Below are positions 1-64,000 of a stretch of DNA of 64,000 nt, in pieces. The translations under genes and the position numbers were made by a program. Origin of the DNA: Actinomycetota bacterium (GTDB lineage: Bacteria; Actinomycetota; Thermoleophilia; RBG-16-64-13). The notes under the pieces were generated by a model. The model ran no database searches. It was given only the letters and a program-made list of their open reading frames with translations, and was not told where the DNA came from. The DNA is taken from assembly GCA_018830645.1 (NCBI GenBank), contig JAHJSA010000077.1, positions 1-64,000 of the forward strand, read 5' to 3'. Every line of letters begins with the position of its first letter. Position 1 is the stretch's first letter.

Positions 1-231
1 CGCGGGGGCGCCGGAGGGGTAGGCCTGCCGGGAGACCAGGATGGCGGTCTCGTAGCGGTCGGTGCCGGTGAGGGTGGTGTAGGCCGAAGCCGCTTCCGCC
101 CGCCCCGGCGCCGCCCAGACGGCCATCAGCGACGCGGTCAACGCCACGAAGGCGAGCAGAGCCCGCCGGCGCGCGCTTCGGCCGGCGCGCCCGAGTCGGT
201 CAGCCGACCTACCGTCCGAACTCGAAATCAC
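1..231 (-). CDS. cell wall-binding repeat 2 (CWB2) family secreted protein, N-terminal part, truncated by window edge
   Basis: Reverse-strand reading from GTG at 231: [77 protein letters not shown]; signal peptide followed by a GTDRYETAILVS CWB2 motif. Missing from the ORF track (GTG start, truncated). Confidence 0.75.
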   Translation of the reverse strand, partial: MISSSDGRSADRLGRAGRSARRRALLAFVALTASLMAVWAAPGRAEAASAYTTLTGTDRYETAILVSRQAYPSGAPA

Positions 232-255
232 ACCGTGTTCTCCTTCCGGAGACCT

Positions 256-1860
256 CTACCGAAGTCTCCTCAGGGCACTCTCTATGACACTCGACAGCCC
301 GACAAGCTCCACCGTCTGGATGTCGTCCCTATTGGTCGTGAGCTGCTCCTTGATGCAGGCGGGCACCCCAGTGGGCATTGTGAGCAGGAGGATGCCTCCT
401 TCTCTCGCCAGGTAGGGCCCCACGACGAGGGCGTCGGGGTAGTTCTCGCCCGTCGCCAGAGCCACGCGGGTGAACGAGAGGCCGCGGGTGACAGCGAACC
501 CGGCCACCAGCGCGCTGGTGTCGTAACGATCGGTGCCGATCTGGGTAACCACCTGCGCCACCGAATCCGGCGGCTTCACGTAGGTGCCCACGACCAGCGC
601 GAAGGTGGTGCCGAGCGACTCGATCTGAGCGGAGGTGACCTTGGGCAGCGGTCCTGCCTGCGGAGTGAGAAGGATGGCCCACCCTTTCTTCGCCGCCAGG
701 GGGGCGACGGACAGGGCGTCGGGGAAGTCGTCGCCGGACGCGAGTACGATCCTCTCGACCTTCCCGAGCTTCAACTTCAACTGCTCGGCGAGGAACGCGG
801 CGGTCTCGTAGCGGTTACGACCGCGCACGGTGATGATCTCTGCGTCGGGAAGCGCGCTCGCGATGCCCGGGCGCACTTCTGGAGGCAGTCCCACGAAGAA
901 CACCTTCCCGGGCTTCAAGCGAAGCAACTCTTCCTTCACCGAGTCGGTGAGACCCGACGAAGGGGTGAGTAGTACCGGGCCTCCGTAGGCGTAGGCCAGG
1001 GGTGCGGCGGCGAGAGCGTCGGGGAAGTTATCGCCCTTCACCACGCAGACCGCGGGAGCGCCATCGGGGAAGGCCTTCTTCGAGACGAGGATGGCGGTCT
1101 CGTATCGGTCCGTGCCGGTCATCGTCTGGAAATCCGGCGACCATTCGTTGAATAGAGGCGCGGCCATCAGGCTCGCATAGGGGTTGATGGGGTTGCCGTA
1201 TCCGCCGAGGTGGATCTCGAAGTGCAGGTGGCTCCCGGAGTCTTCAGCGTTTCCGCTGTCGCCCACCCACCCGATGAACTGACCCGCCGTCACTCGGCTC
1301 CCGTTCTTCAGGCCCGGGGCGTACGCGTTCTCAGCCCCGCCGAGCCCGTCGTCGGTGTCGGGGGCGCCTGGGTAGGCAGGCGGGGTGTCGTTGTTCAGGT
1401 GGATATAGAAGTAGACGTTGCCGTCGTCCCCGCGCAGCAGGATGTTGAAGTACGGCACCCCGTTGTACGTGGATTTCGTATACGGAGCGGTGTCGTTCAT
1501 CCAGTCGAGGACACCGTCGGCGACCGCGTAGATCGGGGTCATCTTCGGGGCCATGAGGTCGTTCCCGGCGTGGGTCCGCCCTCCGCTGCGGGGAGCACCC
1601 CAGGTGTCGGTCCACTTCGCCTTGTAGTCGAAGGGGAAGACGATGGGCACCACCGTTCCCGGCGACGTGGTCGCGAAGGTAACTGTTTCACCCGCGAACA
1701 CGGCGAAGCCGTCTTCGGCGCGCATCGCCGCAGGGTCGCCCGCGTCCGCCCAGGCCGCCCCACTCCAGGCGAGCACCGTTGTCACCGCTAGCACGCCTAC
1801 GGCAAGCCGGAGAAGACGCTTCTTATCGACTACGATGCGCGACAATCGATTCGCGTTCAT
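256..1860 (-). CDS. M23 family metallopeptidase with CWB2 cell wall-binding repeats
   Basis: Signal peptide, M23-like HAGNDLMAPK...GSHLHFEIHLGG, then three CWB2-like repeats (GTDRYETAILVSKKAFPDGAPAVCVVKGDNFPDALAAAPLA). Likely start MNANRLSR at 1860. Confidence 0.85.
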   Translation of the reverse strand: MNANRLSRIVVDKKRLLRLAVGVLAVTTVLAWSGAAWADAGDPAAMRAEDGFAVFAGETVTFATTSPGTVVPIVFPFDYKAKWTDTWGAPRSGGRTHAGNDLMAPKMTPIYAVADGVLDWMNDTAPYTKSTYNGVPYFNILLRGDDGNVYFYIHLNNDTPPAYPGAPDTDDGLGGAENAYAPGLKNGSRVTAGQFIGWVGDSGNAEDSGSHLHFEIHLGGYGNPINPYASLMAAPLFNEWSPDFQTMTGTDRYETAILVSKKAFPDGAPAVCVVKGDNFPDALAAAPLAYAYGGPVLLTPSSGLTDSVKEELLRLKPGKVFFVGLPPEVRPGIASALPDAEIITVRGRNRYETAAFLAEQLKLKLGKVERIVLASGDDFPDALSVAPLAAKKGWAILLTPQAGPLPKVTSAQIESLGTTFALVVGTYVKPPDSVAQVVTQIGTDRYDTSALVAGFAVTRGLSFTRVALATGENYPDALVVGPYLAREGGILLLTMPTGVPACIKEQLTTNRDDIQTVELVGLSSVIESALRRLR

Positions 1861-2115
1861 GACGACCATCCTGTTCAAGTTCTCTCTAGGAATCACGCTT
1901 CCTGCCCGAACACCCAGCTCGGCAGGTGTCGACCGGGCACAGACCTGCCTCCCTTCGAACGGGTCCGGGGGAGTCTGGGATACGAAGCCACCCTGTGTGG
2001 GCGCCAGATCGAGAGGGGCCGAGTAGCCGCGTCGAGCGACGTATCGCGGTGACGACATCGCGTGAGCGGACAGCGGCCCCGTGCGAATGGCGGCGACAGC
2101 CCGGCGCGGCCAGAG

Positions 2116-3717
2116 TCATTCCACCGGCCCGAGCCCCGGCTGCTCCCCGCGTCTCTTCCTCATGGTCATCAACATCTCTTTGAGTTCGGAGATCTCGGGC
2201 AGCCGACCTACCGCGGCCGCCGCCGCGTAGACCACCACGCCACCCGCCACCGCCGCTCCTACGCGTATCGCGAGCCCGAGGTCAGAGGGCGCGACGGTCC
2301 CGGCGAGACCCCTGTCGATGGCCCACACCGCCGCACTCATGACCAGCGACGCCGCCACGATGCGCCCGAAGGCGCGCATCAGCACGCCGATCCCCAAGGG
2401 GCCGATCTTCCGCCTCAAGAGATAGAGCAGCACCAAGAAGTTAGCGCTGAAGGCGATCGTGGTGCCGAGCGCCAGGCCCCCAACTCCCAAGAACCGCATG
2501 AGCACGATGGAGGCGCCCACGTTCAGCACCACCGCGCCGACGCTGATGCGGATCGGGGTCCGCGTGTCGTGGTACGCGTAGAACACCCTCGTCAAGATGT
2601 CACGCCCCGCGTAGGGGAAGAGGCCCATGGAGTAGAAGAGCAGCGCCCAGGCGGTGCGAGCCGTGTCCTCCGACGTGAACTCCCCGTGCTCGAACAGCAA
2701 CGAGATCACCGGAGTACGAAGGACGATGAGCCCAAGACTCGCCGGGATGAGCATGAAGGCGATGATGCGGAGCGAGAAACCGAGGTGGGTCTTAAGAAGC
2801 TCTGGCTCATCCTTGGCGACGTGCTCCGAGAGCAGCGGGAACAGCGGCACGGCGACCGCCGCGACCAGCAGGCCGAGCGGCAGATGGAACAGCTTCTCCG
2901 AGAAGCTCAGAGCCGATATCGACCCCGGCTCGAGGAAGCTGCCCAGCACCTGGTCGGCGAACGTGCTCGCCGCACCCACCCCGGAGCCCAGGAGGATGGG
3001 CCAGATCATGCCGCCCACCTGCCGGAGACCGGGATCCCGCCAGGCGATCGTCGCCCGGTACGGCAGGCCGCTCTTGGCCAGTTGCGGCACGAGCACGAGA
3101 AGGCACGCCGCCGCTCCCGCCGTGGTCGCGACAGCGAGGCCGGTGAGGCCCCACGCACGGGCCGAGGCCAGAAGGATGAACAGCGTCACCAGCGTGCCCA
3201 ACGACGTGGACACGGCGGGCAGGCCGAACCTGCGCATGGAGTTCAGCATGCCTGTGGCAAGGCCGGACAGTCCCGCGAAGACGATCAGGGGCATCAGGAT
3301 GCGGAACAGGTAGATGGCCCGCTCGGTGGTAGGAGCGTCGAACCCCGGGCCGATGAGCGGCACCAGCCACGGTGCGGCAACCACGCTGACCGCGGTGAAC
3401 GCAAGGAGCGCGAGGCCGGTGATGTTGAACATGCTCACCGTGAGACGCCACGCCTCCTCGCGCCTCCCGACCGCGTAGCGCTGCGTGAACACGGGGATGA
3501 GGCTGGCGGTGAGGGCCCCGGCGATCGACACCGAGACGAGCGTGGGCAGCCGGTTGGCCAAGAAGAACGCGTCGGTGTCCGCGCCCGCGCCGAAGTAGTA
3601 GGCGACGGCCAGATCGCGGGCGAGACCCAGGAAACGCCCGAGGACGGAAGCCGCCAGGATCAGGAGTGCGGCGCTCCGCAGCGTCGAGCGGAACCCATCC
3701 TCTCCTGAACCGACCAC
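2116..3717 (-). CDS. murJ: lipid II flippase MurJ/MviN family protein
   Basis: 533 aa polytopic protein, MviN-like AAAILSRFLGLARDLAVAYYFGAGADTDAFFLANRLP-type start. Confidence 0.85.
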   Translation of the reverse strand: MVGSGEDGFRSTLRSAALLILAASVLGRFLGLARDLAVAYYFGAGADTDAFFLANRLPTLVSVSIAGALTASLIPVFTQRYAVGRREEAWRLTVSMFNITGLALLAFTAVSVVAAPWLVPLIGPGFDAPTTERAIYLFRILMPLIVFAGLSGLATGMLNSMRRFGLPAVSTSLGTLVTLFILLASARAWGLTGLAVATTAGAAACLLVLVPQLAKSGLPYRATIAWRDPGLRQVGGMIWPILLGSGVGAASTFADQVLGSFLEPGSISALSFSEKLFHLPLGLLVAAVAVPLFPLLSEHVAKDEPELLKTHLGFSLRIIAFMLIPASLGLIVLRTPVISLLFEHGEFTSEDTARTAWALLFYSMGLFPYAGRDILTRVFYAYHDTRTPIRISVGAVVLNVGASIVLMRFLGVGGLALGTTIAFSANFLVLLYLLRRKIGPLGIGVLMRAFGRIVAASLVMSAAVWAIDRGLAGTVAPSDLGLAIRVGAAVAGGVVVYAAAAAVGRLPEISELKEMLMTMRKRRGEQPGLGPVE

Positions 3718-3765
3718 GTTCAGCGCCCCCGGGGGCCGCGCGGTTGGTGGTGGTCGGAGGTCATG

Positions 3766-5247
3766 TCACCGAGGGTGCGTCGGGCGAGCATGAGCAGGAG
3801 GGCCATTGGCCCATCTATGGTCGCTCACGACTTCATCTAGTAGCCTCGCAAAGCGCTCCGCAACCGCCACACGACTGAATTGATGGATCTGATCACGGGC
3901 CGGCCGCGACAGACGACCGGCTCGCCAAGCTTCGACCATCTCCAGTAGGCCTTCCGCAATTCGCTCAGAATCCTCTGGGTCCACCGTAGTGACTCCCCCG
4001 ATGTCGGATAGAAGCTCGGACAGATCGCCCACTCCCGCCAGCAGGAGGACGTGCTTGCGCCACCCAAGGTACTCGAACACCTTCCCAGGTATGCATCGCC
4101 CCCAATCCCCGCCTGGCTGAAGCACCAGAGTAGCGCCTGCGGCGGCTACCTGAGCCTGTGTCTCCTGGTGAGACAGAAACCCCGTGGCCCGCACCAGATC
4201 GGCAACCCCGTGGCTCTGCGCGAGCTCCTCCATCTCGGGGCCGGAGCCCACGAACACCACTTCGAGTCGCTGAGCCAGTCTGGGCTCCCTCTTCTTGGCA
4301 AGGGCGAGGCCGGTCATGAAATGCCGAGGGTCTCGGAGTCCATAGAACAACCCCGCATACACAATGCGCAGAACGGCATCGGTGCCGACGGGGCACGCGG
4401 ACGGCTGCTCCCCCCCGGAATCGGCTACCTCTGCCTGAGGTTCCGCCTGGTCGCAGGGCGAGAGCGCGTGGAGTGGAGTCTCGATGTCGTCCGGGTCGAA
4501 CCCGTTGTGAATGGTCACGACTCGTCGCAGACCCGGGTACCTCGAGGCGACTTCACGGGCGACCGACCCCGCCGTTGTCACAACTGCCGCCGCTCCGGGC
4601 AGGACTTTGGCTTCAAGGCGGATCACAAAACGCGCGTGAAGAGGGAACCGCGACCGCCGCTGGGGGTTTCCGACCCATGGATCCCTCAAGTCCACCACAT
4701 GGGGCACACCGAGTCTGCGCGCTATCTCGTTCCCGACTAGGTGCGCTGTGTGAGGCGGCCCCGAGGAAACGACCACCGTGGGCGGGCGGCTCTCAGCGTC
4801 TCGAATCGCCACCTTGACAGCCGATGGTACCCAGAGCCGCTGGTCGTCGGGTAGCCAGAGTCCGCGGAAGGCTCTGTAGAGCCTTCGAACGGAGTCACCG
4901 ATTTGCCCGACTCGCAGACTACGCGCACCCGGAGACAAGCTCGTCATCGGCCCCCGAGGTGAGTCCCTCCGTGAGCCGAACCGAGACCGCACATATCGCT
5001 CATGACGACGGCGCAGCCACTGCGCGACGCGCTCGGGTTCCAATGACCATGCGCGGATCACCGCAACCTGGGTCGGGATCTGTCTCTCTAAGACAGGATC
5101 GCGGCGGGGACTCGGAGGATCGGCCACAGTCAGTACGGTCACGTCCCACCCGAGACGCGGCAAGTACTTCGCCAGCTTGAGCGAACGCATGACGCCACCT
5201 CCTCCGGCTGGAGGGAAGTCGTACGCCACAAGAACAACCCTGGGCAT
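3766..5247 (-). CDS. glycosyltransferase, GT4-like
   Basis: MPRVVLVAYDFPPAGGGGVMRSLKLAKYLPRLGWDVTVLT... with C-terminal GT4-like GKVFEYLGWRKHVLLLAG. Confidence 0.8.
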   Translation of the reverse strand: MPRVVLVAYDFPPAGGGGVMRSLKLAKYLPRLGWDVTVLTVADPPSPRRDPVLERQIPTQVAVIRAWSLEPERVAQWLRRRHERYVRSRFGSRRDSPRGPMTSLSPGARSLRVGQIGDSVRRLYRAFRGLWLPDDQRLWVPSAVKVAIRDAESRPPTVVVSSGPPHTAHLVGNEIARRLGVPHVVDLRDPWVGNPQRRSRFPLHARFVIRLEAKVLPGAAAVVTTAGSVAREVASRYPGLRRVVTIHNGFDPDDIETPLHALSPCDQAEPQAEVADSGGEQPSACPVGTDAVLRIVYAGLFYGLRDPRHFMTGLALAKKREPRLAQRLEVVFVGSGPEMEELAQSHGVADLVRATGFLSHQETQAQVAAAGATLVLQPGGDWGRCIPGKVFEYLGWRKHVLLLAGVGDLSELLSDIGGVTTVDPEDSERIAEGLLEMVEAWRAGRLSRPARDQIHQFSRVAVAERFARLLDEVVSDHRWANGPPAHARPTHPR

Positions 5248-5441
5248 TCTTCTCCTCCACAGGCATAGAGGTCCTGGACGCCCACGAACGAGGCGTGTAA
5301 CGAGCGACCGCGCGTTGCCCGTTCGCAGCGTTCGTGCTGAATCGTATTCTACCTGAGCCGACGCGAGGGAGGCGGAGACACGCTTCCCCTCGAGTCATCC
5401 GACGAGATCCACTTTCGCCGAACGCCACCGCTTCCCTGGAA

Positions 5442-6617
5442 TCAGGACGCCTTGGCGACCCGGCTGAGCCACCCTGCCACTTCAGTGACGATGCGCTCTC
5501 CCGCGTGCCCATCCCAGAACTCGGGCCGGCGGGGCGTAGGTTCGGGGGACGCTGCCAGCGTCTCGTCTATCGCACGGGCGATGGCTTCCTCGTCTTCGGG
5601 ATCGACCAGCCGATTCGTACCTTGGGTCACCGTGACGGGTCGCTCCGTGTTCTTGCGCAGCGTGAGGCACGGTACTCCGAGGACCGTGGTCTCCTCCTGG
5701 ATGCCTCCTGAATCGGTGAGCACCAGGCGGGCCCCGGCGAGGAGAGCAAGGAAGTCGAGGTAGCCCAGGGGCTCCTCGAGTCGGAGACCCGGGTGCGCTT
5801 CAAGATCCGCGAGGAGTCCGAAGCGGGCGAGCCGTTCCCGTGTACGGGTGTGCACAGGAAAGATCAGGGGCAGCCGCTCCGCCGCGCGCGTGAGCACCCG
5901 GGCAAGCCGGTCGAGCCCGAAGCGCTCGTCGACGTTGGACGGCCGGTGCAGAGTGACCGCTCCGTAGCTGTGGCGCTCAAGGCCGCGGGCGGCGAGCGCT
6001 CCACCCGCGAGCGCCTGATCCCTGAACCGTTCCAGGCTGTCGATCATGGGATTGCCCACGAAGAAGACCTTGTCGCTGGGAATACCCTCAGCCGTCAGGT
6101 TCTCGTCGGCATCGCGGGAGGTGGTGAACAGGATGTCCGAGAGCTGGTCGGTAACGAGTCGGTTGAGCTCTTCGGGCATGGAACGGTCGCGGCTTCGGAG
6201 TCCAGCCTCGACGTGGGCTGTTGGGAGGCCGAGCTTGGCCGCCACCAGGGCCGCCGCCAGAGTCGAGTTCACGTCGCCCACCACCATGACCATGTCTGGT
6301 CGCTCCGCGAGCACGACCGACTCCAATGTGAGCATCACGCGGGCGGTCATCCCAGCGTGGCTGCCGGGACCCACCTCGAGGTAGTGGTCGGGCTTGGGCA
6401 GTCCGAGGTCGCGGAAGAAGATGCCGCTCATACGCTCGTCGTAGTGTTGGCCGGTGTGCACCAGCACCTGCTCGAAGCGGACGTCCACGGCGACGCCGGT
6501 TGCCCCAGCGGGAGCGGGGCGCTCGTTCCAGGCGTCCACCGCGGCCATGATGGGGGCCACCTTCATGAAGTTCGGCCGGGTGCCCACCACGTGGAGGAGT
6601 TTGAAGGTTCTGGTCAT
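5442..6617 (-). CDS. wecB: non-hydrolyzing UDP-N-acetylglucosamine 2-epimerase
   Basis: GTRPNFMKVAPIM..., HVEAGLRSRDRSMPEELNR, TDSGGIQEETTVLGVPCLTLRKNTERPVT. Confidence 0.88.
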   Translation of the reverse strand: MTRTFKLLHVVGTRPNFMKVAPIMAAVDAWNERPAPAGATGVAVDVRFEQVLVHTGQHYDERMSGIFFRDLGLPKPDHYLEVGPGSHAGMTARVMLTLESVVLAERPDMVMVVGDVNSTLAAALVAAKLGLPTAHVEAGLRSRDRSMPEELNRLVTDQLSDILFTTSRDADENLTAEGIPSDKVFFVGNPMIDSLERFRDQALAGGALAARGLERHSYGAVTLHRPSNVDERFGLDRLARVLTRAAERLPLIFPVHTRTRERLARFGLLADLEAHPGLRLEEPLGYLDFLALLAGARLVLTDSGGIQEETTVLGVPCLTLRKNTERPVTVTQGTNRLVDPEDEEAIARAIDETLAASPEPTPRRPEFWDGHAGERIVTEVAGWLSRVAKAS

Positions 6618-6650
6618 GAGGGTTTCGGTCGATGCGGGGCGGGGCGGGCC

Positions 6651-8003
6651 CTACCCACGCACCACCCGCGGCCCCCACTCGGGCTGCACCACGTCACGCG
6701 TGTCCACCACCAGCCGCACTCCCCCATAGAGCCTCGAATCCCGAAACTCCGCATGCGCCGTCGAGAGCACCACGCAGTCATAGGAGCCGAACTCCCGCGC
6801 GGATGGAGGGACCGACCTCAGCCCAAGCCGGTGCCTTCGCGTCTCCGGCGTCTCCGGGAAGTACGGATCGCAGTACGCCACCTTCGCCCCCCGCGCCTGC
6901 AGGAGTTCAATGATCTCGTACGACGGCGACTCCCGGTCGTCGTCGATGTCGGGCTTGTAGCTCAACCCCAGCACCAGCACCTTCGCGCCTTTGAGGCTCT
7001 TCCCCTCCTCGTTCAGGGCTTCTTGCACCTTTCCCACCACCCAGCGGGGCATACGGGTGTTCACCTCTCCGGCCAGGTCGATGAAGCGGGTCCACTCCCC
7101 GTACTCGGCCGCCTTCCAGGAGAGGTAGAAGGGATCGAGGGGGATGCAGTGACCCCCGAGTCCCGGGCCCGGGTAGAAGGCCTGGTAGCCGAAGGGCTTG
7201 GTCTTGGCGGCTTCGATCACCTCGTAGATGTCGATGCCCATGGGGTCGAAGGTCATCTTGAGTTCGTTGACCAGAGCGATGTTCACCGAGCGGTAGATGT
7301 TCTCGAGGAGCTTCGCGGCCTCGGCCACCCGGGAGGAGGAGAGCGCAACCACTCGGTCGACGGCGGCCCCGTAGAGGGCGGCGGCCACTTGGGTGCTCTC
7401 GGGGTTCACCCCACCTACCAGCTTGGGGATGGTACGGGTGGAGAAGTCGGGGTTGCCTGGGTCTTCGCGCTCGGGGCTGAAGGCCAGGAAGAAGTCGGAC
7501 GGGGTGCGCAGGCCACCGGCTTCGAGGAGCGGTTGGACCTCTTCGTCGGTGGTGCCGGGGTAGGTGGTGCTCTCGAGCACCACGAGCTGCCCGGGGTGCA
7601 GACGCGCCGCAATCTCCCGCGTGGTGTCGTGCACGAAGGAGAGGTCGGGCTCGCGGTGGCGGCCCAGGGGGGTCGGCACGCAGATGAGCACGGCGTCGCA
7701 CTTGGCGAGAAGACCGAAGTCGGAAGTGGCCTGGAAGAGGGGGCCGCCGTCGGGGTGCAGCGCGGCGCGGGCCTCGCCCACCCGCTCGGGGCCGATGTGG
7801 CGGATGTAGCTCTCGCCGCGGTTCAGGGCCTCGATCTTCACAGGGTCCACGTCGAACCCCACCACCGGGAAGCCGGCTTCTGCGAACACCAAGGCGAGCG
7901 GCAACCCCACGTAGCCCTGGCCGATGATGCCGATACGGGCGGTGCGCGCCTCGATGCGCGCGAGGAGGGTGGCGGTGTGGGGGGAGGGGGCTTGCTGACT
8001 CAT
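6651..8003 (-). CDS. nucleotide-sugar dehydrogenase (UDP-GlcNAc/UDP-ManNAc 6-dehydrogenase-like)
   Basis: Rossmann IGIIGQGYVGLPLALVFAEAGFPVVGFDVD; catalytic GPGLGGHCIPLDPFYL; C-terminal LGLSYKPDIDDDRESPSYEIIE. Confidence 0.88.
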   Translation of the reverse strand: MSQQAPSPHTATLLARIEARTARIGIIGQGYVGLPLALVFAEAGFPVVGFDVDPVKIEALNRGESYIRHIGPERVGEARAALHPDGGPLFQATSDFGLLAKCDAVLICVPTPLGRHREPDLSFVHDTTREIAARLHPGQLVVLESTTYPGTTDEEVQPLLEAGGLRTPSDFFLAFSPEREDPGNPDFSTRTIPKLVGGVNPESTQVAAALYGAAVDRVVALSSSRVAEAAKLLENIYRSVNIALVNELKMTFDPMGIDIYEVIEAAKTKPFGYQAFYPGPGLGGHCIPLDPFYLSWKAAEYGEWTRFIDLAGEVNTRMPRWVVGKVQEALNEEGKSLKGAKVLVLGLSYKPDIDDDRESPSYEIIELLQARGAKVAYCDPYFPETPETRRHRLGLRSVPPSAREFGSYDCVVLSTAHAEFRDSRLYGGVRLVVDTRDVVQPEWGPRVVRG

Positions 8004-10123
8004 TGGGCGCGCTCCTCGTCTGTCCAGGCCGCGCTACCGGTGCGCGGCCTATGGTAGTCGGAGGCCACGTCTGTGATCACCCGCCAGGCAAAGACCGGCA
8101 GCGCCACTTGCCGTCGCACCCTCTTCGGGTCCGTCGCCAATCTATATATCCATTCCAGGCCGAGTTCGCGGACCCTGTCGGGCGCACGACGAACGCGGCC
8201 AGACCACACGTCGAAGCTCCCCCCCACACCCAGCGCCGCTCCGACACCAAGGTCCCCCTTGTGCCGCTCAATGAACAATTCCTGTCGAGGAGCCCCGAGA
8301 GCCACGAGGAGAACGGCCGCCGCGGAAGCATTGATCGCCTCGACGATCTCCCGCTCCTCGTCCTCGCCGAAGTAGCCGTGCCTGCAGCCAACCACATGAA
8401 GACCAGGCATCCGGGCGCGCAGTGCGGCCGCGGCCTCTTTGGCGACTCCGGGCGAAGCGCCGAGAAGATAGACCGGAAGCTCCTCCTCTGCTGCCCCGGC
8501 GAGCACGCGCTCCGCGAGTTCGATGCCGGGCACGCGCTCCAAACCGCGCACTCCCCGCCGCTCGGCCGCCCACACCACGCCCACCCCGTCGGGGTAGCGT
8601 AGATCGGCAGCGAGAAGCGCTTCCGTGACCGCCGGGTCGTCCTGAGCCTTGACCGCCAGCTCTGGGTTGAAGGAGGTCGCGATGCGAGTGAGACCCGCCT
8701 CCCTCCCCGACAGTCTTCCCACGGCTCGGGTCCCGCCCGAACCGTCGGCGCGGCGCGCCCACCCGAGTACGGCAGCGGCCGCCGCCTCCAATCCGACCCG
8801 GTGCACTGGTAGACCGAGAACTGAGACTACATCTGGCTCGGCCCCTTCATGCGCGCTTGAACCCGGCTGATGCGAGCCCGAAGCGGACGCAGGACTCGAC
8901 TCTGACACCGGCGCACCGGCCTCACGATACAACTCGACGAATCGCGCCGCTGCTTGGAGGTGCGAGTGCTCGCGCACCACATACAAACGGGCTGCATCTG
9001 ACAACCTCCGACCTAGCTGGTGATCGTCGGCAATACGCAGGATTGCGGTAGCCAAGGCGACCGCGTCTGCCTCAGGCACCAAGAGCCCGTTCTCCCCGTC
9101 CTCGACCATTTCAGCCAGGCCGCCGACGGCGCCCGCGATCAGGGGCCGCCCGCAGGCCATGGCCTCCAGAGCCGAGAGCGAGGTCGCCTCTTCGACGTTG
9201 TCCGAGTGCACCGATGGCACCAAGACGATGTCGGCCAGACGGTAGAGTTCGAGGATGGCCTCCCGGCCCTGCCCTCCGAGCAAGCGCACCACGTTCTCGA
9301 GGCATTCCTCGCGGATAACGCGCTCGATTGCCGGCCGCTCTCCTCCGTCTCCCGCGTGTAGAAGCAGAAAGCGCTCTCTCTCCTGAGGATCCATGGAGGC
9401 CAGGGCGAGGGCCGGATACACGACGCCGTTCTTCTTGACCAGCCGCCGGGGACAGAAGAGAACCACCTTGCCGTCGGGCACGTCCCAGGCCGCCCTCGCC
9501 TCTCTGCGACCCTCGTCGCCCGGCGCGAAAGACGAGGTATCTATGAAGTTCATGAGTGAACTCGTCCGGGCCGCGCGCTCCGGCAAGATACGAAGTACGT
9601 GTTGGCGTAGCCTTGAATCCACGGTGATGACCGCATCCGCGAGACGCAGCGCGCGGAGTTCCGACTCCATGAGATAGGATCGTCCCGCCGTGGAGGCGGC
9701 GGAGTACCCTTCCGAGACCGACTCATACAGCGGGTACCCGTGAAGCGTCAGGACGAGCGGGATCCCGTGCCTATCAGCCAAGGTCCGTAGGGCAGGCACG
9801 GAATACACCTCCTGGACGTTGAGCACGTCCCAGGGCTCGCCGGCCTCGGCAGCGGTGTTCAACTCCCGCTGCGTAGCGGCTGCAAGCAGTCGGGCACGGA
9901 CAGTTGCCGCATACACCATCCCCCAGCCTCTACACGCGCGGTTCAAGGCGCCTGCCGGCCACACGATCCCCGCCGTGTTGGCGCCCGGAGGAAGAACATC
10001 GCTGAGATAGAGCACGAGTGAGGGGTGACCGTTCGCCTCCAAGCCGCTGGCCAGCATGGTCAGGTGCGTGCTCACACCCCCTATCTGGTCCCTGCTTCGA
10101 ATGGTAGGTATCAGAACCCTCAT
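8000..10123 (-). CDS. fusion: GT4 glycosyltransferase + WecG/TagA/CpsF (GT26) glycosyltransferase
   Basis: N-terminal GT4 (VPSVHSDNVEEATSLSALEAMACGRPLIAGAVGGLAEMVEDGENGLLV), low-complexity linker, then WecG-like SFNPELAVKAQDDPAVTEALLAADLRYPDGVGVVWAAERRG...GAPRQELFIERH. Confidence 0.85.
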   Translation of the reverse strand: MRVLIPTIRSRDQIGGVSTHLTMLASGLEANGHPSLVLYLSDVLPPGANTAGIVWPAGALNRACRGWGMVYAATVRARLLAAATQRELNTAAEAGEPWDVLNVQEVYSVPALRTLADRHGIPLVLTLHGYPLYESVSEGYSAASTAGRSYLMESELRALRLADAVITVDSRLRQHVLRILPERAARTSSLMNFIDTSSFAPGDEGRREARAAWDVPDGKVVLFCPRRLVKKNGVVYPALALASMDPQERERFLLLHAGDGGERPAIERVIREECLENVVRLLGGQGREAILELYRLADIVLVPSVHSDNVEEATSLSALEAMACGRPLIAGAVGGLAEMVEDGENGLLVPEADAVALATAILRIADDHQLGRRLSDAARLYVVREHSHLQAAARFVELYREAGAPVSESSPASASGSHQPGSSAHEGAEPDVVSVLGLPVHRVGLEAAAAAVLGWARRADGSGGTRAVGRLSGREAGLTRIATSFNPELAVKAQDDPAVTEALLAADLRYPDGVGVVWAAERRGVRGLERVPGIELAERVLAGAAEEELPVYLLGASPGVAKEAAAALRARMPGLHVVGCRHGYFGEDEEREIVEAINASAAAVLLVALGAPRQELFIERHKGDLGVGAALGVGGSFDVWSGRVRRAPDRVRELGLEWIYRLATDPKRVRRQVALPVFAWRVITDVASDYHRPRTGSAAWTDEERAQ

Positions 10124-10247
10124 GCTGTCTCCCGTGGAATAATGCTCGCTGTCGACAAGACGAGACTTCCCCGAGGAAGATGCGTCGCCGTGGTCGTTCG
10201 AATCCTCAGCTTCAGCTCCGTACCGGGCCTGACGCCGTTCCTCTTCG

Positions 10248-11357
10248 TCACTGGGCCTGCCTCACCAGGACAGCCGAGATACGCGAAGCCCACGTCTCGA
10301 CAGAGAACCGATTCTGCGCTTCCTCACAAGCCGCTTCGGCCATCTCCCGGGCGGCTTCCTCGCGCTCGAGCATCCTCATTATCGCAGCAGCGATCTCCTC
10401 TGCCGAGAAACCATCGGACACGATCCCAGTCCTCCCGTCGTCGATGATCTCAGGGAGGCTACCTCCAGGAGTGACGACGATAGGCTTCGCCGCCAGCATC
10501 GCTTCAACAACGGCCATTCCGAACCCCTCACTGAAGGAGGTCTGCACGTACACATCCGCGGTCGACAAGACATGCTCCAGCGAGCCGCTCCACCCTGCGA
10601 GAGTCACCCTATCTTCCAGACCGCGAATGCTGATGATCTCCTCGAGTCGCCCTCTTTCCTCCCCCTCGCCCCAGATGACAAGGCACACGGAACTGTCCAG
10701 CAGCGACATGGCTGAAATGAGGCCATAATAGTTCTTGACCTCGTGCAGCCTCCCCATGGAACCCAACACGATGCGCGTCCCCGTACCAAGCGGAGCGGTC
10801 TTCGCGGGCATTGCCTTCAATCCGACTCCGTTGTAGACGAGAGTCACCCTGTCCGCCGGCACGCCCGCTTCGATCAAGGCGGACTTCAGGAAGCCGGAAA
10901 CTACCACGTAGTGCCTGGTGAATCGGCGCATGGTCTTCTCTAATAGCTCGTACGCCTTTCTGATCCACGGATTGGCGTAGTCGCTGGACAACAAGCTGTG
11001 CACGATGACGAGATTCGGGACACGAGATACCGCCGACGCGACTCTACCGTAGAAATTCCCGACGACTCCCTGACTCACAATCAAATCGGCTCGTTCTGCC
11101 TTCGCGATGCCGGCGATTTCGAGAGCGGTCCGAGGACGCACCCTGCGACTGGAGAGAACGAATACCTTCGCCCCAGAACTCGCGAGAACGCCGGTCACGT
11201 CCCAGTTCCCTAGGCTGATGAGGACAAGCTTCAGATCCTCTCGGTGATACGAGCGGAACAATGCCTCCAGATACGCCTCAGCCCCGCCTGGGTTCCGAGA
11301 TCCAGAGTAGACGAGAACGACGGACTTGCGCGCATGCCCGGCCGGTACGACGCTCAT
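10248..11357 (-). CDS. glycosyltransferase family 4 protein
   Basis: VYSGSRNPGGAEAYLEALFRSY; YVQTSFSEGFGMAVVEAMLAAKPIVVTPGGSLPEIIDDGRTGIV. Confidence 0.85.
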   Translation of the reverse strand: MSVVPAGHARKSVVLVYSGSRNPGGAEAYLEALFRSYHREDLKLVLISLGNWDVTGVLASSGAKVFVLSSRRVRPRTALEIAGIAKAERADLIVSQGVVGNFYGRVASAVSRVPNLVIVHSLLSSDYANPWIRKAYELLEKTMRRFTRHYVVVSGFLKSALIEAGVPADRVTLVYNGVGLKAMPAKTAPLGTGTRIVLGSMGRLHEVKNYYGLISAMSLLDSSVCLVIWGEGEERGRLEEIISIRGLEDRVTLAGWSGSLEHVLSTADVYVQTSFSEGFGMAVVEAMLAAKPIVVTPGGSLPEIIDDGRTGIVSDGFSAEEIAAAIMRMLEREEAAREMAEAACEEAQNRFSVETWASRISAVLVRQAQ

Positions 11358-13309
11358 TCAGACAGCCGGTTCGGTTCCCGAGCAGTCAGCACCTCGACAC
11401 GCACACCTCGCTCTGGGGGTGGTGGCACGCCCCGTTCGAGTCCCAACCGCGTAGCAATGCCCGCCAGAAACCAAAAACCTACCCCGACCGTCAATGTCTC
11501 CCAGTAACTGGCGGTGAGGTTGGCAAACGCGACAGCGCACATCCCGCCGAATACTCCCGAGACGAAAGCGCGCCGAAGACCATCCTCCTGGACCAGATAG
11601 GACGCCACGACGCCTTTGGCCAGCCGGAACAGGAGCCAGAGAAACGCGAGCAACAGTGCGATCCCGCCCTCAGCTCCGAGTTGCAGGTAGTACTGGTCTA
11701 TCCACAACGGCGAGTATCCGAAGCGGTTTGCGCTCGTGCTCCCAAAAGTCCCTAGGCCAAGGCCGAACCATGGATGATCTGCGATTCGATACATGGCCGT
11801 CTCCCAAATATAGAGCCGGCCAAACGTCAAGCTCTTGGCAAGATACTCGGGGGAGAAGGCGAAGGCCAGACGGTCGATCAGCACCGACGGCAGGATGAAG
11901 GGCAAGGCTACCGCACCAGCCGCCATCGCGATGAGGAGGCGGCGATGCGCGAGTAGGGCGAAGCATGTGAGCCCGAAGATGAAGCCCAGCCACGAGCCTC
12001 GGCTGAAGGTGACCGCGAGACAGGCCGTCATCACAACCGACGCGGCGGCGGCACCGACTCGCACCCAGGAGCGCAGCGGCGTCACCGCGAGGCCTACCGC
12101 CAGGGAGGCCCCCAAGAGAAGCAGGGTCCCAAGACCATTTGGATTCCCGATTATCGAGTAGGCCCTGGTGTGTATCCCGGTCTCCGAAGCGTCTACCCAC
12201 CGAGCCGGCATCGGAGCGCCGGTCACGTACTGATAGAGACCGTGAAGCGCAAGAAGAAGACTGCTGGCAATGAACACGCCTATCAACGCTTTGAACCAGC
12301 GGTCATCGCAGGGCAGAAGCAAGGCCAAGAAGAAGAACAACATCGGCTGAAGCAGCACCCGAAGAGCGAAGGTCGCCGTTTCGTCCGGCACGCCCATCAC
12401 CACCACGGATCCGATCGCGGCCACCGCAACCAAGACAATAGGCGCGAGAAGCCGGGGCACAAGAGCCTCGGATCGACGAGTAACAAATATCGCGATGAAC
12501 AGCGCGACGATGCTCACCAGAAGAAAGACCTCGTCCCATGCGGCTCCCAGCCCATTGCCGGCCAGGAGCACACGGGCACCATAGTCGACCCAAGGAAAGG
12601 CCGCCATCACCAGTAGGAGGACTTCTGGTCGATAGATGACGACGGACGCCCCCAGGAGGCCGACGAGCACCGCAGAAGCCGCCATCCCACCAAGGCCGCT
12701 CGAAAGAGCCGCGAGCGCCCCCGCAAACGCCACAGCCAAGAGGACCAGCAACTCCATCGGGCCAATCGACGACTTGGTGCCCTCACCAACGGGGTTCGAG
12801 GCACGGAAACCGAGCCGGATCGCCATCGAGCGCGCCCAGGCCAGCAGGGACAACGAACCGAAAGCGGCAAGAACCACAAGCCCGTACTTGGAAAGGATCC
12901 CGGGGTGGCCGCCCACGTCCACGAATGAGCCAACGAATCTCCCGGCTACCCACGCTGCGACCCAAACCCCGGCAAGCAAGACAAGTCTCGTCGGCCCCAC
13001 GATCGACTCCTGGCCCCAGGCTACAATCGCCCGAGCAAGGCGCCCAAGATAGCCATTCTCCGACTGGTTGATAACCTTGTCGTGGAGGGATCTCGCCACC
13101 ACCCCCGCAGCCGAAGAATTCAGTTCCGAAATGGGAACCGGTCGAGCCCGTGAGAGACGAAGGATGACGCTGCCACTCCCGAACGCACCTACGACCTGAC
13201 TGACCCAGGCGGCAAACCTAGCCGAGTGGGACCCGCCCTGGGCGGAGAGAACGCGCGCGACGCCCAAATAGAGGCGACCAGACAATGAGGATGCCAGCAA
13301 CCGATGCAC
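11354..13309 (-). CDS. O-antigen ligase/polymerase (Wzy/WaaL-like) membrane protein
   Basis: Polytopic; SIIGNPNGLGTLLLLGASLAVG...FSRGSWLGFIFGLT...HPWFGLGLGTFG typical of Wzy_C family. Confidence 0.8.
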   Translation of the reverse strand: MHRLLASSLSGRLYLGVARVLSAQGGSHSARFAAWVSQVVGAFGSGSVILRLSRARPVPISELNSSAAGVVARSLHDKVINQSENGYLGRLARAIVAWGQESIVGPTRLVLLAGVWVAAWVAGRFVGSFVDVGGHPGILSKYGLVVLAAFGSLSLLAWARSMAIRLGFRASNPVGEGTKSSIGPMELLVLLAVAFAGALAALSSGLGGMAASAVLVGLLGASVVIYRPEVLLLVMAAFPWVDYGARVLLAGNGLGAAWDEVFLLVSIVALFIAIFVTRRSEALVPRLLAPIVLVAVAAIGSVVVMGVPDETATFALRVLLQPMLFFFLALLLPCDDRWFKALIGVFIASSLLLALHGLYQYVTGAPMPARWVDASETGIHTRAYSIIGNPNGLGTLLLLGASLAVGLAVTPLRSWVRVGAAAASVVMTACLAVTFSRGSWLGFIFGLTCFALLAHRRLLIAMAAGAVALPFILPSVLIDRLAFAFSPEYLAKSLTFGRLYIWETAMYRIADHPWFGLGLGTFGSTSANRFGYSPLWIDQYYLQLGAEGGIALLLAFLWLLFRLAKGVVASYLVQEDGLRRAFVSGVFGGMCAVAFANLTASYWETLTVGVGFWFLAGIATRLGLERGVPPPPERGVRVEVLTAREPNRLSE

Positions 13310-13315
13310 CCCCTT

Positions 13316-13798
13316 TCAACCGCCGACCAACTCGACTCCCCTGATCTGGAACCTCGCCTCATATCCTGGACCGACAAGCACAATAGTCTTCCCGACTCGA
13401 AGGGGTAGCCCCCCAACAGAAACGGTAGACGATGATGCCCGCCCATCACCTTCAACCACCACTTTGGCATCCTGATAGAGAGGCGACTCGGCCAGCACTA
13501 GGCGACCGTCGGGGGTGACGACTTCGGCCATGGTCGGCGTGAAGGACACGGACACCACTGTGCCCAGACTCGTGCCGACTTCATCGGTCGCCGCCTGACC
13601 CGCTTCTATGCTGACCAAGCCCACATCGCGCAGCCGTTCAGCTACGAGAGTCAGTCTGACCCGCTGCAGGTCGGTCTCGTTGGTCGAGTAACGAAGGAAA
13701 CCGAAGACAACCAGCGACACCAGGACAAGGACAACGAACAAGTCGACGACGCTTAGTCTGCCGAATAAACGTCCACGATTGTCGAGGAATTGGGCCAT
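13316..13798 (-). CDS. DUF4330-like membrane-anchored protein
   Basis: MAQFLDNRGRLFGRLSVVDLFVVLVLVSLVVFGFLRYSTNETDLQ...; the longer ORF call (to 15280) overlaps wecB on the other strand, so the MAQF start is preferred. Confidence 0.65.
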   Translation of the reverse strand: MAQFLDNRGRLFGRLSVVDLFVVLVLVSLVVFGFLRYSTNETDLQRVRLTLVAERLRDVGLVSIEAGQAATDEVGTSLGTVVSVSFTPTMAEVVTPDGRLVLAESPLYQDAKVVVEGDGRASSSTVSVGGLPLRVGKTIVLVGPGYEARFQIRGVELVGG

Positions 13799-14041
13799 GT
13801 AGGCGCTCCGAACGCTCGCCCGGCGTCGCGGGACTCGGGACCATAACCGCGGTATTCTATCAGACCGCCGTGCCGCGACACCACGGCCACAGCCCCGGCT
13901 GGAGGGCCGGCGCCTGAATCGTCGGGTCGACGAGAACCGCTGCACCGAGGCTGGTAACCTATTCGGTCGTGAGACCATGAACACGTTGGGAATACTTGCC
14001 ACTGGAGAATGGGCGGGCCAACCCACGGAGGTACAGCAGGA

Positions 14042-15190
14042 ATGCACACGCTTTTCGTGAGCTTCGGCACGCGCCCCGAGGCCATCAAGATGGCACCCGT
14101 GGTGCGCGAACTGCACCGTCGAAAAGACTTCCGAGTGGTCACCTGCCTCACCGGGCAGCACCGCGAGATGCTCGACCAGGTGATCGAGGCGTTCGACCTC
14201 CCCGTCGACCACGACTTGAACGTGATGAAGACCGCGCAGTCGCTCACCCACATCACCACGGCCGTGCTCGCAGGCATGGAGGCGCTGCTTGTCTCCGATG
14301 CTCCCGACATGGTACTGGTGCACGGCGACACCACCACCACCTTCGCCACCGCTCTCGCGGCTTTCTACCAGCAGATACCCGTGGCGCACGTCGAGGCGGG
14401 GTTGCGCACCGACACGCTCTACAACCCCTACCCGGAGGAGGCCAACCGCCGCCTCACCGACAGGCTGGCCGAGGTGCTCTGGGCCCCCACGCCGGCGGCA
14501 CGCTCGGCCCTCCTGGCCGAGGGCGCGGAAGAGCGGCGGATCCTCGTGACGGGGAACACGGTCATCGACGCTCTGCTGACCACGGCCGAGGGCGAGCCTC
14601 CACCGTTCCCGCCCGCCGTGAGCGAGGCGCTGGCGAGGCCGGGGCGGAAGGTGCTGGTGACCGTGCACCGCCGCGAGAGCTGGGGCGGGCCCATGCGATC
14701 GATCGCGCGGGCCATAAAGGACGTATGCCGCGAGCTTCCCGATACCACCTTCATCTTCCCCATCCACCTCAACCCCGTCGTTCGCGAGATCTTCCGCGAC
14801 ATCCTCGATGAAGTAGAGGGCGTGGTGTTCACGGAACCGCTCTCCTACCGGCCGTTCGTGCACCTGATGAAGGCCGTGGATCTTGTCATCACCGATTCCG
14901 GAGGGGTCCAGGAGGAGGCGCCGACCCTGGGCAAGCCGGTGCTGGTGATGCGCGACACCACCGAGCGGCCTGAGGGGATCGAGGCGGGCACCGCTCGGCT
15001 CGTGGGCACCGACACCGCGGCCATCGGAGATTCGCTGACCGAGTTGCTCACCGATGAGGGTGCCTACCGGAGCATGGCCTCCGCAGTCAACCCCTACGGC
15101 GACGGCCGGGCGGCGGAACGCATCGCGGACCACCTGGAGCATCTGTTCGGGCTGCGCGCCGCGCCGCCCACACCTTTCGGCGGTCGATAG
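14042..15190 (+). CDS. wecB: non-hydrolyzing UDP-N-acetylglucosamine 2-epimerase, second paralog
   Basis: MHTLFVSFGTRPEAIKMAPVVRELHRRKDFRVVTCLTGQHREMLDQV...VHGDTTTTFATALAAFYQQIPVAHVEAGLRT. Confidence 0.92.
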   Translation: MHTLFVSFGTRPEAIKMAPVVRELHRRKDFRVVTCLTGQHREMLDQVIEAFDLPVDHDLNVMKTAQSLTHITTAVLAGMEALLVSDAPDMVLVHGDTTTTFATALAAFYQQIPVAHVEAGLRTDTLYNPYPEEANRRLTDRLAEVLWAPTPAARSALLAEGAEERRILVTGNTVIDALLTTAEGEPPPFPPAVSEALARPGRKVLVTVHRRESWGGPMRSIARAIKDVCRELPDTTFIFPIHLNPVVREIFRDILDEVEGVVFTEPLSYRPFVHLMKAVDLVITDSGGVQEEAPTLGKPVLVMRDTTERPEGIEAGTARLVGTDTAAIGDSLTELLTDEGAYRSMASAVNPYGDGRAAERIADHLEHLFGLRAAPPTPFGGR

Positions 15191-15285
15191 CCCAGCCGCC
15201 GGGCCGCCGGGCCGGCGGCGGGTCGGGCCGGCGAGTTCGGGGGCGTGGGCTGGGTCGACGGGCGAACGTGTCCGCCGCACACGCC

Positions 15286-15474
15286 CTAGAAGTCCACGTA
15301 CTCTCCATCGTCTTCGTGCGTACTCGAGAGCATGTCGAGCACGGAGCCGTCCTCCTGCGCGATACCCAGGTATACCACCGAGGGTCCCGTGTAGAGCGTG
15401 ATCTTCGCGCCCACGGGCAAGGCGATCTTCCGCCCGTCGAGTCCGATGATGCCCCGCAGGTAGGCCGACTCCAT
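15286..15474 (-). CDS. small conserved-looking protein downstream of larB
   Basis: MESAYLRGIIGLDGRKIALPVGAKITLYTGPSVVYLGIAQEDGSVLDMLSSTHEDDGEYVDF; frame open upstream and overlapping the larB 3' end, so the true start is uncertain. Confidence 0.5.
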   Translation of the reverse strand: MESAYLRGIIGLDGRKIALPVGAKITLYTGPSVVYLGIAQEDGSVLDMLSSTHEDDGEYVDF

Positions 15475-15557
15475 CTCATGATCCACCCGGGCTGAGTGGA
15501 TGGGGAAGGGCTCAGCGTCTTCGATCTGCAGTCGGGGCTCGCGCTCGTGTCCGATGT

Positions 15558-16385
15558 CTATGGCGCACTCCCTTCTTCCGACCGGCCGGCGTCCGCGACA
15601 CGGCGTGCGATCAGACCCGCCGTCGCGCCGGCCCCAACGCCGTTGTCCACGTTGACAGTGACCAACCCCGGTGAACACGACTGCAGCATGGAGTACAGGG
15701 CGGCGGAACCGTCGCCACCCAGCCCGTAGCCCCCGGACTTGGGCACCCCGATCACCGGCACGTCCACCAATCCGCTCACGAGCGAGGGCAGCGCTCCCTC
15801 CATGCCCGCTACCACCACGAGCACCGAAGCCCGCTCCCGGATCATCTCGCTGAGCGGCTCGAAGAGCCTGTGGACTCCCGCCACACCCACGTCGTAGGCC
15901 CTGAGCACCCGGCATCCCATGTGAGCGGCCACGAGGGCCGCCTCCTCAGCGACGCCCACGTCGGAGGTGCCCCCCGTGAGGATACCTACCACTCCGTTGT
16001 CCACCGGTCGCCGATACGCGGCGGTCCACGCCTCGAACACCCGGGTCACGGGGCTGTACAGAAGCTCGGCCTCCGAACCCGGAGCCGCGCTCAGACCGTC
16101 CGAAAGAGTCGCGGCACCTTCGGGCGTGAGCCGACTCACGAGCGCCAGTCCGATCACAGTCAGAAACGACCGCACGATGTCGAGTAGGGCCTCGTCTGTC
16201 TTGCCGGGTGCGTACACCACCTCCGGCACTCCCTTGCGCGCCGCCCTACCGAAGTCGAGACGCGCGAACTCGCCCAACTGGTTCACTTGGAGCAACGGCA
16301 GCTTGGCGAGCGCATCCTCTACTCCCAGAGCGCCTGACGCCACACCCTCCAGGATGGTGCGCACCTCGCGGTCGCTCGAAGTCAT
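15558..16385 (-). CDS. larB: nickel pincer cofactor biosynthesis protein LarB
   Basis: AIR-carboxylase-like VGILTGGTSDVGVAEEAALVAAHMGCRVLRAYDVGVAGVHRLF...VVVAGMEGALPSLVSGLVDVPVIGVPKSGGYG. Confidence 0.85.
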   Translation of the reverse strand: MTSSDREVRTILEGVASGALGVEDALAKLPLLQVNQLGEFARLDFGRAARKGVPEVVYAPGKTDEALLDIVRSFLTVIGLALVSRLTPEGAATLSDGLSAAPGSEAELLYSPVTRVFEAWTAAYRRPVDNGVVGILTGGTSDVGVAEEAALVAAHMGCRVLRAYDVGVAGVHRLFEPLSEMIRERASVLVVVAGMEGALPSLVSGLVDVPVIGVPKSGGYGLGGDGSAALYSMLQSCSPGLVTVNVDNGVGAGATAGLIARRVADAGRSEEGSAP

Positions 16386-17290
16386 GCGAGCCGCCCCTGC
16401 CGTTCGGGCGCTCCATCGAGACCGAAGACGGAAGCGGCGTTGCGGCCGAAGATCGCCGCCCTGATTGTGGGGTCGAGGTCGAAGGTGTCTTCCAGGTAGC
16501 GACGAGGTGAGATGAGGGGGAAGTCGCTGCCGAACAACAGTTTCTCGGGTCCCGCGGCCGTCGCGGCCACGGAGTACACGTCTCGCCGGTACAGGTACGG
16601 CACGGCCGATGTGTCGTAATACACGTTCGCCAAGACCCGACGGGGTTCCGCCATCATCTCGTAGAAGAAGAGACCGCCTCCCATATGCGCGAAGATGGTG
16701 ACCAGGTCAGGATGGCGGCTCGCGAAGTCGTAGCACGGTCCGGGGGTGGCCTCGCCCTTCCCGGGGTACTTGTGGCCCACCGGTTCGTTCGAGTGCATGT
16801 TGAGTGGCAGCCCGCGTTCGGTGAGCACGCCGGCCACCTCGTCCAACCCGCGCGACTCGGCCAAGTCGAAGCGCTGACCGTCGGGGAAGAGCTCACCGCA
16901 ACCGACCAGCCCGGCGTCGAAGCACCTCTCAAGCTCGGGGATGGCGCCCGGCACCTCCGGCGAGACGCAGGCCAAACCGATGAACCTGTCCGGGTGGGTA
17001 CGGACAGCTTCGATCACGTAGTCGTTGGTGTCGCGGCAGCGTCCCTGATCGCGGTAGGCGAACCCGAAGACCACCGAACGGTCCACCCCAGTGGCGTCCA
17101 TCTCTTCGATGACGCGCTCGAACGGCACCATGCGCGACTTCGGGTCGGTATACAGCGCACAGAACCAATCGTCACAATCCAAGTGCTCCACGCGCGCCGC
17201 GATGACCCCGGGCGAGAACAGATGCACGTGCGCATCGATCACGGGGCCCCGCACCCGATACGACACTGGAGGAGTCAGCGCGTCGTTCAT
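16382..17290 (-). CDS. amidohydrolase family (TIM-barrel) protein
   Basis: VIDAHVHLFSPG...; HPDLVTIFAHMGGGLFFYEMMAE...LLFGSDFPLISPRRYLED. Start MNDALTPP preferred to avoid overlap with ddl. Confidence 0.8.
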   Translation of the reverse strand: MNDALTPPVSYRVRGPVIDAHVHLFSPGVIAARVEHLDCDDWFCALYTDPKSRMVPFERVIEEMDATGVDRSVVFGFAYRDQGRCRDTNDYVIEAVRTHPDRFIGLACVSPEVPGAIPELERCFDAGLVGCGELFPDGQRFDLAESRGLDEVAGVLTERGLPLNMHSNEPVGHKYPGKGEATPGPCYDFASRHPDLVTIFAHMGGGLFFYEMMAEPRRVLANVYYDTSAVPYLYRRDVYSVAATAAGPEKLLFGSDFPLISPRRYLEDTFDLDPTIRAAIFGRNAASVFGLDGAPERQGRLA

Positions 17291-17306
17291 CGACCTGGCA
17301 ACGGGC

Positions 17307-18260
17307 TTAGGCGGAGATGCGAGCGTCCGACACAACGCTCAGGAGGATGAGTTCCACCAGCTCCGCGTAGCCGATGCCTGCCTCCCGGGCCTGCGCCGGC
17401 AGGTCGGAGAGGTCGGTCATGCCCGGCAGCGTGTTGATCTCCGTGAAGTACGGGGTCTCGTCCGCCGCCACCATGAAGTCCACCCTTCCATAACCTCGGC
17501 ACCCGATCGCCCGGAACGCGGCCACACTGAGCCGATCCACCTCGACCGCGGTCTCCGACGACAGCCGGGCCGGCAGGATGAACTCGGTCATGCCGTGAGT
17601 GTACTTGGCCTCGTAGTCGTAGAACTCGTTCTTGGGCACGAGCTCCAAGGTAGGCAGCACCTGCAGCCCGTCGGATCGCTCGAGCACCCCGACCGTGATC
17701 TCCCTGCCCTCGATGAACTGCTCGACGAACATCTGGCCGAACTGCCGCCGGCCGCTTTCGAGGCACTCTTCGAGCGTGTCACGGTCCGCGCACTTCGCCA
17801 CACCGAGGCTCGACCCCTCCTGTACGGGCTTCACCATGACCGGCAGCCCCATACGTTCGACGATCGCGGCGGCGGCGGTGCGCGCTTCCTCGTGCCGGCC
17901 GAACTCGTAGAAGTCGGGGGTGGGGACGCCGCTCTGCGCCACCACCTTCTTAGCGGCGATCTTGTGCATGCCGAGCGCCGAAGCGAGGACCCCCGAACCC
18001 GTATAGGGGATGCCCATGATGTCGAGCAGTCCCTGGATGGTCCCGTCTTCACCGTACCGACCGTGGAGTGCGAGGAAGGCCACGTCGATCCCTGCTTCGA
18101 TCATCCGGGCGCCCACGTCCCGCAACGCGTCGATGCGCACGACGTCGTACCCCAAGGAGGCGAGGGCGCGAAAGCAGTTCTCCCCCGACCTCAGAGAGAC
18201 CTCACGCTCTACCGAGAGCCCCCCCATGAGGACGCCTATTCTCTTGGATTTGAGATCCAC
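17307..18260 (-). CDS. ddl: D-alanine--D-alanine ligase
   Basis: IGVLMGGLSVEREVSLRSGENC...; LHGRYGEDGTIQGLLDIMGIPYTGSGVLASALGMHK...; FTEINTLPGMTDLSDLP. Confidence 0.93.
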   Translation of the reverse strand: MDLKSKRIGVLMGGLSVEREVSLRSGENCFRALASLGYDVVRIDALRDVGARMIEAGIDVAFLALHGRYGEDGTIQGLLDIMGIPYTGSGVLASALGMHKIAAKKVVAQSGVPTPDFYEFGRHEEARTAAAAIVERMGLPVMVKPVQEGSSLGVAKCADRDTLEECLESGRRQFGQMFVEQFIEGREITVGVLERSDGLQVLPTLELVPKNEFYDYEAKYTHGMTEFILPARLSSETAVEVDRLSVAAFRAIGCRGYGRVDFMVAADETPYFTEINTLPGMTDLSDLPAQAREAGIGYAELVELILLSVVSDARISA

Positions 18261-18310
18261 ACGGAAACTGTAACACAGCCCGGCGCAGCGTCCTTTCCCC
18301 GCGCCCTGAT

Positions 18311-19195
18311 CTAGCGGGCCAGCGACACCCTCGGCTGGACTCCCGCGGACGCGACCGAGCGCCGGGTGCTTCGCAACGAGGTGGACGCGTCGGCGCTGGC
18401 CAGTAGTTCGTCGACTGTCCGGCCGTCACGCGGATATACGGCGTAGCCGACGAAACTGTCGATCTTCCGTCCTTCGATCAGTCTCTGGTTCACAGCCTTC
18501 GAGACCGCCGCAGCGAACTCCGACGCCTCCACCGAACCGCGCACGGGCCAGGCTAGGGCAAGGAGATCAGCGGCTAGACGGAACGCCTCCGCACTCCGCC
18601 CCACTTCACGCGTCGCCCGGCGGCCCACGGCGCCCAGGGCCCTCTCCGCCGCGTCGCGACCGTAGTACGCCACCAGCTCTTCGAACCTGTGGACGCGCAC
18701 GATCATCACGCCGAACGTGGGCCCGTTCGTCTCGGCGACTTCAGCCTGCTCGCGTACCACGTCGCGGAAGCACACCGATGTGCGCAGCCCCGTGGCCGGG
18801 TCTACGAGCCGTGGCCCTCTCCTCCGGGCGCGTTCCGCCAGATCCTCCCGGCGGCGGATCACCACCGACGACGCGACGCTCAACACCCAGGCTCCGACCA
18901 ACAAGCCGGTGAGCCACGTCGGGTTCCCCCACATGGCGAGGGGTAGGGTGAGGGCGACGTCGAACAGGCAAAGAAGATACCCGAGACCGGCGTCATCACG
19001 GAAGGTCACGGTCAAGCGCAGCGACCAGAGCGCGTATGCGATCAGGATCAGGGAATAGAGACCAGAAAGAAGGCCCACCCGCAGTCCGAACGCGGATGGG
19101 CCTAACAGGGCGACGAAGCCGAGGAGTGGTAGACGATACCTCCCCTTGGAGTGCTCTCCTGAGCGCGGACGCTTGGCTGTGAAAGTGGCACCCAT
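18311..19195 (-). CDS. membrane protein with degenerate GGDEF-like domain
   Basis: N-terminal TM helices; GGDEF-fold sequence (LVDPATGLRTSVCFRDVVREQ...VHRFEELVAYYGRDAAERAL...RLAADLLALAWP...YAVYPRDGRTVDELLASAD) with the signature replaced by ADLLALAW. Confidence 0.65.
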   Translation of the reverse strand: MGATFTAKRPRSGEHSKGRYRLPLLGFVALLGPSAFGLRVGLLSGLYSLILIAYALWSLRLTVTFRDDAGLGYLLCLFDVALTLPLAMWGNPTWLTGLLVGAWVLSVASSVVIRRREDLAERARRRGPRLVDPATGLRTSVCFRDVVREQAEVAETNGPTFGVMIVRVHRFEELVAYYGRDAAERALGAVGRRATREVGRSAEAFRLAADLLALAWPVRGSVEASEFAAAVSKAVNQRLIEGRKIDSFVGYAVYPRDGRTVDELLASADASTSLRSTRRSVASAGVQPRVSLAR

Positions 19196-19209
19196 GTGAT
19201 TCTGCCTGC

Positions 19210-19238
19210 ACTATATGATATATGAAATGCCATTGCAA
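19210..19238 (-). promoter_or_regulatory. sigma70-like promoter for the degenerate GGDEF gene
   Basis: Minus strand TTGCAA-N17-TATAGT (TTGCAATGGCATTTCATATATCATATAGT) just upstream of the ATG at 19195. Confidence 0.55.
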
Positions 19239-19503
19239 GAGATATTGCTAAACCATGAAAATGAAATACGGCTCTGTTCGTTCGGGGAGTCGGATGACCG
19301 CCTCCGCCCACTCCCAACCCCCGTGCGAACTCCTTTCGGTCGCCCGACGCGCACATCGTGGAACATCCCGTGACGGTCCTCCGTACGAAGGATGAAGGGA
19401 CCGGATCCAGCCGGTCCGCCGCCGAGGCGGCACCGCATCGTACGTGGGAGCGAGTCGAGTGGACACAGCAGTCATACCGACCCGGAGCGGAGCGCGATCC
19501 GCG

Positions 19504-20085
19504 ATGATCGAACCCGTGACCTCCGAGACGGATGAGCGGCTCGCGGTCAGATCGGCTCGGGGCGACCTCCGTGCGTACGAGGAGCTCGTCGTGCGCCACC
19601 AGAGGCTCATTCTGAGGATCCTTTGGGCGAGGGGCGCGTGGTCACAGGAGGACGCCGAGGACCTCGCCCAAGAGACGTTCGTGCGGGCGTGGGAACGCCT
19701 CGGCACCTACGACTCGTCCCGTCCATTCAAGTCCTGGATCGCGCGGATCGCCGGGAACCTGGCGATCGATCGTCATCGGGCCGACTCCCGTCGGCCACGG
19801 ACCACCGATCTCGACGAAGTCGGAGCCACGTTGACGACCGGGGGTCCCGGTCCGGCGGCCATCGCGATCGAGAACGAGCGACAGCGAGAGCTACTCAGCC
19901 GCCTCCGAGAACTGCCGGAACACTACCGCCAAGTGATCGTGTTGCGGTTTCTCGAGGACCTGAGCTACGAGGAGATCGCCGAACTGCTCGATCTACCCAT
20001 GGGCTCAGTGAAGACCCGAATCTTCAGGGGGCGAGAGATGCTGAAACGGCGCCTGCGCCCAGACACAGTGGAGGGAGAAGGGTGA
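19504..20085 (+). CDS. ECF-type RNA polymerase sigma factor
   Basis: DLAQETFVRAWERLGTYDSSRPFKSWIARIAGNLAIDRHRADSRR...EHYRQVIVLRFLEDLSYEEIAELLDLPMGSVKTRIFRGREMLKRRL. ORF open from 19444. Confidence 0.9.
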   Translation: MIEPVTSETDERLAVRSARGDLRAYEELVVRHQRLILRILWARGAWSQEDAEDLAQETFVRAWERLGTYDSSRPFKSWIARIAGNLAIDRHRADSRRPRTTDLDEVGATLTTGGPGPAAIAIENERQRELLSRLRELPEHYRQVIVLRFLEDLSYEEIAELLDLPMGSVKTRIFRGREMLKRRLRPDTVEGEG

Positions 20086-20648
20086 TGACCGAATCCCACG
20101 CCGGCGCGGAAGACCTCTTCCTCTTCTCCGAAGGCCTACTCGACGACGGACCACATCGACTGGTCGCGGCTCATCTGAGCACGTGTGCGATATGCGCCGA
20201 ACGGTACCGAAGAGAGGCGGAACTCACCGTTTCCCTGAAGTCGCTGCCGGCCCCCACGTCCGCGCCCGGCCTGGTCGCCGACGTCACGCGGGCGATCAGG
20301 CGTCAGGGAGCGCTCCGCGCATCTCCGTGGTGGTGGCTGGTGGGCGCCTGCCTCCTGGTCTTGTCGGGAGCACAGTGGCTCGTGGCGTCCGACCTCACCG
20401 TGGCGGGAGCGGGAGCCGCCTTCGTCCACGCGGGGCGGGATCTGACGGTCACCGCACTCAGCGTGGTCCAGGCGCTCGCCGACCCGCAGACCTGGCTCCA
20501 CGTGGCGGAGGCGGCCGCGGTGGCGCTCGATACGACGAGCACGTCCACCCTCTTGTTGATGGGCTGGTTCTTCGCGGCCGCCCTGGTCGCTGTGGCGGCC
20601 AACGCGCTGTTGTGGTCGATGGCCCGGCGTGTGTTGGCGATCAGATGA
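20085..20648 (+). CDS. anti-sigma factor with N-terminal zinc-finger motif and TM helices
   Basis: ATG overlaps sigma-factor TGA. FLFSEGLLDDGPHRLVAAHLSTCAICAERYRREAEL: Hx3CxxC ZAS-like motif; two hydrophobic segments. Confidence 0.8.
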   Translation: MTESHAGAEDLFLFSEGLLDDGPHRLVAAHLSTCAICAERYRREAELTVSLKSLPAPTSAPGLVADVTRAIRRQGALRASPWWWLVGACLLVLSGAQWLVASDLTVAGAGAAFVHAGRDLTVTALSVVQALADPQTWLHVAEAAAVALDTTSTSTLLLMGWFFAAALVAVAANALLWSMARRVLAIR

Positions 20649-21916
20649 AGAGCGACGGAATGAACGGCGACGATGCTCACGAAGTCGCCTTGGCGAAGCT
20701 ACTGATCGCTCCCCGGAGGAGGCGAACGATGACACGAACTCGAATCATGTTGGGCTCATCCCGAAGAACGACCTCCGGCCCGAGCGTGCTACGAGGCAGG
20801 CTCGCGCGCATCGCGAGTGCGCTCGCGCTGGCCGTCGTCCTCACCCTGGCGTGTTTCGCGGCGGGCTCGGTCGACACCGCCTATGCCGACACTGTGTTCC
20901 GCCTGAACGGTGACATATACGTCGATCCCGACCAGGTAGTCGACACCGCCTCCACGCTGAACGGAGACATCGTCATCGAGGGACACGTGCTCGACACCGC
21001 CTTCGCGGCGAACGGCGATATCGAGGTGAGGTCGGGGGGGCGGGTCGACGGAGACGCGGTCAGCCTCACGGGCCACGTGCTGGTGGAAGAGGGCGGCGTC
21101 GTGGGGGGCGAGATAGTAGAACTCGGTGGAACCCAGATAACCTCGGGAAGCAGCGACTCGCCCGCAGCCGAGTCCCCAGGGGGGCAGCCGGTACGAGCCG
21201 TCGACAAGGGCGGCGCGTTCGGCCGGTTCTTCTTCCTGCTGGGCTCCTTGGGGCTCGGGCTACTGCTCATCATGATCGCGGGAACGAGTCTGCGGGGTGT
21301 GGGGCAGGAACTCGAGGCGCGCCCCGGGCGCAGCGCTCTTGTGAGCCTTGGGGCGTCGCTGGGTCTGCCGATCCTCTGGGTGATCCTCCTGATCTCGGTC
21401 GTGGGCATTCCCGTCGCCCTGCTCATGATCCCTGTGGTCCCACTTGTGTCGATGTTCGGCCTCTACGCGATCGCCCTCGTGGTGGGTGAGCGTCTGCTCA
21501 TACTTGTGGGCCGCGAGAGCGCCGGGCCGGCGTGGGCGATGCTGGCGGGGGTCGCACTGCTTGCCGTCGTCAGTTTCGTACCGATCCTGGGCGCACTCAT
21601 CCTGATGACGGGTTCGTTCCTCGGATTGGGCGCCACGCTGGCCCGCATCTGGGATGTCTACCAGACCCGCCGCATGATCAAGAGCGCCGCGTATCTGGGT
21701 GGGGCGCAACCGACAGTGACCCCGCGAGCCCCCGCGCCGTACGCGCCGGAAGCACCGCCGGATCCGCAGGATCCGCAGGCTCCGCAGGCCGCCGCGACCC
21801 ACGCGCCGGAAGCACCGCAGGCCCCTGAGCCCGCGGCGCCGTCCGCACCACCCGTGGTCGCGGAAGCACCCGAAACGCCCGGCCGGCCCGAGGGCGGCCC
21901 GCGGTTCCACATCTGA
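20645..21916 (+). CDS. exported bactofilin-like polymer-forming domain fused to TM helices and a Pro/Ala-rich C-terminus
   Basis: ATG overlaps anti-sigma TGA. Signal-like segment; LNGDIYVDPDQVVDTASTLNGDIVIEGHVLDTAFAANGDIEVRSGGRVDGDAVSLTGHVLVEEGGVVGGEIVELGG; about four TM helices; APEAPPDPQDPQAPQ tail. Confidence 0.75.
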   Translation: MKSDGMNGDDAHEVALAKLLIAPRRRRTMTRTRIMLGSSRRTTSGPSVLRGRLARIASALALAVVLTLACFAAGSVDTAYADTVFRLNGDIYVDPDQVVDTASTLNGDIVIEGHVLDTAFAANGDIEVRSGGRVDGDAVSLTGHVLVEEGGVVGGEIVELGGTQITSGSSDSPAAESPGGQPVRAVDKGGAFGRFFFLLGSLGLGLLLIMIAGTSLRGVGQELEARPGRSALVSLGASLGLPILWVILLISVVGIPVALLMIPVVPLVSMFGLYAIALVVGERLLILVGRESAGPAWAMLAGVALLAVVSFVPILGALILMTGSFLGLGATLARIWDVYQTRRMIKSAAYLGGAQPTVTPRAPAPYAPEAPPDPQDPQAPQAAATHAPEAPQAPEPAAPSAPPVVAEAPETPGRPEGGPRFHI

Positions 21917-21961
21917 TCGGGAACCGGTTGCGGACCGCGCCCCGCGCAGCCACGCAGATAG

Positions 21962-21997
21962 GGACGACCCGACGGCTACACCGTCGCCGGGTCGTCT
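21962..21997. terminator. hairpin terminator between convergent genes
   Basis: GGACGACCCGACGG CTACA CCGTCGCCGGGTCGTC: strong inverted repeat between plus-strand bactofilin-like gene and minus-strand azlD. Confidence 0.6.
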
Positions 21998-22010
21998 GTT
22001 CGCGCAGGGA

Positions 22011-22340
22011 TCAGGCGAAAGCCCGCAACGCCATCATGAGCAGAGACCCGGCGACGACAGTGAGGATCAAGCTACGACTCCACGCGGCGATGAGCACAGT
22101 GGGCAGCGTGACCAAGAGACCCTGGTTCGACAGGGAGATGTCCAGAACGCCTTCGGGAGCAAGTACGAGGGGAGCGACGAAGGCGGCGAGCACGGCGACC
22201 GGCACGGCCTCAAGGAAGCGCAGCACCCGCGGTGGCAACGTGCGGTGGGCCAAGACGAACAGGGGGAGCAGTCGAGAGAAGTACGTGACCGCACCCATGG
22301 CGACGAAGGCAGCGAGCAGTCTCATCGCCGCTCCGCCCAA
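22011..22340 (-). CDS. azlD: branched-chain amino acid exporter small subunit AzlD
   Basis: AFVAMGAVTYFSRLLPLFVLAHRTLPPRVLRFLEAVPVAVLAAFVAPLV. Confidence 0.85.
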   Translation of the reverse strand: MGGAAMRLLAAFVAMGAVTYFSRLLPLFVLAHRTLPPRVLRFLEAVPVAVLAAFVAPLVLAPEGVLDISLSNQGLLVTLPTVLIAAWSRSLILTVVAGSLLMMALRAFA

Positions 22341-23035
22341 ACGAGACCGACTCCGCCGGCCACGACCGTCGCCAGGATGATGCCGAGCAGGCCGGCTCCG
22401 AGCAGGTGCAGTCCCAGCGAGATCACCCCGGCGATACCCGCCACGATCACTCCGCCGGACCCGCGCATCTGAAGCATGAGCAGGCCGATGAACATCGCGA
22501 TGAGAGCATAGTCGAGTCCAAGTGCCAGAGGGTCTCCCACGAAACCGCCCAAGACCCCGCCCACGGCGGAACTCACGACCCAGGCGACCTGAAGCACTCC
22601 GTTGAGCCCCGCTACGAAAGGGAACGGGAGGCGCGTGTCCCGCGAAGCGGAGGCTCGGGCGGCCATGACGAAGCTCTCATCGGTGAGTTCGGCGGCAACC
22701 CAGGCCAGCCGCCCCCGACTCATGCGCTCGAGCCGCGGCGAGAGCGCCAGAGAGTAGAGAAGATGGCGCACGTTCACCAGGAACGTGGTGGCCACGAGCG
22801 CCGCGACGGAGGCTCCCTGGGAGATCAGCGACACGGCGATGAACTGCGCCGACCCGGCGTACACGAGCACCGACATGGAGACGACCGCCCAGAGCGGGAG
22901 GCCGGCGGCTGTGCCAACCACCCCGTAGGCGAACCCGATGGGCAGATAGCCGAGCACGACGGGCACGGCCTCGCGCGCTCCATCGCGCAGGCCGAGAGCC
23001 TCGGTGCTCGCTGTAGTCTCTTCCTGTTTAGACAT
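22322..23035 (-). CDS. azlC: AzlC family ABC-type branched-chain amino acid exporter
   Basis: VLGYLPIGFAYGVVGTAAGLPLWAVVSMSVLVYAGSAQFIAVSLISQGA...NVRHLLYSLALSP. Confidence 0.88.
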   Translation of the reverse strand: MSKQEETTASTEALGLRDGAREAVPVVLGYLPIGFAYGVVGTAAGLPLWAVVSMSVLVYAGSAQFIAVSLISQGASVAALVATTFLVNVRHLLYSLALSPRLERMSRGRLAWVAAELTDESFVMAARASASRDTRLPFPFVAGLNGVLQVAWVVSSAVGGVLGGFVGDPLALGLDYALIAMFIGLLMLQMRGSGGVIVAGIAGVISLGLHLLGAGLLGIILATVVAGGVGLVWAERR

Positions 23036-23259
23036 GGCCGACCGATGGTAGCATCAGTCCTACCACTTGACCGACCGGCCTCCACTACGCTCGTCAAGCA
23101 AGACCCACCTGCTGCCGATACCGGGAAGAGCGCGTCCTCGGCCTCATGGCTGCGGGCGCTTCCGTTCACGAAGCAGGCCCCGTTCACCAACAGATGATGT
23201 CGCACGTCGCGACGTTGCCGCGACCGACGCACACGCCATGCGCGTCACCGGGAGGACTC

Positions 23260-24555
23260 GTGTATCAGCCGGACGTCGGCAGGTTGCTTCATATGATGAT
23301 CGAGAACGGCGGATCCGACCTTCACATCAAGGTGGGAAGCGCCCCCTGCATCCGACTGAACGGTGAGTTGGAGCGTGTCGACGGCACGGAGATGCTCCGG
23401 CCCGACGACACGCAGGAGATGCTCATGGGCCTCATGAGCACCGCACAGCGCAAGGAGTTCGAGGAGGAGCACGAACTCGATTTCGCGTACGCGATCCCCG
23501 GCCTTTCGCGCTTCCGCGTGAACGCGTTCTTCCAGCGCGGCTCGATAGGCGGGGTCTTCCGCACCATCCCGATAAGGATACCAACCGTGGAGGAGCTCGG
23601 GCTGCCTCCGATCGTGATCGATCTAGCCATGCGTCCCCGCGGCCTCGTCCTCGTGACTGGACCGACCGGGTCGGGCAAGTCGACAACGCTGGCCGCCATG
23701 GTCGATCACATCAACAAGCACAAGAAGGCGCACATCATGACCATAGAGGACCCGATCGAGTTCCTGCATCGAGATCAACTCTGCGTGGTCAATCAGCGGG
23801 AAGTGGGAGCGGACACGAAGGGCTTCAACCAGGCCCTCAAGCGGGTGCTACGCCAGGATCCCGACGTGATCCTCGTGGGCGAGCTTCGTGACCTCGAGAC
23901 GATATCGGCCGCGTGCACCGCCGCGGAAACCGGGCATCTCGTGTTCGGTACGCTACACACCACCTCGGCTCCCTCGACGATCGACCGCATGATCGACGTA
24001 TTCCCACCCCACCAGCAAGAGCAGATCCGCATGCAGCTCTCCATCACCCTGCAGGGCGTGATCTCTCAGACGTTGCTCCCCAAGATCGGTGGGGGGCGTG
24101 TGGCCGCCCACGAGGTGATGGTCTGTCTCACGTCGATCTCGAACCTCATCCGCGAAGCGAAGACCCACCAGATGGTCAACATCATCCAGTCCGGCTCTCG
24201 CCACGGCATGCACACGCTGGATCAGCGACTGGCCGAACTGGTGCGTGAAGGCAAGGTCACGTATGAGGAGGCCGAGAGCAAGGCACAAGACCAGGCCGGC
24301 TTCGAGGCCCAGTGCGGTCAGTTCAAGGGCCGACGCCAGGCCCCGGCACAGAATCCGTGGGCGCAGGCGGATGGAGCACGCCCGGTGGCCGTACCTCCCG
24401 GTCAGGGCGGCCCTCAGCAGCAACCCCGGCCCGCGGTGCCACCGAACGGAGGGCAGCAACCCCGGCCCGCGGTGCCACAGCAGGGTATGCAGCGACCTCC
24501 GGCGCCCCCCGGCGCCGCGGCCCCGATACCGGGGGGTCTACCTCCCGACCGCTGA
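23260..24555 (+). CDS. pilT: type IV pilus twitching motility ATPase PilT
   Basis: GTG start with GGGAGGA 5 nt upstream; MIENGGSDLHIKVGSAPCIRLNGEL...GPTGSGKSTTLAAMVDHIN...AETGHLVFGTLHTTSAPSTIDRMIDVFPP. Confidence 0.9.
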   Translation: MYQPDVGRLLHMMIENGGSDLHIKVGSAPCIRLNGELERVDGTEMLRPDDTQEMLMGLMSTAQRKEFEEEHELDFAYAIPGLSRFRVNAFFQRGSIGGVFRTIPIRIPTVEELGLPPIVIDLAMRPRGLVLVTGPTGSGKSTTLAAMVDHINKHKKAHIMTIEDPIEFLHRDQLCVVNQREVGADTKGFNQALKRVLRQDPDVILVGELRDLETISAACTAAETGHLVFGTLHTTSAPSTIDRMIDVFPPHQQEQIRMQLSITLQGVISQTLLPKIGGGRVAAHEVMVCLTSISNLIREAKTHQMVNIIQSGSRHGMHTLDQRLAELVREGKVTYEEAESKAQDQAGFEAQCGQFKGRRQAPAQNPWAQADGARPVAVPPGQGGPQQQPRPAVPPNGGQQPRPAVPQQGMQRPPAPPGAAAPIPGGLPPDR

Positions 24556-24568
24556 GCCGCGCTGTGGG

Positions 24569-25012
24569 CTAGGGAACGAGCAGTACGGGGATGGACAGGC
24601 CGTGCGTGACACGGTCGCTCACACTGCCGAGCAGAAGCCCTTTGAGCTCGCCCAGCCCGCGCTTGCCCATGACCACCACGTCGGCGCCGGTCCCTTCGGC
24701 CTGACGGACGATGACCTCGGCCGCCACACCCACTTCCACCTTGGTCTCGGCGCCGATCTCGGCGCCGGCCAAGAGGTGGAGCGAAGACGCCAGAGCCTCG
24801 CGACCGATGCTCTCCACGTACTCCTCCACGACGCTGTCGCCCAACCCAGCCACCATGACCAGAGCCTGGGGCACGGACACGACGGTGAGCAGGACGACTT
24901 CGGAGTCGAAGCGATGCGCCAGCTCCGCGGCCACCCGCACCGCTCTCAAGGCATGCTCGGAACCGTCCACGGGCACCAGGATGCGGCGGAACATGGCCCC
25001 TCCTTCGTACAC
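24569..25012 (-). CDS. universal stress protein UspA family
   Basis: MFRRILVPVDGSEHALRAVRVAAELA...GADVVVMGKRGLGELKGLLLGSVSDRVTHGLSIPVLLVP. Confidence 0.88.
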   Translation of the reverse strand: MYEGGAMFRRILVPVDGSEHALRAVRVAAELAHRFDSEVVLLTVVSVPQALVMVAGLGDSVVEEYVESIGREALASSLHLLAGAEIGAETKVEVGVAAEVIVRQAEGTGADVVVMGKRGLGELKGLLLGSVSDRVTHGLSIPVLLVP

Positions 25013-25044
25013 GGCGGATCACAGCACGATAGTGCTCGAACAAG

Positions 25045-25117
25045 TGGAGGATACCGGGATCGAACCGGCGACCTCCGCCTTGCAAAGGCGGCGCTCTCCC
25101 AGCTGAGCTAATCCCCC
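25045..25117 (-). tRNA. tRNA-Ala (anticodon TGC)
   Basis: Reverse complement GGGGGATTAGCTCAGCTGGGAGAGCGCCGCCTTTGCAAGGCGGAGGTCGCCGGTTCGATCCCGGTATCCTCCA; full cloverleaf, no encoded CCA. Confidence 0.97.
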
Positions 25118-25298
25118 ACGGTGCTTCCGTGAACATTCTAACTCAGGTTCAGGCTCAAGAATGCCGAATGAATATGACAATGCGCACACGGTTGGAGAGC
25201 GGCAGTGAAACATGCCCGCCCCGAGGCGGGTCGCCGCATGCCGCCCCAGCCCGCTTGTCGGGTCGCGATTCCTCAGGCGCGAGCCAAGACCGTCGCCC

Positions 25299-27461
25299 AT
25301 GAACCGCATGATCCCCCACTTTCGCGACATGCGGATTGCGAACAAGATCCTCCTCCCGCTCCTGCTCGTGGTGCTCGCGCTGATCGCGGTGGTCGCGCCT
25401 CTCGCTTCGGGCTACATCGGCGACCGGATAGAGAGTTCTGCCGCGGACAGCCTCCGCGACAACCAGCGGGCGGTCGACCTCATGATCCGCGCCTGGGAGA
25501 CCGACCTTGAGTCTACCGTCGCGCAGCTCGCCGACGAGGCGGCGGCGATGAGCCACGATTCGGCCGATCACATGCGGCCTGCCCTCCGCGCCGACATCGA
25601 TAGGGGCAGACTGGACTACGCGTCGCTTGTCTACGCCGAGGGCGCCGTTGTCCAGGAAGGCCTGCAGCCGAGCGCGCAGGTCTCGACCGCTGACACGGGT
25701 TTCGTGCGCGTGCAACAGGACTGGGCGCTTCAGACCTCGACGGTCGGTGTTCGCCTCGACGGGTCCGAGATCAAGGCTGCGGGTGGCCGCCTGCTCAACA
25801 AGGGGCTCCTCACCGTCCTACGTGAACTCGCCGGGAAAGAGATGTTGGTCGCTCTGTCGGTAGGGAGCGAGGTCGTGGGCGCTTCCGCGGGGCATGACGT
25901 GATCATGGAGTGCAACTCATGCCACGCGTCCCTCGGTATGGCGGTGGGTTCGGCGGTCACCTCCCACCCGAGCATGACGCGGGCCGACATGTTGGGGACG
26001 CCGTACCTCCTGCAGCACTCACCCTTCAGGATCCGGGGGCAGGTGGAGGGCGTGTACACCGTCATGCTGCCCTTGGACGGAGTCATCGCCGCGCAGAGAG
26101 ACACCAGGAACATGGTGTTTGCCGCGGGCGCTCTGCTCTTCGCCATCGTGCTCGGCCTGGGGGCGCTCATCAGCCGCAGCATCACCCGGCCGCTCGAGCG
26201 CCTGGCCCAGGCGAGCGAGGACATCGCGGCAGGGAACCTCGGCGCACGGATCGAGGCCCACGGCAACGACGAGGTGGGCGTGCTGGCGAAGTCGATGTCC
26301 ACCATGACCGGGAGCCTCGCGGGGCAACTACAGGAACTCGGGCTCCTGCACCAAGTGAGCCTGGCCACGAACAGCTCCCTCGAGCTCGAGTACGTGCTCG
26401 AGACGTTGCTCGACAGCGCCGTCAAAGTGCTGCAGGCGGACTCGGGTTCGATCATGCTGCTCGACGAGAGTAGGCAGCGCCTCGAGGTCAAGGCAGCCCG
26501 AGGCAAGGACACCGGTAGTCTCGTCTACCAGAGCGGCTCCGTGTTGGAGGGCCCGGCCGGGTGGGTGGTGCGCAACCGCCGCGCCCTCCTCCTCCCCGAC
26601 GACCTTCACGACAGCCGCGATGAGGGTCTCGTCAACCTCCTGCGCCCCGATATCGCCAGCAGTGTGAGCGTGCCCATCGAAACGCGCGACGCGGTCCTGG
26701 GAGTGCTCAATCTCAACACGCTCACATCCGACCATCGGTTCGACCGGCACACCCTGACCTTCGCCACCACGCTGGCGAACCACACCGCCGTGGCCATCGA
26801 CAAGGCCCGGCATCACAGGCAGGTCAATCAACTCTACTCGGGGCTCGTGCGGGCCCTCTCCGGCGCCATCGACGCCAAGGACCGGTACACGCACGGCCAC
26901 TCGGAGATGGTCTCGAGATACGCGCTGCTGCTCGGCGAGAGGATCGGGTTTGACAGCGACGAGCTGAAGGGCTTGGAGACGGCCGCCTACCTGCACGACA
27001 TCGGTAAGATCGGAGTACGCGACGCGGTGCTCACCAAGCCCGCCATGCTCACTCCGGTGGAGCGGCAGGTTGTTGAGACCCACTCGCTGGTGGGATCGCA
27101 GATCTTGGAGAAGATCGTATTCCCATGGCCCGTCGTCGAGGCGGTGCGGCACCACCACGAGCGCTGGGACGGAGCCGGTTACCCGGATCGCCTCTCCGGC
27201 GAAGACATCCCCCTGCACGCCCGCATTCTCGCGGTAGCCGACTCCTTCGACGCGATGACGTCGCACCGTCCCTACCGGCCCGCACGCAGCGCACATGAGG
27301 CCCTGGGCGAAGTCACCCTCTGCGCGGGCACGCAGTTCGATCCCGACGTTGTCGCCGTGTTCCTCGAGCGCTCCGATGACGTGGAGGACACACTCGTTGC
27401 CTCGAGGCTGGCACTCCCCGTCACACACGGTCCGCAGACTGGAAGCGCGCACGTGCATTGA
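25299..27461 (+). CDS. membrane sensor with CxxCH sensor domain, HAMP, GAF and HD-GYP domains
   Basis: TM helices flanking a sensor region with ECNSCHASLGM; HAMP ITRPLERLAQASEDIAAGNLGARIE; GAF-like VSLATNSSLELEYVLETLLDSAVKVLQADSGSIML; HD-GYP LHDIGKIGVRDAVL...HHHERWDGAGYPDRLSGEDIPLHARILAVADSFDAM. Confidence 0.88.
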   Translation: MNRMIPHFRDMRIANKILLPLLLVVLALIAVVAPLASGYIGDRIESSAADSLRDNQRAVDLMIRAWETDLESTVAQLADEAAAMSHDSADHMRPALRADIDRGRLDYASLVYAEGAVVQEGLQPSAQVSTADTGFVRVQQDWALQTSTVGVRLDGSEIKAAGGRLLNKGLLTVLRELAGKEMLVALSVGSEVVGASAGHDVIMECNSCHASLGMAVGSAVTSHPSMTRADMLGTPYLLQHSPFRIRGQVEGVYTVMLPLDGVIAAQRDTRNMVFAAGALLFAIVLGLGALISRSITRPLERLAQASEDIAAGNLGARIEAHGNDEVGVLAKSMSTMTGSLAGQLQELGLLHQVSLATNSSLELEYVLETLLDSAVKVLQADSGSIMLLDESRQRLEVKAARGKDTGSLVYQSGSVLEGPAGWVVRNRRALLLPDDLHDSRDEGLVNLLRPDIASSVSVPIETRDAVLGVLNLNTLTSDHRFDRHTLTFATTLANHTAVAIDKARHHRQVNQLYSGLVRALSGAIDAKDRYTHGHSEMVSRYALLLGERIGFDSDELKGLETAAYLHDIGKIGVRDAVLTKPAMLTPVERQVVETHSLVGSQILEKIVFPWPVVEAVRHHHERWDGAGYPDRLSGEDIPLHARILAVADSFDAMTSHRPYRPARSAHEALGEVTLCAGTQFDPDVVAVFLERSDDVEDTLVASRLALPVTHGPQTGSAHVH

Positions 27462-27480
27462 TTCTCCCGGACGGGGGGAG

Positions 27481-27554
27481 TGGGCCTGCGTGGAGTCGAA
27501 CCACGGACCTCATCCTTATCAGGGATGCGCTCTAACCAACTGAGCTACAGGCCC
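27481..27554 (-). tRNA. tRNA-Ile (anticodon GAT)
   Basis: Reverse complement GGGCCTGTAGCTCAGTTGGTTAGAGCGCATCCCTGATAAGGATGAGGTCCGTGGTTCGACTCCACGCAGGCCCA. Confidence 0.97.
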
Positions 27555-27758
27555 CCCGGGAGCGGAGAAGTAGTTTACCGGCATTCGTGCCCATGTCAAG
27601 CGTGCGACAGGGCCCGAACACACGACTCACGCGACGGCCGTCGCACCCTCCCCCACCCAGAACGCGACCCTCCCCGACGTAGAACATGACAGCCTTGGGT
27701 AGAAGCGGAGCCGGGGGTAAGCTAACCTAGAAGCAGTCGGACGCGCCACGGGGGTCTG

Positions 27759-28244
27759 ATGGACGGCTTCGAGAAGATGGTCGTATATGGCGTCAGCTTC
27801 GACGTCGCAAGCAAGCAGCCGATCGTGCTGCTCAAGTCGGAGCGCGCAAACCGCTTCCTGCCCATCTGGATAGGACACCCCGAAGCGGCCGCTATCCTCA
27901 TGAGGCTCCAAGAAGCCGAGCTCCCGCGCCCGATGACGCACGACCTTTTCACCAACGTGCTGGGCTCACTGGCCACGTCGCTGGAGCACGTGCTCGTGAC
28001 CGAGTTGCGCGACAACACGTTCTACGCGGTGCTGCACTTGCAGAGCGGCGAGACCGAGATCGACGTCGACTCCCGCCCTTCAGACGCCATCGCCTTGGCG
28101 GTGCGCACCAACGCCCCCATCTTCGCGTCGCTCGAACTCCTCGACACCAATGGGGTGGAATTCGACCAAGAGCCCGAGGACATCGAGGAAGTGGTCACGG
28201 AGTTCAAGGACTTCCTCGATTCGGTGACGCCCGACGACTTCTAG
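27759..28244 (+). CDS. bifunctional nuclease family (DUF151) protein
   Basis: MVVYGVSFDVASKQPIVLLKSERANRFLPIWIGHPEAAAILMRLQ...DSRPSDAIALAVRTNAPIFAS. Confidence 0.88.
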   Translation: MDGFEKMVVYGVSFDVASKQPIVLLKSERANRFLPIWIGHPEAAAILMRLQEAELPRPMTHDLFTNVLGSLATSLEHVLVTELRDNTFYAVLHLQSGETEIDVDSRPSDAIALAVRTNAPIFASLELLDTNGVEFDQEPEDIEEVVTEFKDFLDSVTPDDF

Positions 28245-28330
28245 ACTGTGCGGCCCGCATCGCAGCCCGCGGCCGTGTGCGCGCGGCCCGGCAGACCGTC
28301 GGCCGGCGGCTTGGAAACCCCCGGCGCCGC

Positions 28331-28621
28331 CTACTTGAGAGAGAGCTCGGCGGCCTCGCGCTTGGCGACCTCTATGATCACGCCGAAGATCTCCCGCAAC
28401 CCCTCGTTGCTGAGCGGGCCCCTGTTCGAGCGGACGAGGTAGGTGAGCACCCAGTCCTCCTGCTTCGGGTCGTGGAACTCGATGCCGTGGCCTTCCTTGT
28501 GCCGCTTCAGCTTCTCTACAAGCTGGATGCGCTTGTTGAGAGCCTCCACGATCTTGAGATCGTTGTCTGAGATCTGCTCCCGGTACATGCTGATCACCGG
28601 GTCGGTCGCGGATGCGCTCAC
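28331..28621 (-). CDS. chorismate mutase (AroH/AroQ type II-like) protein
   Basis: GTG start preceded by GGAGGA; ISMYREQISDNDLKIVEALNKRIQLVEKLKRHKEGHGIEFHDPKQEDWVLTYLVRSNRGPLSNEGLREIFGVIIE. Confidence 0.75.
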   Translation of the reverse strand: MSASATDPVISMYREQISDNDLKIVEALNKRIQLVEKLKRHKEGHGIEFHDPKQEDWVLTYLVRSNRGPLSNEGLREIFGVIIEVAKREAAELSLK

Positions 28622-28859
28622 TCTTCGTTCCTCCGTGTGATGGGGCAGAGCCATTCGGGTAGGCCTCGCCGACGAGGCCACAAAGCCTACCACGGGAACG
28701 GCGACGGAGCACGACGACCCGGTTGCGAGGCTCCGGCCGGAAACGCGCCCATGTTATAGTCGGTCGTGTACCGTCGCGAGGAGGACCACACACCGACAGG
28801 GGCGCTGCCCAAGGCCAGGTTGGCCGGGGGGCTCACGTCCTGGCTGGAGGACCGATCCG

Positions 28860-29048
28860 ATGTGTGAGGCTCACGCATACCTGGTCACGGAACAGGGCCA
28901 GGAGAAGATCATGGAGAACGTTGTGCGCATCAGCTACGACGACGCCGGCGGCTTGGTCTTGGCCGACCTCTTCGGCGACGAGATGCGACTCGAAGCGCGC
29001 ATCCGCGAGATCGCGCTGATCGAGCACAAGATCTACCTGGAGAAGTAG
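28860..29048 (+). CDS. CooT family (COG1532-like) small protein, putative nickel-binding
   Basis: MCEAHAYLVTEQGQEKIMENVVRISYDDAGGLVLADLFGDEMRLEARIREIALIEHKIYLEK; MCEAxxYL start and C-terminal EHKI.LE as in the CooT family. Confidence 0.75.
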   Translation: MCEAHAYLVTEQGQEKIMENVVRISYDDAGGLVLADLFGDEMRLEARIREIALIEHKIYLEK

Positions 29049-29094
29049 ATCGGGGCGGCGAGAAGCAGGCGCGGGGCGGCGACTCCGCCGGAGC

Positions 29095-30471
29095 CTAGTG
29101 CGAATCGCGATAGCGTCCGCAGGCCGCCACGAACCGCCGGGTGCTCTGCGGCACCGACGCGAGGTGCACGAGCACCCGCGAGCACAGCAGGTTGAGGACG
29201 GCGGCACCCTCCGAGAGTGGTGCGTCCCACTCGGCCGCCGACACCTCGAACGGATAGCTCCGACTCGCGGGCGCCTCCATGATCTCGGCGTCTGTAGCCA
29301 GCCACCCCAAGAGTCGTTCGCCCTCGGCGAACAGGAGGCAGTCCCGCTTGACCTCGATGTCCAGGTAGCTCGGCTCTTCCGGCTCACCTACCACTTCGGC
29401 TTCGGCCGGCAGGAGTCCCGCCAGCTCGAACGACCGACCTCGATCATCGTGCACTCGGCGCATCGCGTACAGCATGCCTCCGCCGAGCGCGAGCAAGGGC
29501 ATGCCTTCGGACGCCCGCACCCTGATGTCTCTCATGAGCGAGTAGTTGCCGGCGAACTCCGGTAGCGCGTCCGCCCAGAGGTGGCCCGCTATGATCACCC
29601 CGGCCGCATCTTCGGGCAGGCGCTGGTCGTGTGCTAGATCGAGCCTCGTGACGCGGGAACCCGCCAGACGCAGTAACTCGATGGAGTCACGACTCCAGGG
29701 AGTGAACCCCCACCCGCCGGCCACGAGCACGAGAGGCCCGTCGGGGGACTGACGATCGCCGGAGCCGATCGCCGCGCTGGCGAGGAACCCCCGTTGGCCG
29801 GCGAGACCCTCGAGCCCGGGCGAGTCTACCTGGCGGTGCACTGCCTCGACGAACTCGGATCCCAAGGGGACGCCCCACGGTCCCGGTGCGATGGTATCCC
29901 AGCCTGGACCGTCGCCGTCGTAGATGCAACCAACCACCGGCATGTTCGATCCGACGAGCGCCTTCCGCATTACTTCCCGATGACGCTGGTCTCGCACGCC
30001 GGTGAGCAGCAGGCCGGCGAGGCCGTGTGCGCCGAGTCGAGTGCGGAAACCTTCAACAAGACCTCCGAGGCCCGCCCCCCAGCCGCGACAGTCGACCACG
30101 AGCACGATCGGGCAGTCCAGCGCCCGGGCGACGTCGGCCGGTGTCCACCCCCGGTCGTCCACGGTATCGAGCACCCCGCGTTCCGCTGCAAGCAGGGAGA
30201 GGTCGGCTCCGCGGACGATGGCCTCGTAGAGTTCCACCATCTGTGCCCCGTCGTAGAGGCCAGGGTCGAGGAACGACGCGCCTTCCCATCTGTCCCACAC
30301 GCCGGCGGGGCAGGTGGCTCCGATGGTGTGGTAGCGTACGTTGCGCTTCTGCTTCCCCACGATCTCGGCGAGTGAGGCGGCGATCGCCATCGCCGCGCCG
30401 GTGCGGTGAGTGGGGGCGAGCAAGATCCGTGATGCTGACAAGTGACTCCGCTCCTCGTCGGGACGACCCAA
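29095..30471 (-). CDS. CbiA/CobB-like protein with degenerate ATP-binding and amidotransferase motifs
   Basis: VARALDCPIVLVVDCRGWGAGLGGLVEGFRTRLGAHGLAGLLLTGVRDQRHREVMRKALVGSNMPVVGCI is CbiA-like; P-loop position APTHRTGAAMA; glutaminase position LALGGGMLYAMRRV. Confidence 0.7.
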   Translation of the reverse strand: MGRPDEERSHLSASRILLAPTHRTGAAMAIAASLAEIVGKQKRNVRYHTIGATCPAGVWDRWEGASFLDPGLYDGAQMVELYEAIVRGADLSLLAAERGVLDTVDDRGWTPADVARALDCPIVLVVDCRGWGAGLGGLVEGFRTRLGAHGLAGLLLTGVRDQRHREVMRKALVGSNMPVVGCIYDGDGPGWDTIAPGPWGVPLGSEFVEAVHRQVDSPGLEGLAGQRGFLASAAIGSGDRQSPDGPLVLVAGGWGFTPWSRDSIELLRLAGSRVTRLDLAHDQRLPEDAAGVIIAGHLWADALPEFAGNYSLMRDIRVRASEGMPLLALGGGMLYAMRRVHDDRGRSFELAGLLPAEAEVVGEPEEPSYLDIEVKRDCLLFAEGERLLGWLATDAEIMEAPASRSYPFEVSAAEWDAPLSEGAAVLNLLCSRVLVHLASVPQSTRRFVAACGRYRDSH

Positions 30472-30493
30472 ATCCTACACCAACAGGGCTCAG

Positions 30494-32377
30494 GTGCCGA
30501 ATAGAGGATATGTGGCGCTGATGGATAGGACACGTGGCGACTACTGGAGGCTCGGCGACCTGTTGATCGCCCGCTCGATCCTGAGCGGAGTGATTGCGAT
30601 CGGCGCGATTCTCTTCGCGCAATCTCGCGCGGGCGAGGGCTTCAGTTGGTGGATCTCGCTGCCCCTCGTCCTCGTGGCCCTCAGCAACATACCTTTCTTC
30701 ATCTTCTCTTCGCGCGGCAACCCCCGCTCGGTGTCATGGGCGATGGTCTTCGTCGACGCCTTCCTTATCACGTACCTGGTTCACAACACGTCAGGAGCCC
30801 AGAGCGCCGTCTCGGTGTTCTACCTGTGGCCCATCATCAGCGCGAGCCTCTTGCTGGGGGCCCGAGCCAGCTATCTCACCGCCGGGCTCACGGTCGCCCT
30901 CTACATAGGTCTGGCCGTCGCCGAAGCCGGCGGGTGGGAGCCGAGGAACCTGCTGGAGAGCCGCGGTCTAAGCGCTGTCGAGGGCATAGACGCGGTGCTC
31001 GTGCGAGTGAGCGCCTTCATGCTCATCGCCCTGCTGTCGGGGATGCTGTCGAACGCGCTACTGAGTTCGAACGCCCAACTCGCTCTGGCCAAGACCGATC
31101 TCGAGCGCGAACTGCGCCGCGTGCAGCAGGCGAACCGCCGCCTCACCCTCCTCGACGAGGTGAGCCGTATCCTGGGACGCATCCAGGAGCTCGAGATGCT
31201 CTTGCCGAGAGCGCTCGGTCGTGTTGCCACGTTCATGAGTGTGGACGCGGGCATGATCGTGCTTTTCTCGAGAGACGACGGGGCGGGGCGGATCGTGGCG
31301 CGCCAGTCTCTGGAAGACCGGCAGGCTCAGGCCTTCCTCGCCGATGGGCTTCCTCTGCTGCTCGACCCCGCCAGGGGACCCATGGTGGGTAGCGAAGAGT
31401 CGGGAAGCCGCGGTACTGCCGCCTTGAGAGCGATCGCGGGCGACGGCTTTGAGGACTTCTTGGCAGCCCCGCTCCGCATCGGCTCGGAGTATCTGGGCAA
31501 CCTGTACCTCTTCACCAACGACCGCAGCCCTTTCAAGCGCGGCGACCTCGTGCTGATGGAGAGCCTGTGCTCTCAGCTCGCCATCGCCATCAAGAACGTC
31601 GCCTTCACTCAGGAGCTGAAGGAGGCGAACGAAGAGCTGGTGAACGTCGACCAGCTCAAGAGCGACTTTCTGGCCACGATGAGCCACGAATTCCGCACTC
31701 CCCTCACCTCGATCATCGGCTACTCCGACATGCTGCTCTCGGGCATGACCGGGGAGATATCCGACAAGCAGCGCAGCTTCCTCCGAAGCATCCTCAACAG
31801 CGGGGAAGCCTTGCTCAATCTGATCAACGACATCCTCGACCTCACGAAGATCGAAGCGGGCAAGCTCGAACTCAACTTGGAGCCGGTGGAACTCAGAGAC
31901 GCATTGATCTCGGTGCTCTCGGTGGTGAGGCCTCGCGCCAAGGAGAAGGAGCTTCAGATAAGCACCTTCCTCCCCACCGACCTGCCCGCGCTCTGGGCCG
32001 ACTCCTCGAAGCTCAGCCAGATCCTGCTCAACCTGCTCAGCAACGCCATCAAGTACACGCCGGAAACCGGTCGTATCGGGATCGAAGGTCGACCGACCGC
32101 CGACGGCATGGTCGAGATCCGCGTCAACGACACCGGCATCGGGATCGCCGCAGAAGACCAGGTGCGCGTCTTCGACCGCTTCACCCAGATCGACAGCTCC
32201 AGCACCCGCCAGCAGGGGGGCACGGGGCTCGGTCTGGCCATCACGCGCGACCTCATCCAACTCCATGGTGGTCGAATCACGGTACAATCCAGCGTGGGAA
32301 AGGGTTCGAGTTTCGTGTTCAGCATCCCGCAAGCCGGCACGCAGAGAGAAAGCCGTGCCCGCCCCAGGCTAGGATAG
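30494..32377 (+). CDS. membrane sensor histidine kinase with GAF-like domain
   Basis: N-terminal TM helices; HisKA SDFLATMSHEFRTPLTSIIGYSDMLLSG; HATPase NLLSNAIKYTPETGRIGIEG...GGTGLGLAITRDLIQLHGG. Confidence 0.9.
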   Translation: MPNRGYVALMDRTRGDYWRLGDLLIARSILSGVIAIGAILFAQSRAGEGFSWWISLPLVLVALSNIPFFIFSSRGNPRSVSWAMVFVDAFLITYLVHNTSGAQSAVSVFYLWPIISASLLLGARASYLTAGLTVALYIGLAVAEAGGWEPRNLLESRGLSAVEGIDAVLVRVSAFMLIALLSGMLSNALLSSNAQLALAKTDLERELRRVQQANRRLTLLDEVSRILGRIQELEMLLPRALGRVATFMSVDAGMIVLFSRDDGAGRIVARQSLEDRQAQAFLADGLPLLLDPARGPMVGSEESGSRGTAALRAIAGDGFEDFLAAPLRIGSEYLGNLYLFTNDRSPFKRGDLVLMESLCSQLAIAIKNVAFTQELKEANEELVNVDQLKSDFLATMSHEFRTPLTSIIGYSDMLLSGMTGEISDKQRSFLRSILNSGEALLNLINDILDLTKIEAGKLELNLEPVELRDALISVLSVVRPRAKEKELQISTFLPTDLPALWADSSKLSQILLNLLSNAIKYTPETGRIGIEGRPTADGMVEIRVNDTGIGIAAEDQVRVFDRFTQIDSSSTRQQGGTGLGLAITRDLIQLHGGRITVQSSVGKGSSFVFSIPQAGTQRESRARPRLG

Positions 32378-32387
32378 GAGGCGCAGA

Positions 32388-32747
32388 ATGGCCCGAATCG
32401 TCGTGGCGGACGACGACCCCGATATCCTCAACATCGTGTCGTTGTCCTTGGAAGCGATGGGGCATGAGGTGACGCGGGCCACGAACGGCCGCGAGGCCGT
32501 GACCCTAGTGCAACAGACCATGCCCGACCTCGTGGTCATGGATCTCATGATGCCCGAACTCAACGGGTATGAGGCCACGGCTGAGCTGAAGGCCAACGAG
32601 GCCACCGCCTCCATCCCGGTGCTGGCGCTCACCGCCAAGGCGATGCGCGGCGACGAGGAGAAGGGTCGCCAGGCAGGAGTGGATGCCTACGTGACGAAGC
32701 CCTTCCGCATCTCACAGGTCATCGAGGTTGTGGAACAGCTCCTCTGA
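32388..32747 (+). CDS. single-domain (CheY-like) response regulator
   Basis: MARIVVADDDPDILNIVSLSLEAMGHEVTRATNGREAVTLVQQTMPDLVVMDLMMPELNGYEAT...ALTAKAMRGDEEKGRQAGVDAYVTKPFR. Confidence 0.92.
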   Translation: MARIVVADDDPDILNIVSLSLEAMGHEVTRATNGREAVTLVQQTMPDLVVMDLMMPELNGYEATAELKANEATASIPVLALTAKAMRGDEEKGRQAGVDAYVTKPFRISQVIEVVEQLL

Positions 32748-32806
32748 CAGGAACTCCTCTGACAGGAACTCCTCTGACAGGAACTCCTCTGACAGGAACT
32801 CCTCTG
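32739..32806. repeat. 15-bp tandem repeat (CTCCTCTGACAGGAA), 4 full copies plus partial
   Basis: Direct reading; begins inside the last codons of the response-regulator gene and re-duplicates its TGA stop. Confidence 0.97.
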
Positions 32807-32820
32807 CCCTGGGGGGTAGC

Positions 32821-33504
32821 TCAGCGATTCCTGCTGATAAGGACGAGCCGAGCGAGTTGAACGATCGCCATCAACGCGGCCGCCACGTAGGTGAGACCGG
32901 CGGCTCTCAGAACCTTGCGGGCCCCGTCGACCTCTCCCGAGACCAGGATACCGCGAGCGCTCAGCAGATCCAGCGCGCGGCGCGACGCGTCAAACTCTAC
33001 CGGAAGGGTAACAAGGGTGAAGAGCACGGCCGCGGCGAACAGCACGATGCCGAGATTCATGAGGACGGGGTTGCCCCCGATGAAGAGGCCTACGACGAAA
33101 AGACCTATGCCCAGGTTACTGCCCAGGGACGCTACGGGCACCAGAGTGGAACGCACCCGCATGGGAGCGTATCCTTGGGCATCCTGCAGAGCGTGGCCCA
33201 CCTCGTGAGCCGCCACACCCAGCGCGGCCAACGAATCCTTGTGCGCCACGTCGGGGCTCAACCGGAGCACCTTAGAGCGAGGATCGTAGTGGTCGGAGAG
33301 CTTCCCCTGACTCAGCTCGATAGACACATGGCCCAGGCCGCCTTCGTCCAGGAGCCGTCGCGCGCCTTCGGCGCCGGTGAGACCCCGCCCGGACCGGACC
33401 TGGCTGTAGCGCTTGAACGTGGAACTCACTTTGAATTGCGCATAGAGCGTAAGGGCGAACGCCGGGAGCAACAAGGCCAGCGTCCAATCCCAGATGGGGA
33501 GCAC
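32821..33504 (-). CDS. zinc metallopeptidase, YugP family
   Basis: MLPIWDWTLALLLPAFALTLYAQFKVSSTFKRYSQVRSGRGLTGAEGARRLLDEGGL...LGVAAHEVGHALQDAQGYAPMRVR. Confidence 0.9.
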   Translation of the reverse strand: MLPIWDWTLALLLPAFALTLYAQFKVSSTFKRYSQVRSGRGLTGAEGARRLLDEGGLGHVSIELSQGKLSDHYDPRSKVLRLSPDVAHKDSLAALGVAAHEVGHALQDAQGYAPMRVRSTLVPVASLGSNLGIGLFVVGLFIGGNPVLMNLGIVLFAAAVLFTLVTLPVEFDASRRALDLLSARGILVSGEVDGARKVLRAAGLTYVAAALMAIVQLARLVLISRNR

Positions 33505-33617
33505 GGTAGCTTCTCCTTCTTGCCCGCGGACATGTCGTGGGGTTCATGCGCAGGCAGACTCGTGCCGATAGGAATGCCGACAGATTATACCAAAGGCGAC
33601 AAGGACTCGAAGCACAC

Positions 33618-35363
33618 ATGGAACCCTCCGCCGCACTCCGCCCGACTACTCTGCGCTCCAAAGAAAAGCCGGTGGCCCGCGTGAAGCCTCCACGTTCGGC
33701 CAACGGTTCCCGCAAGCTCGGGGACATCCTGGTTGAGATGCGGTACGTCAACGCCGATCAACTCGACCGAGCCCTGAGCTACCAGAAGGAGAACGGGGCG
33801 CGACTCGGCGAGGCCCTCGTCAAGTTGGGCTACATCACAGAGGACCACTTGGCCGAAGCCATCGCTTCGCAGAAACGCCTTCCCGTGATCCCCCTGGGCG
33901 AAATCCTGCCCAACCCACGGGCGACGGCGCTCCTCTCAGAGAAGTTCGTGCGCTCACGCCAGGTGCTTCCCATCGACTTCGATCGCGATGCGCTGGTCGT
34001 GGCGATGGTGAACCCGCTCGATGTGGTCACCCTCGACGACGTACGGGTCATCACCGGCTACGAGATCGTACCCGCGGTGGTCACGGCGACCGCATTCACC
34101 GACACCGTGGAATACCTGTATTCCGGTCGTGGCTCGCTGGGTTCGGCGCCCGAGGACAGAGGCGCCACCGCCGTAGACATCGCGGAAGACCGGCGGGTGG
34201 CCGAAGACGTCTCGGTGGTCACCTTGGTGGACGACATCCTGGACACGGCGCTGAAGCGCCGCGCGTCCGACGTACACTTCGAACCCCAGCTGTACGAGAT
34301 GCCTGTGCGTATGCGCATCGACGGCGTATTGCACCATGTCACGGAGATCCCGAACCACCTCAAGGGTGGGGTCCTCTCCCGCATCAAGATCATGGGCGAC
34401 ATGGACATCGCCGAGAAACGCCTTCCCCAGGACGGACGAGCCACCTACCGCTCCGACGAGCAGACCGTCGATCTTCGTATCGCCAGCATCCCCACGGTCT
34501 ACGGTGAGAACATCACCATCAGGCTCCTGGACGAGACGATGTTCGAGATCACGCTGGAGGAGTTGGGCTTGGGCGAGGCCGAACTCGTGGTGTTCAGGCG
34601 CGCCCTCAACCGACCGTACGGACAGATCCTCATCACTGGACCCACGGGCTCGGGCAAGTCGACCACCCTCTACTCGGCCCTCGCCGAGATCAACTCGCCC
34701 ACCGTCAAGATCTACACCGTGGAAGACCCCGTCGAGCGCAAGATGCCGGGCATCCTCCAAAGCCAGATCAAGTCGAGCATCGGCCTGACCTTCGCCGCCG
34801 CGCTCCGCTCCCTCGTACGGAGCGATCCCGACGTGATCATGGTGGGCGAGATCCGCGACCTCGAGACGGCCACCATCGCCACCGAAGCCGCCCTGACGGG
34901 ACACCTCGTCATGTCGACCCTCCACACGAACGACGCGGCCTCCACGATCACCCGTTTGGTCGAGATGAGGGTGCCCCCGTTCCTGATCGCCTCCGCGCTC
35001 GAATGCGTGGTCGCTCAGAGGCTCGCGCGCAAACTCTGCCCGCACTGCAAAAGGGAAGTGACGCTCGTGCCGGCCGGTATGACCGCGATGGAGTTCGACC
35101 TCTTCGGAGACACGCCGGTCGCGGTCGCCAAGGCCGTGGGGTGCCGCCGATGCTACGGCACGGGCTACAGCGGACGCGTCGGCCTGTACGAGGTACTCCC
35201 GGTGACGAAGGAGCTCAAGTCCATGATCAGCGACGCGGCAGATACCGACGCTATCCGCGACTATGCCATCCAAGAGGGCATGGCCACACTCCGGCAGGAC
35301 GGCAAGCGCAAGATCCTCCGAAAACTGACCACCGTCGACGAGGTGCAGCGGGTCACCATGTGA
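33618..35363 (+). CDS. pilB: type IV pilus assembly / type II secretion ATPase (PilB/GspE)
   Basis: T2SSE_N-like LGDILVEMRYVNADQLDRALSYQKENGARLGEALVKLGYI; GPTGSGKSTTLYSALAEIN; zinc-binding CPHCKRE...CRRCYGTGYSGRVGLYEVL. Confidence 0.9.
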   Translation: MEPSAALRPTTLRSKEKPVARVKPPRSANGSRKLGDILVEMRYVNADQLDRALSYQKENGARLGEALVKLGYITEDHLAEAIASQKRLPVIPLGEILPNPRATALLSEKFVRSRQVLPIDFDRDALVVAMVNPLDVVTLDDVRVITGYEIVPAVVTATAFTDTVEYLYSGRGSLGSAPEDRGATAVDIAEDRRVAEDVSVVTLVDDILDTALKRRASDVHFEPQLYEMPVRMRIDGVLHHVTEIPNHLKGGVLSRIKIMGDMDIAEKRLPQDGRATYRSDEQTVDLRIASIPTVYGENITIRLLDETMFEITLEELGLGEAELVVFRRALNRPYGQILITGPTGSGKSTTLYSALAEINSPTVKIYTVEDPVERKMPGILQSQIKSSIGLTFAAALRSLVRSDPDVIMVGEIRDLETATIATEAALTGHLVMSTLHTNDAASTITRLVEMRVPPFLIASALECVVAQRLARKLCPHCKREVTLVPAGMTAMEFDLFGDTPVAVAKAVGCRRCYGTGYSGRVGLYEVLPVTKELKSMISDAADTDAIRDYAIQEGMATLRQDGKRKILRKLTTVDEVQRVTM

Positions 35364-35456
35364 TCGACTGAACCTCCCGCTTCGGTTTGCCCCGCCACGT
35401 CGCCCGGGTAGTCTCGCACGGACACGAGAAAACCTTGACGACAAGGAGAGTGGGGT

Positions 35457-35807
35457 ATGCATCGCAAGCACGTATGGTCGCTTCTGCTCGCCCTCGCGAT
35501 CACGACGGCTCTTGTAATCGGAGTCGCCGGATGTGGCGGCGAGACCACGACGACAACCGCGGCACCCACCGAGACCACGGCCGCACCCAGCGGTGTCGAT
35601 GCGGCGCCGATCTACGCCGCCAAGTGCGCCGGCTGTCACGGTGCCGGTGGCGAGGGTGGCGCTGGGCCCGACCTCCGCGCGCTGACCGACGCCGCCGCGG
35701 TCGAGGCTCAGGTGACGACGGGCGGGGGCGCCATGCCTGCGTTCGGCGACACGCTCTCGGCCGAAGACATCACCGCTTTGGGCACGTTCGTGATCGATCT
35801 CGAGTAG
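35457..35807 (+). CDS. secreted monoheme c-type cytochrome, probable lipoprotein
   Basis: Signal peptide with lipobox-like VIGVAGCGG, then YAAKCAGCHGAGGEGGAGPDLRAL...GGGAMPAFGDTLSAEDITALGTFV. Confidence 0.9.
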   Translation: MHRKHVWSLLLALAITTALVIGVAGCGGETTTTTAAPTETTAAPSGVDAAPIYAAKCAGCHGAGGEGGAGPDLRALTDAAAVEAQVTTGGGAMPAFGDTLSAEDITALGTFVIDLE

Positions 35808-35857
35808 GGTGGGAGGGGCGATCGCGAACCCCGCGGTCGCCGTGAGATGACGCTCAC

Positions 35858-35892
35858 CCGGTCGCCGGCGGCTGCGTGCCGCCGGCGACCGG
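35858..35892. terminator. perfect inverted-repeat terminator between convergent cytochrome and gyrA genes
   Basis: CCGGTCGCCGGCGGC-TGCGT-GCCGCCGGCGACCGG: 15-bp perfect arms, 5-nt loop, ends 1 nt before the gyrA stop codon. Confidence 0.85.
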
Positions 35893-35893
35893 A

Positions 35894-38365
35894 TCACATG
35901 TCGTCGATCTCGAGTTGCTCCGTGCCGTTCGGCATGTTCTCGGTGACCACACGGGCCATGCTCGCCACGCGGTCCTTCCCACGCAGGTTCATCACGCGCA
36001 CGCCCATGGTGTTGCGGCCGGTCGGGCGGATGTTCTCGACGGGCATGCGGATCATCTGACCCTCGGTGCTTATGAGCATGATCTCGTGGTTGTCGCGCAC
36101 TGACGCTACAGCCACCAAGTCGCCGCGATCGGAAGAGTCTTTGATCGTGATGACGCCCTGACCGCCGCGCTTCTGCGTGGGGTAGGCCGAGATGGGAGTG
36201 CGCTTGCCGTATCCTCCCGTGGTGACGCAGAAGAGATCGGCGTCGTCGCTGGCGGTCGCCATGCCGATCACGCGATGGCCCGAGCCGAGCCGCATGCCGG
36301 TGACACCCATGGTGTTGCGACCGGTCGGCCGCGCGTCGGACTCGTGGAAGCGGATACTCTTGCCCTCCGACGAGACCAGGATCAGGTCGTCGTCACCGTT
36401 GGTGTGCCGCACGGATACCAGTGCGTCGTCGTCGGCCAGATTGATGGCGATGATGCCGTCGGCTTTCAGCGGGGTGTTGTAGTCGCGGAAGCGTGTCTTC
36501 TTGACGATACCGCTCTGAGTGGCGAACACCAGGTATTCGGCGTCGGTGAAGTCCTTGGTCGCGATGACCGCCTTGATCTCCTCGTCCTGCTGCAGCGGAA
36601 GCAGGTTCACGATCGCACGCCCTTTGGCCTGCCGTGAGCCGAGGGGCAGCTCATGCACCTTCAAGCGATAGATCTTGCCCCGGGAGCTGATGAACAGCAG
36701 GAAGTGGTGCGTGCTGGTGATGAAGAGGTGCTCGAGGTAGTCGCCGTCTTTCGTGTCCATGCCGATGACGCCCACTCCGCCGCGGTGTTGGGTACGGTAG
36801 GTGGACACCGGCAGCCGCTTCACGTAACCCGACTTGGTGAGAGAGATCACCATCTCCTCGACGGCGATCATGTCCTCGATGTCTATCTCGTCCTCGGAGG
36901 GCGCGAGCTCCGTGCGGCGGTCGTCGGCGTACATGGCGCGCACCTCGAGGAGCTCTTCCTTCATCAGGTCGAACACCAGCTGTTCATCGGCCAGGATGGC
37001 CTCGAGCCCCTGTATGCGCTCGAGCAGGTCGGTGTGCTCCTCTTCGATCTTGTGGCGCTCGAGGGCGGTCAGATTGCGCAGACGCAGATCGACGATCGCC
37101 TGCGCCTGCTCCTCGGACAGGCCGAAGGCCGCCATCAGGTTGACCCGCGCGGCCTCCGTGTCTTCGCTCGAGCGGATGAGGCGGATCACTTCGTCGAGGT
37201 TGGCGATCGCTATGAGCAGCCCCTCGAGGATGTGGGCCCGCTTGCGCGCCTTGGCCAACTCGAAGCGCGTGCGCCGGACGATGACGTTCTTCTGGTGGGC
37301 CACGTAGTGGCGGAGCAGGTCGCGCAGCGTCAGGGTGCGCGGCACCCCGTCGACCAGCGCAATGGTGTTCACGCCGAAGGTGCTCTGCATGGCTGTGTGC
37401 CGAAAGAGCTTGTTGAGCACCACCTTGGGGATGGCCTCGCGCTTCAACTCGATCACAATGCGCATGCCCGAGCGATCGGACTCGTCGCGGAGGTCGGAGA
37501 TCTCCGAGATCTTCTTCTCGCGAACCAGCTCGGCGATCTTCTCGATCAGGAGCGCCTTGTTCACCTGGTACGGGATCTCGCTTACGATGATGGCCGTCTT
37601 GCCCTGCCTGAGCGGCTCGCTGTGGGCCTTCGCCCGCACGACCACCCGACCCCTGCCGGTCTCGTAGGCGTCGCGAATACCCGCCATGCCCATGATGATG
37701 CCGCCGGTGGGGAAGTCCGGACCCCGCAGGTGCCGCATCAGCTCGGAGGTCTCGATGGCCGGGTTGTCGATCATGGCGATGGTGGCGTCGATAGCCTCGC
37801 CCAGGTTGTGAGGCGGGATGTTCGTGGCCATGCCCACGGCGATGCCCGAGGAGCCGTTCACCAGGAGATTCGGGAAGCGCGCGGGCAGCACGCTCGGCTC
37901 CTCGCGGCTCTCGTCGTAGTTCGGTACCCAATCGACGGTGTCGGCGTCGATGTCGCGCATCATCTCGGTGGCGAGCTTCGAGAGACGGCACTCGGTGTAG
38001 CGCATGGCGGCGGCTGAGTCACCGTCGACACTGCCGAAGTTGCCGTGACCGTCGACCAGCAGGTAGCGGATAGAGAAGGTCTGCGCGAGACGGACCAATG
38101 TGTCGTAGATCGCCTGGTCGCCGTGGGGATGGAAGCTACCCATCACGTCACCCACGATGCGGGCGCACTTCCGATACGGCTTGGTGGGCTGCATGCCGGA
38201 GTCGTGCATGCCGTAGAGCACACGGCGGTGAACGGGCTTGAGCCCATCGCGCACGTCGGGTAGTGCCCTGCCCACGATCACGCTCATGGCGTAGTCGAGA
38301 TACGAGGAGCGCATCTCCTCGGCGATCTCTATCTGCTCGATGCGTCCCTCGAACGTCTCTAGCAT
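35894..38365 (-). CDS. gyrA: DNA gyrase subunit A
   Basis: [41 protein letters not shown]...[17 protein letters not shown]. Confidence 0.97.
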
Positions 38366-38410
38366 GGCCGCCTATCCCCGATCGATGCCGACTGAATGTC
38401 CGGCCACATG

Positions 38411-40786
<2,376 letters not shown>

Positions 40787-40800
40787 TCAGCCCAGCGGGA

Positions 40801-41466
40801 TCAGCCCTCGCCGGGCCCGCCGTCCTCCTCTGGCGTTCCGTACTCCAGCGCGGCCCTCATGGCCCGCGCCATGAGGTCGCCGAGCTTCTCCTCCACGGCC
40901 GAGCTCCGCACCGCTTCTATGGCCTCCTCCTCCTCGGGAGTCAGCCCCCTTTTCCGCGGGCGGACGCCCGCCCGACCCGCGACGGGCTCCTCTCCCGCTG
41001 AGTCGCCGGAGGAGTGCCACTCATGCGGGGCGGCCTTCAGTGGACGCACGGCCCCATCACCGGCGCACGGATCCCACCCCGCCGGCCTGAAGAGCACCGA
41101 TGTGACCACGCCGGGCTCGAGAGCCTGGGCGAGCCTCTTCACCACCTCGCCGCTGCGGTCCTGCAGGGCCTGCGCCCACGCGGACGACGAGGTGGCCACG
41201 GTGAGCCTTCCATTGCGCAGCGCATGGAGATGCGAGTTCGCCGCGCCCTCCGGGCCGACGACATCGGGCCACACGACGGCCAGACGCCGCGACACAAAGC
41301 TCCCGTCGTCGTACGACTGAGCGGTGAGCGCTCCCGGGAGGAGATCTCCGATCCGATCGGGTAGATCGCGGTGGGGTCGATGATCCGGGAGCCCTTCGCC
41401 CCTGGCGGCCCGACGGGCGGGTGCCCGCGCACGGCCTGCTCCCTTCTTCTTTGATCCCTCCCGCAC
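40801..41466 (-). CDS. DUF721 (DciA-like) domain protein
   Basis: Position between recF and gyrB; VWPDVVGPEGAANSHLHALRNGRLTVATSSSAWAQALQDRSGEVVKRLAQAL. Confidence 0.75.
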   Translation of the reverse strand: MREGSKKKGAGRARAPARRAARGEGLPDHRPHRDLPDRIGDLLPGALTAQSYDDGSFVSRRLAVVWPDVVGPEGAANSHLHALRNGRLTVATSSSAWAQALQDRSGEVVKRLAQALEPGVVTSVLFRPAGWDPCAGDGAVRPLKAAPHEWHSSGDSAGEEPVAGRAGVRPRKRGLTPEEEEAIEAVRSSAVEEKLGDLMARAMRAALEYGTPEEDGGPGEG

Positions 41467-41467
41467 C

Positions 41468-42562
41468 TCAGCTCCCGCCGCTATGCTCGCCCGCGCCCAA
41501 CAACTCCACCACTTCCATCGTACACAGCTCCTCGGACGTAAAGTAGTGCAGGTCGGTGCTGGTGACGACCGCTTGTCCTTCGCGGTTCAGCAGCGCCACC
41601 AAGGAGCGCCGCCGCCGGTCGTCGAGCTCGCTCATCACATCGTCGAGCAACAGCAGCTGCGTGCGGCCCGTGGACTCGAGCACCCAGGAGCGTTCGGCCA
41701 ATACGAGGGCGAGCAACGCCGTGCGCTGTTCTCCCTGAGAACCGAAGGCGCGAAGATCGCGCCCGCCCAGAGTGAAGCGCACATCGTCCCGGTGGGGGCC
41801 AAGGTTCGTGAAGGTACGCCGGTAGTCGGCGACCCGCTGCTCGGCGAGGAGCTCCCGATAGGTGCCTTCGTCGAGATCGGCCACGTTAGTGCGGTACCGG
41901 AGGCCCGCCAGCGCGGAGGGGGCCGGAGCCAGCAGGCCGTGCATCTCGGCGTATGCTCCGAAGAGGCTCCTCAGGGAGCTCTCGCGGGCGACCGCCATCT
42001 TCAGGCCGGCGCGGGCGAGCAGCGCCTCCCACGGATCGTGGTCGGGTCCCACTACGCCTCGTCGCAGCAGGGTGTTCCGTTGCAGCAGCGCCTCCTCGTA
42101 GCCGGCGCGATCTCGGCTGTAGGAGGGGTCGATGGCAGCCGCCAACCTGTCGAGGAACCGGCGGCGGCGGCGCGGGCTGCCCTTTATCAACCGTACGTCG
42201 TCAGGGATGAACGCGCGCACGGGACAGGTCTCCTCCCACCGCGAGAGGTCGGCGAGAGGGGCGCCTCCTGCGGAGTGGCGTCGGTCGCCCGTGGATGCGT
42301 AGCCCGCCGCGGCCGTGATACTGCACCCAAGCATGTCCTGCAGCTCGACCTCCACCCGGACGGCGTCCGCGCCCCAGGAGATGAGCTCCTTGGTCTGCGA
42401 GGTCCGAGGCGAAACGCCTTGCAGTACGAGGTGGATCGCTTCGAGCACCGAGGTCTTGCCGGCCCCGTTCGACCCCACGAGCACGGTGACGCCCGGACCC
42501 AACTCCACGCGCAGACGTGAGTGGCACCGGAAATCGTGGAGTCGGACCTCGCTGACTCTCAC
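41468..42562 (-). CDS. recF: DNA replication and repair protein RecF
   Basis: MRVSEVRLHDFRCHSRLRVELGPGVTVLVGSNGAGKTSVLEAIHLV...LGPHRDDVRFTLGGRDLRAFGSQGEQRTALLALVLAE...LLLDDVMSELDDRRR. Confidence 0.95.
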   Translation of the reverse strand: MRVSEVRLHDFRCHSRLRVELGPGVTVLVGSNGAGKTSVLEAIHLVLQGVSPRTSQTKELISWGADAVRVEVELQDMLGCSITAAAGYASTGDRRHSAGGAPLADLSRWEETCPVRAFIPDDVRLIKGSPRRRRRFLDRLAAAIDPSYSRDRAGYEEALLQRNTLLRRGVVGPDHDPWEALLARAGLKMAVARESSLRSLFGAYAEMHGLLAPAPSALAGLRYRTNVADLDEGTYRELLAEQRVADYRRTFTNLGPHRDDVRFTLGGRDLRAFGSQGEQRTALLALVLAERSWVLESTGRTQLLLLDDVMSELDDRRRRSLVALLNREGQAVVTSTDLHYFTSEELCTMEVVELLGAGEHSGGS

Positions 42563-42585
42563 GTGGTCACGTGATCTTCATACGG

Positions 42586-42834
42586 TCAATACGACGAGCC
42601 CGCGCGGCCTCCACCAGATCGGCGCGCCACCGTCAGTTCGTCGTTCCCCACCCGCACAACGTCCCCGTGCCGAAGCTTCCTCCCGCGCCGCGTCTCGGCG
42701 TCTCCGTTCACCACCACGCCCTCCTCTTCGACGAGGGCCTTGGCGTGGCCTCCGGTCCCGGCGACACCGGCGAACTTCAGGAACTGGCCGAGAGTGATGC
42801 CCTCATCCACGTCGACGGTGCGTCGGTTCACCAT
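42586..42834 (-). CDS. S4-domain RNA-binding protein (YaaA-like)
   Basis: ITLGQFLKFAGVAGTGGHAKALVEEEGVVVNGDAETRRGRKLRHGDVVRV; between dnaN and recF. Confidence 0.85.
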   Translation of the reverse strand: MVNRRTVDVDEGITLGQFLKFAGVAGTGGHAKALVEEEGVVVNGDAETRRGRKLRHGDVVRVGNDELTVARRSGGGRAGSSY

Positions 42835-42844
42835 CCGTTCGCCT

Positions 42845-43954
42845 TCAGTCGGTGAGTCGGATGGGCATGATCAGGTAGAGGAAGTCGTCGTCGGCCACTC
42901 CTTTGATCAGCCCGGGCCGCAGAGGGCTGATGAAGCGCAGCACGACCGAATCGCCATCAATAGCAGCGGCGCCGGCCACCACGAACTCGGGGTTGAATCC
43001 GATCTCGAGCACCTCTCCATCGTACTTGATCGGTACGCTCTCCCGCGCTCTTCCCAGGTCCTGGGACTCCGCTGCCACCGTCAGAGTGTTGGGCTCGAAC
43101 CGGAGTCGGACGGGAGCGCTCTTCTGCGCGAGCAATCCGACGCGGTGCACCACCTCGAGGAACTCCGCCTTGTCGACAACCACCTCATAGTCGAACGATT
43201 CCGGGAGCAGTTGACGGTAGTTGGGGAACTGACCGTCTATCAAACGGGAGATCAACCTCACGCCTCCCACCTCGAACAGCACCTGGTTGCCGGTGGGCAC
43301 GATGTGGATGGTCTCCGCGGGGCTGCCCGCGCCGATGCGCGAGAGTTCAAGGAGCGACCGAGCCGGAATGATCGCCTGCACCTTGTCGGCGACCGACGCG
43401 TCGATCGGGGTCTCCATCACGCTGAGACGATAGCTGTCGGTGGCTACCATCTTGACCGAGTTCTTGGAGACGTGGATCAGGACGCCCGTCAACACCGGTC
43501 TGGTCTCATCTCTCGACGCCGACGGAGCCACCCGGTCGATCGTCTTGAGGAACGCCTCCTTCTCTACGTCAAAACCCTGTTCCAGAGGGAATACGGGGAA
43601 CTGGGGGAAGTCGGCCGAGGCTATGGAGTGCAATGAGAAGAACGACTCCTTCGAGCGCACCTCCACCTGCGATTCACCCGGCTTCTGCTCGATGGTGACT
43701 TCACCGGCCGGAAGACTCTTGGCTATGTCGGTGAGGATACGGGCCGGCAACACGAGAGATCCGGGCTCCTCCACGCGGCCGGTCATCGGGGCCCGAAGAG
43801 AGATCTCCATGTCGGTGGCTGAGAGGGTCGGGGTCTCGCCCATGCAATCGAGAAGTACTCCCGAGAGCACCTGTATGGAACTGCGCGATGAGACCGCCTT
43901 GTTCACGATGGTGAGGGATTCGACGAGATCGGTTTTTCGCGTGACGACTCTCAT
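42845..43954 (-). CDS. dnaN: DNA polymerase III beta sliding clamp
   Basis: Clamp-like sequence ending DDDFLYLIMPIRLTD; located between dnaA and recF. Confidence 0.95.
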   Translation of the reverse strand: MRVVTRKTDLVESLTIVNKAVSSRSSIQVLSGVLLDCMGETPTLSATDMEISLRAPMTGRVEEPGSLVLPARILTDIAKSLPAGEVTIEQKPGESQVEVRSKESFFSLHSIASADFPQFPVFPLEQGFDVEKEAFLKTIDRVAPSASRDETRPVLTGVLIHVSKNSVKMVATDSYRLSVMETPIDASVADKVQAIIPARSLLELSRIGAGSPAETIHIVPTGNQVLFEVGGVRLISRLIDGQFPNYRQLLPESFDYEVVVDKAEFLEVVHRVGLLAQKSAPVRLRFEPNTLTVAAESQDLGRARESVPIKYDGEVLEIGFNPEFVVAGAAAIDGDSVVLRFISPLRPGLIKGVADDDFLYLIMPIRLTD

Positions 43955-44247
43955 GGGCGCTCCTCGACGGAAGGGTCGACGGGTGGGGTCTCATGGATCT
44001 GATGGTGACAGGCACCGTGCCTCTGGAGAAGTGCTCTCCCTATCTTCTTATCAAAGAATGCAGTGATAGTCATCGGGCGTGTGGGAACCGTGGACAAGTG
44101 CCGCGCGCCGGGTCTGTTGCTGGCTCGGGGCTGTGGGTAGACATGGTGACGCCATGAGGACAGTGGAGGTCTGCGGATCTGACCGGGCGCGGAAGCCGGT
44201 TGGTTATGCCCGGGTCCCACAAGGTGTCCCGTGGTACCGTCCCCCAG

Positions 44248-44256
44248 TGTGGATAA
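44248..44256 (-). promoter_or_regulatory. DnaA box (TTATCCACA on minus strand)
   Basis: Plus strand TGTGGATAA in the dnaA-dnaN intergenic region; an additional near-match CGTGGACAA lies at 44089-44097. Confidence 0.8.
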
Positions 44257-44315
44257 CCGACCGATTGCATCGTCATCGCGCGCTTCGTACGGGTTCATAC
44301 CGTGCTTCGCGTGGG

Positions 44316-45773
44316 TCATCGAGCGCTCTTGATCTTGGTGGTGAGCTGCTGCACGAGGTTGTAGGTCTCGCGGTCTTCGCGAAGGAGCGCGCCGATCTTG
44401 TCGACCGCGTGGAGCACGGTTGTGTGATCTCGCCCACCGATCCTTTCGCCGATCTTGGGGAGACTCGAGTCTGTGAGTTCACGGGCAAGATACATAGCCA
44501 GGTGCCGGGCCTGCACCACCGGTCGAGTGCGGCGGTCGCCCCGGATCTCGGTTATGGATATCCCGAGAGTGGTCGATACCACGTTCAAGATCAGGTCGAC
44601 CGTCACCCTCGTGCCGGACACCTCGGGGATGTCTCTAAGAACTTCGCGGGCGAGATCGACGTCGATGGGCCGGTTGTTGAATGAGGCGTACGCTACCACT
44701 CGAGTGAGGCACCCCTCCAACTCACGGATGTTCGTGGGAACTCGTGAGGCGATGTGGGTGAGCACTTCCTCTTCGTCGAGACGTACCCCATCGGTGAGCA
44801 CCTTCTTGCGGAGGATGGCGATGCGGGTTTCGAGGTCGGGCGGCTGCACGTCGGTCGTGAGGCCCCAGGCAAACCGGGATACCAGGCGGTCTTCCAGGGT
44901 TTGAAGGGCCTTCGGCGGACGATCGCTTGAGACCACGATCTGCTTGCCTGCGTCGTAGAGCGAATTGAACGTATGGAAGAACTCTTCCTGAGTCTGCTCC
45001 TTGTGCTCCAAGAACTGGATGTCGTCCATGAGAAGGACGTCGTTGTCGCGATACCGGCGCTTGAAGCCCTCGATCGAGTCGTCGCGGAGCGAGTTGATGA
45101 ACTCGTTGGTGAACGACTCGATGGTCACAAACTTTACGCGCAGGTGCGGCGCGTGTCTGACCACGTAGTGGCCGATGGCTTGGAGAAGGTGGGTCTTGCC
45201 CAGACCGACTCCTCCGTAGATGAAGAGCGGGTTGTACTTCGTGCCCGGGCTCTCGGCGGTTGCCAACGCCGCCGCGTGGGCGAAACGATTGGAGGGCCCG
45301 ATGACGAACGACTCGAAGGTGTACTTGCCGTTGAGTCCGATTTCTTCGGTGGAAGGCTGCACCACGTGCGGTGTCACAGGTGTGGTCGGCGCTCCAGGTG
45401 CGTGAAGTCGCGCCTCGGGCAGCACCGTCCTGGAGGACAGCGGCTCGGATGTTTGCGTCGTGGATGCTCCGGCCCCGGCGATCGCCCCCGATTGTCCCTC
45501 GTCGAGCCTGCGGGCAAGATCGGCCGACACGGCCACGCGACACTTGACGCTGCCGCCCACCACCATAGAGACGGATTCGCTCATCAGGTCGAGGAAGCGG
45601 GAGTGGATCCAGTCCTTAGCGAACTCGGAGGGCACGCCCACCATGAAAGTGTCACCGGTGAACTCCAGCCCGACTGTCGAGTGGAACCAGATCCGGTACG
45701 TTCCTTCGTTCACGCGTGTCGCGATGACAGCGAGGGCCTCCGTCCAGATCGTCTCAGTGTTCTTCTTGTCCAT
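44316..45773 (-). CDS. dnaA: chromosomal replication initiator protein DnaA
   Basis: [21 protein letters not shown]...[15 protein letters not shown]...[24 protein letters not shown]...[40 protein letters not shown]. Confidence 0.97.
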
Positions 45774-45848
45774 GGGCTGGTGCGACTCCAGAAGCCGGGC
45801 GATACTCGAGCCACAGTAGCGCCCGAGCACCTGATGATGATCGAGCCA

Positions 45849-46622
45849 CTATAGTACAGCCTGCACGTATGCGAGACCTTCATCCGTAGCCAGACGGTGA
45901 CCGTTGCTGCCGGCGTCGACGTATCCGGCCTCCTGCAGGGTCACGAGGTCCCGGTACGACGTGGACGCCGAGATACCGAGCTCGCGTGCGATAGCGGTGG
46001 GTCCCACGGGTCCCAGTTCCACGATCAACAGAAGAGCGCGCAGTTGCCGCTCCGAGATCGTCGGGCCCAAGGCGCCCTTCGGGGAGAATCGGGTGGTCTC
46101 AGCCGTGCGCGGAACCCGGGCGGTGACCACGGAGCCGCCGCCGAGATTGTCGTCGATCTCGAGACTGCCGCCGAGAGCCTCGAGCGTTGCCGCGGCGAGT
46201 CCAAGTCCCGACCCGACTCCCCGGATCACCTCCCGCAGGCTCACGTTCGACGTGGTGAACCCCGGCAGCAACGCCCGCTCCTTATCGCGGATCCCCGGGC
46301 CCCGATCCGACACACGGAGCGTGTCGCCACCATCGAGTAGGCTGACCACGGCACCAGCCGTGCCTGCGTGGGAGAGGTTGTCGATGAGCTCGCGCACGGC
46401 GAGTATCGGCATGCGGCTCCCGGTGCTCTGGATGTGCTCCTCGATGAAGTCAGCCGTAGCGCGCAGCACGGCTCCGAGGTCGTCTCCCGGCATTCGGTAG
46501 ACTCGGGGCGGCGTCCTCTCGCCCATGTAGTGGGCCACGAGTAGCGCCGGGTCGGCCGGCGGGGCGGAAGCCGTCGAGCTGTCGACAGCCTCTTCGGTGA
46601 TGCTCTCAGAGTCCGCGCTCAT
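45849..46622 (-). CDS. GHKL (HATPase_c) ATPase domain fused to C-terminal winged-helix HTH
   Basis: N box VRELIDNLSHAG, G1 VSDRGPGI, G2 RGVGSGLGLAAATLEALGGSLEI; then ERQLRALLLIVELGPVGPTAIARELGISASTSYRDLVTLQEAGYVDA (wHTH). No HisKA domain. Confidence 0.8.
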   Translation of the reverse strand: MSADSESITEEAVDSSTASAPPADPALLVAHYMGERTPPRVYRMPGDDLGAVLRATADFIEEHIQSTGSRMPILAVRELIDNLSHAGTAGAVVSLLDGGDTLRVSDRGPGIRDKERALLPGFTTSNVSLREVIRGVGSGLGLAAATLEALGGSLEIDDNLGGGSVVTARVPRTAETTRFSPKGALGPTISERQLRALLLIVELGPVGPTAIARELGISASTSYRDLVTLQEAGYVDAGSNGHRLATDEGLAYVQAVL

Positions 46623-46816
46623 CCGTCCCCTTTGCGACCGAACAGCACATCCCATGCCTTCAGAAACGCGGAGTCTATTCTAGCCTGCGCCGGGCAGTCT
46701 TTCCACAGGTCTTGGTTCCGCAAAGGGCGCAGGCAGCCGGTCTACGCCGGATTCTTGGGTGACGTTTCATTCGGATGCGAGACCAAAAGAACCCTGTGGG
46801 CTGGCAGATCTAGGGT

Positions 46817-46825
46817 TTATCCACA
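46817..46825 (+). promoter_or_regulatory. DnaA box (TTATCCACA)
   Basis: Exact 9-mer in the divergent intergenic region upstream of the ATPase-HTH/dnaA operon. Confidence 0.8.
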
Positions 46826-47168
46826 TGAGGTTCCACATCTGTTGACAAACGGACGCAACGTGAAACGTGAAGCAAGAGCGGACCCTTCCTTTCTGGGGAT
46901 TCTGGGGATACACCATTCCGGGGAAGTCTGCAGCGCGTGCAACCGGAAGCCCTCCTCAAACGGCTGTCGGGGTTCGATCGAGAAGGCCGAAGTGAAGCGC
47001 TGAGCCGCTTGGGACCCGAAGTGCTCGGAACGAGGAAGAGGAATCCTGCAATTTGCGGGCTTGTGTCGGCAGAGACCGGAGAGAGCGGTCCACTGACAGC
47101 GTCCACCGCGGACTCCTTCCACAGGCATCGAACAGCAGCTTCCGCCGAGAAGACGAGGTGGGCGCGTG

Positions 47169-47177
47169 TTGTCCACA
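47169..47177 (+). promoter_or_regulatory. DnaA box (TTGTCCACA)
   Basis: TTGTCCACA, the variant common in actinobacterial origins, in the same intergenic region. Confidence 0.65.
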
Positions 47178-47256
47178 CCGTACACAGACCGGACCCACCG
47201 CTACGGGAGTACGGAGCTCCCTCGGTCTGCTCCCTCGGTCTGCTGCCCACTGCTGA

Positions 47257-47285
47257 TTGACTAGCATCGGGTGCGCTTGTATACT
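47257..47285 (+). promoter_or_regulatory. sigma70-type promoter of rpmH
   Basis: TTGACT-N17-TATACT upstream of rpmH. Confidence 0.75.
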
Positions 47286-47353
47286 TCCCGCCCTTTGAGG
47301 AAACCGCGGGTCGGCCGACCCGCTCATGTCGTTGAGGGAAGGACAGGGGTGCA

Positions 47354-47488
47354 GTGAAACGCACGTATCAGCCGAACAAGCGCAAGAGGAAGAAGACACA
47401 CGGCTTCCGCGAGCGCATGAGCACCAAAGCGGGCCGCGCGATCTTGAAGCGGCGGCGCGACAAGGGTCGCAAGCGTCTTACCGTCTGA
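47354..47488 (+). CDS. rpmH: 50S ribosomal protein L34
   Basis: GTG-start 44-aa [47 protein letters not shown]; not in the ORF track. Confidence 0.97.
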
Positions 47489-47496
47489 CCTCGGCG

Positions 47497-47889
47497 ATGA
47501 TCCGCCGGAAGAGCCGTCTCTCCCGGTCGCAGGACTTCGATCGGGTCTACCGGGCCGGGCGCTCCGTTGCGAACCGGTATGTGGTTCTCTATTATTTCCG
47601 AAGATCGGAGAGCGATGATCCCGCACTGGAGGGTGCGCCTTCCCGTGTGGGCTTCTCTGTGTCGAAGCGCATCGGCTCGTCTGTGGAGCGCAATCGCGTC
47701 AAGCGGGCCTTGCGGGAAGCATACCGACTCATCGAGCACCGTGTGCCGGCGGACTTGGACTTCGTGCTGATTGCGCGCGAGCCACTTCCGGGCCTTCTGG
47801 GCGAACGCGGACTGTTGGGGCTCGAGGAGAAGTTGACTGAAGTGTACGGAAAAGCCTCGCTGCTCGCCCCAAGGGAGGAGCCTCGATAG
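47497..47889 (+). CDS. rnpA: ribonuclease P protein component
   Basis: MIRRKSRLSRSQDFDRVYRAGRSVANRYVVLYYFRR...RVGFSVSKRIGSSVERNRVKRALREAYR. Confidence 0.95.
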   Translation: MIRRKSRLSRSQDFDRVYRAGRSVANRYVVLYYFRRSESDDPALEGAPSRVGFSVSKRIGSSVERNRVKRALREAYRLIEHRVPADLDFVLIAREPLPGLLGERGLLGLEEKLTEVYGKASLLAPREEPR

Positions 47890-47894
47890 CCTCG

Positions 47895-48209
47895 ATGAGA
47901 GACATCTCGGTCAGAAGCGTCTTCGTGTTGCCGATTCGCGCCTATCAGCGCGTGGTATCACCGGCGCTGCCCCAGTCCTGCAAGTACCACCCGTCGTGCT
48001 CGCAGTACGCTATCGATGCGGTGCGCGGATACGGGGTCACCCGCGGTCTCGCTCTGGCGTCGTGGCGCGTGATGCGCTGTAATCCGTGGAGCCACGGCGG
48101 CTACGATCCCGTCGAGAAGCAGAGCCTGTTCCGGAGCGCCGCGCCGTTCGGGGCGAACGAACCCCGGCGTTCCGACCATACCCATGATCCTGAGGTTTCG
48201 GCTCGATGA
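47895..48209 (+). CDS. yidD: membrane protein insertion efficiency factor YidD
   Basis: PIRAYQRVVSPALPQSCKYHPSCSQYAIDAVRGYGVTRGLALASWRVMRCNPWSHGGYDPV. Confidence 0.95.
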   Translation: MRDISVRSVFVLPIRAYQRVVSPALPQSCKYHPSCSQYAIDAVRGYGVTRGLALASWRVMRCNPWSHGGYDPVEKQSLFRSAAPFGANEPRRSDHTHDPEVSAR

Positions 48210-48970
48210 CGGCCATTCTCGACCCGCTTATCCAGATCCTTCTCGCCGTACTGACCTACGCACACGACAACCTCGGCCTGAACTGGGGTTGGTCGATCGT
48301 CGTGCTCACCGTGGTCGTGCGGATCGTGCTGATTCCCCTCACGTGGAAGCAGTTCAAGAGCATGCGGGCACTGCAGGCGGTGCAGCCGCAAATGAAGGAA
48401 CTGCAGGAGAAGCACAAGGATGACCGCCAGCTCCTGAATCAGAAGATGATGGAGTTCTACAAGGAGAACAAGGTCAACCCGTTCGGTTCGTGCCTGCCCC
48501 TCATCCTTCAGATGCCGGTCTTCTTCGCCCTCTTCTACATGCTGCAGGCGGAGAGCGGAGTGGGGGGGCATTTCGCCACCGACAACCAGTGGCTCTGGAT
48601 GCGGGACTGGGGTTGGGCGCCGAGTTGGGTCGCCAAGACCATCGTGGAGTTCGACCTACCCCTGCTGCTCCTCTATGTGGCGAGCCAGTTCGTGAGTTCC
48701 CTGATGATGGTGCCGAAGGATTCGGCTCAACGCAATATGATGCTGGCCATGCCCGTGGCGATCGGCGTCATCATGTACATAGGCAAGTGGCCCGCGGGCC
48801 TCTTCATCTATTGGTTCACATCCAACCTGTGGACCATCGCTCAGCAGCTCATCATCACCAAGGTTGTACCGTTGCCGGAACCGGCGGCGGTAGTCGTGAG
48901 TGGAGGCGGCAGTGATGGAACCCGAAAGAAGAAGAAACAGAACCAGCCGGCGAAGAACCGCAAGCGCTAG
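48206..48970 (+). CDS. yidC: membrane protein insertase YidC/Oxa1
   Basis: NWGWSIVVLTVVVRIVLIPLTWKQFKSMRALQAVQPQMKELQEKHKDDRQLLNQKMMEFYKENKVNPFGSCLPLILQMPVFFALFYML. Confidence 0.95.
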   Translation: MTAILDPLIQILLAVLTYAHDNLGLNWGWSIVVLTVVVRIVLIPLTWKQFKSMRALQAVQPQMKELQEKHKDDRQLLNQKMMEFYKENKVNPFGSCLPLILQMPVFFALFYMLQAESGVGGHFATDNQWLWMRDWGWAPSWVAKTIVEFDLPLLLLYVASQFVSSLMMVPKDSAQRNMMLAMPVAIGVIMYIGKWPAGLFIYWFTSNLWTIAQQLIITKVVPLPEPAAVVVSGGGSDGTRKKKKQNQPAKNRKR

Positions 48971-49829
48971 CGGTCAGACAGTCGAGATAGCGGTAAGTCG
49001 AGCCCTGGCAGAGCTCGACTTCGCCCCCGGCGAGTTGAGCGAAGAGCAATTCGAGGTTCGCGTGGTCTCTCAACCCGAGGAAGGTTTTCTCAGCGTGGGT
49101 GGCTCCGATGCGGTCGTCGAGGTGACTCTGGCTGTCGACTCCACCGAACTCGACACGCACGCTCCAGCCGACTTCATCCCGGACTCGGCGTCAAGAGACT
49201 CGAGCGAGGGGCACGACGACGACGGTCTTTACGGCAACCGACCGGACAGCGATGACGACGCCGACGACGCCGACGACAACCGCGGCAACCGCGCCGACGA
49301 TGACTACGACAGCGACGACGGCGCCGACGACCTTGTCGAGTATGAAGAAGATGACGAAGGGGCCGGCTTCCCGGCAGCCGGCTCGGTGCGTCTGAGGGAG
49401 TTCCTGAGTGTGGTGCTCAACGCCCTGGGGATCGAAGCACGGGTGCGCATTGTTGAGGAGGTGGGTGTCGTTCGGGCGGATGTCTCTGGTGAAGACGTGG
49501 GAGTCTTCATCGGCCGCCGAGGGCAGACGATCGATGCGATCGAGTACTTAGCCAGCATAGCACTCTACCCTCGCCCAGGCAGCCGGAAACGAGTGGAGAT
49601 CGACGCTGAGGGCTACAAGGAGCGCCGCCGCCAGAGCATCGAGCGCATGGCGTTCGGCAAGGCTCAGGAGGCTGCCCGGCGCGGACGGCCGGTCGAGATG
49701 GAGCCGATGACCCCTGCGGAGCGCAAGATAGTCCACCTGGCGCTCAAGGAGCGGACGGACGTATGCACGGAGAGCCAGGGTCGCGAACCGAGCCGTTCGG
49801 TCGTGATCATTCCGACTCGCTCGAGATAG
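48915..49829 (+). CDS. jag: Jag/KhpB-like RNA-binding protein (Jag_N, KH, R3H) with long acidic linker
   Basis: VEIAVSRALAELDFAPGELSEEQFEVRVVSQPEEGFLSVGG...; GEDVGVFIGRRGQTIDAIEYLASIAL; ERMAFGKAQEAARRGRPVEMEPMTPAERKIVHLALKE. Confidence 0.88.
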   Translation: MEPERRRNRTSRRRTASASGQTVEIAVSRALAELDFAPGELSEEQFEVRVVSQPEEGFLSVGGSDAVVEVTLAVDSTELDTHAPADFIPDSASRDSSEGHDDDGLYGNRPDSDDDADDADDNRGNRADDDYDSDDGADDLVEYEEDDEGAGFPAAGSVRLREFLSVVLNALGIEARVRIVEEVGVVRADVSGEDVGVFIGRRGQTIDAIEYLASIALYPRPGSRKRVEIDAEGYKERRRQSIERMAFGKAQEAARRGRPVEMEPMTPAERKIVHLALKERTDVCTESQGREPSRSVVIIPTRSR

Positions 49830-49912
49830 TCTCACCCAGGCGCGACCGGTACTCGGCGGGACTGCGACGGCGCGCGCGGCCCGCGTACGTACATTCCAGC
49901 GAGAGAAGAATA

Positions 49913-51550
49913 ATGCGGTCCTCCCTTCCAGCATCGGCCGGCGACACTGCCGACGCAGCTCCCGCGATGGGCGAACAGGAGACCATCGTCGCTCTCTCAA
50001 CGCCCGCAGGCGTGGGGGCCATCGGGATAGTCCGCATGAGCGGACCCGGTGCCGCGGCTCTCGGCTCCGTGATCTTCCGCCCCGCAACAGGACTCGAACT
50101 CGGATCCGGAGAGGCCGGCCGTCTTCGGTATGGGCATGCCGTCGACCCGGAGACGAGCGTCGTCCTGGACGAAGTGCTTGCGGTGCTCCTCAAGGCTCCC
50201 GCCACCTACACGCGCGAGGATGTTGTGGAGGTGCATTGCCACGGTGGCCCAGCCGCCCAGCGCGGCGTCCTACAGACGCTGATCAGGCTCGGAGCCCGGC
50301 CGGCCGAGCCGGGGGAGTTCACCAAGCGCGCCTACCTGAACGGGCGGATAGACCTTGCGCAGGCCGAGAGTGTCGCGGCCATCGTGAAGGCCCGATCGGC
50401 CAGCGCGTTGCGTGCCTCGGTACGACAGCTTTCGGGAGGGCTTTCAACCAGGATCGTGGCTATTCGAGCGAAGCTGGTGGGCGCACTCGCACAGGTTGAA
50501 GCAGGCATCGACTTCTCCGAAGAAGACCTGGACGAGCTCGATCGCGACGGGATGCTCGAGCAGCTTCTCCTCACCGCTGGGGAGATCGAGGACCTGCTCC
50601 GCACCGCCCTCCTCGGCCGCGCACTTGAACAGGGCGTTCGCACCGCGATCATCGGTCGTCCGAACGTAGGAAAGAGCTCGCTACTCAACGCCCTCTTGAT
50701 GCGCGAGCGGGCCATCGTGTCAGAGATCCCGGGAACCACGAGGGACACGGTGGAGGACCTTGTGGAGATCGCCGGTATCCCGCTCCACCTTGTGGATACC
50801 GCGGGTCTACGGGCGAGTGACGACGTCGTAGAGCGCCTCGGAATCGAGCGGTCCAGGGAAGCCTCGCGGGATGCGGACCTCGTGCTCGCCGTGTTCGACA
50901 TGTCCTCACCCCCGGGTCCCGAGGACAGCGAGGTCTTGGCCGGAGTCGACCCCGACCGAGCGATCATCGTGGCCAACAAGCTGGACCTTGCGGAGGGGGG
51001 AGCGGATCAGGCACGGGATCAGGCACGGGATCAGGCACGGGATCAGGCACGGGATCAGACGCCGGAACATGCACGGGATCAGGCACGGGATCAGACGCCG
51101 GAACATGCACGGGATAGCGAGATCGACCTCGACATCGACCATGGAGAAGCACTGGAACCCGACCCTGTCCTCCAACGGGCACGCCGCTCTCTCGCGCCGC
51201 TACTGGAAGCGACCGGGGTTTCGCCTGATAGATGGCGCGTTCGGGCCGTCTCGTCCCTCACGGGCCAGGGACTGGAATCGCTCCGCGAGACCATCGAGCT
51301 GATCGCCGTCGGCGATCACGGTGTGGATTTGGACGAGCCGATGCTGGCTACGGAGCGCCAACGTTTACTCGTGGACGAATCGCTCGCGGCGCTCAATTCT
51401 GCGTGCGAGGGCCTGGCGTCCGCCAAGCCGGACGAGTTGATAGCCGAAGACGTGCGCATGGCTGCCCGATCTCTTGGACGCATCACAGGGGAAGAACTGG
51501 TTCCGGATCTCATCGACGAGATCTTCAGACGTTTCTGCATAGGCAAGTGA
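49913..51550 (+). CDS. mnmE: tRNA modification GTPase MnmE
   Basis: ETIVALSTPAGVGAIGIVRMSGPGA...IIGRPNVGKSSLLNALLMRERAIVSEIPGTTRDTVEDLVEIAGIPLHLVDTAGLR...LIDEIFRRFCIGK. Confidence 0.95.
   Translation: MRSSLPASAGDTADAAPAMGEQETIVALSTPAGVGAIGIVRMSGPGAAALGSVIFRPATGLELGSGEAGRLRYGHAVDPETSVVLDEVLAVLLKAPATYTREDVVEVHCHGGPAAQRGVLQTLIRLGARPAEPGEFTKRAYLNGRIDLAQAESVAAIVKARSASALRASVRQLSGGLSTRIVAIRAKLVGALAQVEAGIDFSEEDLDELDRDGMLEQLLLTAGEIEDLLRTALLGRALEQGVRTAIIGRPNVGKSSLLNALLMRERAIVSEIPGTTRDTVEDLVEIAGIPLHLVDTAGLRASDDVVERLGIERSREASRDADLVLAVFDMSSPPGPEDSEVLAGVDPDRAIIVANKLDLAEGGADQARDQARDQARDQARDQTPEHARDQARDQTPEHARDSEIDLDIDHGEALEPDPVLQRARRSLAPLLEATGVSPDRWRVRAVSSLTGQGLESLRETIELIAVGDHGVDLDEPMLATERQRLLVDESLAALNSACEGLASAKPDELIAEDVRMAARSLGRITGEELVPDLIDEIFRRFCIGK
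51005..51112. repeat. in-frame 12-bp/24-bp tandem repeat within mnmE
   Basis: (GATCAGGCACGG)x4, GATCAGACGCCGGAACATGCACGG, GATCAGGCACGG, GATCAGACGCCGGAACATGCACGG; encodes DQAR/DQTPEHAR units. Confidence 0.97.
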
Positions 51551-51678
51551 TGGGTCTTGAAGGCGGGGATCGCGTGGCGGTAGGGAAGAAGAGCCCTGGA
51601 AATCCAGGCTTCGTCGACGAGCGTCGGCACCGTCGACACCGTCGGCACCTTCGTCTGCCCGTGGGCGGGCTGTCGTGA
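51550..51678 (+). CDS. candidate translationally coupled 42-aa Arg/His-rich ORF between mnmE and the MnmG-like gene
   Basis: ATG overlaps mnmE TGA (TGATG); TGA overlaps the downstream GTG (GTGA). MGLEGGDRVAVGKKSPGNPGFVDERRHRRHRRHLRLPVGGLS. Confidence 0.4.
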   Translation: MGLEGGDRVAVGKKSPGNPGFVDERRHRRHRRHLRLPVGGLS

Positions 51679-53000
51679 GTCAATCGACTGCCCCGCGGGT
51701 CGTCGTGGTGGGGGCTGGAGTCTCCGGCTGCGCCTGCGCCCTGGCCGCGGCCGAGGCGGGCGTCTCTGTACTCTTGGTCAACAGCGCCCTCGATTCTGTC
51801 GGGTCGCCTGCCTACGGCCCCGCCGTCTGGACTGACCCCAGGATCGGGGAGCTCGAAGAGGGAGCGCTCGCGGTGCGACCGTCGCCTTCTGAACCGTTGG
51901 AGACTCTTGGACGTTCAGACACCCACGAAACGTCGGAATCCATCAAGATGCCGGCCCACGAGCCGATTCGGCCGGCCGAAGCCCTTGCTGCCGCGGCTCC
52001 GGGCTTGGCGCGCGCTTGGTCGCGGCATTCTCGACTGCCGGCAGACGGAAGCCCCGTCCTGCTCGTGGACCGTCGGTCGGTGTCCCTCGAGACCAAGTGG
52101 CGTCTGGAGAACGAACCCCTGGTGCAGCTACGACAGGCAGTCGTGACCTCGGTGACGTCCCGATCCGATGGAACCGTGCTCGTCGAGAGCGCGTTCGGGG
52201 AGGAGTTGGAGGTCGATGTCGTCGTGCTGGCCGTTGGGTTGGGACTCGGCGGCACGGTCTTGGTCGGAACCCAGGAGTTCCCCGGTGGCCGATATGGTGA
52301 AGTAGCCGCCGATCGGCTGTTCGAGAGCCTGGCGGCGCAGGGCGTCGCGTTCCGCGAGAAGAAGGTGGCGGTTGGGGCTCGGCTCGCGTGCCGCTCCGGA
52401 GCCCTTGATCTCAGGCTGCTGGCCGGGAACGGAAGGGTGGTCGCGCTGACCCTGTACGAAGCGGATGGTGAGCTATCACCGAACGAAGAGTGTCTCTCCT
52501 CGGGCGACCGTGGGATCCTGCCGCCCAGTCCGTATGAAGACCCCATCCGACGCTCGCCGGGTGCTGTCCTGGTCGATGGGCTGCAAACGGACGGCGCGCT
52601 TGGTCCTGAGGGTGTGTGGCTCGCTCCGGATGGGATCGTCACCGGGGAGTGGTATCTCGACCCGGGAGTAGCCGACGCGACCACCCGATCGATCGCGTCT
52701 GCGGAGGGCTGGTGGATCGCAGAGCCGCGCCACTCTGTTCGTGGGAACGTCATTGCCGGGGACCGCTCCGGGGGCCGCTGCCCGCGGGAGATCCTTGATG
52801 GAGTGTGGATCGTCGGGCAGGCGGCAGGCGCGGAAGGCTACCTCGAGTCGCTCGAAAGCGGGTGGCGACTCGGACGTGATCTTGGGCGTTTGAGAGAGTC
52901 GGTGGCTGATTCGGCTCCACGTACGTCGGCCTCGGCGGCGCGGGGGAAACCTCCCACGCACGATTCCGATCAAGGGTCGGGGGCTGGGGCTTCGTCGTGA
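51675..53000 (+). CDS. MnmG/GidA-like FAD-dependent oxidoreductase lacking the MnmG C-terminal region
   Basis: RVVVVGAGVSGCACALAAAEAGVSVLLVNS (FAD-binding) and EILDGVWIVGQAAGAEGYLESLESGWRLGRDLGRL; overlaps mnmG start. Confidence 0.7.
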   Translation: MSQSTAPRVVVVGAGVSGCACALAAAEAGVSVLLVNSALDSVGSPAYGPAVWTDPRIGELEEGALAVRPSPSEPLETLGRSDTHETSESIKMPAHEPIRPAEALAAAAPGLARAWSRHSRLPADGSPVLLVDRRSVSLETKWRLENEPLVQLRQAVVTSVTSRSDGTVLVESAFGEELEVDVVVLAVGLGLGGTVLVGTQEFPGGRYGEVAADRLFESLAAQGVAFREKKVAVGARLACRSGALDLRLLAGNGRVVALTLYEADGELSPNEECLSSGDRGILPPSPYEDPIRRSPGAVLVDGLQTDGALGPEGVWLAPDGIVTGEWYLDPGVADATTRSIASAEGWWIAEPRHSVRGNVIAGDRSGGRCPREILDGVWIVGQAAGAEGYLESLESGWRLGRDLGRLRESVADSAPRTSASAARGKPPTHDSDQGSGAGASS

Positions 53001-54946
53001 TGGCCGAGACAACGACCTATGACGTGGTGGTGGTCGGTGCCGGGCACGCGGGCTGCGAAGCCGCCTTGGCCGCCGCGAGGATGGGCGTGCGAACCGCGCT
53101 GGTGACCCTCAGCGTCGACAAGATCGCCCTCATGCCCTGCAACCCCGCAGTCGGTGGGGTCGGCAAGGGGCAGTTGACCAGGGAAATCGATGCCTTGGGC
53201 GGAGAACAGGGCAGGAACACTGACCGCGCCTTCGTGCAGATCAAGATGTTGAACACGTCGAAGGGACCGGCAGTCCGCGCGCTACGGGCACAGGCCGACA
53301 AGCGGTTGTACGAGGACTGGATGAAGGTGACTCTCTTCTCTACCCCAGGCCTGGAAGTGATCCAGGGAGAGGTGGCCTCACTCGATGTTTCACGTGAAAC
53401 AGTGCGAGGCTTACTCCTCGCGGACGGCCGGCGTGTCCGTGCGCGCTCCGTCGTTCTCGCCGCAGGTACCTTCTTGCGTGGCAGAGTGGTCGTAGGTCAG
53501 CGGACGTACGCTGCGGGTCGCGTGGGAGAATTGCCGGCCACCCTGCTTTCCGCGAGCCTTGAGCGCTACGGGGTGGAACTCGGGCGGTTCCAGTCTGCCA
53601 CCCCACCCCGGGTGGATGGTCGGACCATCGATCGAGCGGGCATGATCCTGCAGCCGGGCGACGCCGGGTCTCTTGGGTTCTCCCATTGGGAGCGCCCCCG
53701 ACCCCGCACCCAGCTACCCTGCTACCTCACTCACACGACAGCCCGGGTGCACGACGTGGTCGCGGAGTATCTTGATCTGAGCCCGATAAAGACTGGGTCG
53801 GTGAGTGGGCGGGGGCCACGGTACTGCCCGTCCATAGACAGGAAAGTCATCAACTTCCCCGACCGCGACCGGCACCCTATCTTCGTCGAGCCCGAGGGTG
53901 CTCGAACTCACGAGATGTACCTGCAGGGGTTGACCACCAGCCTCCCGGTGTTCGTACAGGAGAAGATAATCCAAGCGACGCCCGGACTCGAACGCGCGCG
54001 ACTTGTGCGGCCGGGTTATGCGGTGGAGTACGACTACATCGTCCCCCAGGGCCTCTCGTCGGCGCTGGGGGTGCGAGTAGTGGACGGTCTCTACTCGGCC
54101 GGCCAGGTCAACGGCACCTCAGGCTACGAAGAAGCCGCCGCCCAGGGACTCATGGCGGGGTGCAACGCCGCGCTCTACGCGCTCGGCCAGGAGCCGCTTA
54201 CCCTGAGGCGCGATCAGGCCTACATCGGCGTGCTGATCGACGATCTGGTCACCAAGGGCGTCGACGAGCCCTACCGCATGTTCACATCCCGAGCCGAGCA
54301 CAGGCTGCTCCTCCGGCACGACAACGCCGCGGAGCGTCTAAGTGAGATCGGCCACTCTCTGGGGCTGATCTCCGATGAGCAGCTCGGGCGTGTGCATGCC
54401 GAATCGGCCTTGCTGGAGCGAGCGGCCGACCTTCTCGATTCGACGCGACTGCGAGGAGGCGAGCGTACGGACGAGTTGCTTGAGAGCCTTGGCACGTCAC
54501 GCCTGACCGAGTCGCAAACCGCAGCCCAGGTGCTGAAACGCCCCCAAGTCTCCTTTCGCGATCTCGTGCAGATGATCGAAGGGCCGGCCGCCGAGTGGCT
54601 CGCCGGACTGCCCGGTGACGTCGTAGACCGCCTGGCAGTGCGGGCCCAGTATGATGGCTACATTCAGCGTCAGCTGGCTGAGATCGGCCGGCTGAAGGCA
54701 ACGGAGACCACCTCCATCCCCGACGACATCGACTATCGGGCCCTGGAGGGCATCACGGTCGAAGCAAAGGACAAGCTTTCGCGCATGAGGCCTATGACTC
54801 TCGGCCAGGCGTCCCGCATTGCCGGCGTGTCACCGGCGGACGTCTCTGTTCTGATGCTGTACATACACCGAATCCGTGCCTCACAGACGTCCCGGACCGA
54901 GGGGGGCGCAGCGGCGGGCGGTGTTCGGAGTGGCCGGCCGAGCTGA
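52997..54946 (+). CDS. mnmG: tRNA uridine-5-carboxymethylaminomethyl modification enzyme MnmG
   Basis: YDVVVVGAGHAGCEAALAAARMGVRTALVTLSVDKIALMPCNPAVGGVGKGQLTREIDALGGEQGRNTDRAFVQIKMLNTSKGPAVRALRAQADK. Confidence 0.97.
   Translation: MMAETTTYDVVVVGAGHAGCEAALAAARMGVRTALVTLSVDKIALMPCNPAVGGVGKGQLTREIDALGGEQGRNTDRAFVQIKMLNTSKGPAVRALRAQADKRLYEDWMKVTLFSTPGLEVIQGEVASLDVSRETVRGLLLADGRRVRARSVVLAAGTFLRGRVVVGQRTYAAGRVGELPATLLSASLERYGVELGRFQSATPPRVDGRTIDRAGMILQPGDAGSLGFSHWERPRPRTQLPCYLTHTTARVHDVVAEYLDLSPIKTGSVSGRGPRYCPSIDRKVINFPDRDRHPIFVEPEGARTHEMYLQGLTTSLPVFVQEKIIQATPGLERARLVRPGYAVEYDYIVPQGLSSALGVRVVDGLYSAGQVNGTSGYEEAAAQGLMAGCNAALYALGQEPLTLRRDQAYIGVLIDDLVTKGVDEPYRMFTSRAEHRLLLRHDNAAERLSEIGHSLGLISDEQLGRVHAESALLERAADLLDSTRLRGGERTDELLESLGTSRLTESQTAAQVLKRPQVSFRDLVQMIEGPAAEWLAGLPGDVVDRLAVRAQYDGYIQRQLAEIGRLKATETTSIPDDIDYRALEGITVEAKDKLSRMRPMTLGQASRIAGVSPADVSVLMLYIHRIRASQTSRTEGGAAAGGVRSGRPS
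53386..53401. promoter_or_regulatory. parS site (ParB-binding centromere sequence) within mnmG
   Basis: TGTTTCACGTGAAACA, perfect 16-bp palindrome matching the canonical chromosomal parS; parAB about 2.3 kb downstream. Confidence 0.96.
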
Positions 54947-54991
54947 GTCTCCATCCGGGACGCACATGACCACCGCGAGGAGAAGACCACG

Positions 54992-55696
54992 TTGGACCTG
55001 AGGCACCTTCACGCCTACGAGGAGCGGGGCCTCTCTTCTGAAGACATCGACCGTCTTTCCGTCTTCGGTGACATGCTGCTCTCGTCTCGGAGCAACGTCA
55101 CGGCCGTACGGGACGCTGAGACCATGGAAGAGGTGCATTTCCTGGATTCTCTCTCGTTTCTGGACACCCCCGAGCTGGTCACGGCCCGGCGGGTGGTCGA
55201 TGTGGGTTCAGGCGGCGGCCTGCCCGCGGTGGTGCTCGCCATCGCTCTGCCCCAGACTCACGTCGTGGCCCTTGACTCGGTTGGTAAGAAGTGTGCCTTC
55301 GTCGATTCCGTGCGGGCACGCCTGGCCCTTGCGAATCTCGAGGTGGTCTGTGCCCGGTCCGAAGACTACGGCCGCACAGAAGCGCGCGAGTCTTTCGAAG
55401 CCGTTGTCGCCCGGGCCGTTGCCCCGCTGCCGATCCTAGCCGAACTGTGCGTTCCCTTGATTCAGGTGGGCGGGATCTTCGTGGCGGCAAAGGGTGCACT
55501 CTCAGACCAAGAGAGCATTGAGGGAGCAGCAGCCCTCGCTATACTGGGATGCGATCCGTACCGGAGCGTGAGGGCGCGCTCCTTCGAGAGAGCTGAGAAT
55601 CGGTGGTTGCTCGTCACGAAGAAAGCGAGGAAGACCCCCATGGAGTATCCGCGTCGCGCGGGGGTGCCTGCCAAGCGGCCACTTGGTACATCGTGA
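54992..55696 (+). CDS. rsmG: 16S rRNA (guanine527-N7)-methyltransferase RsmG
   Basis: LDLRHLHAYEERGLSSEDIDRLSVFGDMLLSSRSNVTAVRD...VVDVGSGGGLPAVVLAIALPQTHVVALDSVGKKCAFVD. Confidence 0.93.
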   Translation: MDLRHLHAYEERGLSSEDIDRLSVFGDMLLSSRSNVTAVRDAETMEEVHFLDSLSFLDTPELVTARRVVDVGSGGGLPAVVLAIALPQTHVVALDSVGKKCAFVDSVRARLALANLEVVCARSEDYGRTEARESFEAVVARAVAPLPILAELCVPLIQVGGIFVAAKGALSDQESIEGAAALAILGCDPYRSVRARSFERAENRWLLVTKKARKTPMEYPRRAGVPAKRPLGTS

Positions 55697-55712
55697 AGAG
55701 CGGAGCAGAGCG

Positions 55713-56477
55713 GTGATCTTCGCACTGGCCAACCAGAAGGGCGGAGTGGGAAAGACGACCACGGCGATCAACCTCGCCGCCACGTTGGCTCAGTCCGGCG
55801 AGCGCGTATTGCTGATCGATCTAGACCCACAGGCCAACGCCACAACGGGCCTCGGAGTGCGCGTAGAAGCCGAGGATCCCGCGATGCTCGAGGTGCTTCT
55901 CGGGGAGACGGGCCTCTCCGAGGTCGTGGTGCCGACGCCGGTGGAGGGGTTGCTGCTGGCGCCTTCATCGAGGAACATGGCGGGAGCGAGTGTCATGCTG
56001 CCCGATCTGACCCGGCGGGAGTTCCGCCTCCGAGACGCGCTCGCGGGCCTGGAATCCTCGGGAGAACAGTTCTCGTACGTATTCGTAGACTGCCCACCGT
56101 CGCTGGGCCTCCTTACGGTGAACGCCTTGGTTGCCTCAGACCAAGTGATCGTGCCTGTGCAGGCCGAATACTACGCGTTGGAGGGGCTCGCGCAGCTCCT
56201 CGACACCGTCGATGCTTTGCGGCGCAGGCTGAATCCCGGCCTGCGGGTCGCAGGATTGGTGCTGACCATGGCGGATGTTCGCACCAATCTGGCCAGGCAG
56301 GTGGAGACGGATATCCGCGCGCATTTCCCAGGGCTCACGTTCGATACCGTGGTGCCGCGCAACGTCCGGCTGGCCGAAGCGCCGAGCTTCGGACTGCCTG
56401 TCTCGGTGTTCGATCCGCACTGCGTCGGTTCTGACGCGTACTTCGATCTGACGCAGGAGGTGGTTGGACGTGGCTAA
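55713..56477 (+). CDS. parA: chromosome partitioning ATPase ParA/Soj
   Basis: VIFALANQKGGVGKTTTAINLAATLAQSGERVLLIDLDPQANATTGLG...FVDCPPSLGLLTVNAL. Confidence 0.95.
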   Translation: MIFALANQKGGVGKTTTAINLAATLAQSGERVLLIDLDPQANATTGLGVRVEAEDPAMLEVLLGETGLSEVVVPTPVEGLLLAPSSRNMAGASVMLPDLTRREFRLRDALAGLESSGEQFSYVFVDCPPSLGLLTVNALVASDQVIVPVQAEYYALEGLAQLLDTVDALRRRLNPGLRVAGLVLTMADVRTNLARQVETDIRAHFPGLTFDTVVPRNVRLAEAPSFGLPVSVFDPHCVGSDAYFDLTQEVVGRG

Positions 56478-57411
56478 GCGGAGGAGCGGCTTAGGGCGAG
56501 GGCTGGCTGAACTCTTGGGAGAGGGCGCGGCGGCGGTTGACAGTGGGGCGCCGGAAGGGCCGTACGCCACCGGTGCCACGGCCGTTTCGGTGCCCACCGA
56601 GGGTGCCGAGCCGCGGGCAGGCACCGTCGACCTACCGGTTACGATGATCAAACCCAACCCAAGGCAGCCTCGCCGTGGCATCGAGGCAGAGCCGCTCGCG
56701 GAACTGGCTCGGTCCATCGAGAGTGTCGGCCTCATACAGCCAGTCATCGTCCGGCCGTTGGGAGACGGCTACGAACTCATAGCCGGTGAGCGCCGCTGGC
56801 GCGCTGCGCAGATGGCAGGGTACACAGTAATCCCCGCTATTCTGCGAGAAGCTTCAGATGTGGAAAGTCTTGAATTGGCGCTCGTGGAAAACGTGGTGCG
56901 GCAGAACCTGAACGCCGTGGACGAGGCGTTCGCCTTCCAGGTTCTGCTCGAGGACCTGGGAGTCACCCAGGAGGCTCTTGCCGCGCAAGTGGGAAAGAGC
57001 CGTTCCGCCATCGCAAACAAGATCAGATTGTTGGAGCTGGCCGCTCCCGTGCAGGAGATGCTGATCGACGGCTCGCTCTCCGAGGGGCACGGCCGTGCTC
57101 TCCTGGGATTGCGATCTCGCGGAGACCAAGTCAGGCTCGCCCGCAGAGCGGCCCGCACAGGCCTGTCTGTTCGGGCGGTCGAGTCGGAGGTGCGGCGGGC
57201 GATCACGACCGCCGACGCGACTCTCGAGGTATCGGGCAAGGAACAGCCGCACATCCCTGAGGATCTGCTCGACGATATCCGCGATCGCTTCTGTGGTCGA
57301 TTCGAAGTCGTCCCCCGGGTCCGATTCGGGCGGACCGGCGGTGTGATCGAGCTCCCGTTCAAGGACGAGGAGGAACTGCGTCGCCTCGCCGCTCGCCTCG
57401 GAGGTTCCTGA
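56464..57411 (+). CDS. parB: chromosome partitioning protein ParB
   Basis: RSGLGRGLAELLGEG...IKPNPRQPRRGIEAEPLAELARSIESVGLIQPVIVRPLGDGYELIAGERRWRAAQMAGYTVIPAILREASD (TTG/GTG start). Confidence 0.95.
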   Translation: MDVAKRRSGLGRGLAELLGEGAAAVDSGAPEGPYATGATAVSVPTEGAEPRAGTVDLPVTMIKPNPRQPRRGIEAEPLAELARSIESVGLIQPVIVRPLGDGYELIAGERRWRAAQMAGYTVIPAILREASDVESLELALVENVVRQNLNAVDEAFAFQVLLEDLGVTQEALAAQVGKSRSAIANKIRLLELAAPVQEMLIDGSLSEGHGRALLGLRSRGDQVRLARRAARTGLSVRAVESEVRRAITTADATLEVSGKEQPHIPEDLLDDIRDRFCGRFEVVPRVRFGRTGGVIELPFKDEEELRRLAARLGGS

Positions 57412-57634
57412 TCGGGCCTGTCTCTCTGACCATCTCGGAGGCTCCTGATCGCACCCGCCTGGAGCACGCCTAGCCGTGCTCCAGGGAGACGTAGCCCCCG
57501 AAGCTTGGCTTTCGAACTCTTGACGCTCCGCATCTGGGCCGGAACTCTTGGAGCCTCCGGACCGTCCCAGTGGTCGAGATCATCGTGATCCGATCCGTCT
57601 GACAGCTCAAGGACTCTAGGAGGAGCGTGGCGCC

Positions 57635-58507
57635 ATGAAGGAGATCGCAGGAACGAACGCGCGCGTGGAAGGTGGGAATACGCGCGAGGGCGGTGGGAAT
57701 ACGCGCGAGGGCGGTGGGAATACGCGCGAGGGCGGTGGGCTCACCCCCAGCCGGAGGGCGGCGCTGTCGAGTATCGTCGTGGCGGTAGCGCTTGTTGCCG
57801 TGGCCCTCGTGGCCGGCTGCACCTCTCAGCAGGACACGTCGGGCACCAACGGGGGGGAAACCGTGACTCAACCGATCGACTCGATCACAGTGTCCGGTCA
57901 GGGCACGATCAAGGCTGGGCCGGATGAAGCGGTGATCACCGTCACCGTCGAGACGGACGCACCCGACCCGCAGCAGGCGCTCGACGCCAACTCCAAAGGC
58001 ATGCAGAGTGTGCTCGATCGGCTCAAGGCCGAGGGGTTGGACGACGCTTCGCTTCAGACCGCGAATGTCGCTGTCTTCCCTAACCGGAGATGGGACGAGA
58101 AGACCAACAAGGAGGTCACCGAATCGTATCGGGCCCAGAACTCGATCCAGGTGATCCTCACCGACCTAGCGCGAGTCGGCCCCGTGTTCGCTGCGGCCAC
58201 CGAAGCGGGTGCGGGAACGGTCTCCGGCCCTGACTGGCGCTTGTCCGATGACGGGGTGGCTGTCTCGCAGGCTCTCGAGAAGGCGTATGCCGCTGCCCGA
58301 GCCAAGGCGGAGACGTTGGCGACCGCAGCCGGCGTCCAACTCGGAGAGGTGTTGAGCGTACAAGAGAGCGGTGTTCAGGCGCCCCCGGTTTTTTACGGGG
58401 AGAGAGCGGGCGCGACTTTCGACACGGCTGTTCAGGCGCCTCCCGTGAACCCCATGGACTTGGAGGTCATAGGTTCGGTGACCGTGACGTTCAGGCTCGA
58501 CAAGTAG
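57635..58507 (+). CDS. SIMPL (DUF541) domain lipoprotein
   Basis: Lipobox VALVAGC; ITVSGQGTIKAGPDEAVITVTVETDAPDPQQALDANSKGMQSVLDRLKAEGL...ALEKAYAAARAKAETLATAAGVQLGEVLSVQE. Confidence 0.85.
   Translation: MKEIAGTNARVEGGNTREGGGNTREGGGNTREGGGLTPSRRAALSSIVVAVALVAVALVAGCTSQQDTSGTNGGETVTQPIDSITVSGQGTIKAGPDEAVITVTVETDAPDPQQALDANSKGMQSVLDRLKAEGLDDASLQTANVAVFPNRRWDEKTNKEVTESYRAQNSIQVILTDLARVGPVFAAATEAGAGTVSGPDWRLSDDGVAVSQALEKAYAAARAKAETLATAAGVQLGEVLSVQESGVQAPPVFYGERAGATFDTAVQAPPVNPMDLEVIGSVTVTFRLDK
57671..57739. repeat. 21-bp tandem repeat (GGTGGGAATACGCGCGAGGGC) x3 plus partial
   Basis: Direct reading; encodes GGNTREG units ahead of the lipoprotein signal peptide. Confidence 0.97.
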
Positions 58508-58643
58508 CTCGGCTCCCGAGACCTCCACGAGAGATCTCGCGAGAGCGAGAGATATCCTCGAGGAGGACCTATCTCACCACCCACCTCCCGGCGCGTGCGA
58601 GCACCTCGTGCTTTGGGGGGTGGCGTGCTGTTATGATGAGGCC

Positions 58644-58937
58644 ATGGACCTACAGTGGGACACGGGTGCCGTTGAGAGCGGCTGGGAGGTGCGGTTGTCG
58701 GTGGCCCTTGACCGACGCGAGACGAGCGACCTCTTCCTGGTCGGAGACAAGCTGATCTCGTGGCCGACCGACGGCATGGTGCATCAGGGCGCAGGGCCCA
58801 TCGATCGTAGCAGCATGTTCCTGTCCGAGATCGTTGCCCGCCCCGAGGGCTTGCGGTTGGTGTATGAATCCGAGGAGGCAGCGGTGCGATCGGGGAAGAT
58901 CCTAGAGTATCAGGCCCGCGCTGCGTTGAGGGGGTGA
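58644..58937 (+). CDS. hypothetical protein
   Basis: MDLQWDTGAVESGWEVRLSVALDRRETSDLFLVGDKLISWPTDG...; overlaps the downstream roadblock gene. Confidence 0.6.
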   Translation: MDLQWDTGAVESGWEVRLSVALDRRETSDLFLVGDKLISWPTDGMVHQGAGPIDRSSMFLSEIVARPEGLRLVYESEEAAVRSGKILEYQARAALRG

Positions 58938-59275
58938 GACCGACGGTAACGACAGATCCCATCTACGAGCTGATGCGGAGCTACCTGGAGATCGACGGAG
59001 TGCTGGCCGCGATCCTGGTGTCCGATCAGGGGCTCGTGGTCAATGGAGCCCAAAGCGGCCAGATCGACATAGACACCATCTCGGCGTTGGTGGTCGATAC
59101 TCTGACTTCCGCGCAGCGGTTCGGGGTGGAGGCCGGTGTCGGACGTGTTGACACGCTCACGGTCGAGTTCGAGGAACTCTCGGTGCTGCTCGCCCCGTTC
59201 GACCACGACCTCATGCTCGCCCTCGTGGGCACACCCGGTGCCTTTCTACGGAACGGCGGCCTGCCGCTCATGTGA
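58934..59275 (+). CDS. roadblock/LC7 domain protein
   Basis: DPIYELMRSYLEIDGVLAAILVSDQGLVVNGAQSGQIDIDTISALVVDTLTSAQRFG...LAPFDHDLMLALVGTPGAFLRNGGLPLM. Confidence 0.8.
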   Translation: MRPTVTTDPIYELMRSYLEIDGVLAAILVSDQGLVVNGAQSGQIDIDTISALVVDTLTSAQRFGVEAGVGRVDTLTVEFEELSVLLAPFDHDLMLALVGTPGAFLRNGGLPLM

Positions 59276-59282
59276 GAAGCTC

Positions 59283-59720
59283 CTACTGGATCGAGGCGAG
59301 TAGTTGCCCCGTCCGGTAGTCCAGTAGGGCGATCACATCCGATTTGGAGTCGTCGTCGGCAGCCACCCCCCACACTTCCCAGATGAACGTCTCCGGCTCT
59401 CCGACGTAGAGGTCGTTCCCATCGATAGTGGTGTACCGGTAGTCCTCGACTCCCCCGAGGAAGAGGAGTTCGACGCGGTTCGGGCGTAGGTCTGTATCGG
59501 CGAACAGCGTCTTGGCCCGGTCCAAGGCTTCTCCTGAGGTGTTGAGCTCCGAGGAGGGGCTCACTGTCGCGGCGGCGAAGACGAAACGGTACGCGCGGAA
59601 CGGGTTGCCCACGTACTGACCGTCCTGCGTGGGCGATGTGTACCGTTCCGCTACTACGAGCGGCAGGAACAATAGGATCGCGACCGTGCCGAGCAGGATG
59701 ACGACGATACGCCGGTTCAT
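59283..59720 (-). CDS. hypothetical membrane-anchored/secreted protein
   Basis: MNRRIVVILLGTVAILLFLPLVVAERYTSPTQDGQYVGNPFRAYRFVFAAATVSP... Confidence 0.6.
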   Translation of the reverse strand: MNRRIVVILLGTVAILLFLPLVVAERYTSPTQDGQYVGNPFRAYRFVFAAATVSPSSELNTSGEALDRAKTLFADTDLRPNRVELLFLGGVEDYRYTTIDGNDLYVGEPETFIWEVWGVAADDDSKSDVIALLDYRTGQLLASIQ

Positions 59721-59899
59721 CCCGACCTTCCGACTCCCGACACGAGTGACTCCTTCCTCGCGGGTAGCGTACGAACTTGGCCGTGGCGAAACGGGGAGCG
59801 AAGATACTAGATTATCAGAGTCGACGCGCTGTGAGGGGCGCGTGCGCTATCGTCTGGCGGAGGGAAGGGCATCGGCCTGAGTCTGCCCGAAGCGCCCGG

Positions 59900-60874
59900 T
59901 TAGAGACGTTCGGCACGATCCGCCTCCTCGATCTCGGTCTGCGTGAGGTCGAGGGGCGAAGAGCCGCGCGTCGCGCGTCGGATGGCGGCACCGAGCCAGA
60001 TCGTCACGGCCACTAAGATGAGCGCCCCGAGAGCCAGTGTTCCGGCCATCTGCAGACCTACGAGCGAGAACATGCCGTACTCGTCGGTCGCGTAGACCAA
60101 CCAGTCGTCGCTCAATTCCAGGTCTGAACGATCGTAAGTGTCGAGCAGCGCCTGGTTGAAGCTGCGGGCGTGCGAGAGCCGGGTCACGAGGGCCCACAAC
60201 TCCTCCTCGTCGTAACGGTCGGCGAGGAAGCGCACAATCGCGAACCCTTGGATGGTGGCGAGGTCGCGATCGGGCCCGCGCAGAGCGTCGATCTCGTCGA
60301 GAGCCGAGAACCCGAGAAGATTCTCCGAAGTCGCCATGTAGAGCACTTCGATCGTGTGGTCGTCGGCTCCGGAGACGTATTGGGCGAAGCCCTCATTGAA
60401 CCAATCGGGTATTCGAAGCCCCGCCCGGACGTTTGCGCCAAGCAGGATGTGAGCCATTTCGTGCGTAACGACCTCTTGGTCGAGGTCGGTGCCCCGCAGG
60501 TAGATGCGGTTGCCGCCGAAGGTGGCGAATCCTCGGGTCATGGGAGCAGGCTGGATCCGCTCGTACTCGGCTTCGTCCTCGACCACGACGATCTCGACCG
60601 GCTCCGCCGGTCCGTTCACGAACCTGGGGCGGAGCTCCTCCCAAGCCCGATCGGCCATTGTGAGGGTCTTCACGGCCACCCCGTCCGTGGAGCTGCGTAC
60701 GCGCACGTGGGAGGAGGAGGCCACCGCTTCGAGGGAGATGAGTGTCGTCTGGTCGTGGGCCGAGGCCGGTAGGACGGCTGGGGAGAGGACGAGCGCGACA
60801 GCCGCCGCGACCACAGCAAGTAGGTGCGTCACGTTCCTGCGTCTTATGCCCTTCGTTCGCAGATCTCGCCTCAT
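59900..60874 (-). CDS. peptidase MA-like metallohydrolase with signal peptide and C-terminal TM
   Basis: THEMAHILLGANVRAGLRIPDWFNEGFAQYVSG: HExxH-type zinc motif plus downstream E; signal peptide. Confidence 0.8.
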   Translation of the reverse strand: MRRDLRTKGIRRRNVTHLLAVVAAAVALVLSPAVLPASAHDQTTLISLEAVASSSHVRVRSSTDGVAVKTLTMADRAWEELRPRFVNGPAEPVEIVVVEDEAEYERIQPAPMTRGFATFGGNRIYLRGTDLDQEVVTHEMAHILLGANVRAGLRIPDWFNEGFAQYVSGADDHTIEVLYMATSENLLGFSALDEIDALRGPDRDLATIQGFAIVRFLADRYDEEELWALVTRLSHARSFNQALLDTYDRSDLELSDDWLVYATDEYGMFSLVGLQMAGTLALGALILVAVTIWLGAAIRRATRGSSPLDLTQTEIEEADRAERL

Positions 60875-61377
60875 GCGCAGATCTCACCCCAGGTGACCGA
60901 CACGTGGCGGGCGAGGTCGCGGCTGGCAACGCGCAGCATGTGACGGTCTGAGCCGGCGCCGCAGAACACGACATCGGCCGACAAGATCACCGAGTCACCG
61001 AACACCGGAAGGTCGGCGGGCAGTCCCACCGGAGCCACGCCCCCGACGGGATAGCCGCTCGTCTTTTCCACGAGGCGCCGGGACGCCAGTCTTACTTCGC
61101 CGGCTCCCGCGAGAGTCGCCAGCTTGACGAACGAGAGATCACGGTCACCAGGCACCAGCGCCACCACCGGGGAACCGTCGGCGACGCACACGAGGCTCTT
61201 GACGATAGAGGAGACGGGGACCCCCAGGCCTTCGGCGGCCTCCGCCGCGGTGCGAGCATAGCCGCGCATCGTCACGATCTCGTGTGTGACGGCAGCGGCC
61301 GTCAGAACGGCGGAGACGGTGGTCTCGTCCGAGCGGCCGGGCGCATCGACGTCGTGCTCGTCCTGCGGGCGGTTCAT
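60871..61377 (-). CDS. YbaK/EbsC-like aminoacyl-tRNA deacylase
   Basis: VSSIVKSLVCVADGSPVVALVPGDRDLSFVKLATLAGAGEVRLASRRLVEKTSGYPVGGVAPVGLPADLPVFGDSVI. Confidence 0.88.
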   Translation of the reverse strand: MNRPQDEHDVDAPGRSDETTVSAVLTAAAVTHEIVTMRGYARTAAEAAEGLGVPVSSIVKSLVCVADGSPVVALVPGDRDLSFVKLATLAGAGEVRLASRRLVEKTSGYPVGGVAPVGLPADLPVFGDSVILSADVVFCGAGSDRHMLRVASRDLARHVSVTWGEICA

Positions 61378-61387
61378 GATGATTGAT

Positions 61388-61423
61388 TGTACCCCGTGAC
61401 CTTCGTGTACCCCGTGACCTTCG
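61388..61423. repeat. 18-bp direct tandem duplication (TGTACCCCGTGACCTTCG x2)
   Basis: Direct reading, upstream of the YbaK-like start codon. Confidence 0.95.
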
Positions 61424-61492
61424 GCCCGACTCGACGGGCCGTCCGCGGGCGGAGGGTCATGCGGGACTCCTGGGTGCGATACTATCCCCTCC

Positions 61493-62017
61493 ATGGGATC
61501 CAAAGTCGGCCGCATACTCGTGAACACCGGAGACGGGAAGGGCAAGACCACAGCTGCCCTCGGCACTGCGTTCCGGGCCGCCGGACACGGCCAGAACGTG
61601 GCCATCGTCCAGTTCCTGAAGGGTAAGTGGACGTACGGTGAGCTGGCCGCTATTCAGAGGTTTCCTAATATCTTTCTCGCTCGGATGGGCTCCGGATTCA
61701 CGTGGGAGAAGGAAGGACTCGAGGAAGACCGCGCCCTCGCGAACGCGGCATGGGAGATGTGCAGGCGGATCGCGCAGGAAGACGACCACGACCTTCTCGT
61801 GATGGATGAGCTGAACTACGCGATCGACTACGGTTTCATCGAAGTGGACGACGTCGTGCGCTTCCTCAAAGAGAAGCCGGAACGTCTGGCCATCATCATC
61901 ACGGGACGCCGGGCCCGGGAGGAGATCATGGACTGCGCCGACACGGTCACCGAGATGCGGGTTGTGAAGCACGCGTTCAAGGAAGGCACCCGGGCGCAGA
62001 AGGGCATCGAGTATTGA
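61493..62017 (+). CDS. cobO: cob(I)yrinic acid a,c-diamide adenosyltransferase
   Basis: ILVNTGDGKGKTTAALGTAFRAAGHGQNVAIVQFLKGKWTYGELAAI...LLVMDELNYAIDYGFIEVDDVVRFLKEKPERLAIIITGRRA. Confidence 0.93.
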   Translation: MGSKVGRILVNTGDGKGKTTAALGTAFRAAGHGQNVAIVQFLKGKWTYGELAAIQRFPNIFLARMGSGFTWEKEGLEEDRALANAAWEMCRRIAQEDDHDLLVMDELNYAIDYGFIEVDDVVRFLKEKPERLAIIITGRRAREEIMDCADTVTEMRVVKHAFKEGTRAQKGIEY

Positions 62018-62046
62018 TCCTGACGACCGCTGGGATCGCCGGCACT

Positions 62047-62136
62047 CGGGCACCTGGACCCCGGGCACCTGGACCCCGGGCACCTGGACCCCGGGCACCT
62101 GGACCCCGGGCACCTGGACCCCGGGCACCTGGACCC
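62047..62136. repeat. 15-bp perfect tandem repeat (CGGGCACCTGGACCC) x6
   Basis: Direct reading; intergenic between cobO and the HD-domain gene. Confidence 0.98.
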
Positions 62137-62165
62137 CGGGCATCGGGCACGGAGAGGGCACTGAA

Positions 62166-62852
62166 ATGAGCGAAGACCGGAAGAGCCACGAGATACCCCG
62201 ACTGGATGGTGTGAGGCGTCACCCGCATGTGGTGGAGTTCCTCGCGCGGGCCGACGACTATCTGGCGGCTCTCGGCTACACCGAGCACGGTATGCGTCAC
62301 GCATCGCTTGTGGCGCACATCGCGCACAACGTGCTCTCGCGCCTCGGGCGCTCCGACGAGGAAGCCCAGCTCGCTGCCGTGGCGGGCTACCTGCACGATC
62401 TCGGCAATTTCATCGCTCGCGAGAACCATGCGCAGTTCGCGGCTCTACTGGCGTACCAGATCCTACGCGACTTGGAGTACGATGCGGCGGACTGTGCCAC
62501 TGTGATGGGAGCCGTGGGCAATCACGACGAAGAGCTCGGACAGGTGGTCGATCCGGTTTCCGCGGCCCTGATCTTGGCGGACAAGTCCGACGTGCACCGG
62601 AGCCGGGTGCGAGACCCCTCGAACGCCGCCGTCGATATCCACGACCGGGTGAACTACGCGGCGGAGCGCTCGTTCCTCAACGTGGACGACGCGGCTAAGT
62701 CGATCACGCTCGAACTGACGATCGACACCTCCATTTCCGGGGTGATGGAGTATTTCGAGATATTCTTGTCGCGGATGATCATGTGCAGGCGGGCGGCCGA
62801 GCGGCTCGGTTGTGGGTTCCAGATGCAGATCAACGAACTGAAGATCTTCTAG
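62166..62852 (+). CDS. HD-domain phosphohydrolase-like protein
   Basis: EHGMRHASLVAHIAHNVLSRLGRSDEEAQLAAVAGYLHDLGNFIARENHAQFAALLAYQILRDL...GNHDEELGQVVDPVSAALILADKSDVHRSRV. Confidence 0.85.
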   Translation: MSEDRKSHEIPRLDGVRRHPHVVEFLARADDYLAALGYTEHGMRHASLVAHIAHNVLSRLGRSDEEAQLAAVAGYLHDLGNFIARENHAQFAALLAYQILRDLEYDAADCATVMGAVGNHDEELGQVVDPVSAALILADKSDVHRSRVRDPSNAAVDIHDRVNYAAERSFLNVDDAAKSITLELTIDTSISGVMEYFEIFLSRMIMCRRAAERLGCGFQMQINELKIF

Positions 62853-62873
62853 CAAAGGTCTGGAGGAGCGAAA

Positions 62874-63713
62874 GTGGTGCGTAGCGTCCCCACCGAGAGG
62901 GCACGAGCTGTGCTCGAGCGGCTCGTGGAGCTGAACCGCATCAGCGGCGACCTTCCCGACCGTGCAGGCTCTCCCGATCCTGAGGCCGACGACGAGGGCG
63001 ACCTGGCTCTCACCCCCGTGCGTCGGCGGCGCCTGTACGAGGATGTCGTGGCGCAACTCCAGCGACTCATCTCAAGCGGAAGACTGGAGCCCGGCGACCG
63101 TCTGCCGTCGGAGCGTGCGCTTGCGGACCAGCTGGCCGTGAGTCGGGCCAGCGTACGTGAGGCCCTTCGCATCCTCGAGGCCCGGGGGATGCTAGAGACC
63201 AGGCCAGGTCTCGGCTTGTTCGTCCGGGGCCGCCGCACGGAGGAGATCGTGAGCATCCTGGCGTCGTACCTCGTGCGGGAGCGAGAAAGCCTCCTGGAGG
63301 TGCTCGACGTGCGGGAAGCTCTCGAGCGCAAGGCGGCCGAGCGTGCCGCGATCCTCGCCACGAGCAGCGACCTCGAGTCGATCAAGGGCTCCCTCGTCCT
63401 GATGCAGGAGGAGGTACTGGAGGGGCGGGTGCCGTTCGAGTCCGACACCGCGTTCCATCGCGCTCTTGGAGCCGCTTCCCGTAACGAGGTGCTCAGTCAG
63501 ATGCTGGACACGGCGCTCGGACTGATGTCGCAGCGCAGGCGGGAGCTGCTGAGCGGCGATTACGGGGGGATCCTCATGCTGCACCAGCACGTCAACATCT
63601 ATCGCGCCATCAAGAACCGCGATGCCACGGCCGCCGGCGCGCTGGTTTCGGCACATCTTCGCGAACTTGGACAGACGCCGGCTCGACCTCGGGCGGGCTA
63701 TCCGCGCGCGTAG
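62874..63713 (+). CDS. FadR/GntR family transcriptional regulator (FCD domain)
   Basis: RRRLYEDVVAQLQRLISSGRLEPGDRLPSERALADQLAVSRASVREALRILEARGMLETRPGLGLFVRGR plus C-terminal FCD-like helices (DTAFHRALGAASRNEVLSQML). Confidence 0.92.
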   Translation: MVRSVPTERARAVLERLVELNRISGDLPDRAGSPDPEADDEGDLALTPVRRRRLYEDVVAQLQRLISSGRLEPGDRLPSERALADQLAVSRASVREALRILEARGMLETRPGLGLFVRGRRTEEIVSILASYLVRERESLLEVLDVREALERKAAERAAILATSSDLESIKGSLVLMQEEVLEGRVPFESDTAFHRALGAASRNEVLSQMLDTALGLMSQRRRELLSGDYGGILMLHQHVNIYRAIKNRDATAAGALVSAHLRELGQTPARPRAGYPRA

Positions 63714-63744
63714 TCCGCTCCCGGCTTGACTCGCATTGGTCCAG

Positions 63745-63755
63745 TGGTCTGACCA
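63745..63755. promoter_or_regulatory. putative GntR/FadR operator 1 (TGGTCTGACCA)
   Basis: Palindromic core within CAGTGGTCTGACCACCAG, 32 bp after the GntR gene. Confidence 0.7.
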
Positions 63756-63827
63756 CCAGCTCGTTCCTCTCAGGCTCCCGCGCGAACAACGTGATTCCAG
63801 CGTGGGATCGTGCCTGCTCTGCAGGGG

Positions 63828-63857
63828 TTGACACCGCTCTGTGACGTATGACACACT
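63828..63857 (+). promoter_or_regulatory. putative promoter upstream of operator 2
   Basis: TTGACA at 63828-63833, CACACT as weak -10 18 nt later. Confidence 0.35.
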
Positions 63858-63869
63858 GAACCCGTCCAC

Positions 63870-63880
63870 TGGTCTGACCA
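63870..63880. promoter_or_regulatory. putative GntR/FadR operator 2 (TGGTCTGACCA)
   Basis: Identical core within CCACTGGTCTGACCACTAG, 125 bp downstream of operator 1. Confidence 0.75.
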
Positions 63881-63964
63881 CTAGACGACGCGACCCAAGG
63901 GGGTTCCAGAGAGCGGCAAGTCGGGGGATTCGAACCCAAGAATACAGTGTCATCTTCCCGTGAC

Positions 63965-64000
63965 GACTGAAACATCCGAGGCAAGTCCGGTGAGAATCCG
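63965..64000 (+). ncRNA. cobalamin riboswitch, 5' portion, truncated at window edge
   Basis: GAGGCAAGTCCGGTGAGAATCCG resembles the GGGAA..xCCGGTGAxAATCCGG core of AdoCbl riboswitches; remainder is outside the window. Confidence 0.65.

Follow-up and report, generated by a model that had tools for sequence, protein, structure and literature searches.

A GHKL–winged-helix gene directly upstream of dnaA in deep Actinomycetota, a candidate regulator of replication initiation

How DnaA is controlled has been worked out in detail for only a few model bacteria and, to our knowledge, most phyla are without recognised homologues of the regulators described there. YabA and Soj are clade-specific regulators of DnaA, and we know of no regulator of this kind that is encoded directly before dnaA itself. 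That the control of DnaA can be restricted to particular taxa is well known, SirA, DiaA, HobA and Hda being further examples (PMC13270200). The GHKL domain of NifL binds ATP and ADP without hydrolysing them and is the nucleotide sensor of a transcription switch (PMC9866876). The gene considered here, termed ghkl, encodes a GHKL domain followed by a winged helix and precedes dnaA in a 64-kb stretch of DNA that was analysed as a whole (the window). No description of it was found in the searched literature, subscription papers being outside that search.

Domain architecture and neighbourhood of ghkl

The gene, its predicted domains and the two genes that flank it are as follows.

45849..46622, minus strand: ghkl, 257 amino acids (open reading frame translation); its closest relative, L004, has the same start codon
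46104..46403, minus strand: HATPase_c (GHKL) domain, residues 74–173 (Pfam PF02518)
46365..46391, minus strand: N box ELIDNLSHA, residues 78–86; E78, N82 and H85 invariant in 107 of 107 orthologues
46293..46307, minus strand: G1 box DRGPG, residues 106–110; D106, G108 and G110 invariant in 107 of 107
46206..46220, minus strand: G2 box GVGSG, residues 135–139; G135 and G139 invariant, G137 in 106 of 107
45876..46058, minus strand: winged-helix domain (IclR/TrmB/MarR-like), residues 189–249 (Pfam and predicted fold); R224 conserved
44316..45773, minus strand: dnaA, ATG start (TIGR00362, E 2.9e-156)
47354..47488, plus strand: rpmH (L34; TIGR01030, E 5.3e-22), divergent from ghkl and bounding the origin region

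An alternative ATG at 46655 would lengthen the protein by 11 residues; the start at 46622 is closely preceded by a purine-rich AAAGGGG. The motifs quoted in the earlier note (ELIDNLSHAG, DRGPGI and GVGSGLGLA) are all present in the 257-residue translation, and its description of a GHKL domain joined to a winged helix-turn-helix, with no dimerisation or phosphoacceptor domain of a histidine kinase, is borne out by profile searches. HATPase_c (E∼1.8e-10 to 1.9e-10; 41.6 bits against a cut-off of 26.4) and HTH_IclR (residues 204–235; E 6.5e-6; 26.3 bits against a cut-off of 22) both score above their Pfam cut-offs, weaker Pfam matches to TrmB, MarR and others lying behind HTH_IclR, while neither HisKA nor any other phosphoacceptor or dimerisation domain was found in Pfam at E≤1 or in NCBIfam, whose matches to the protein are weak and partial. 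Residues 1–73 are too short and too dissimilar to form a dimerisation domain of the HisKA type. Hence, of the two parts that define a sensor histidine kinase, the protein has the catalytic HATPase_c domain and lacks a HisKA-type domain with its phosphoacceptor histidine; the winged helix of a transcription regulator is present both as an HTH_IclR match above cut-off and as a predicted fold. All 22 rows of the orthologue alignment match PF02518, and the winged helix is present in every examined orthologue except one that is cut by a contig end.

An AlphaFold model built from 12 sequences (mean pLDDT 77, pTM 0.54) contains two confident domains separated by a low-confidence linker (residues 174–184). 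The winged helix is modelled as helices 191–203, 208–215 and 219–231 plus wing strands, with pLDDT∼90. Given these scores, the domain folds are usable and the relative placement of the domains is not. The best fold matches in the PDB are histidine-kinase catalytic cores, and the best match spanning both domains is 3lmm (Foldseek, 265–268 columns). By its sequence, the ghkl protein is a GHKL domain with an intact ATP site, a flexible linker and a winged helix, and it is predicted to bind ATP and DNA.

Besides the invariant residues of the three boxes, G121, G152 and G163 never vary in the 107 orthologues; 102 of these share R224 of the recognition helix. The linker ranges from ∼20 to ∼200 residues across orthologues and the winged helix is retained nonetheless; in L014 and L167–L171, presumed to be Coriobacteriaceae or Atopobiaceae, it reaches ∼200 residues and is rich in P, Q, A and G. 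Comparison of ghkl with its closest relative (80% identity) gives a dN/dS of 0.20, against 0.08 for dnaA and 0.03 for dnaN in the same pair of genomes. The gene is thus under selection yet evolves faster than the core replication machinery, as regulators often do. Because orthologues with invariant motifs occur in ∼26 families and dN/dS is 0.20, ghkl is not a chance open reading frame.

The position of ghkl as the first gene of a minus-strand run, 75 bp before dnaA, is correct if dnaA is taken to start at the ATG at 45773; the DnaA frame extends without a stop to a GTG at 45830, and a start there would leave a gap of 18 bp. The run continues with dnaA, dnaN, recF, dciA/DUF721, gyrB and gyrA, so that the gene order given in the earlier note stands, except that it had omitted dciA between recF and gyrB. 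On the other side of ghkl, rpmH and rnpA are divergent. After gyrA lies an open frame of 647 amino acids (33954–35897, minus strand) with no Pfam match, which may be a gene or a chance frame. No Rfam family was found in the ghkl–dnaA locus, and PADLOC matched only the winged helix to CARF/Csa3 regulators, with no sign of a defence system there.

Linkage to dnaA and distribution among genomes

Orthologues were collected in two sets, which may share a few genomes. The class/GTDB set comprises the window's class and a scan of the GTDB genome collection with the single protein (11 true relatives), and the phylum set derives from a search of 397 genomes of the phylum with a 22-row profile, which 159 of them match at E≤1e-12. 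The search of the window's class was bimodal: families f1, f2 and f3 gave full-length matches at E<1e-30 and the rest was a kinase background at E>1e-11. At E≤1e-12 the gene is single copy among the genomes listed, apart from matches split by a long linker, and no second full-length copy was found in the window's own genome.

After removal of duplicates, all 56 orthologues of the class/GTDB set with dnaA on their contig directly precede it on the same strand, and on two further closed chromosomes, which appear to start at dnaA, ghkl is the last gene. The phylum set contains 136 listed orthologues with coordinates. Of these, 122, from 22 families, are directly upstream of dnaA on the same strand, 6 belong to closed chromosomes whose linearised record has dnaA at its opposite end and therefore adjoin it on the circle, and 8 are beyond scoring owing to contig breaks or a missing dnaA. 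No counterexample to the adjacency occurs among the scorable loci of both sets (178 directly scored), and the spacing is usually less than ∼120 bp. Ten genomes of family f2 seemingly have no ghkl; nine of these have no dnaA and one has a dnaA fragment only, so these absences are assembly gaps. The earlier note had made linkage in related genomes its main check and scattered, unlinked homologues the first of its refuting outcomes. The linkage is strongly supported by the direct cases of both sets and the circular cases of the phylum set, and it holds far more widely than the first observation could show. A conserved association with dnaA/oriC, as looked for in a regulator of DnaA or of oriC, is thereby found for ghkl.

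Full-length single-copy orthologues are present in ∼26 families from several deep lineages of Actinomycetota. The carriers presumably include Rubrobacter xylanophilus, Eggerthella lenta, Cryptobacterium curtum and Atopobium parvulum, and we take family f23 to be probably Rubrobacter. Within the window's class, ghkl was not found in families f4–f12, where the 22-row profile matches nothing in the members checked and rpmH directly precedes dnaA in most of them. Since these families live without the gene, it is not universally required. In the GHKL tree every tested family except f1 forms a clade, which is consistent with vertical inheritance and lineage-specific loss. Loci L007 and L009–L011 are labelled Aeromicrobium or Bacillota; by their GHKL genes and gene order they fall among deep Actinomycetota, and the labels may be wrong.

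Origin context of the ghkl–dnaA pair

The window contains three TTRTCCACA boxes against 0.31 expected, two in the rpmH–ghkl region and one between dnaA and dnaN. These and other candidate elements are as follows.

46817..46825, plus strand: perfect DnaA box TTATCCACA (box scan)
47169..47177, plus strand: DnaA box TTGTCCACA (box scan)
44248..44256, minus strand: perfect DnaA box in the dnaA–dnaN gap (box scan)
46700..46709, plus strand: DnaA-box-like TTTCCACAGG (from sequence), overlapping the −35 of the candidate promoter; the same in L004
46677..46705, minus strand: candidate sigma-70 promoter of the ghkl–dnaA unit, TGGAAA-17-TAGAAT (consensus scan only)
47045..47059, minus strand: near-palindrome CCCGCAAATTGCAGG, with no other perfect copy in the genome and an identical counterpart in L004

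Because the only three boxes of the window flank the ghkl–dnaA pair, the gene lies inside a probable, bipartite-looking origin, between the DnaA-box cluster on the rpmH side and dnaA. Both hexamers of the candidate promoter are conserved in L004. With a promoter predicted before ghkl and none predicted in the ghkl–dnaA gap of the window by the same consensus scan, co-transcription of ghkl and dnaA is likely.

Across orthologous loci, the words most enriched upstream of ghkl are 8-mers of the DnaA box, TATCCACA occurring in 66 of 104 regions against 0.55 expected, and the boxes are typically arranged as TTATCCACA-nn-TGTGGATAA-nnn-TGTGGATAA. No ghkl-specific operator was found in the upstream regions by 8-mer enrichment and within-family alignment, and in several lineages no motif other than the DnaA box stands out there. 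Three candidate operators were rejected: ACATCTGT arises where two DnaA boxes meet head to head, GGCTGATAGGT (family f2) belongs to the rpmH coding sequence, and CCTGCAAA, which follows DnaA boxes in f1, f3 and the Rubrobacter-like f23, is also present in relatives without ghkl (the f4/f8/f11 group and f6) and is therefore more likely an origin or unwinding element. The near-palindrome CCCGCAAATTGCAGG has related elements in families f1 and f3 and might act in unwinding or as an operator; as its f3 counterpart sits right after a DnaA box, it was not assigned to the ghkl protein.

Upstream DnaA-box counts differ between loci with and without ghkl (p∼1.5e-4, the lineages not being independent), and families f4, f6, f8 and f11 keep upstream boxes without the gene; an association of ghkl loss with loss of these boxes is only suggestive. 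At loci L209–L220 of families f5, f7, f9 and f10, which are without ghkl, the gaps flanking dnaA are short and have almost no DnaA-box-like sites, and the origin may have moved or the boxes diverged.

Some arrangements are particular to single families. The dnaA–dnaN gap of L231 and L232 (f23) has 18–19 DnaA-box-like sites, besides the conserved triplet upstream of ghkl. At L053–L067 (f2) a conserved TTTTTCCCGCTCnnAC, enriched in that family only, lies between two DnaA boxes ∼60–100 bp before ghkl. The f3 loci L034–L050 share a conserved extended −10, TGnTATACT, ∼10–15 bp before the ghkl start, which suggests a leaderless transcript.

Possible roles and comparison with known systems

We propose, with a probability of roughly 0.55, that the ghkl protein belongs to the replication-initiation locus as a one-component DNA-binding regulator, senses adenine nucleotides and tunes dnaA expression and/or origin firing. 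The gene would be co-transcribed with dnaA from the promoter that overlaps the DnaA-box-like site. Binding of ATP versus ADP to the GHKL domain would change dimerisation or the arrangement of the domains, the winged helix would then bind DNA in the origin/dnaA promoter region, and the bound protein would adjust dnaA expression and/or DnaA assembly at oriC, so that initiation would be coupled to energy status or DnaA level subjected to feedback. A GHKL domain can be an ATP/ADP sensor of this kind, NifL giving a precedent by analogy. Since ghkl always adjoins dnaA and the origin, its most probable target is the expression of dnaA or the activity of the origin. The conserved ATP-site and winged-helix residues, the upstream DnaA-box cluster and the predicted shared promoter are consistent with ATP-responsive control. 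The failure of the motif search to reveal an operator particular to this protein, CCTGCAAA being present in relatives without ghkl as well, and the absence of the gene from f4–f12 count against a regulator, as does the fact that operon position alone can stay conserved without functional coupling. A wider form of the proposal is offered tentatively: the protein, ATP/ADP-gated and produced along with DnaA, would bind oriC and license or delay initiation according to energy charge, and its gene would have been present in the ancestors of several deep classes of Actinomycetota and have disappeared from others since.

It is fairly unlikely that the ghkl protein is an ordinary transcription factor whose targets are unrelated genes and whose gene stands before dnaA by chance, as part of a stable ancestral operon. 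In bacteria generally the genes around dnaA keep their order, and no ghkl-specific site was found near dnaA; however, the position is unbroken in the 178 directly scored loci, the gene is always single copy, and its neighbours on the other side are divergent, so that only the link to dnaA is co-directional. Protein kinases also belong to the GHKL fold, profile matches extend to SpoIIAB structures (E 0.004; histidine-kinase catalytic domains are stronger, with SpoKinB at E 5.3e-9), and the conserved N-box glutamate is compatible with catalysis. Nevertheless, a SpoIIAB/RsbW-type or orphan kinase whose phosphorylated partner might be DnaA or a replication protein, with the winged helix as an accessory or protein-binding element, is unlikely. 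The protein has no phosphoacceptor domain and no conserved partner gene besides dnaA, its winged helix is conserved including R224, and the RsbW-type models fit the family poorly (HATPase_c_2, PF13581, matches 2 of 22 members weakly at E∼0.002; TIGR01925 scores 15.5 bits against a cut-off of 135).

We consider improbable a structural origin-binding or segregation protein, acting as an ATP-gated clamp on oriC without transcription control. The gene does lie beside a DnaA-box cluster, and the GHKL domains of MutL, GyrB and Hsp90 are ATP-gated dimer clamps, but the ghkl protein has no transducer domain, which supplies the catalytic lysine in those proteins, and a winged helix of IclR/TrmB type is typical of transcription factors. 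A decayed, functionless remnant of a histidine kinase, as the missing H-box domain might suggest, is practically negligible given the active-site residues invariant in 107 sequences and the dN/dS of 0.20.

The gene is a strong candidate for a control of DNA replication that has so far been overlooked. It offers a direct handle on initiation control in deep Actinomycetota, among them probably Rubrobacter and some gut commensals (Eggerthella, Atopobium and their relatives), and several of the presumed carriers are culturable, which makes the hypothesis testable at once.

Among known systems, the catalytic domains of histidine kinases (sporulation kinase B, EnvZ, HK853; PF02518) are the best sequence and fold matches and share the GHKL fold with its N, G1, F and G2 boxes; unlike them, the ghkl protein has no dimerisation/phosphoacceptor domain and no sensor or membrane part, and its GHKL domain is followed by a winged helix. 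SpoIIAB and RsbW are likewise small GHKL proteins without a phosphoacceptor domain, but they have no winged helix and are partnered with sigma and anti-anti-sigma factors, and the ghkl sequence is closer to HATPase_c. NifL shares the GHKL domain, but has PAS domains, acts by binding NifA rather than DNA, and is encoded at an unrelated locus. In 3lmm (DIP2311) a GHKL domain again precedes a winged helix, but identity to the ghkl protein is ∼17% and the TM-score on the query is low (0.42–0.45). We take 3lmm to be an AlbA_2/Schlafen–HATPase_c_4–winged-helix protein of COG2865, which carries an AlbA-like domain at its N terminus and a GHKL domain of another family; the AlbA/Schlafen and HATPase_c_4 models have no match in the ghkl protein (Pfam, E≤1), and we know of no dnaA linkage for such regulators. 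Thus the combination of GHKL domain and winged helix is already known, and this dnaA-linked gene is not described in the searched literature. In uniting the two domains, the ghkl protein differs from each of SirA, DiaA, HobA, Hda, YabA and Soj.
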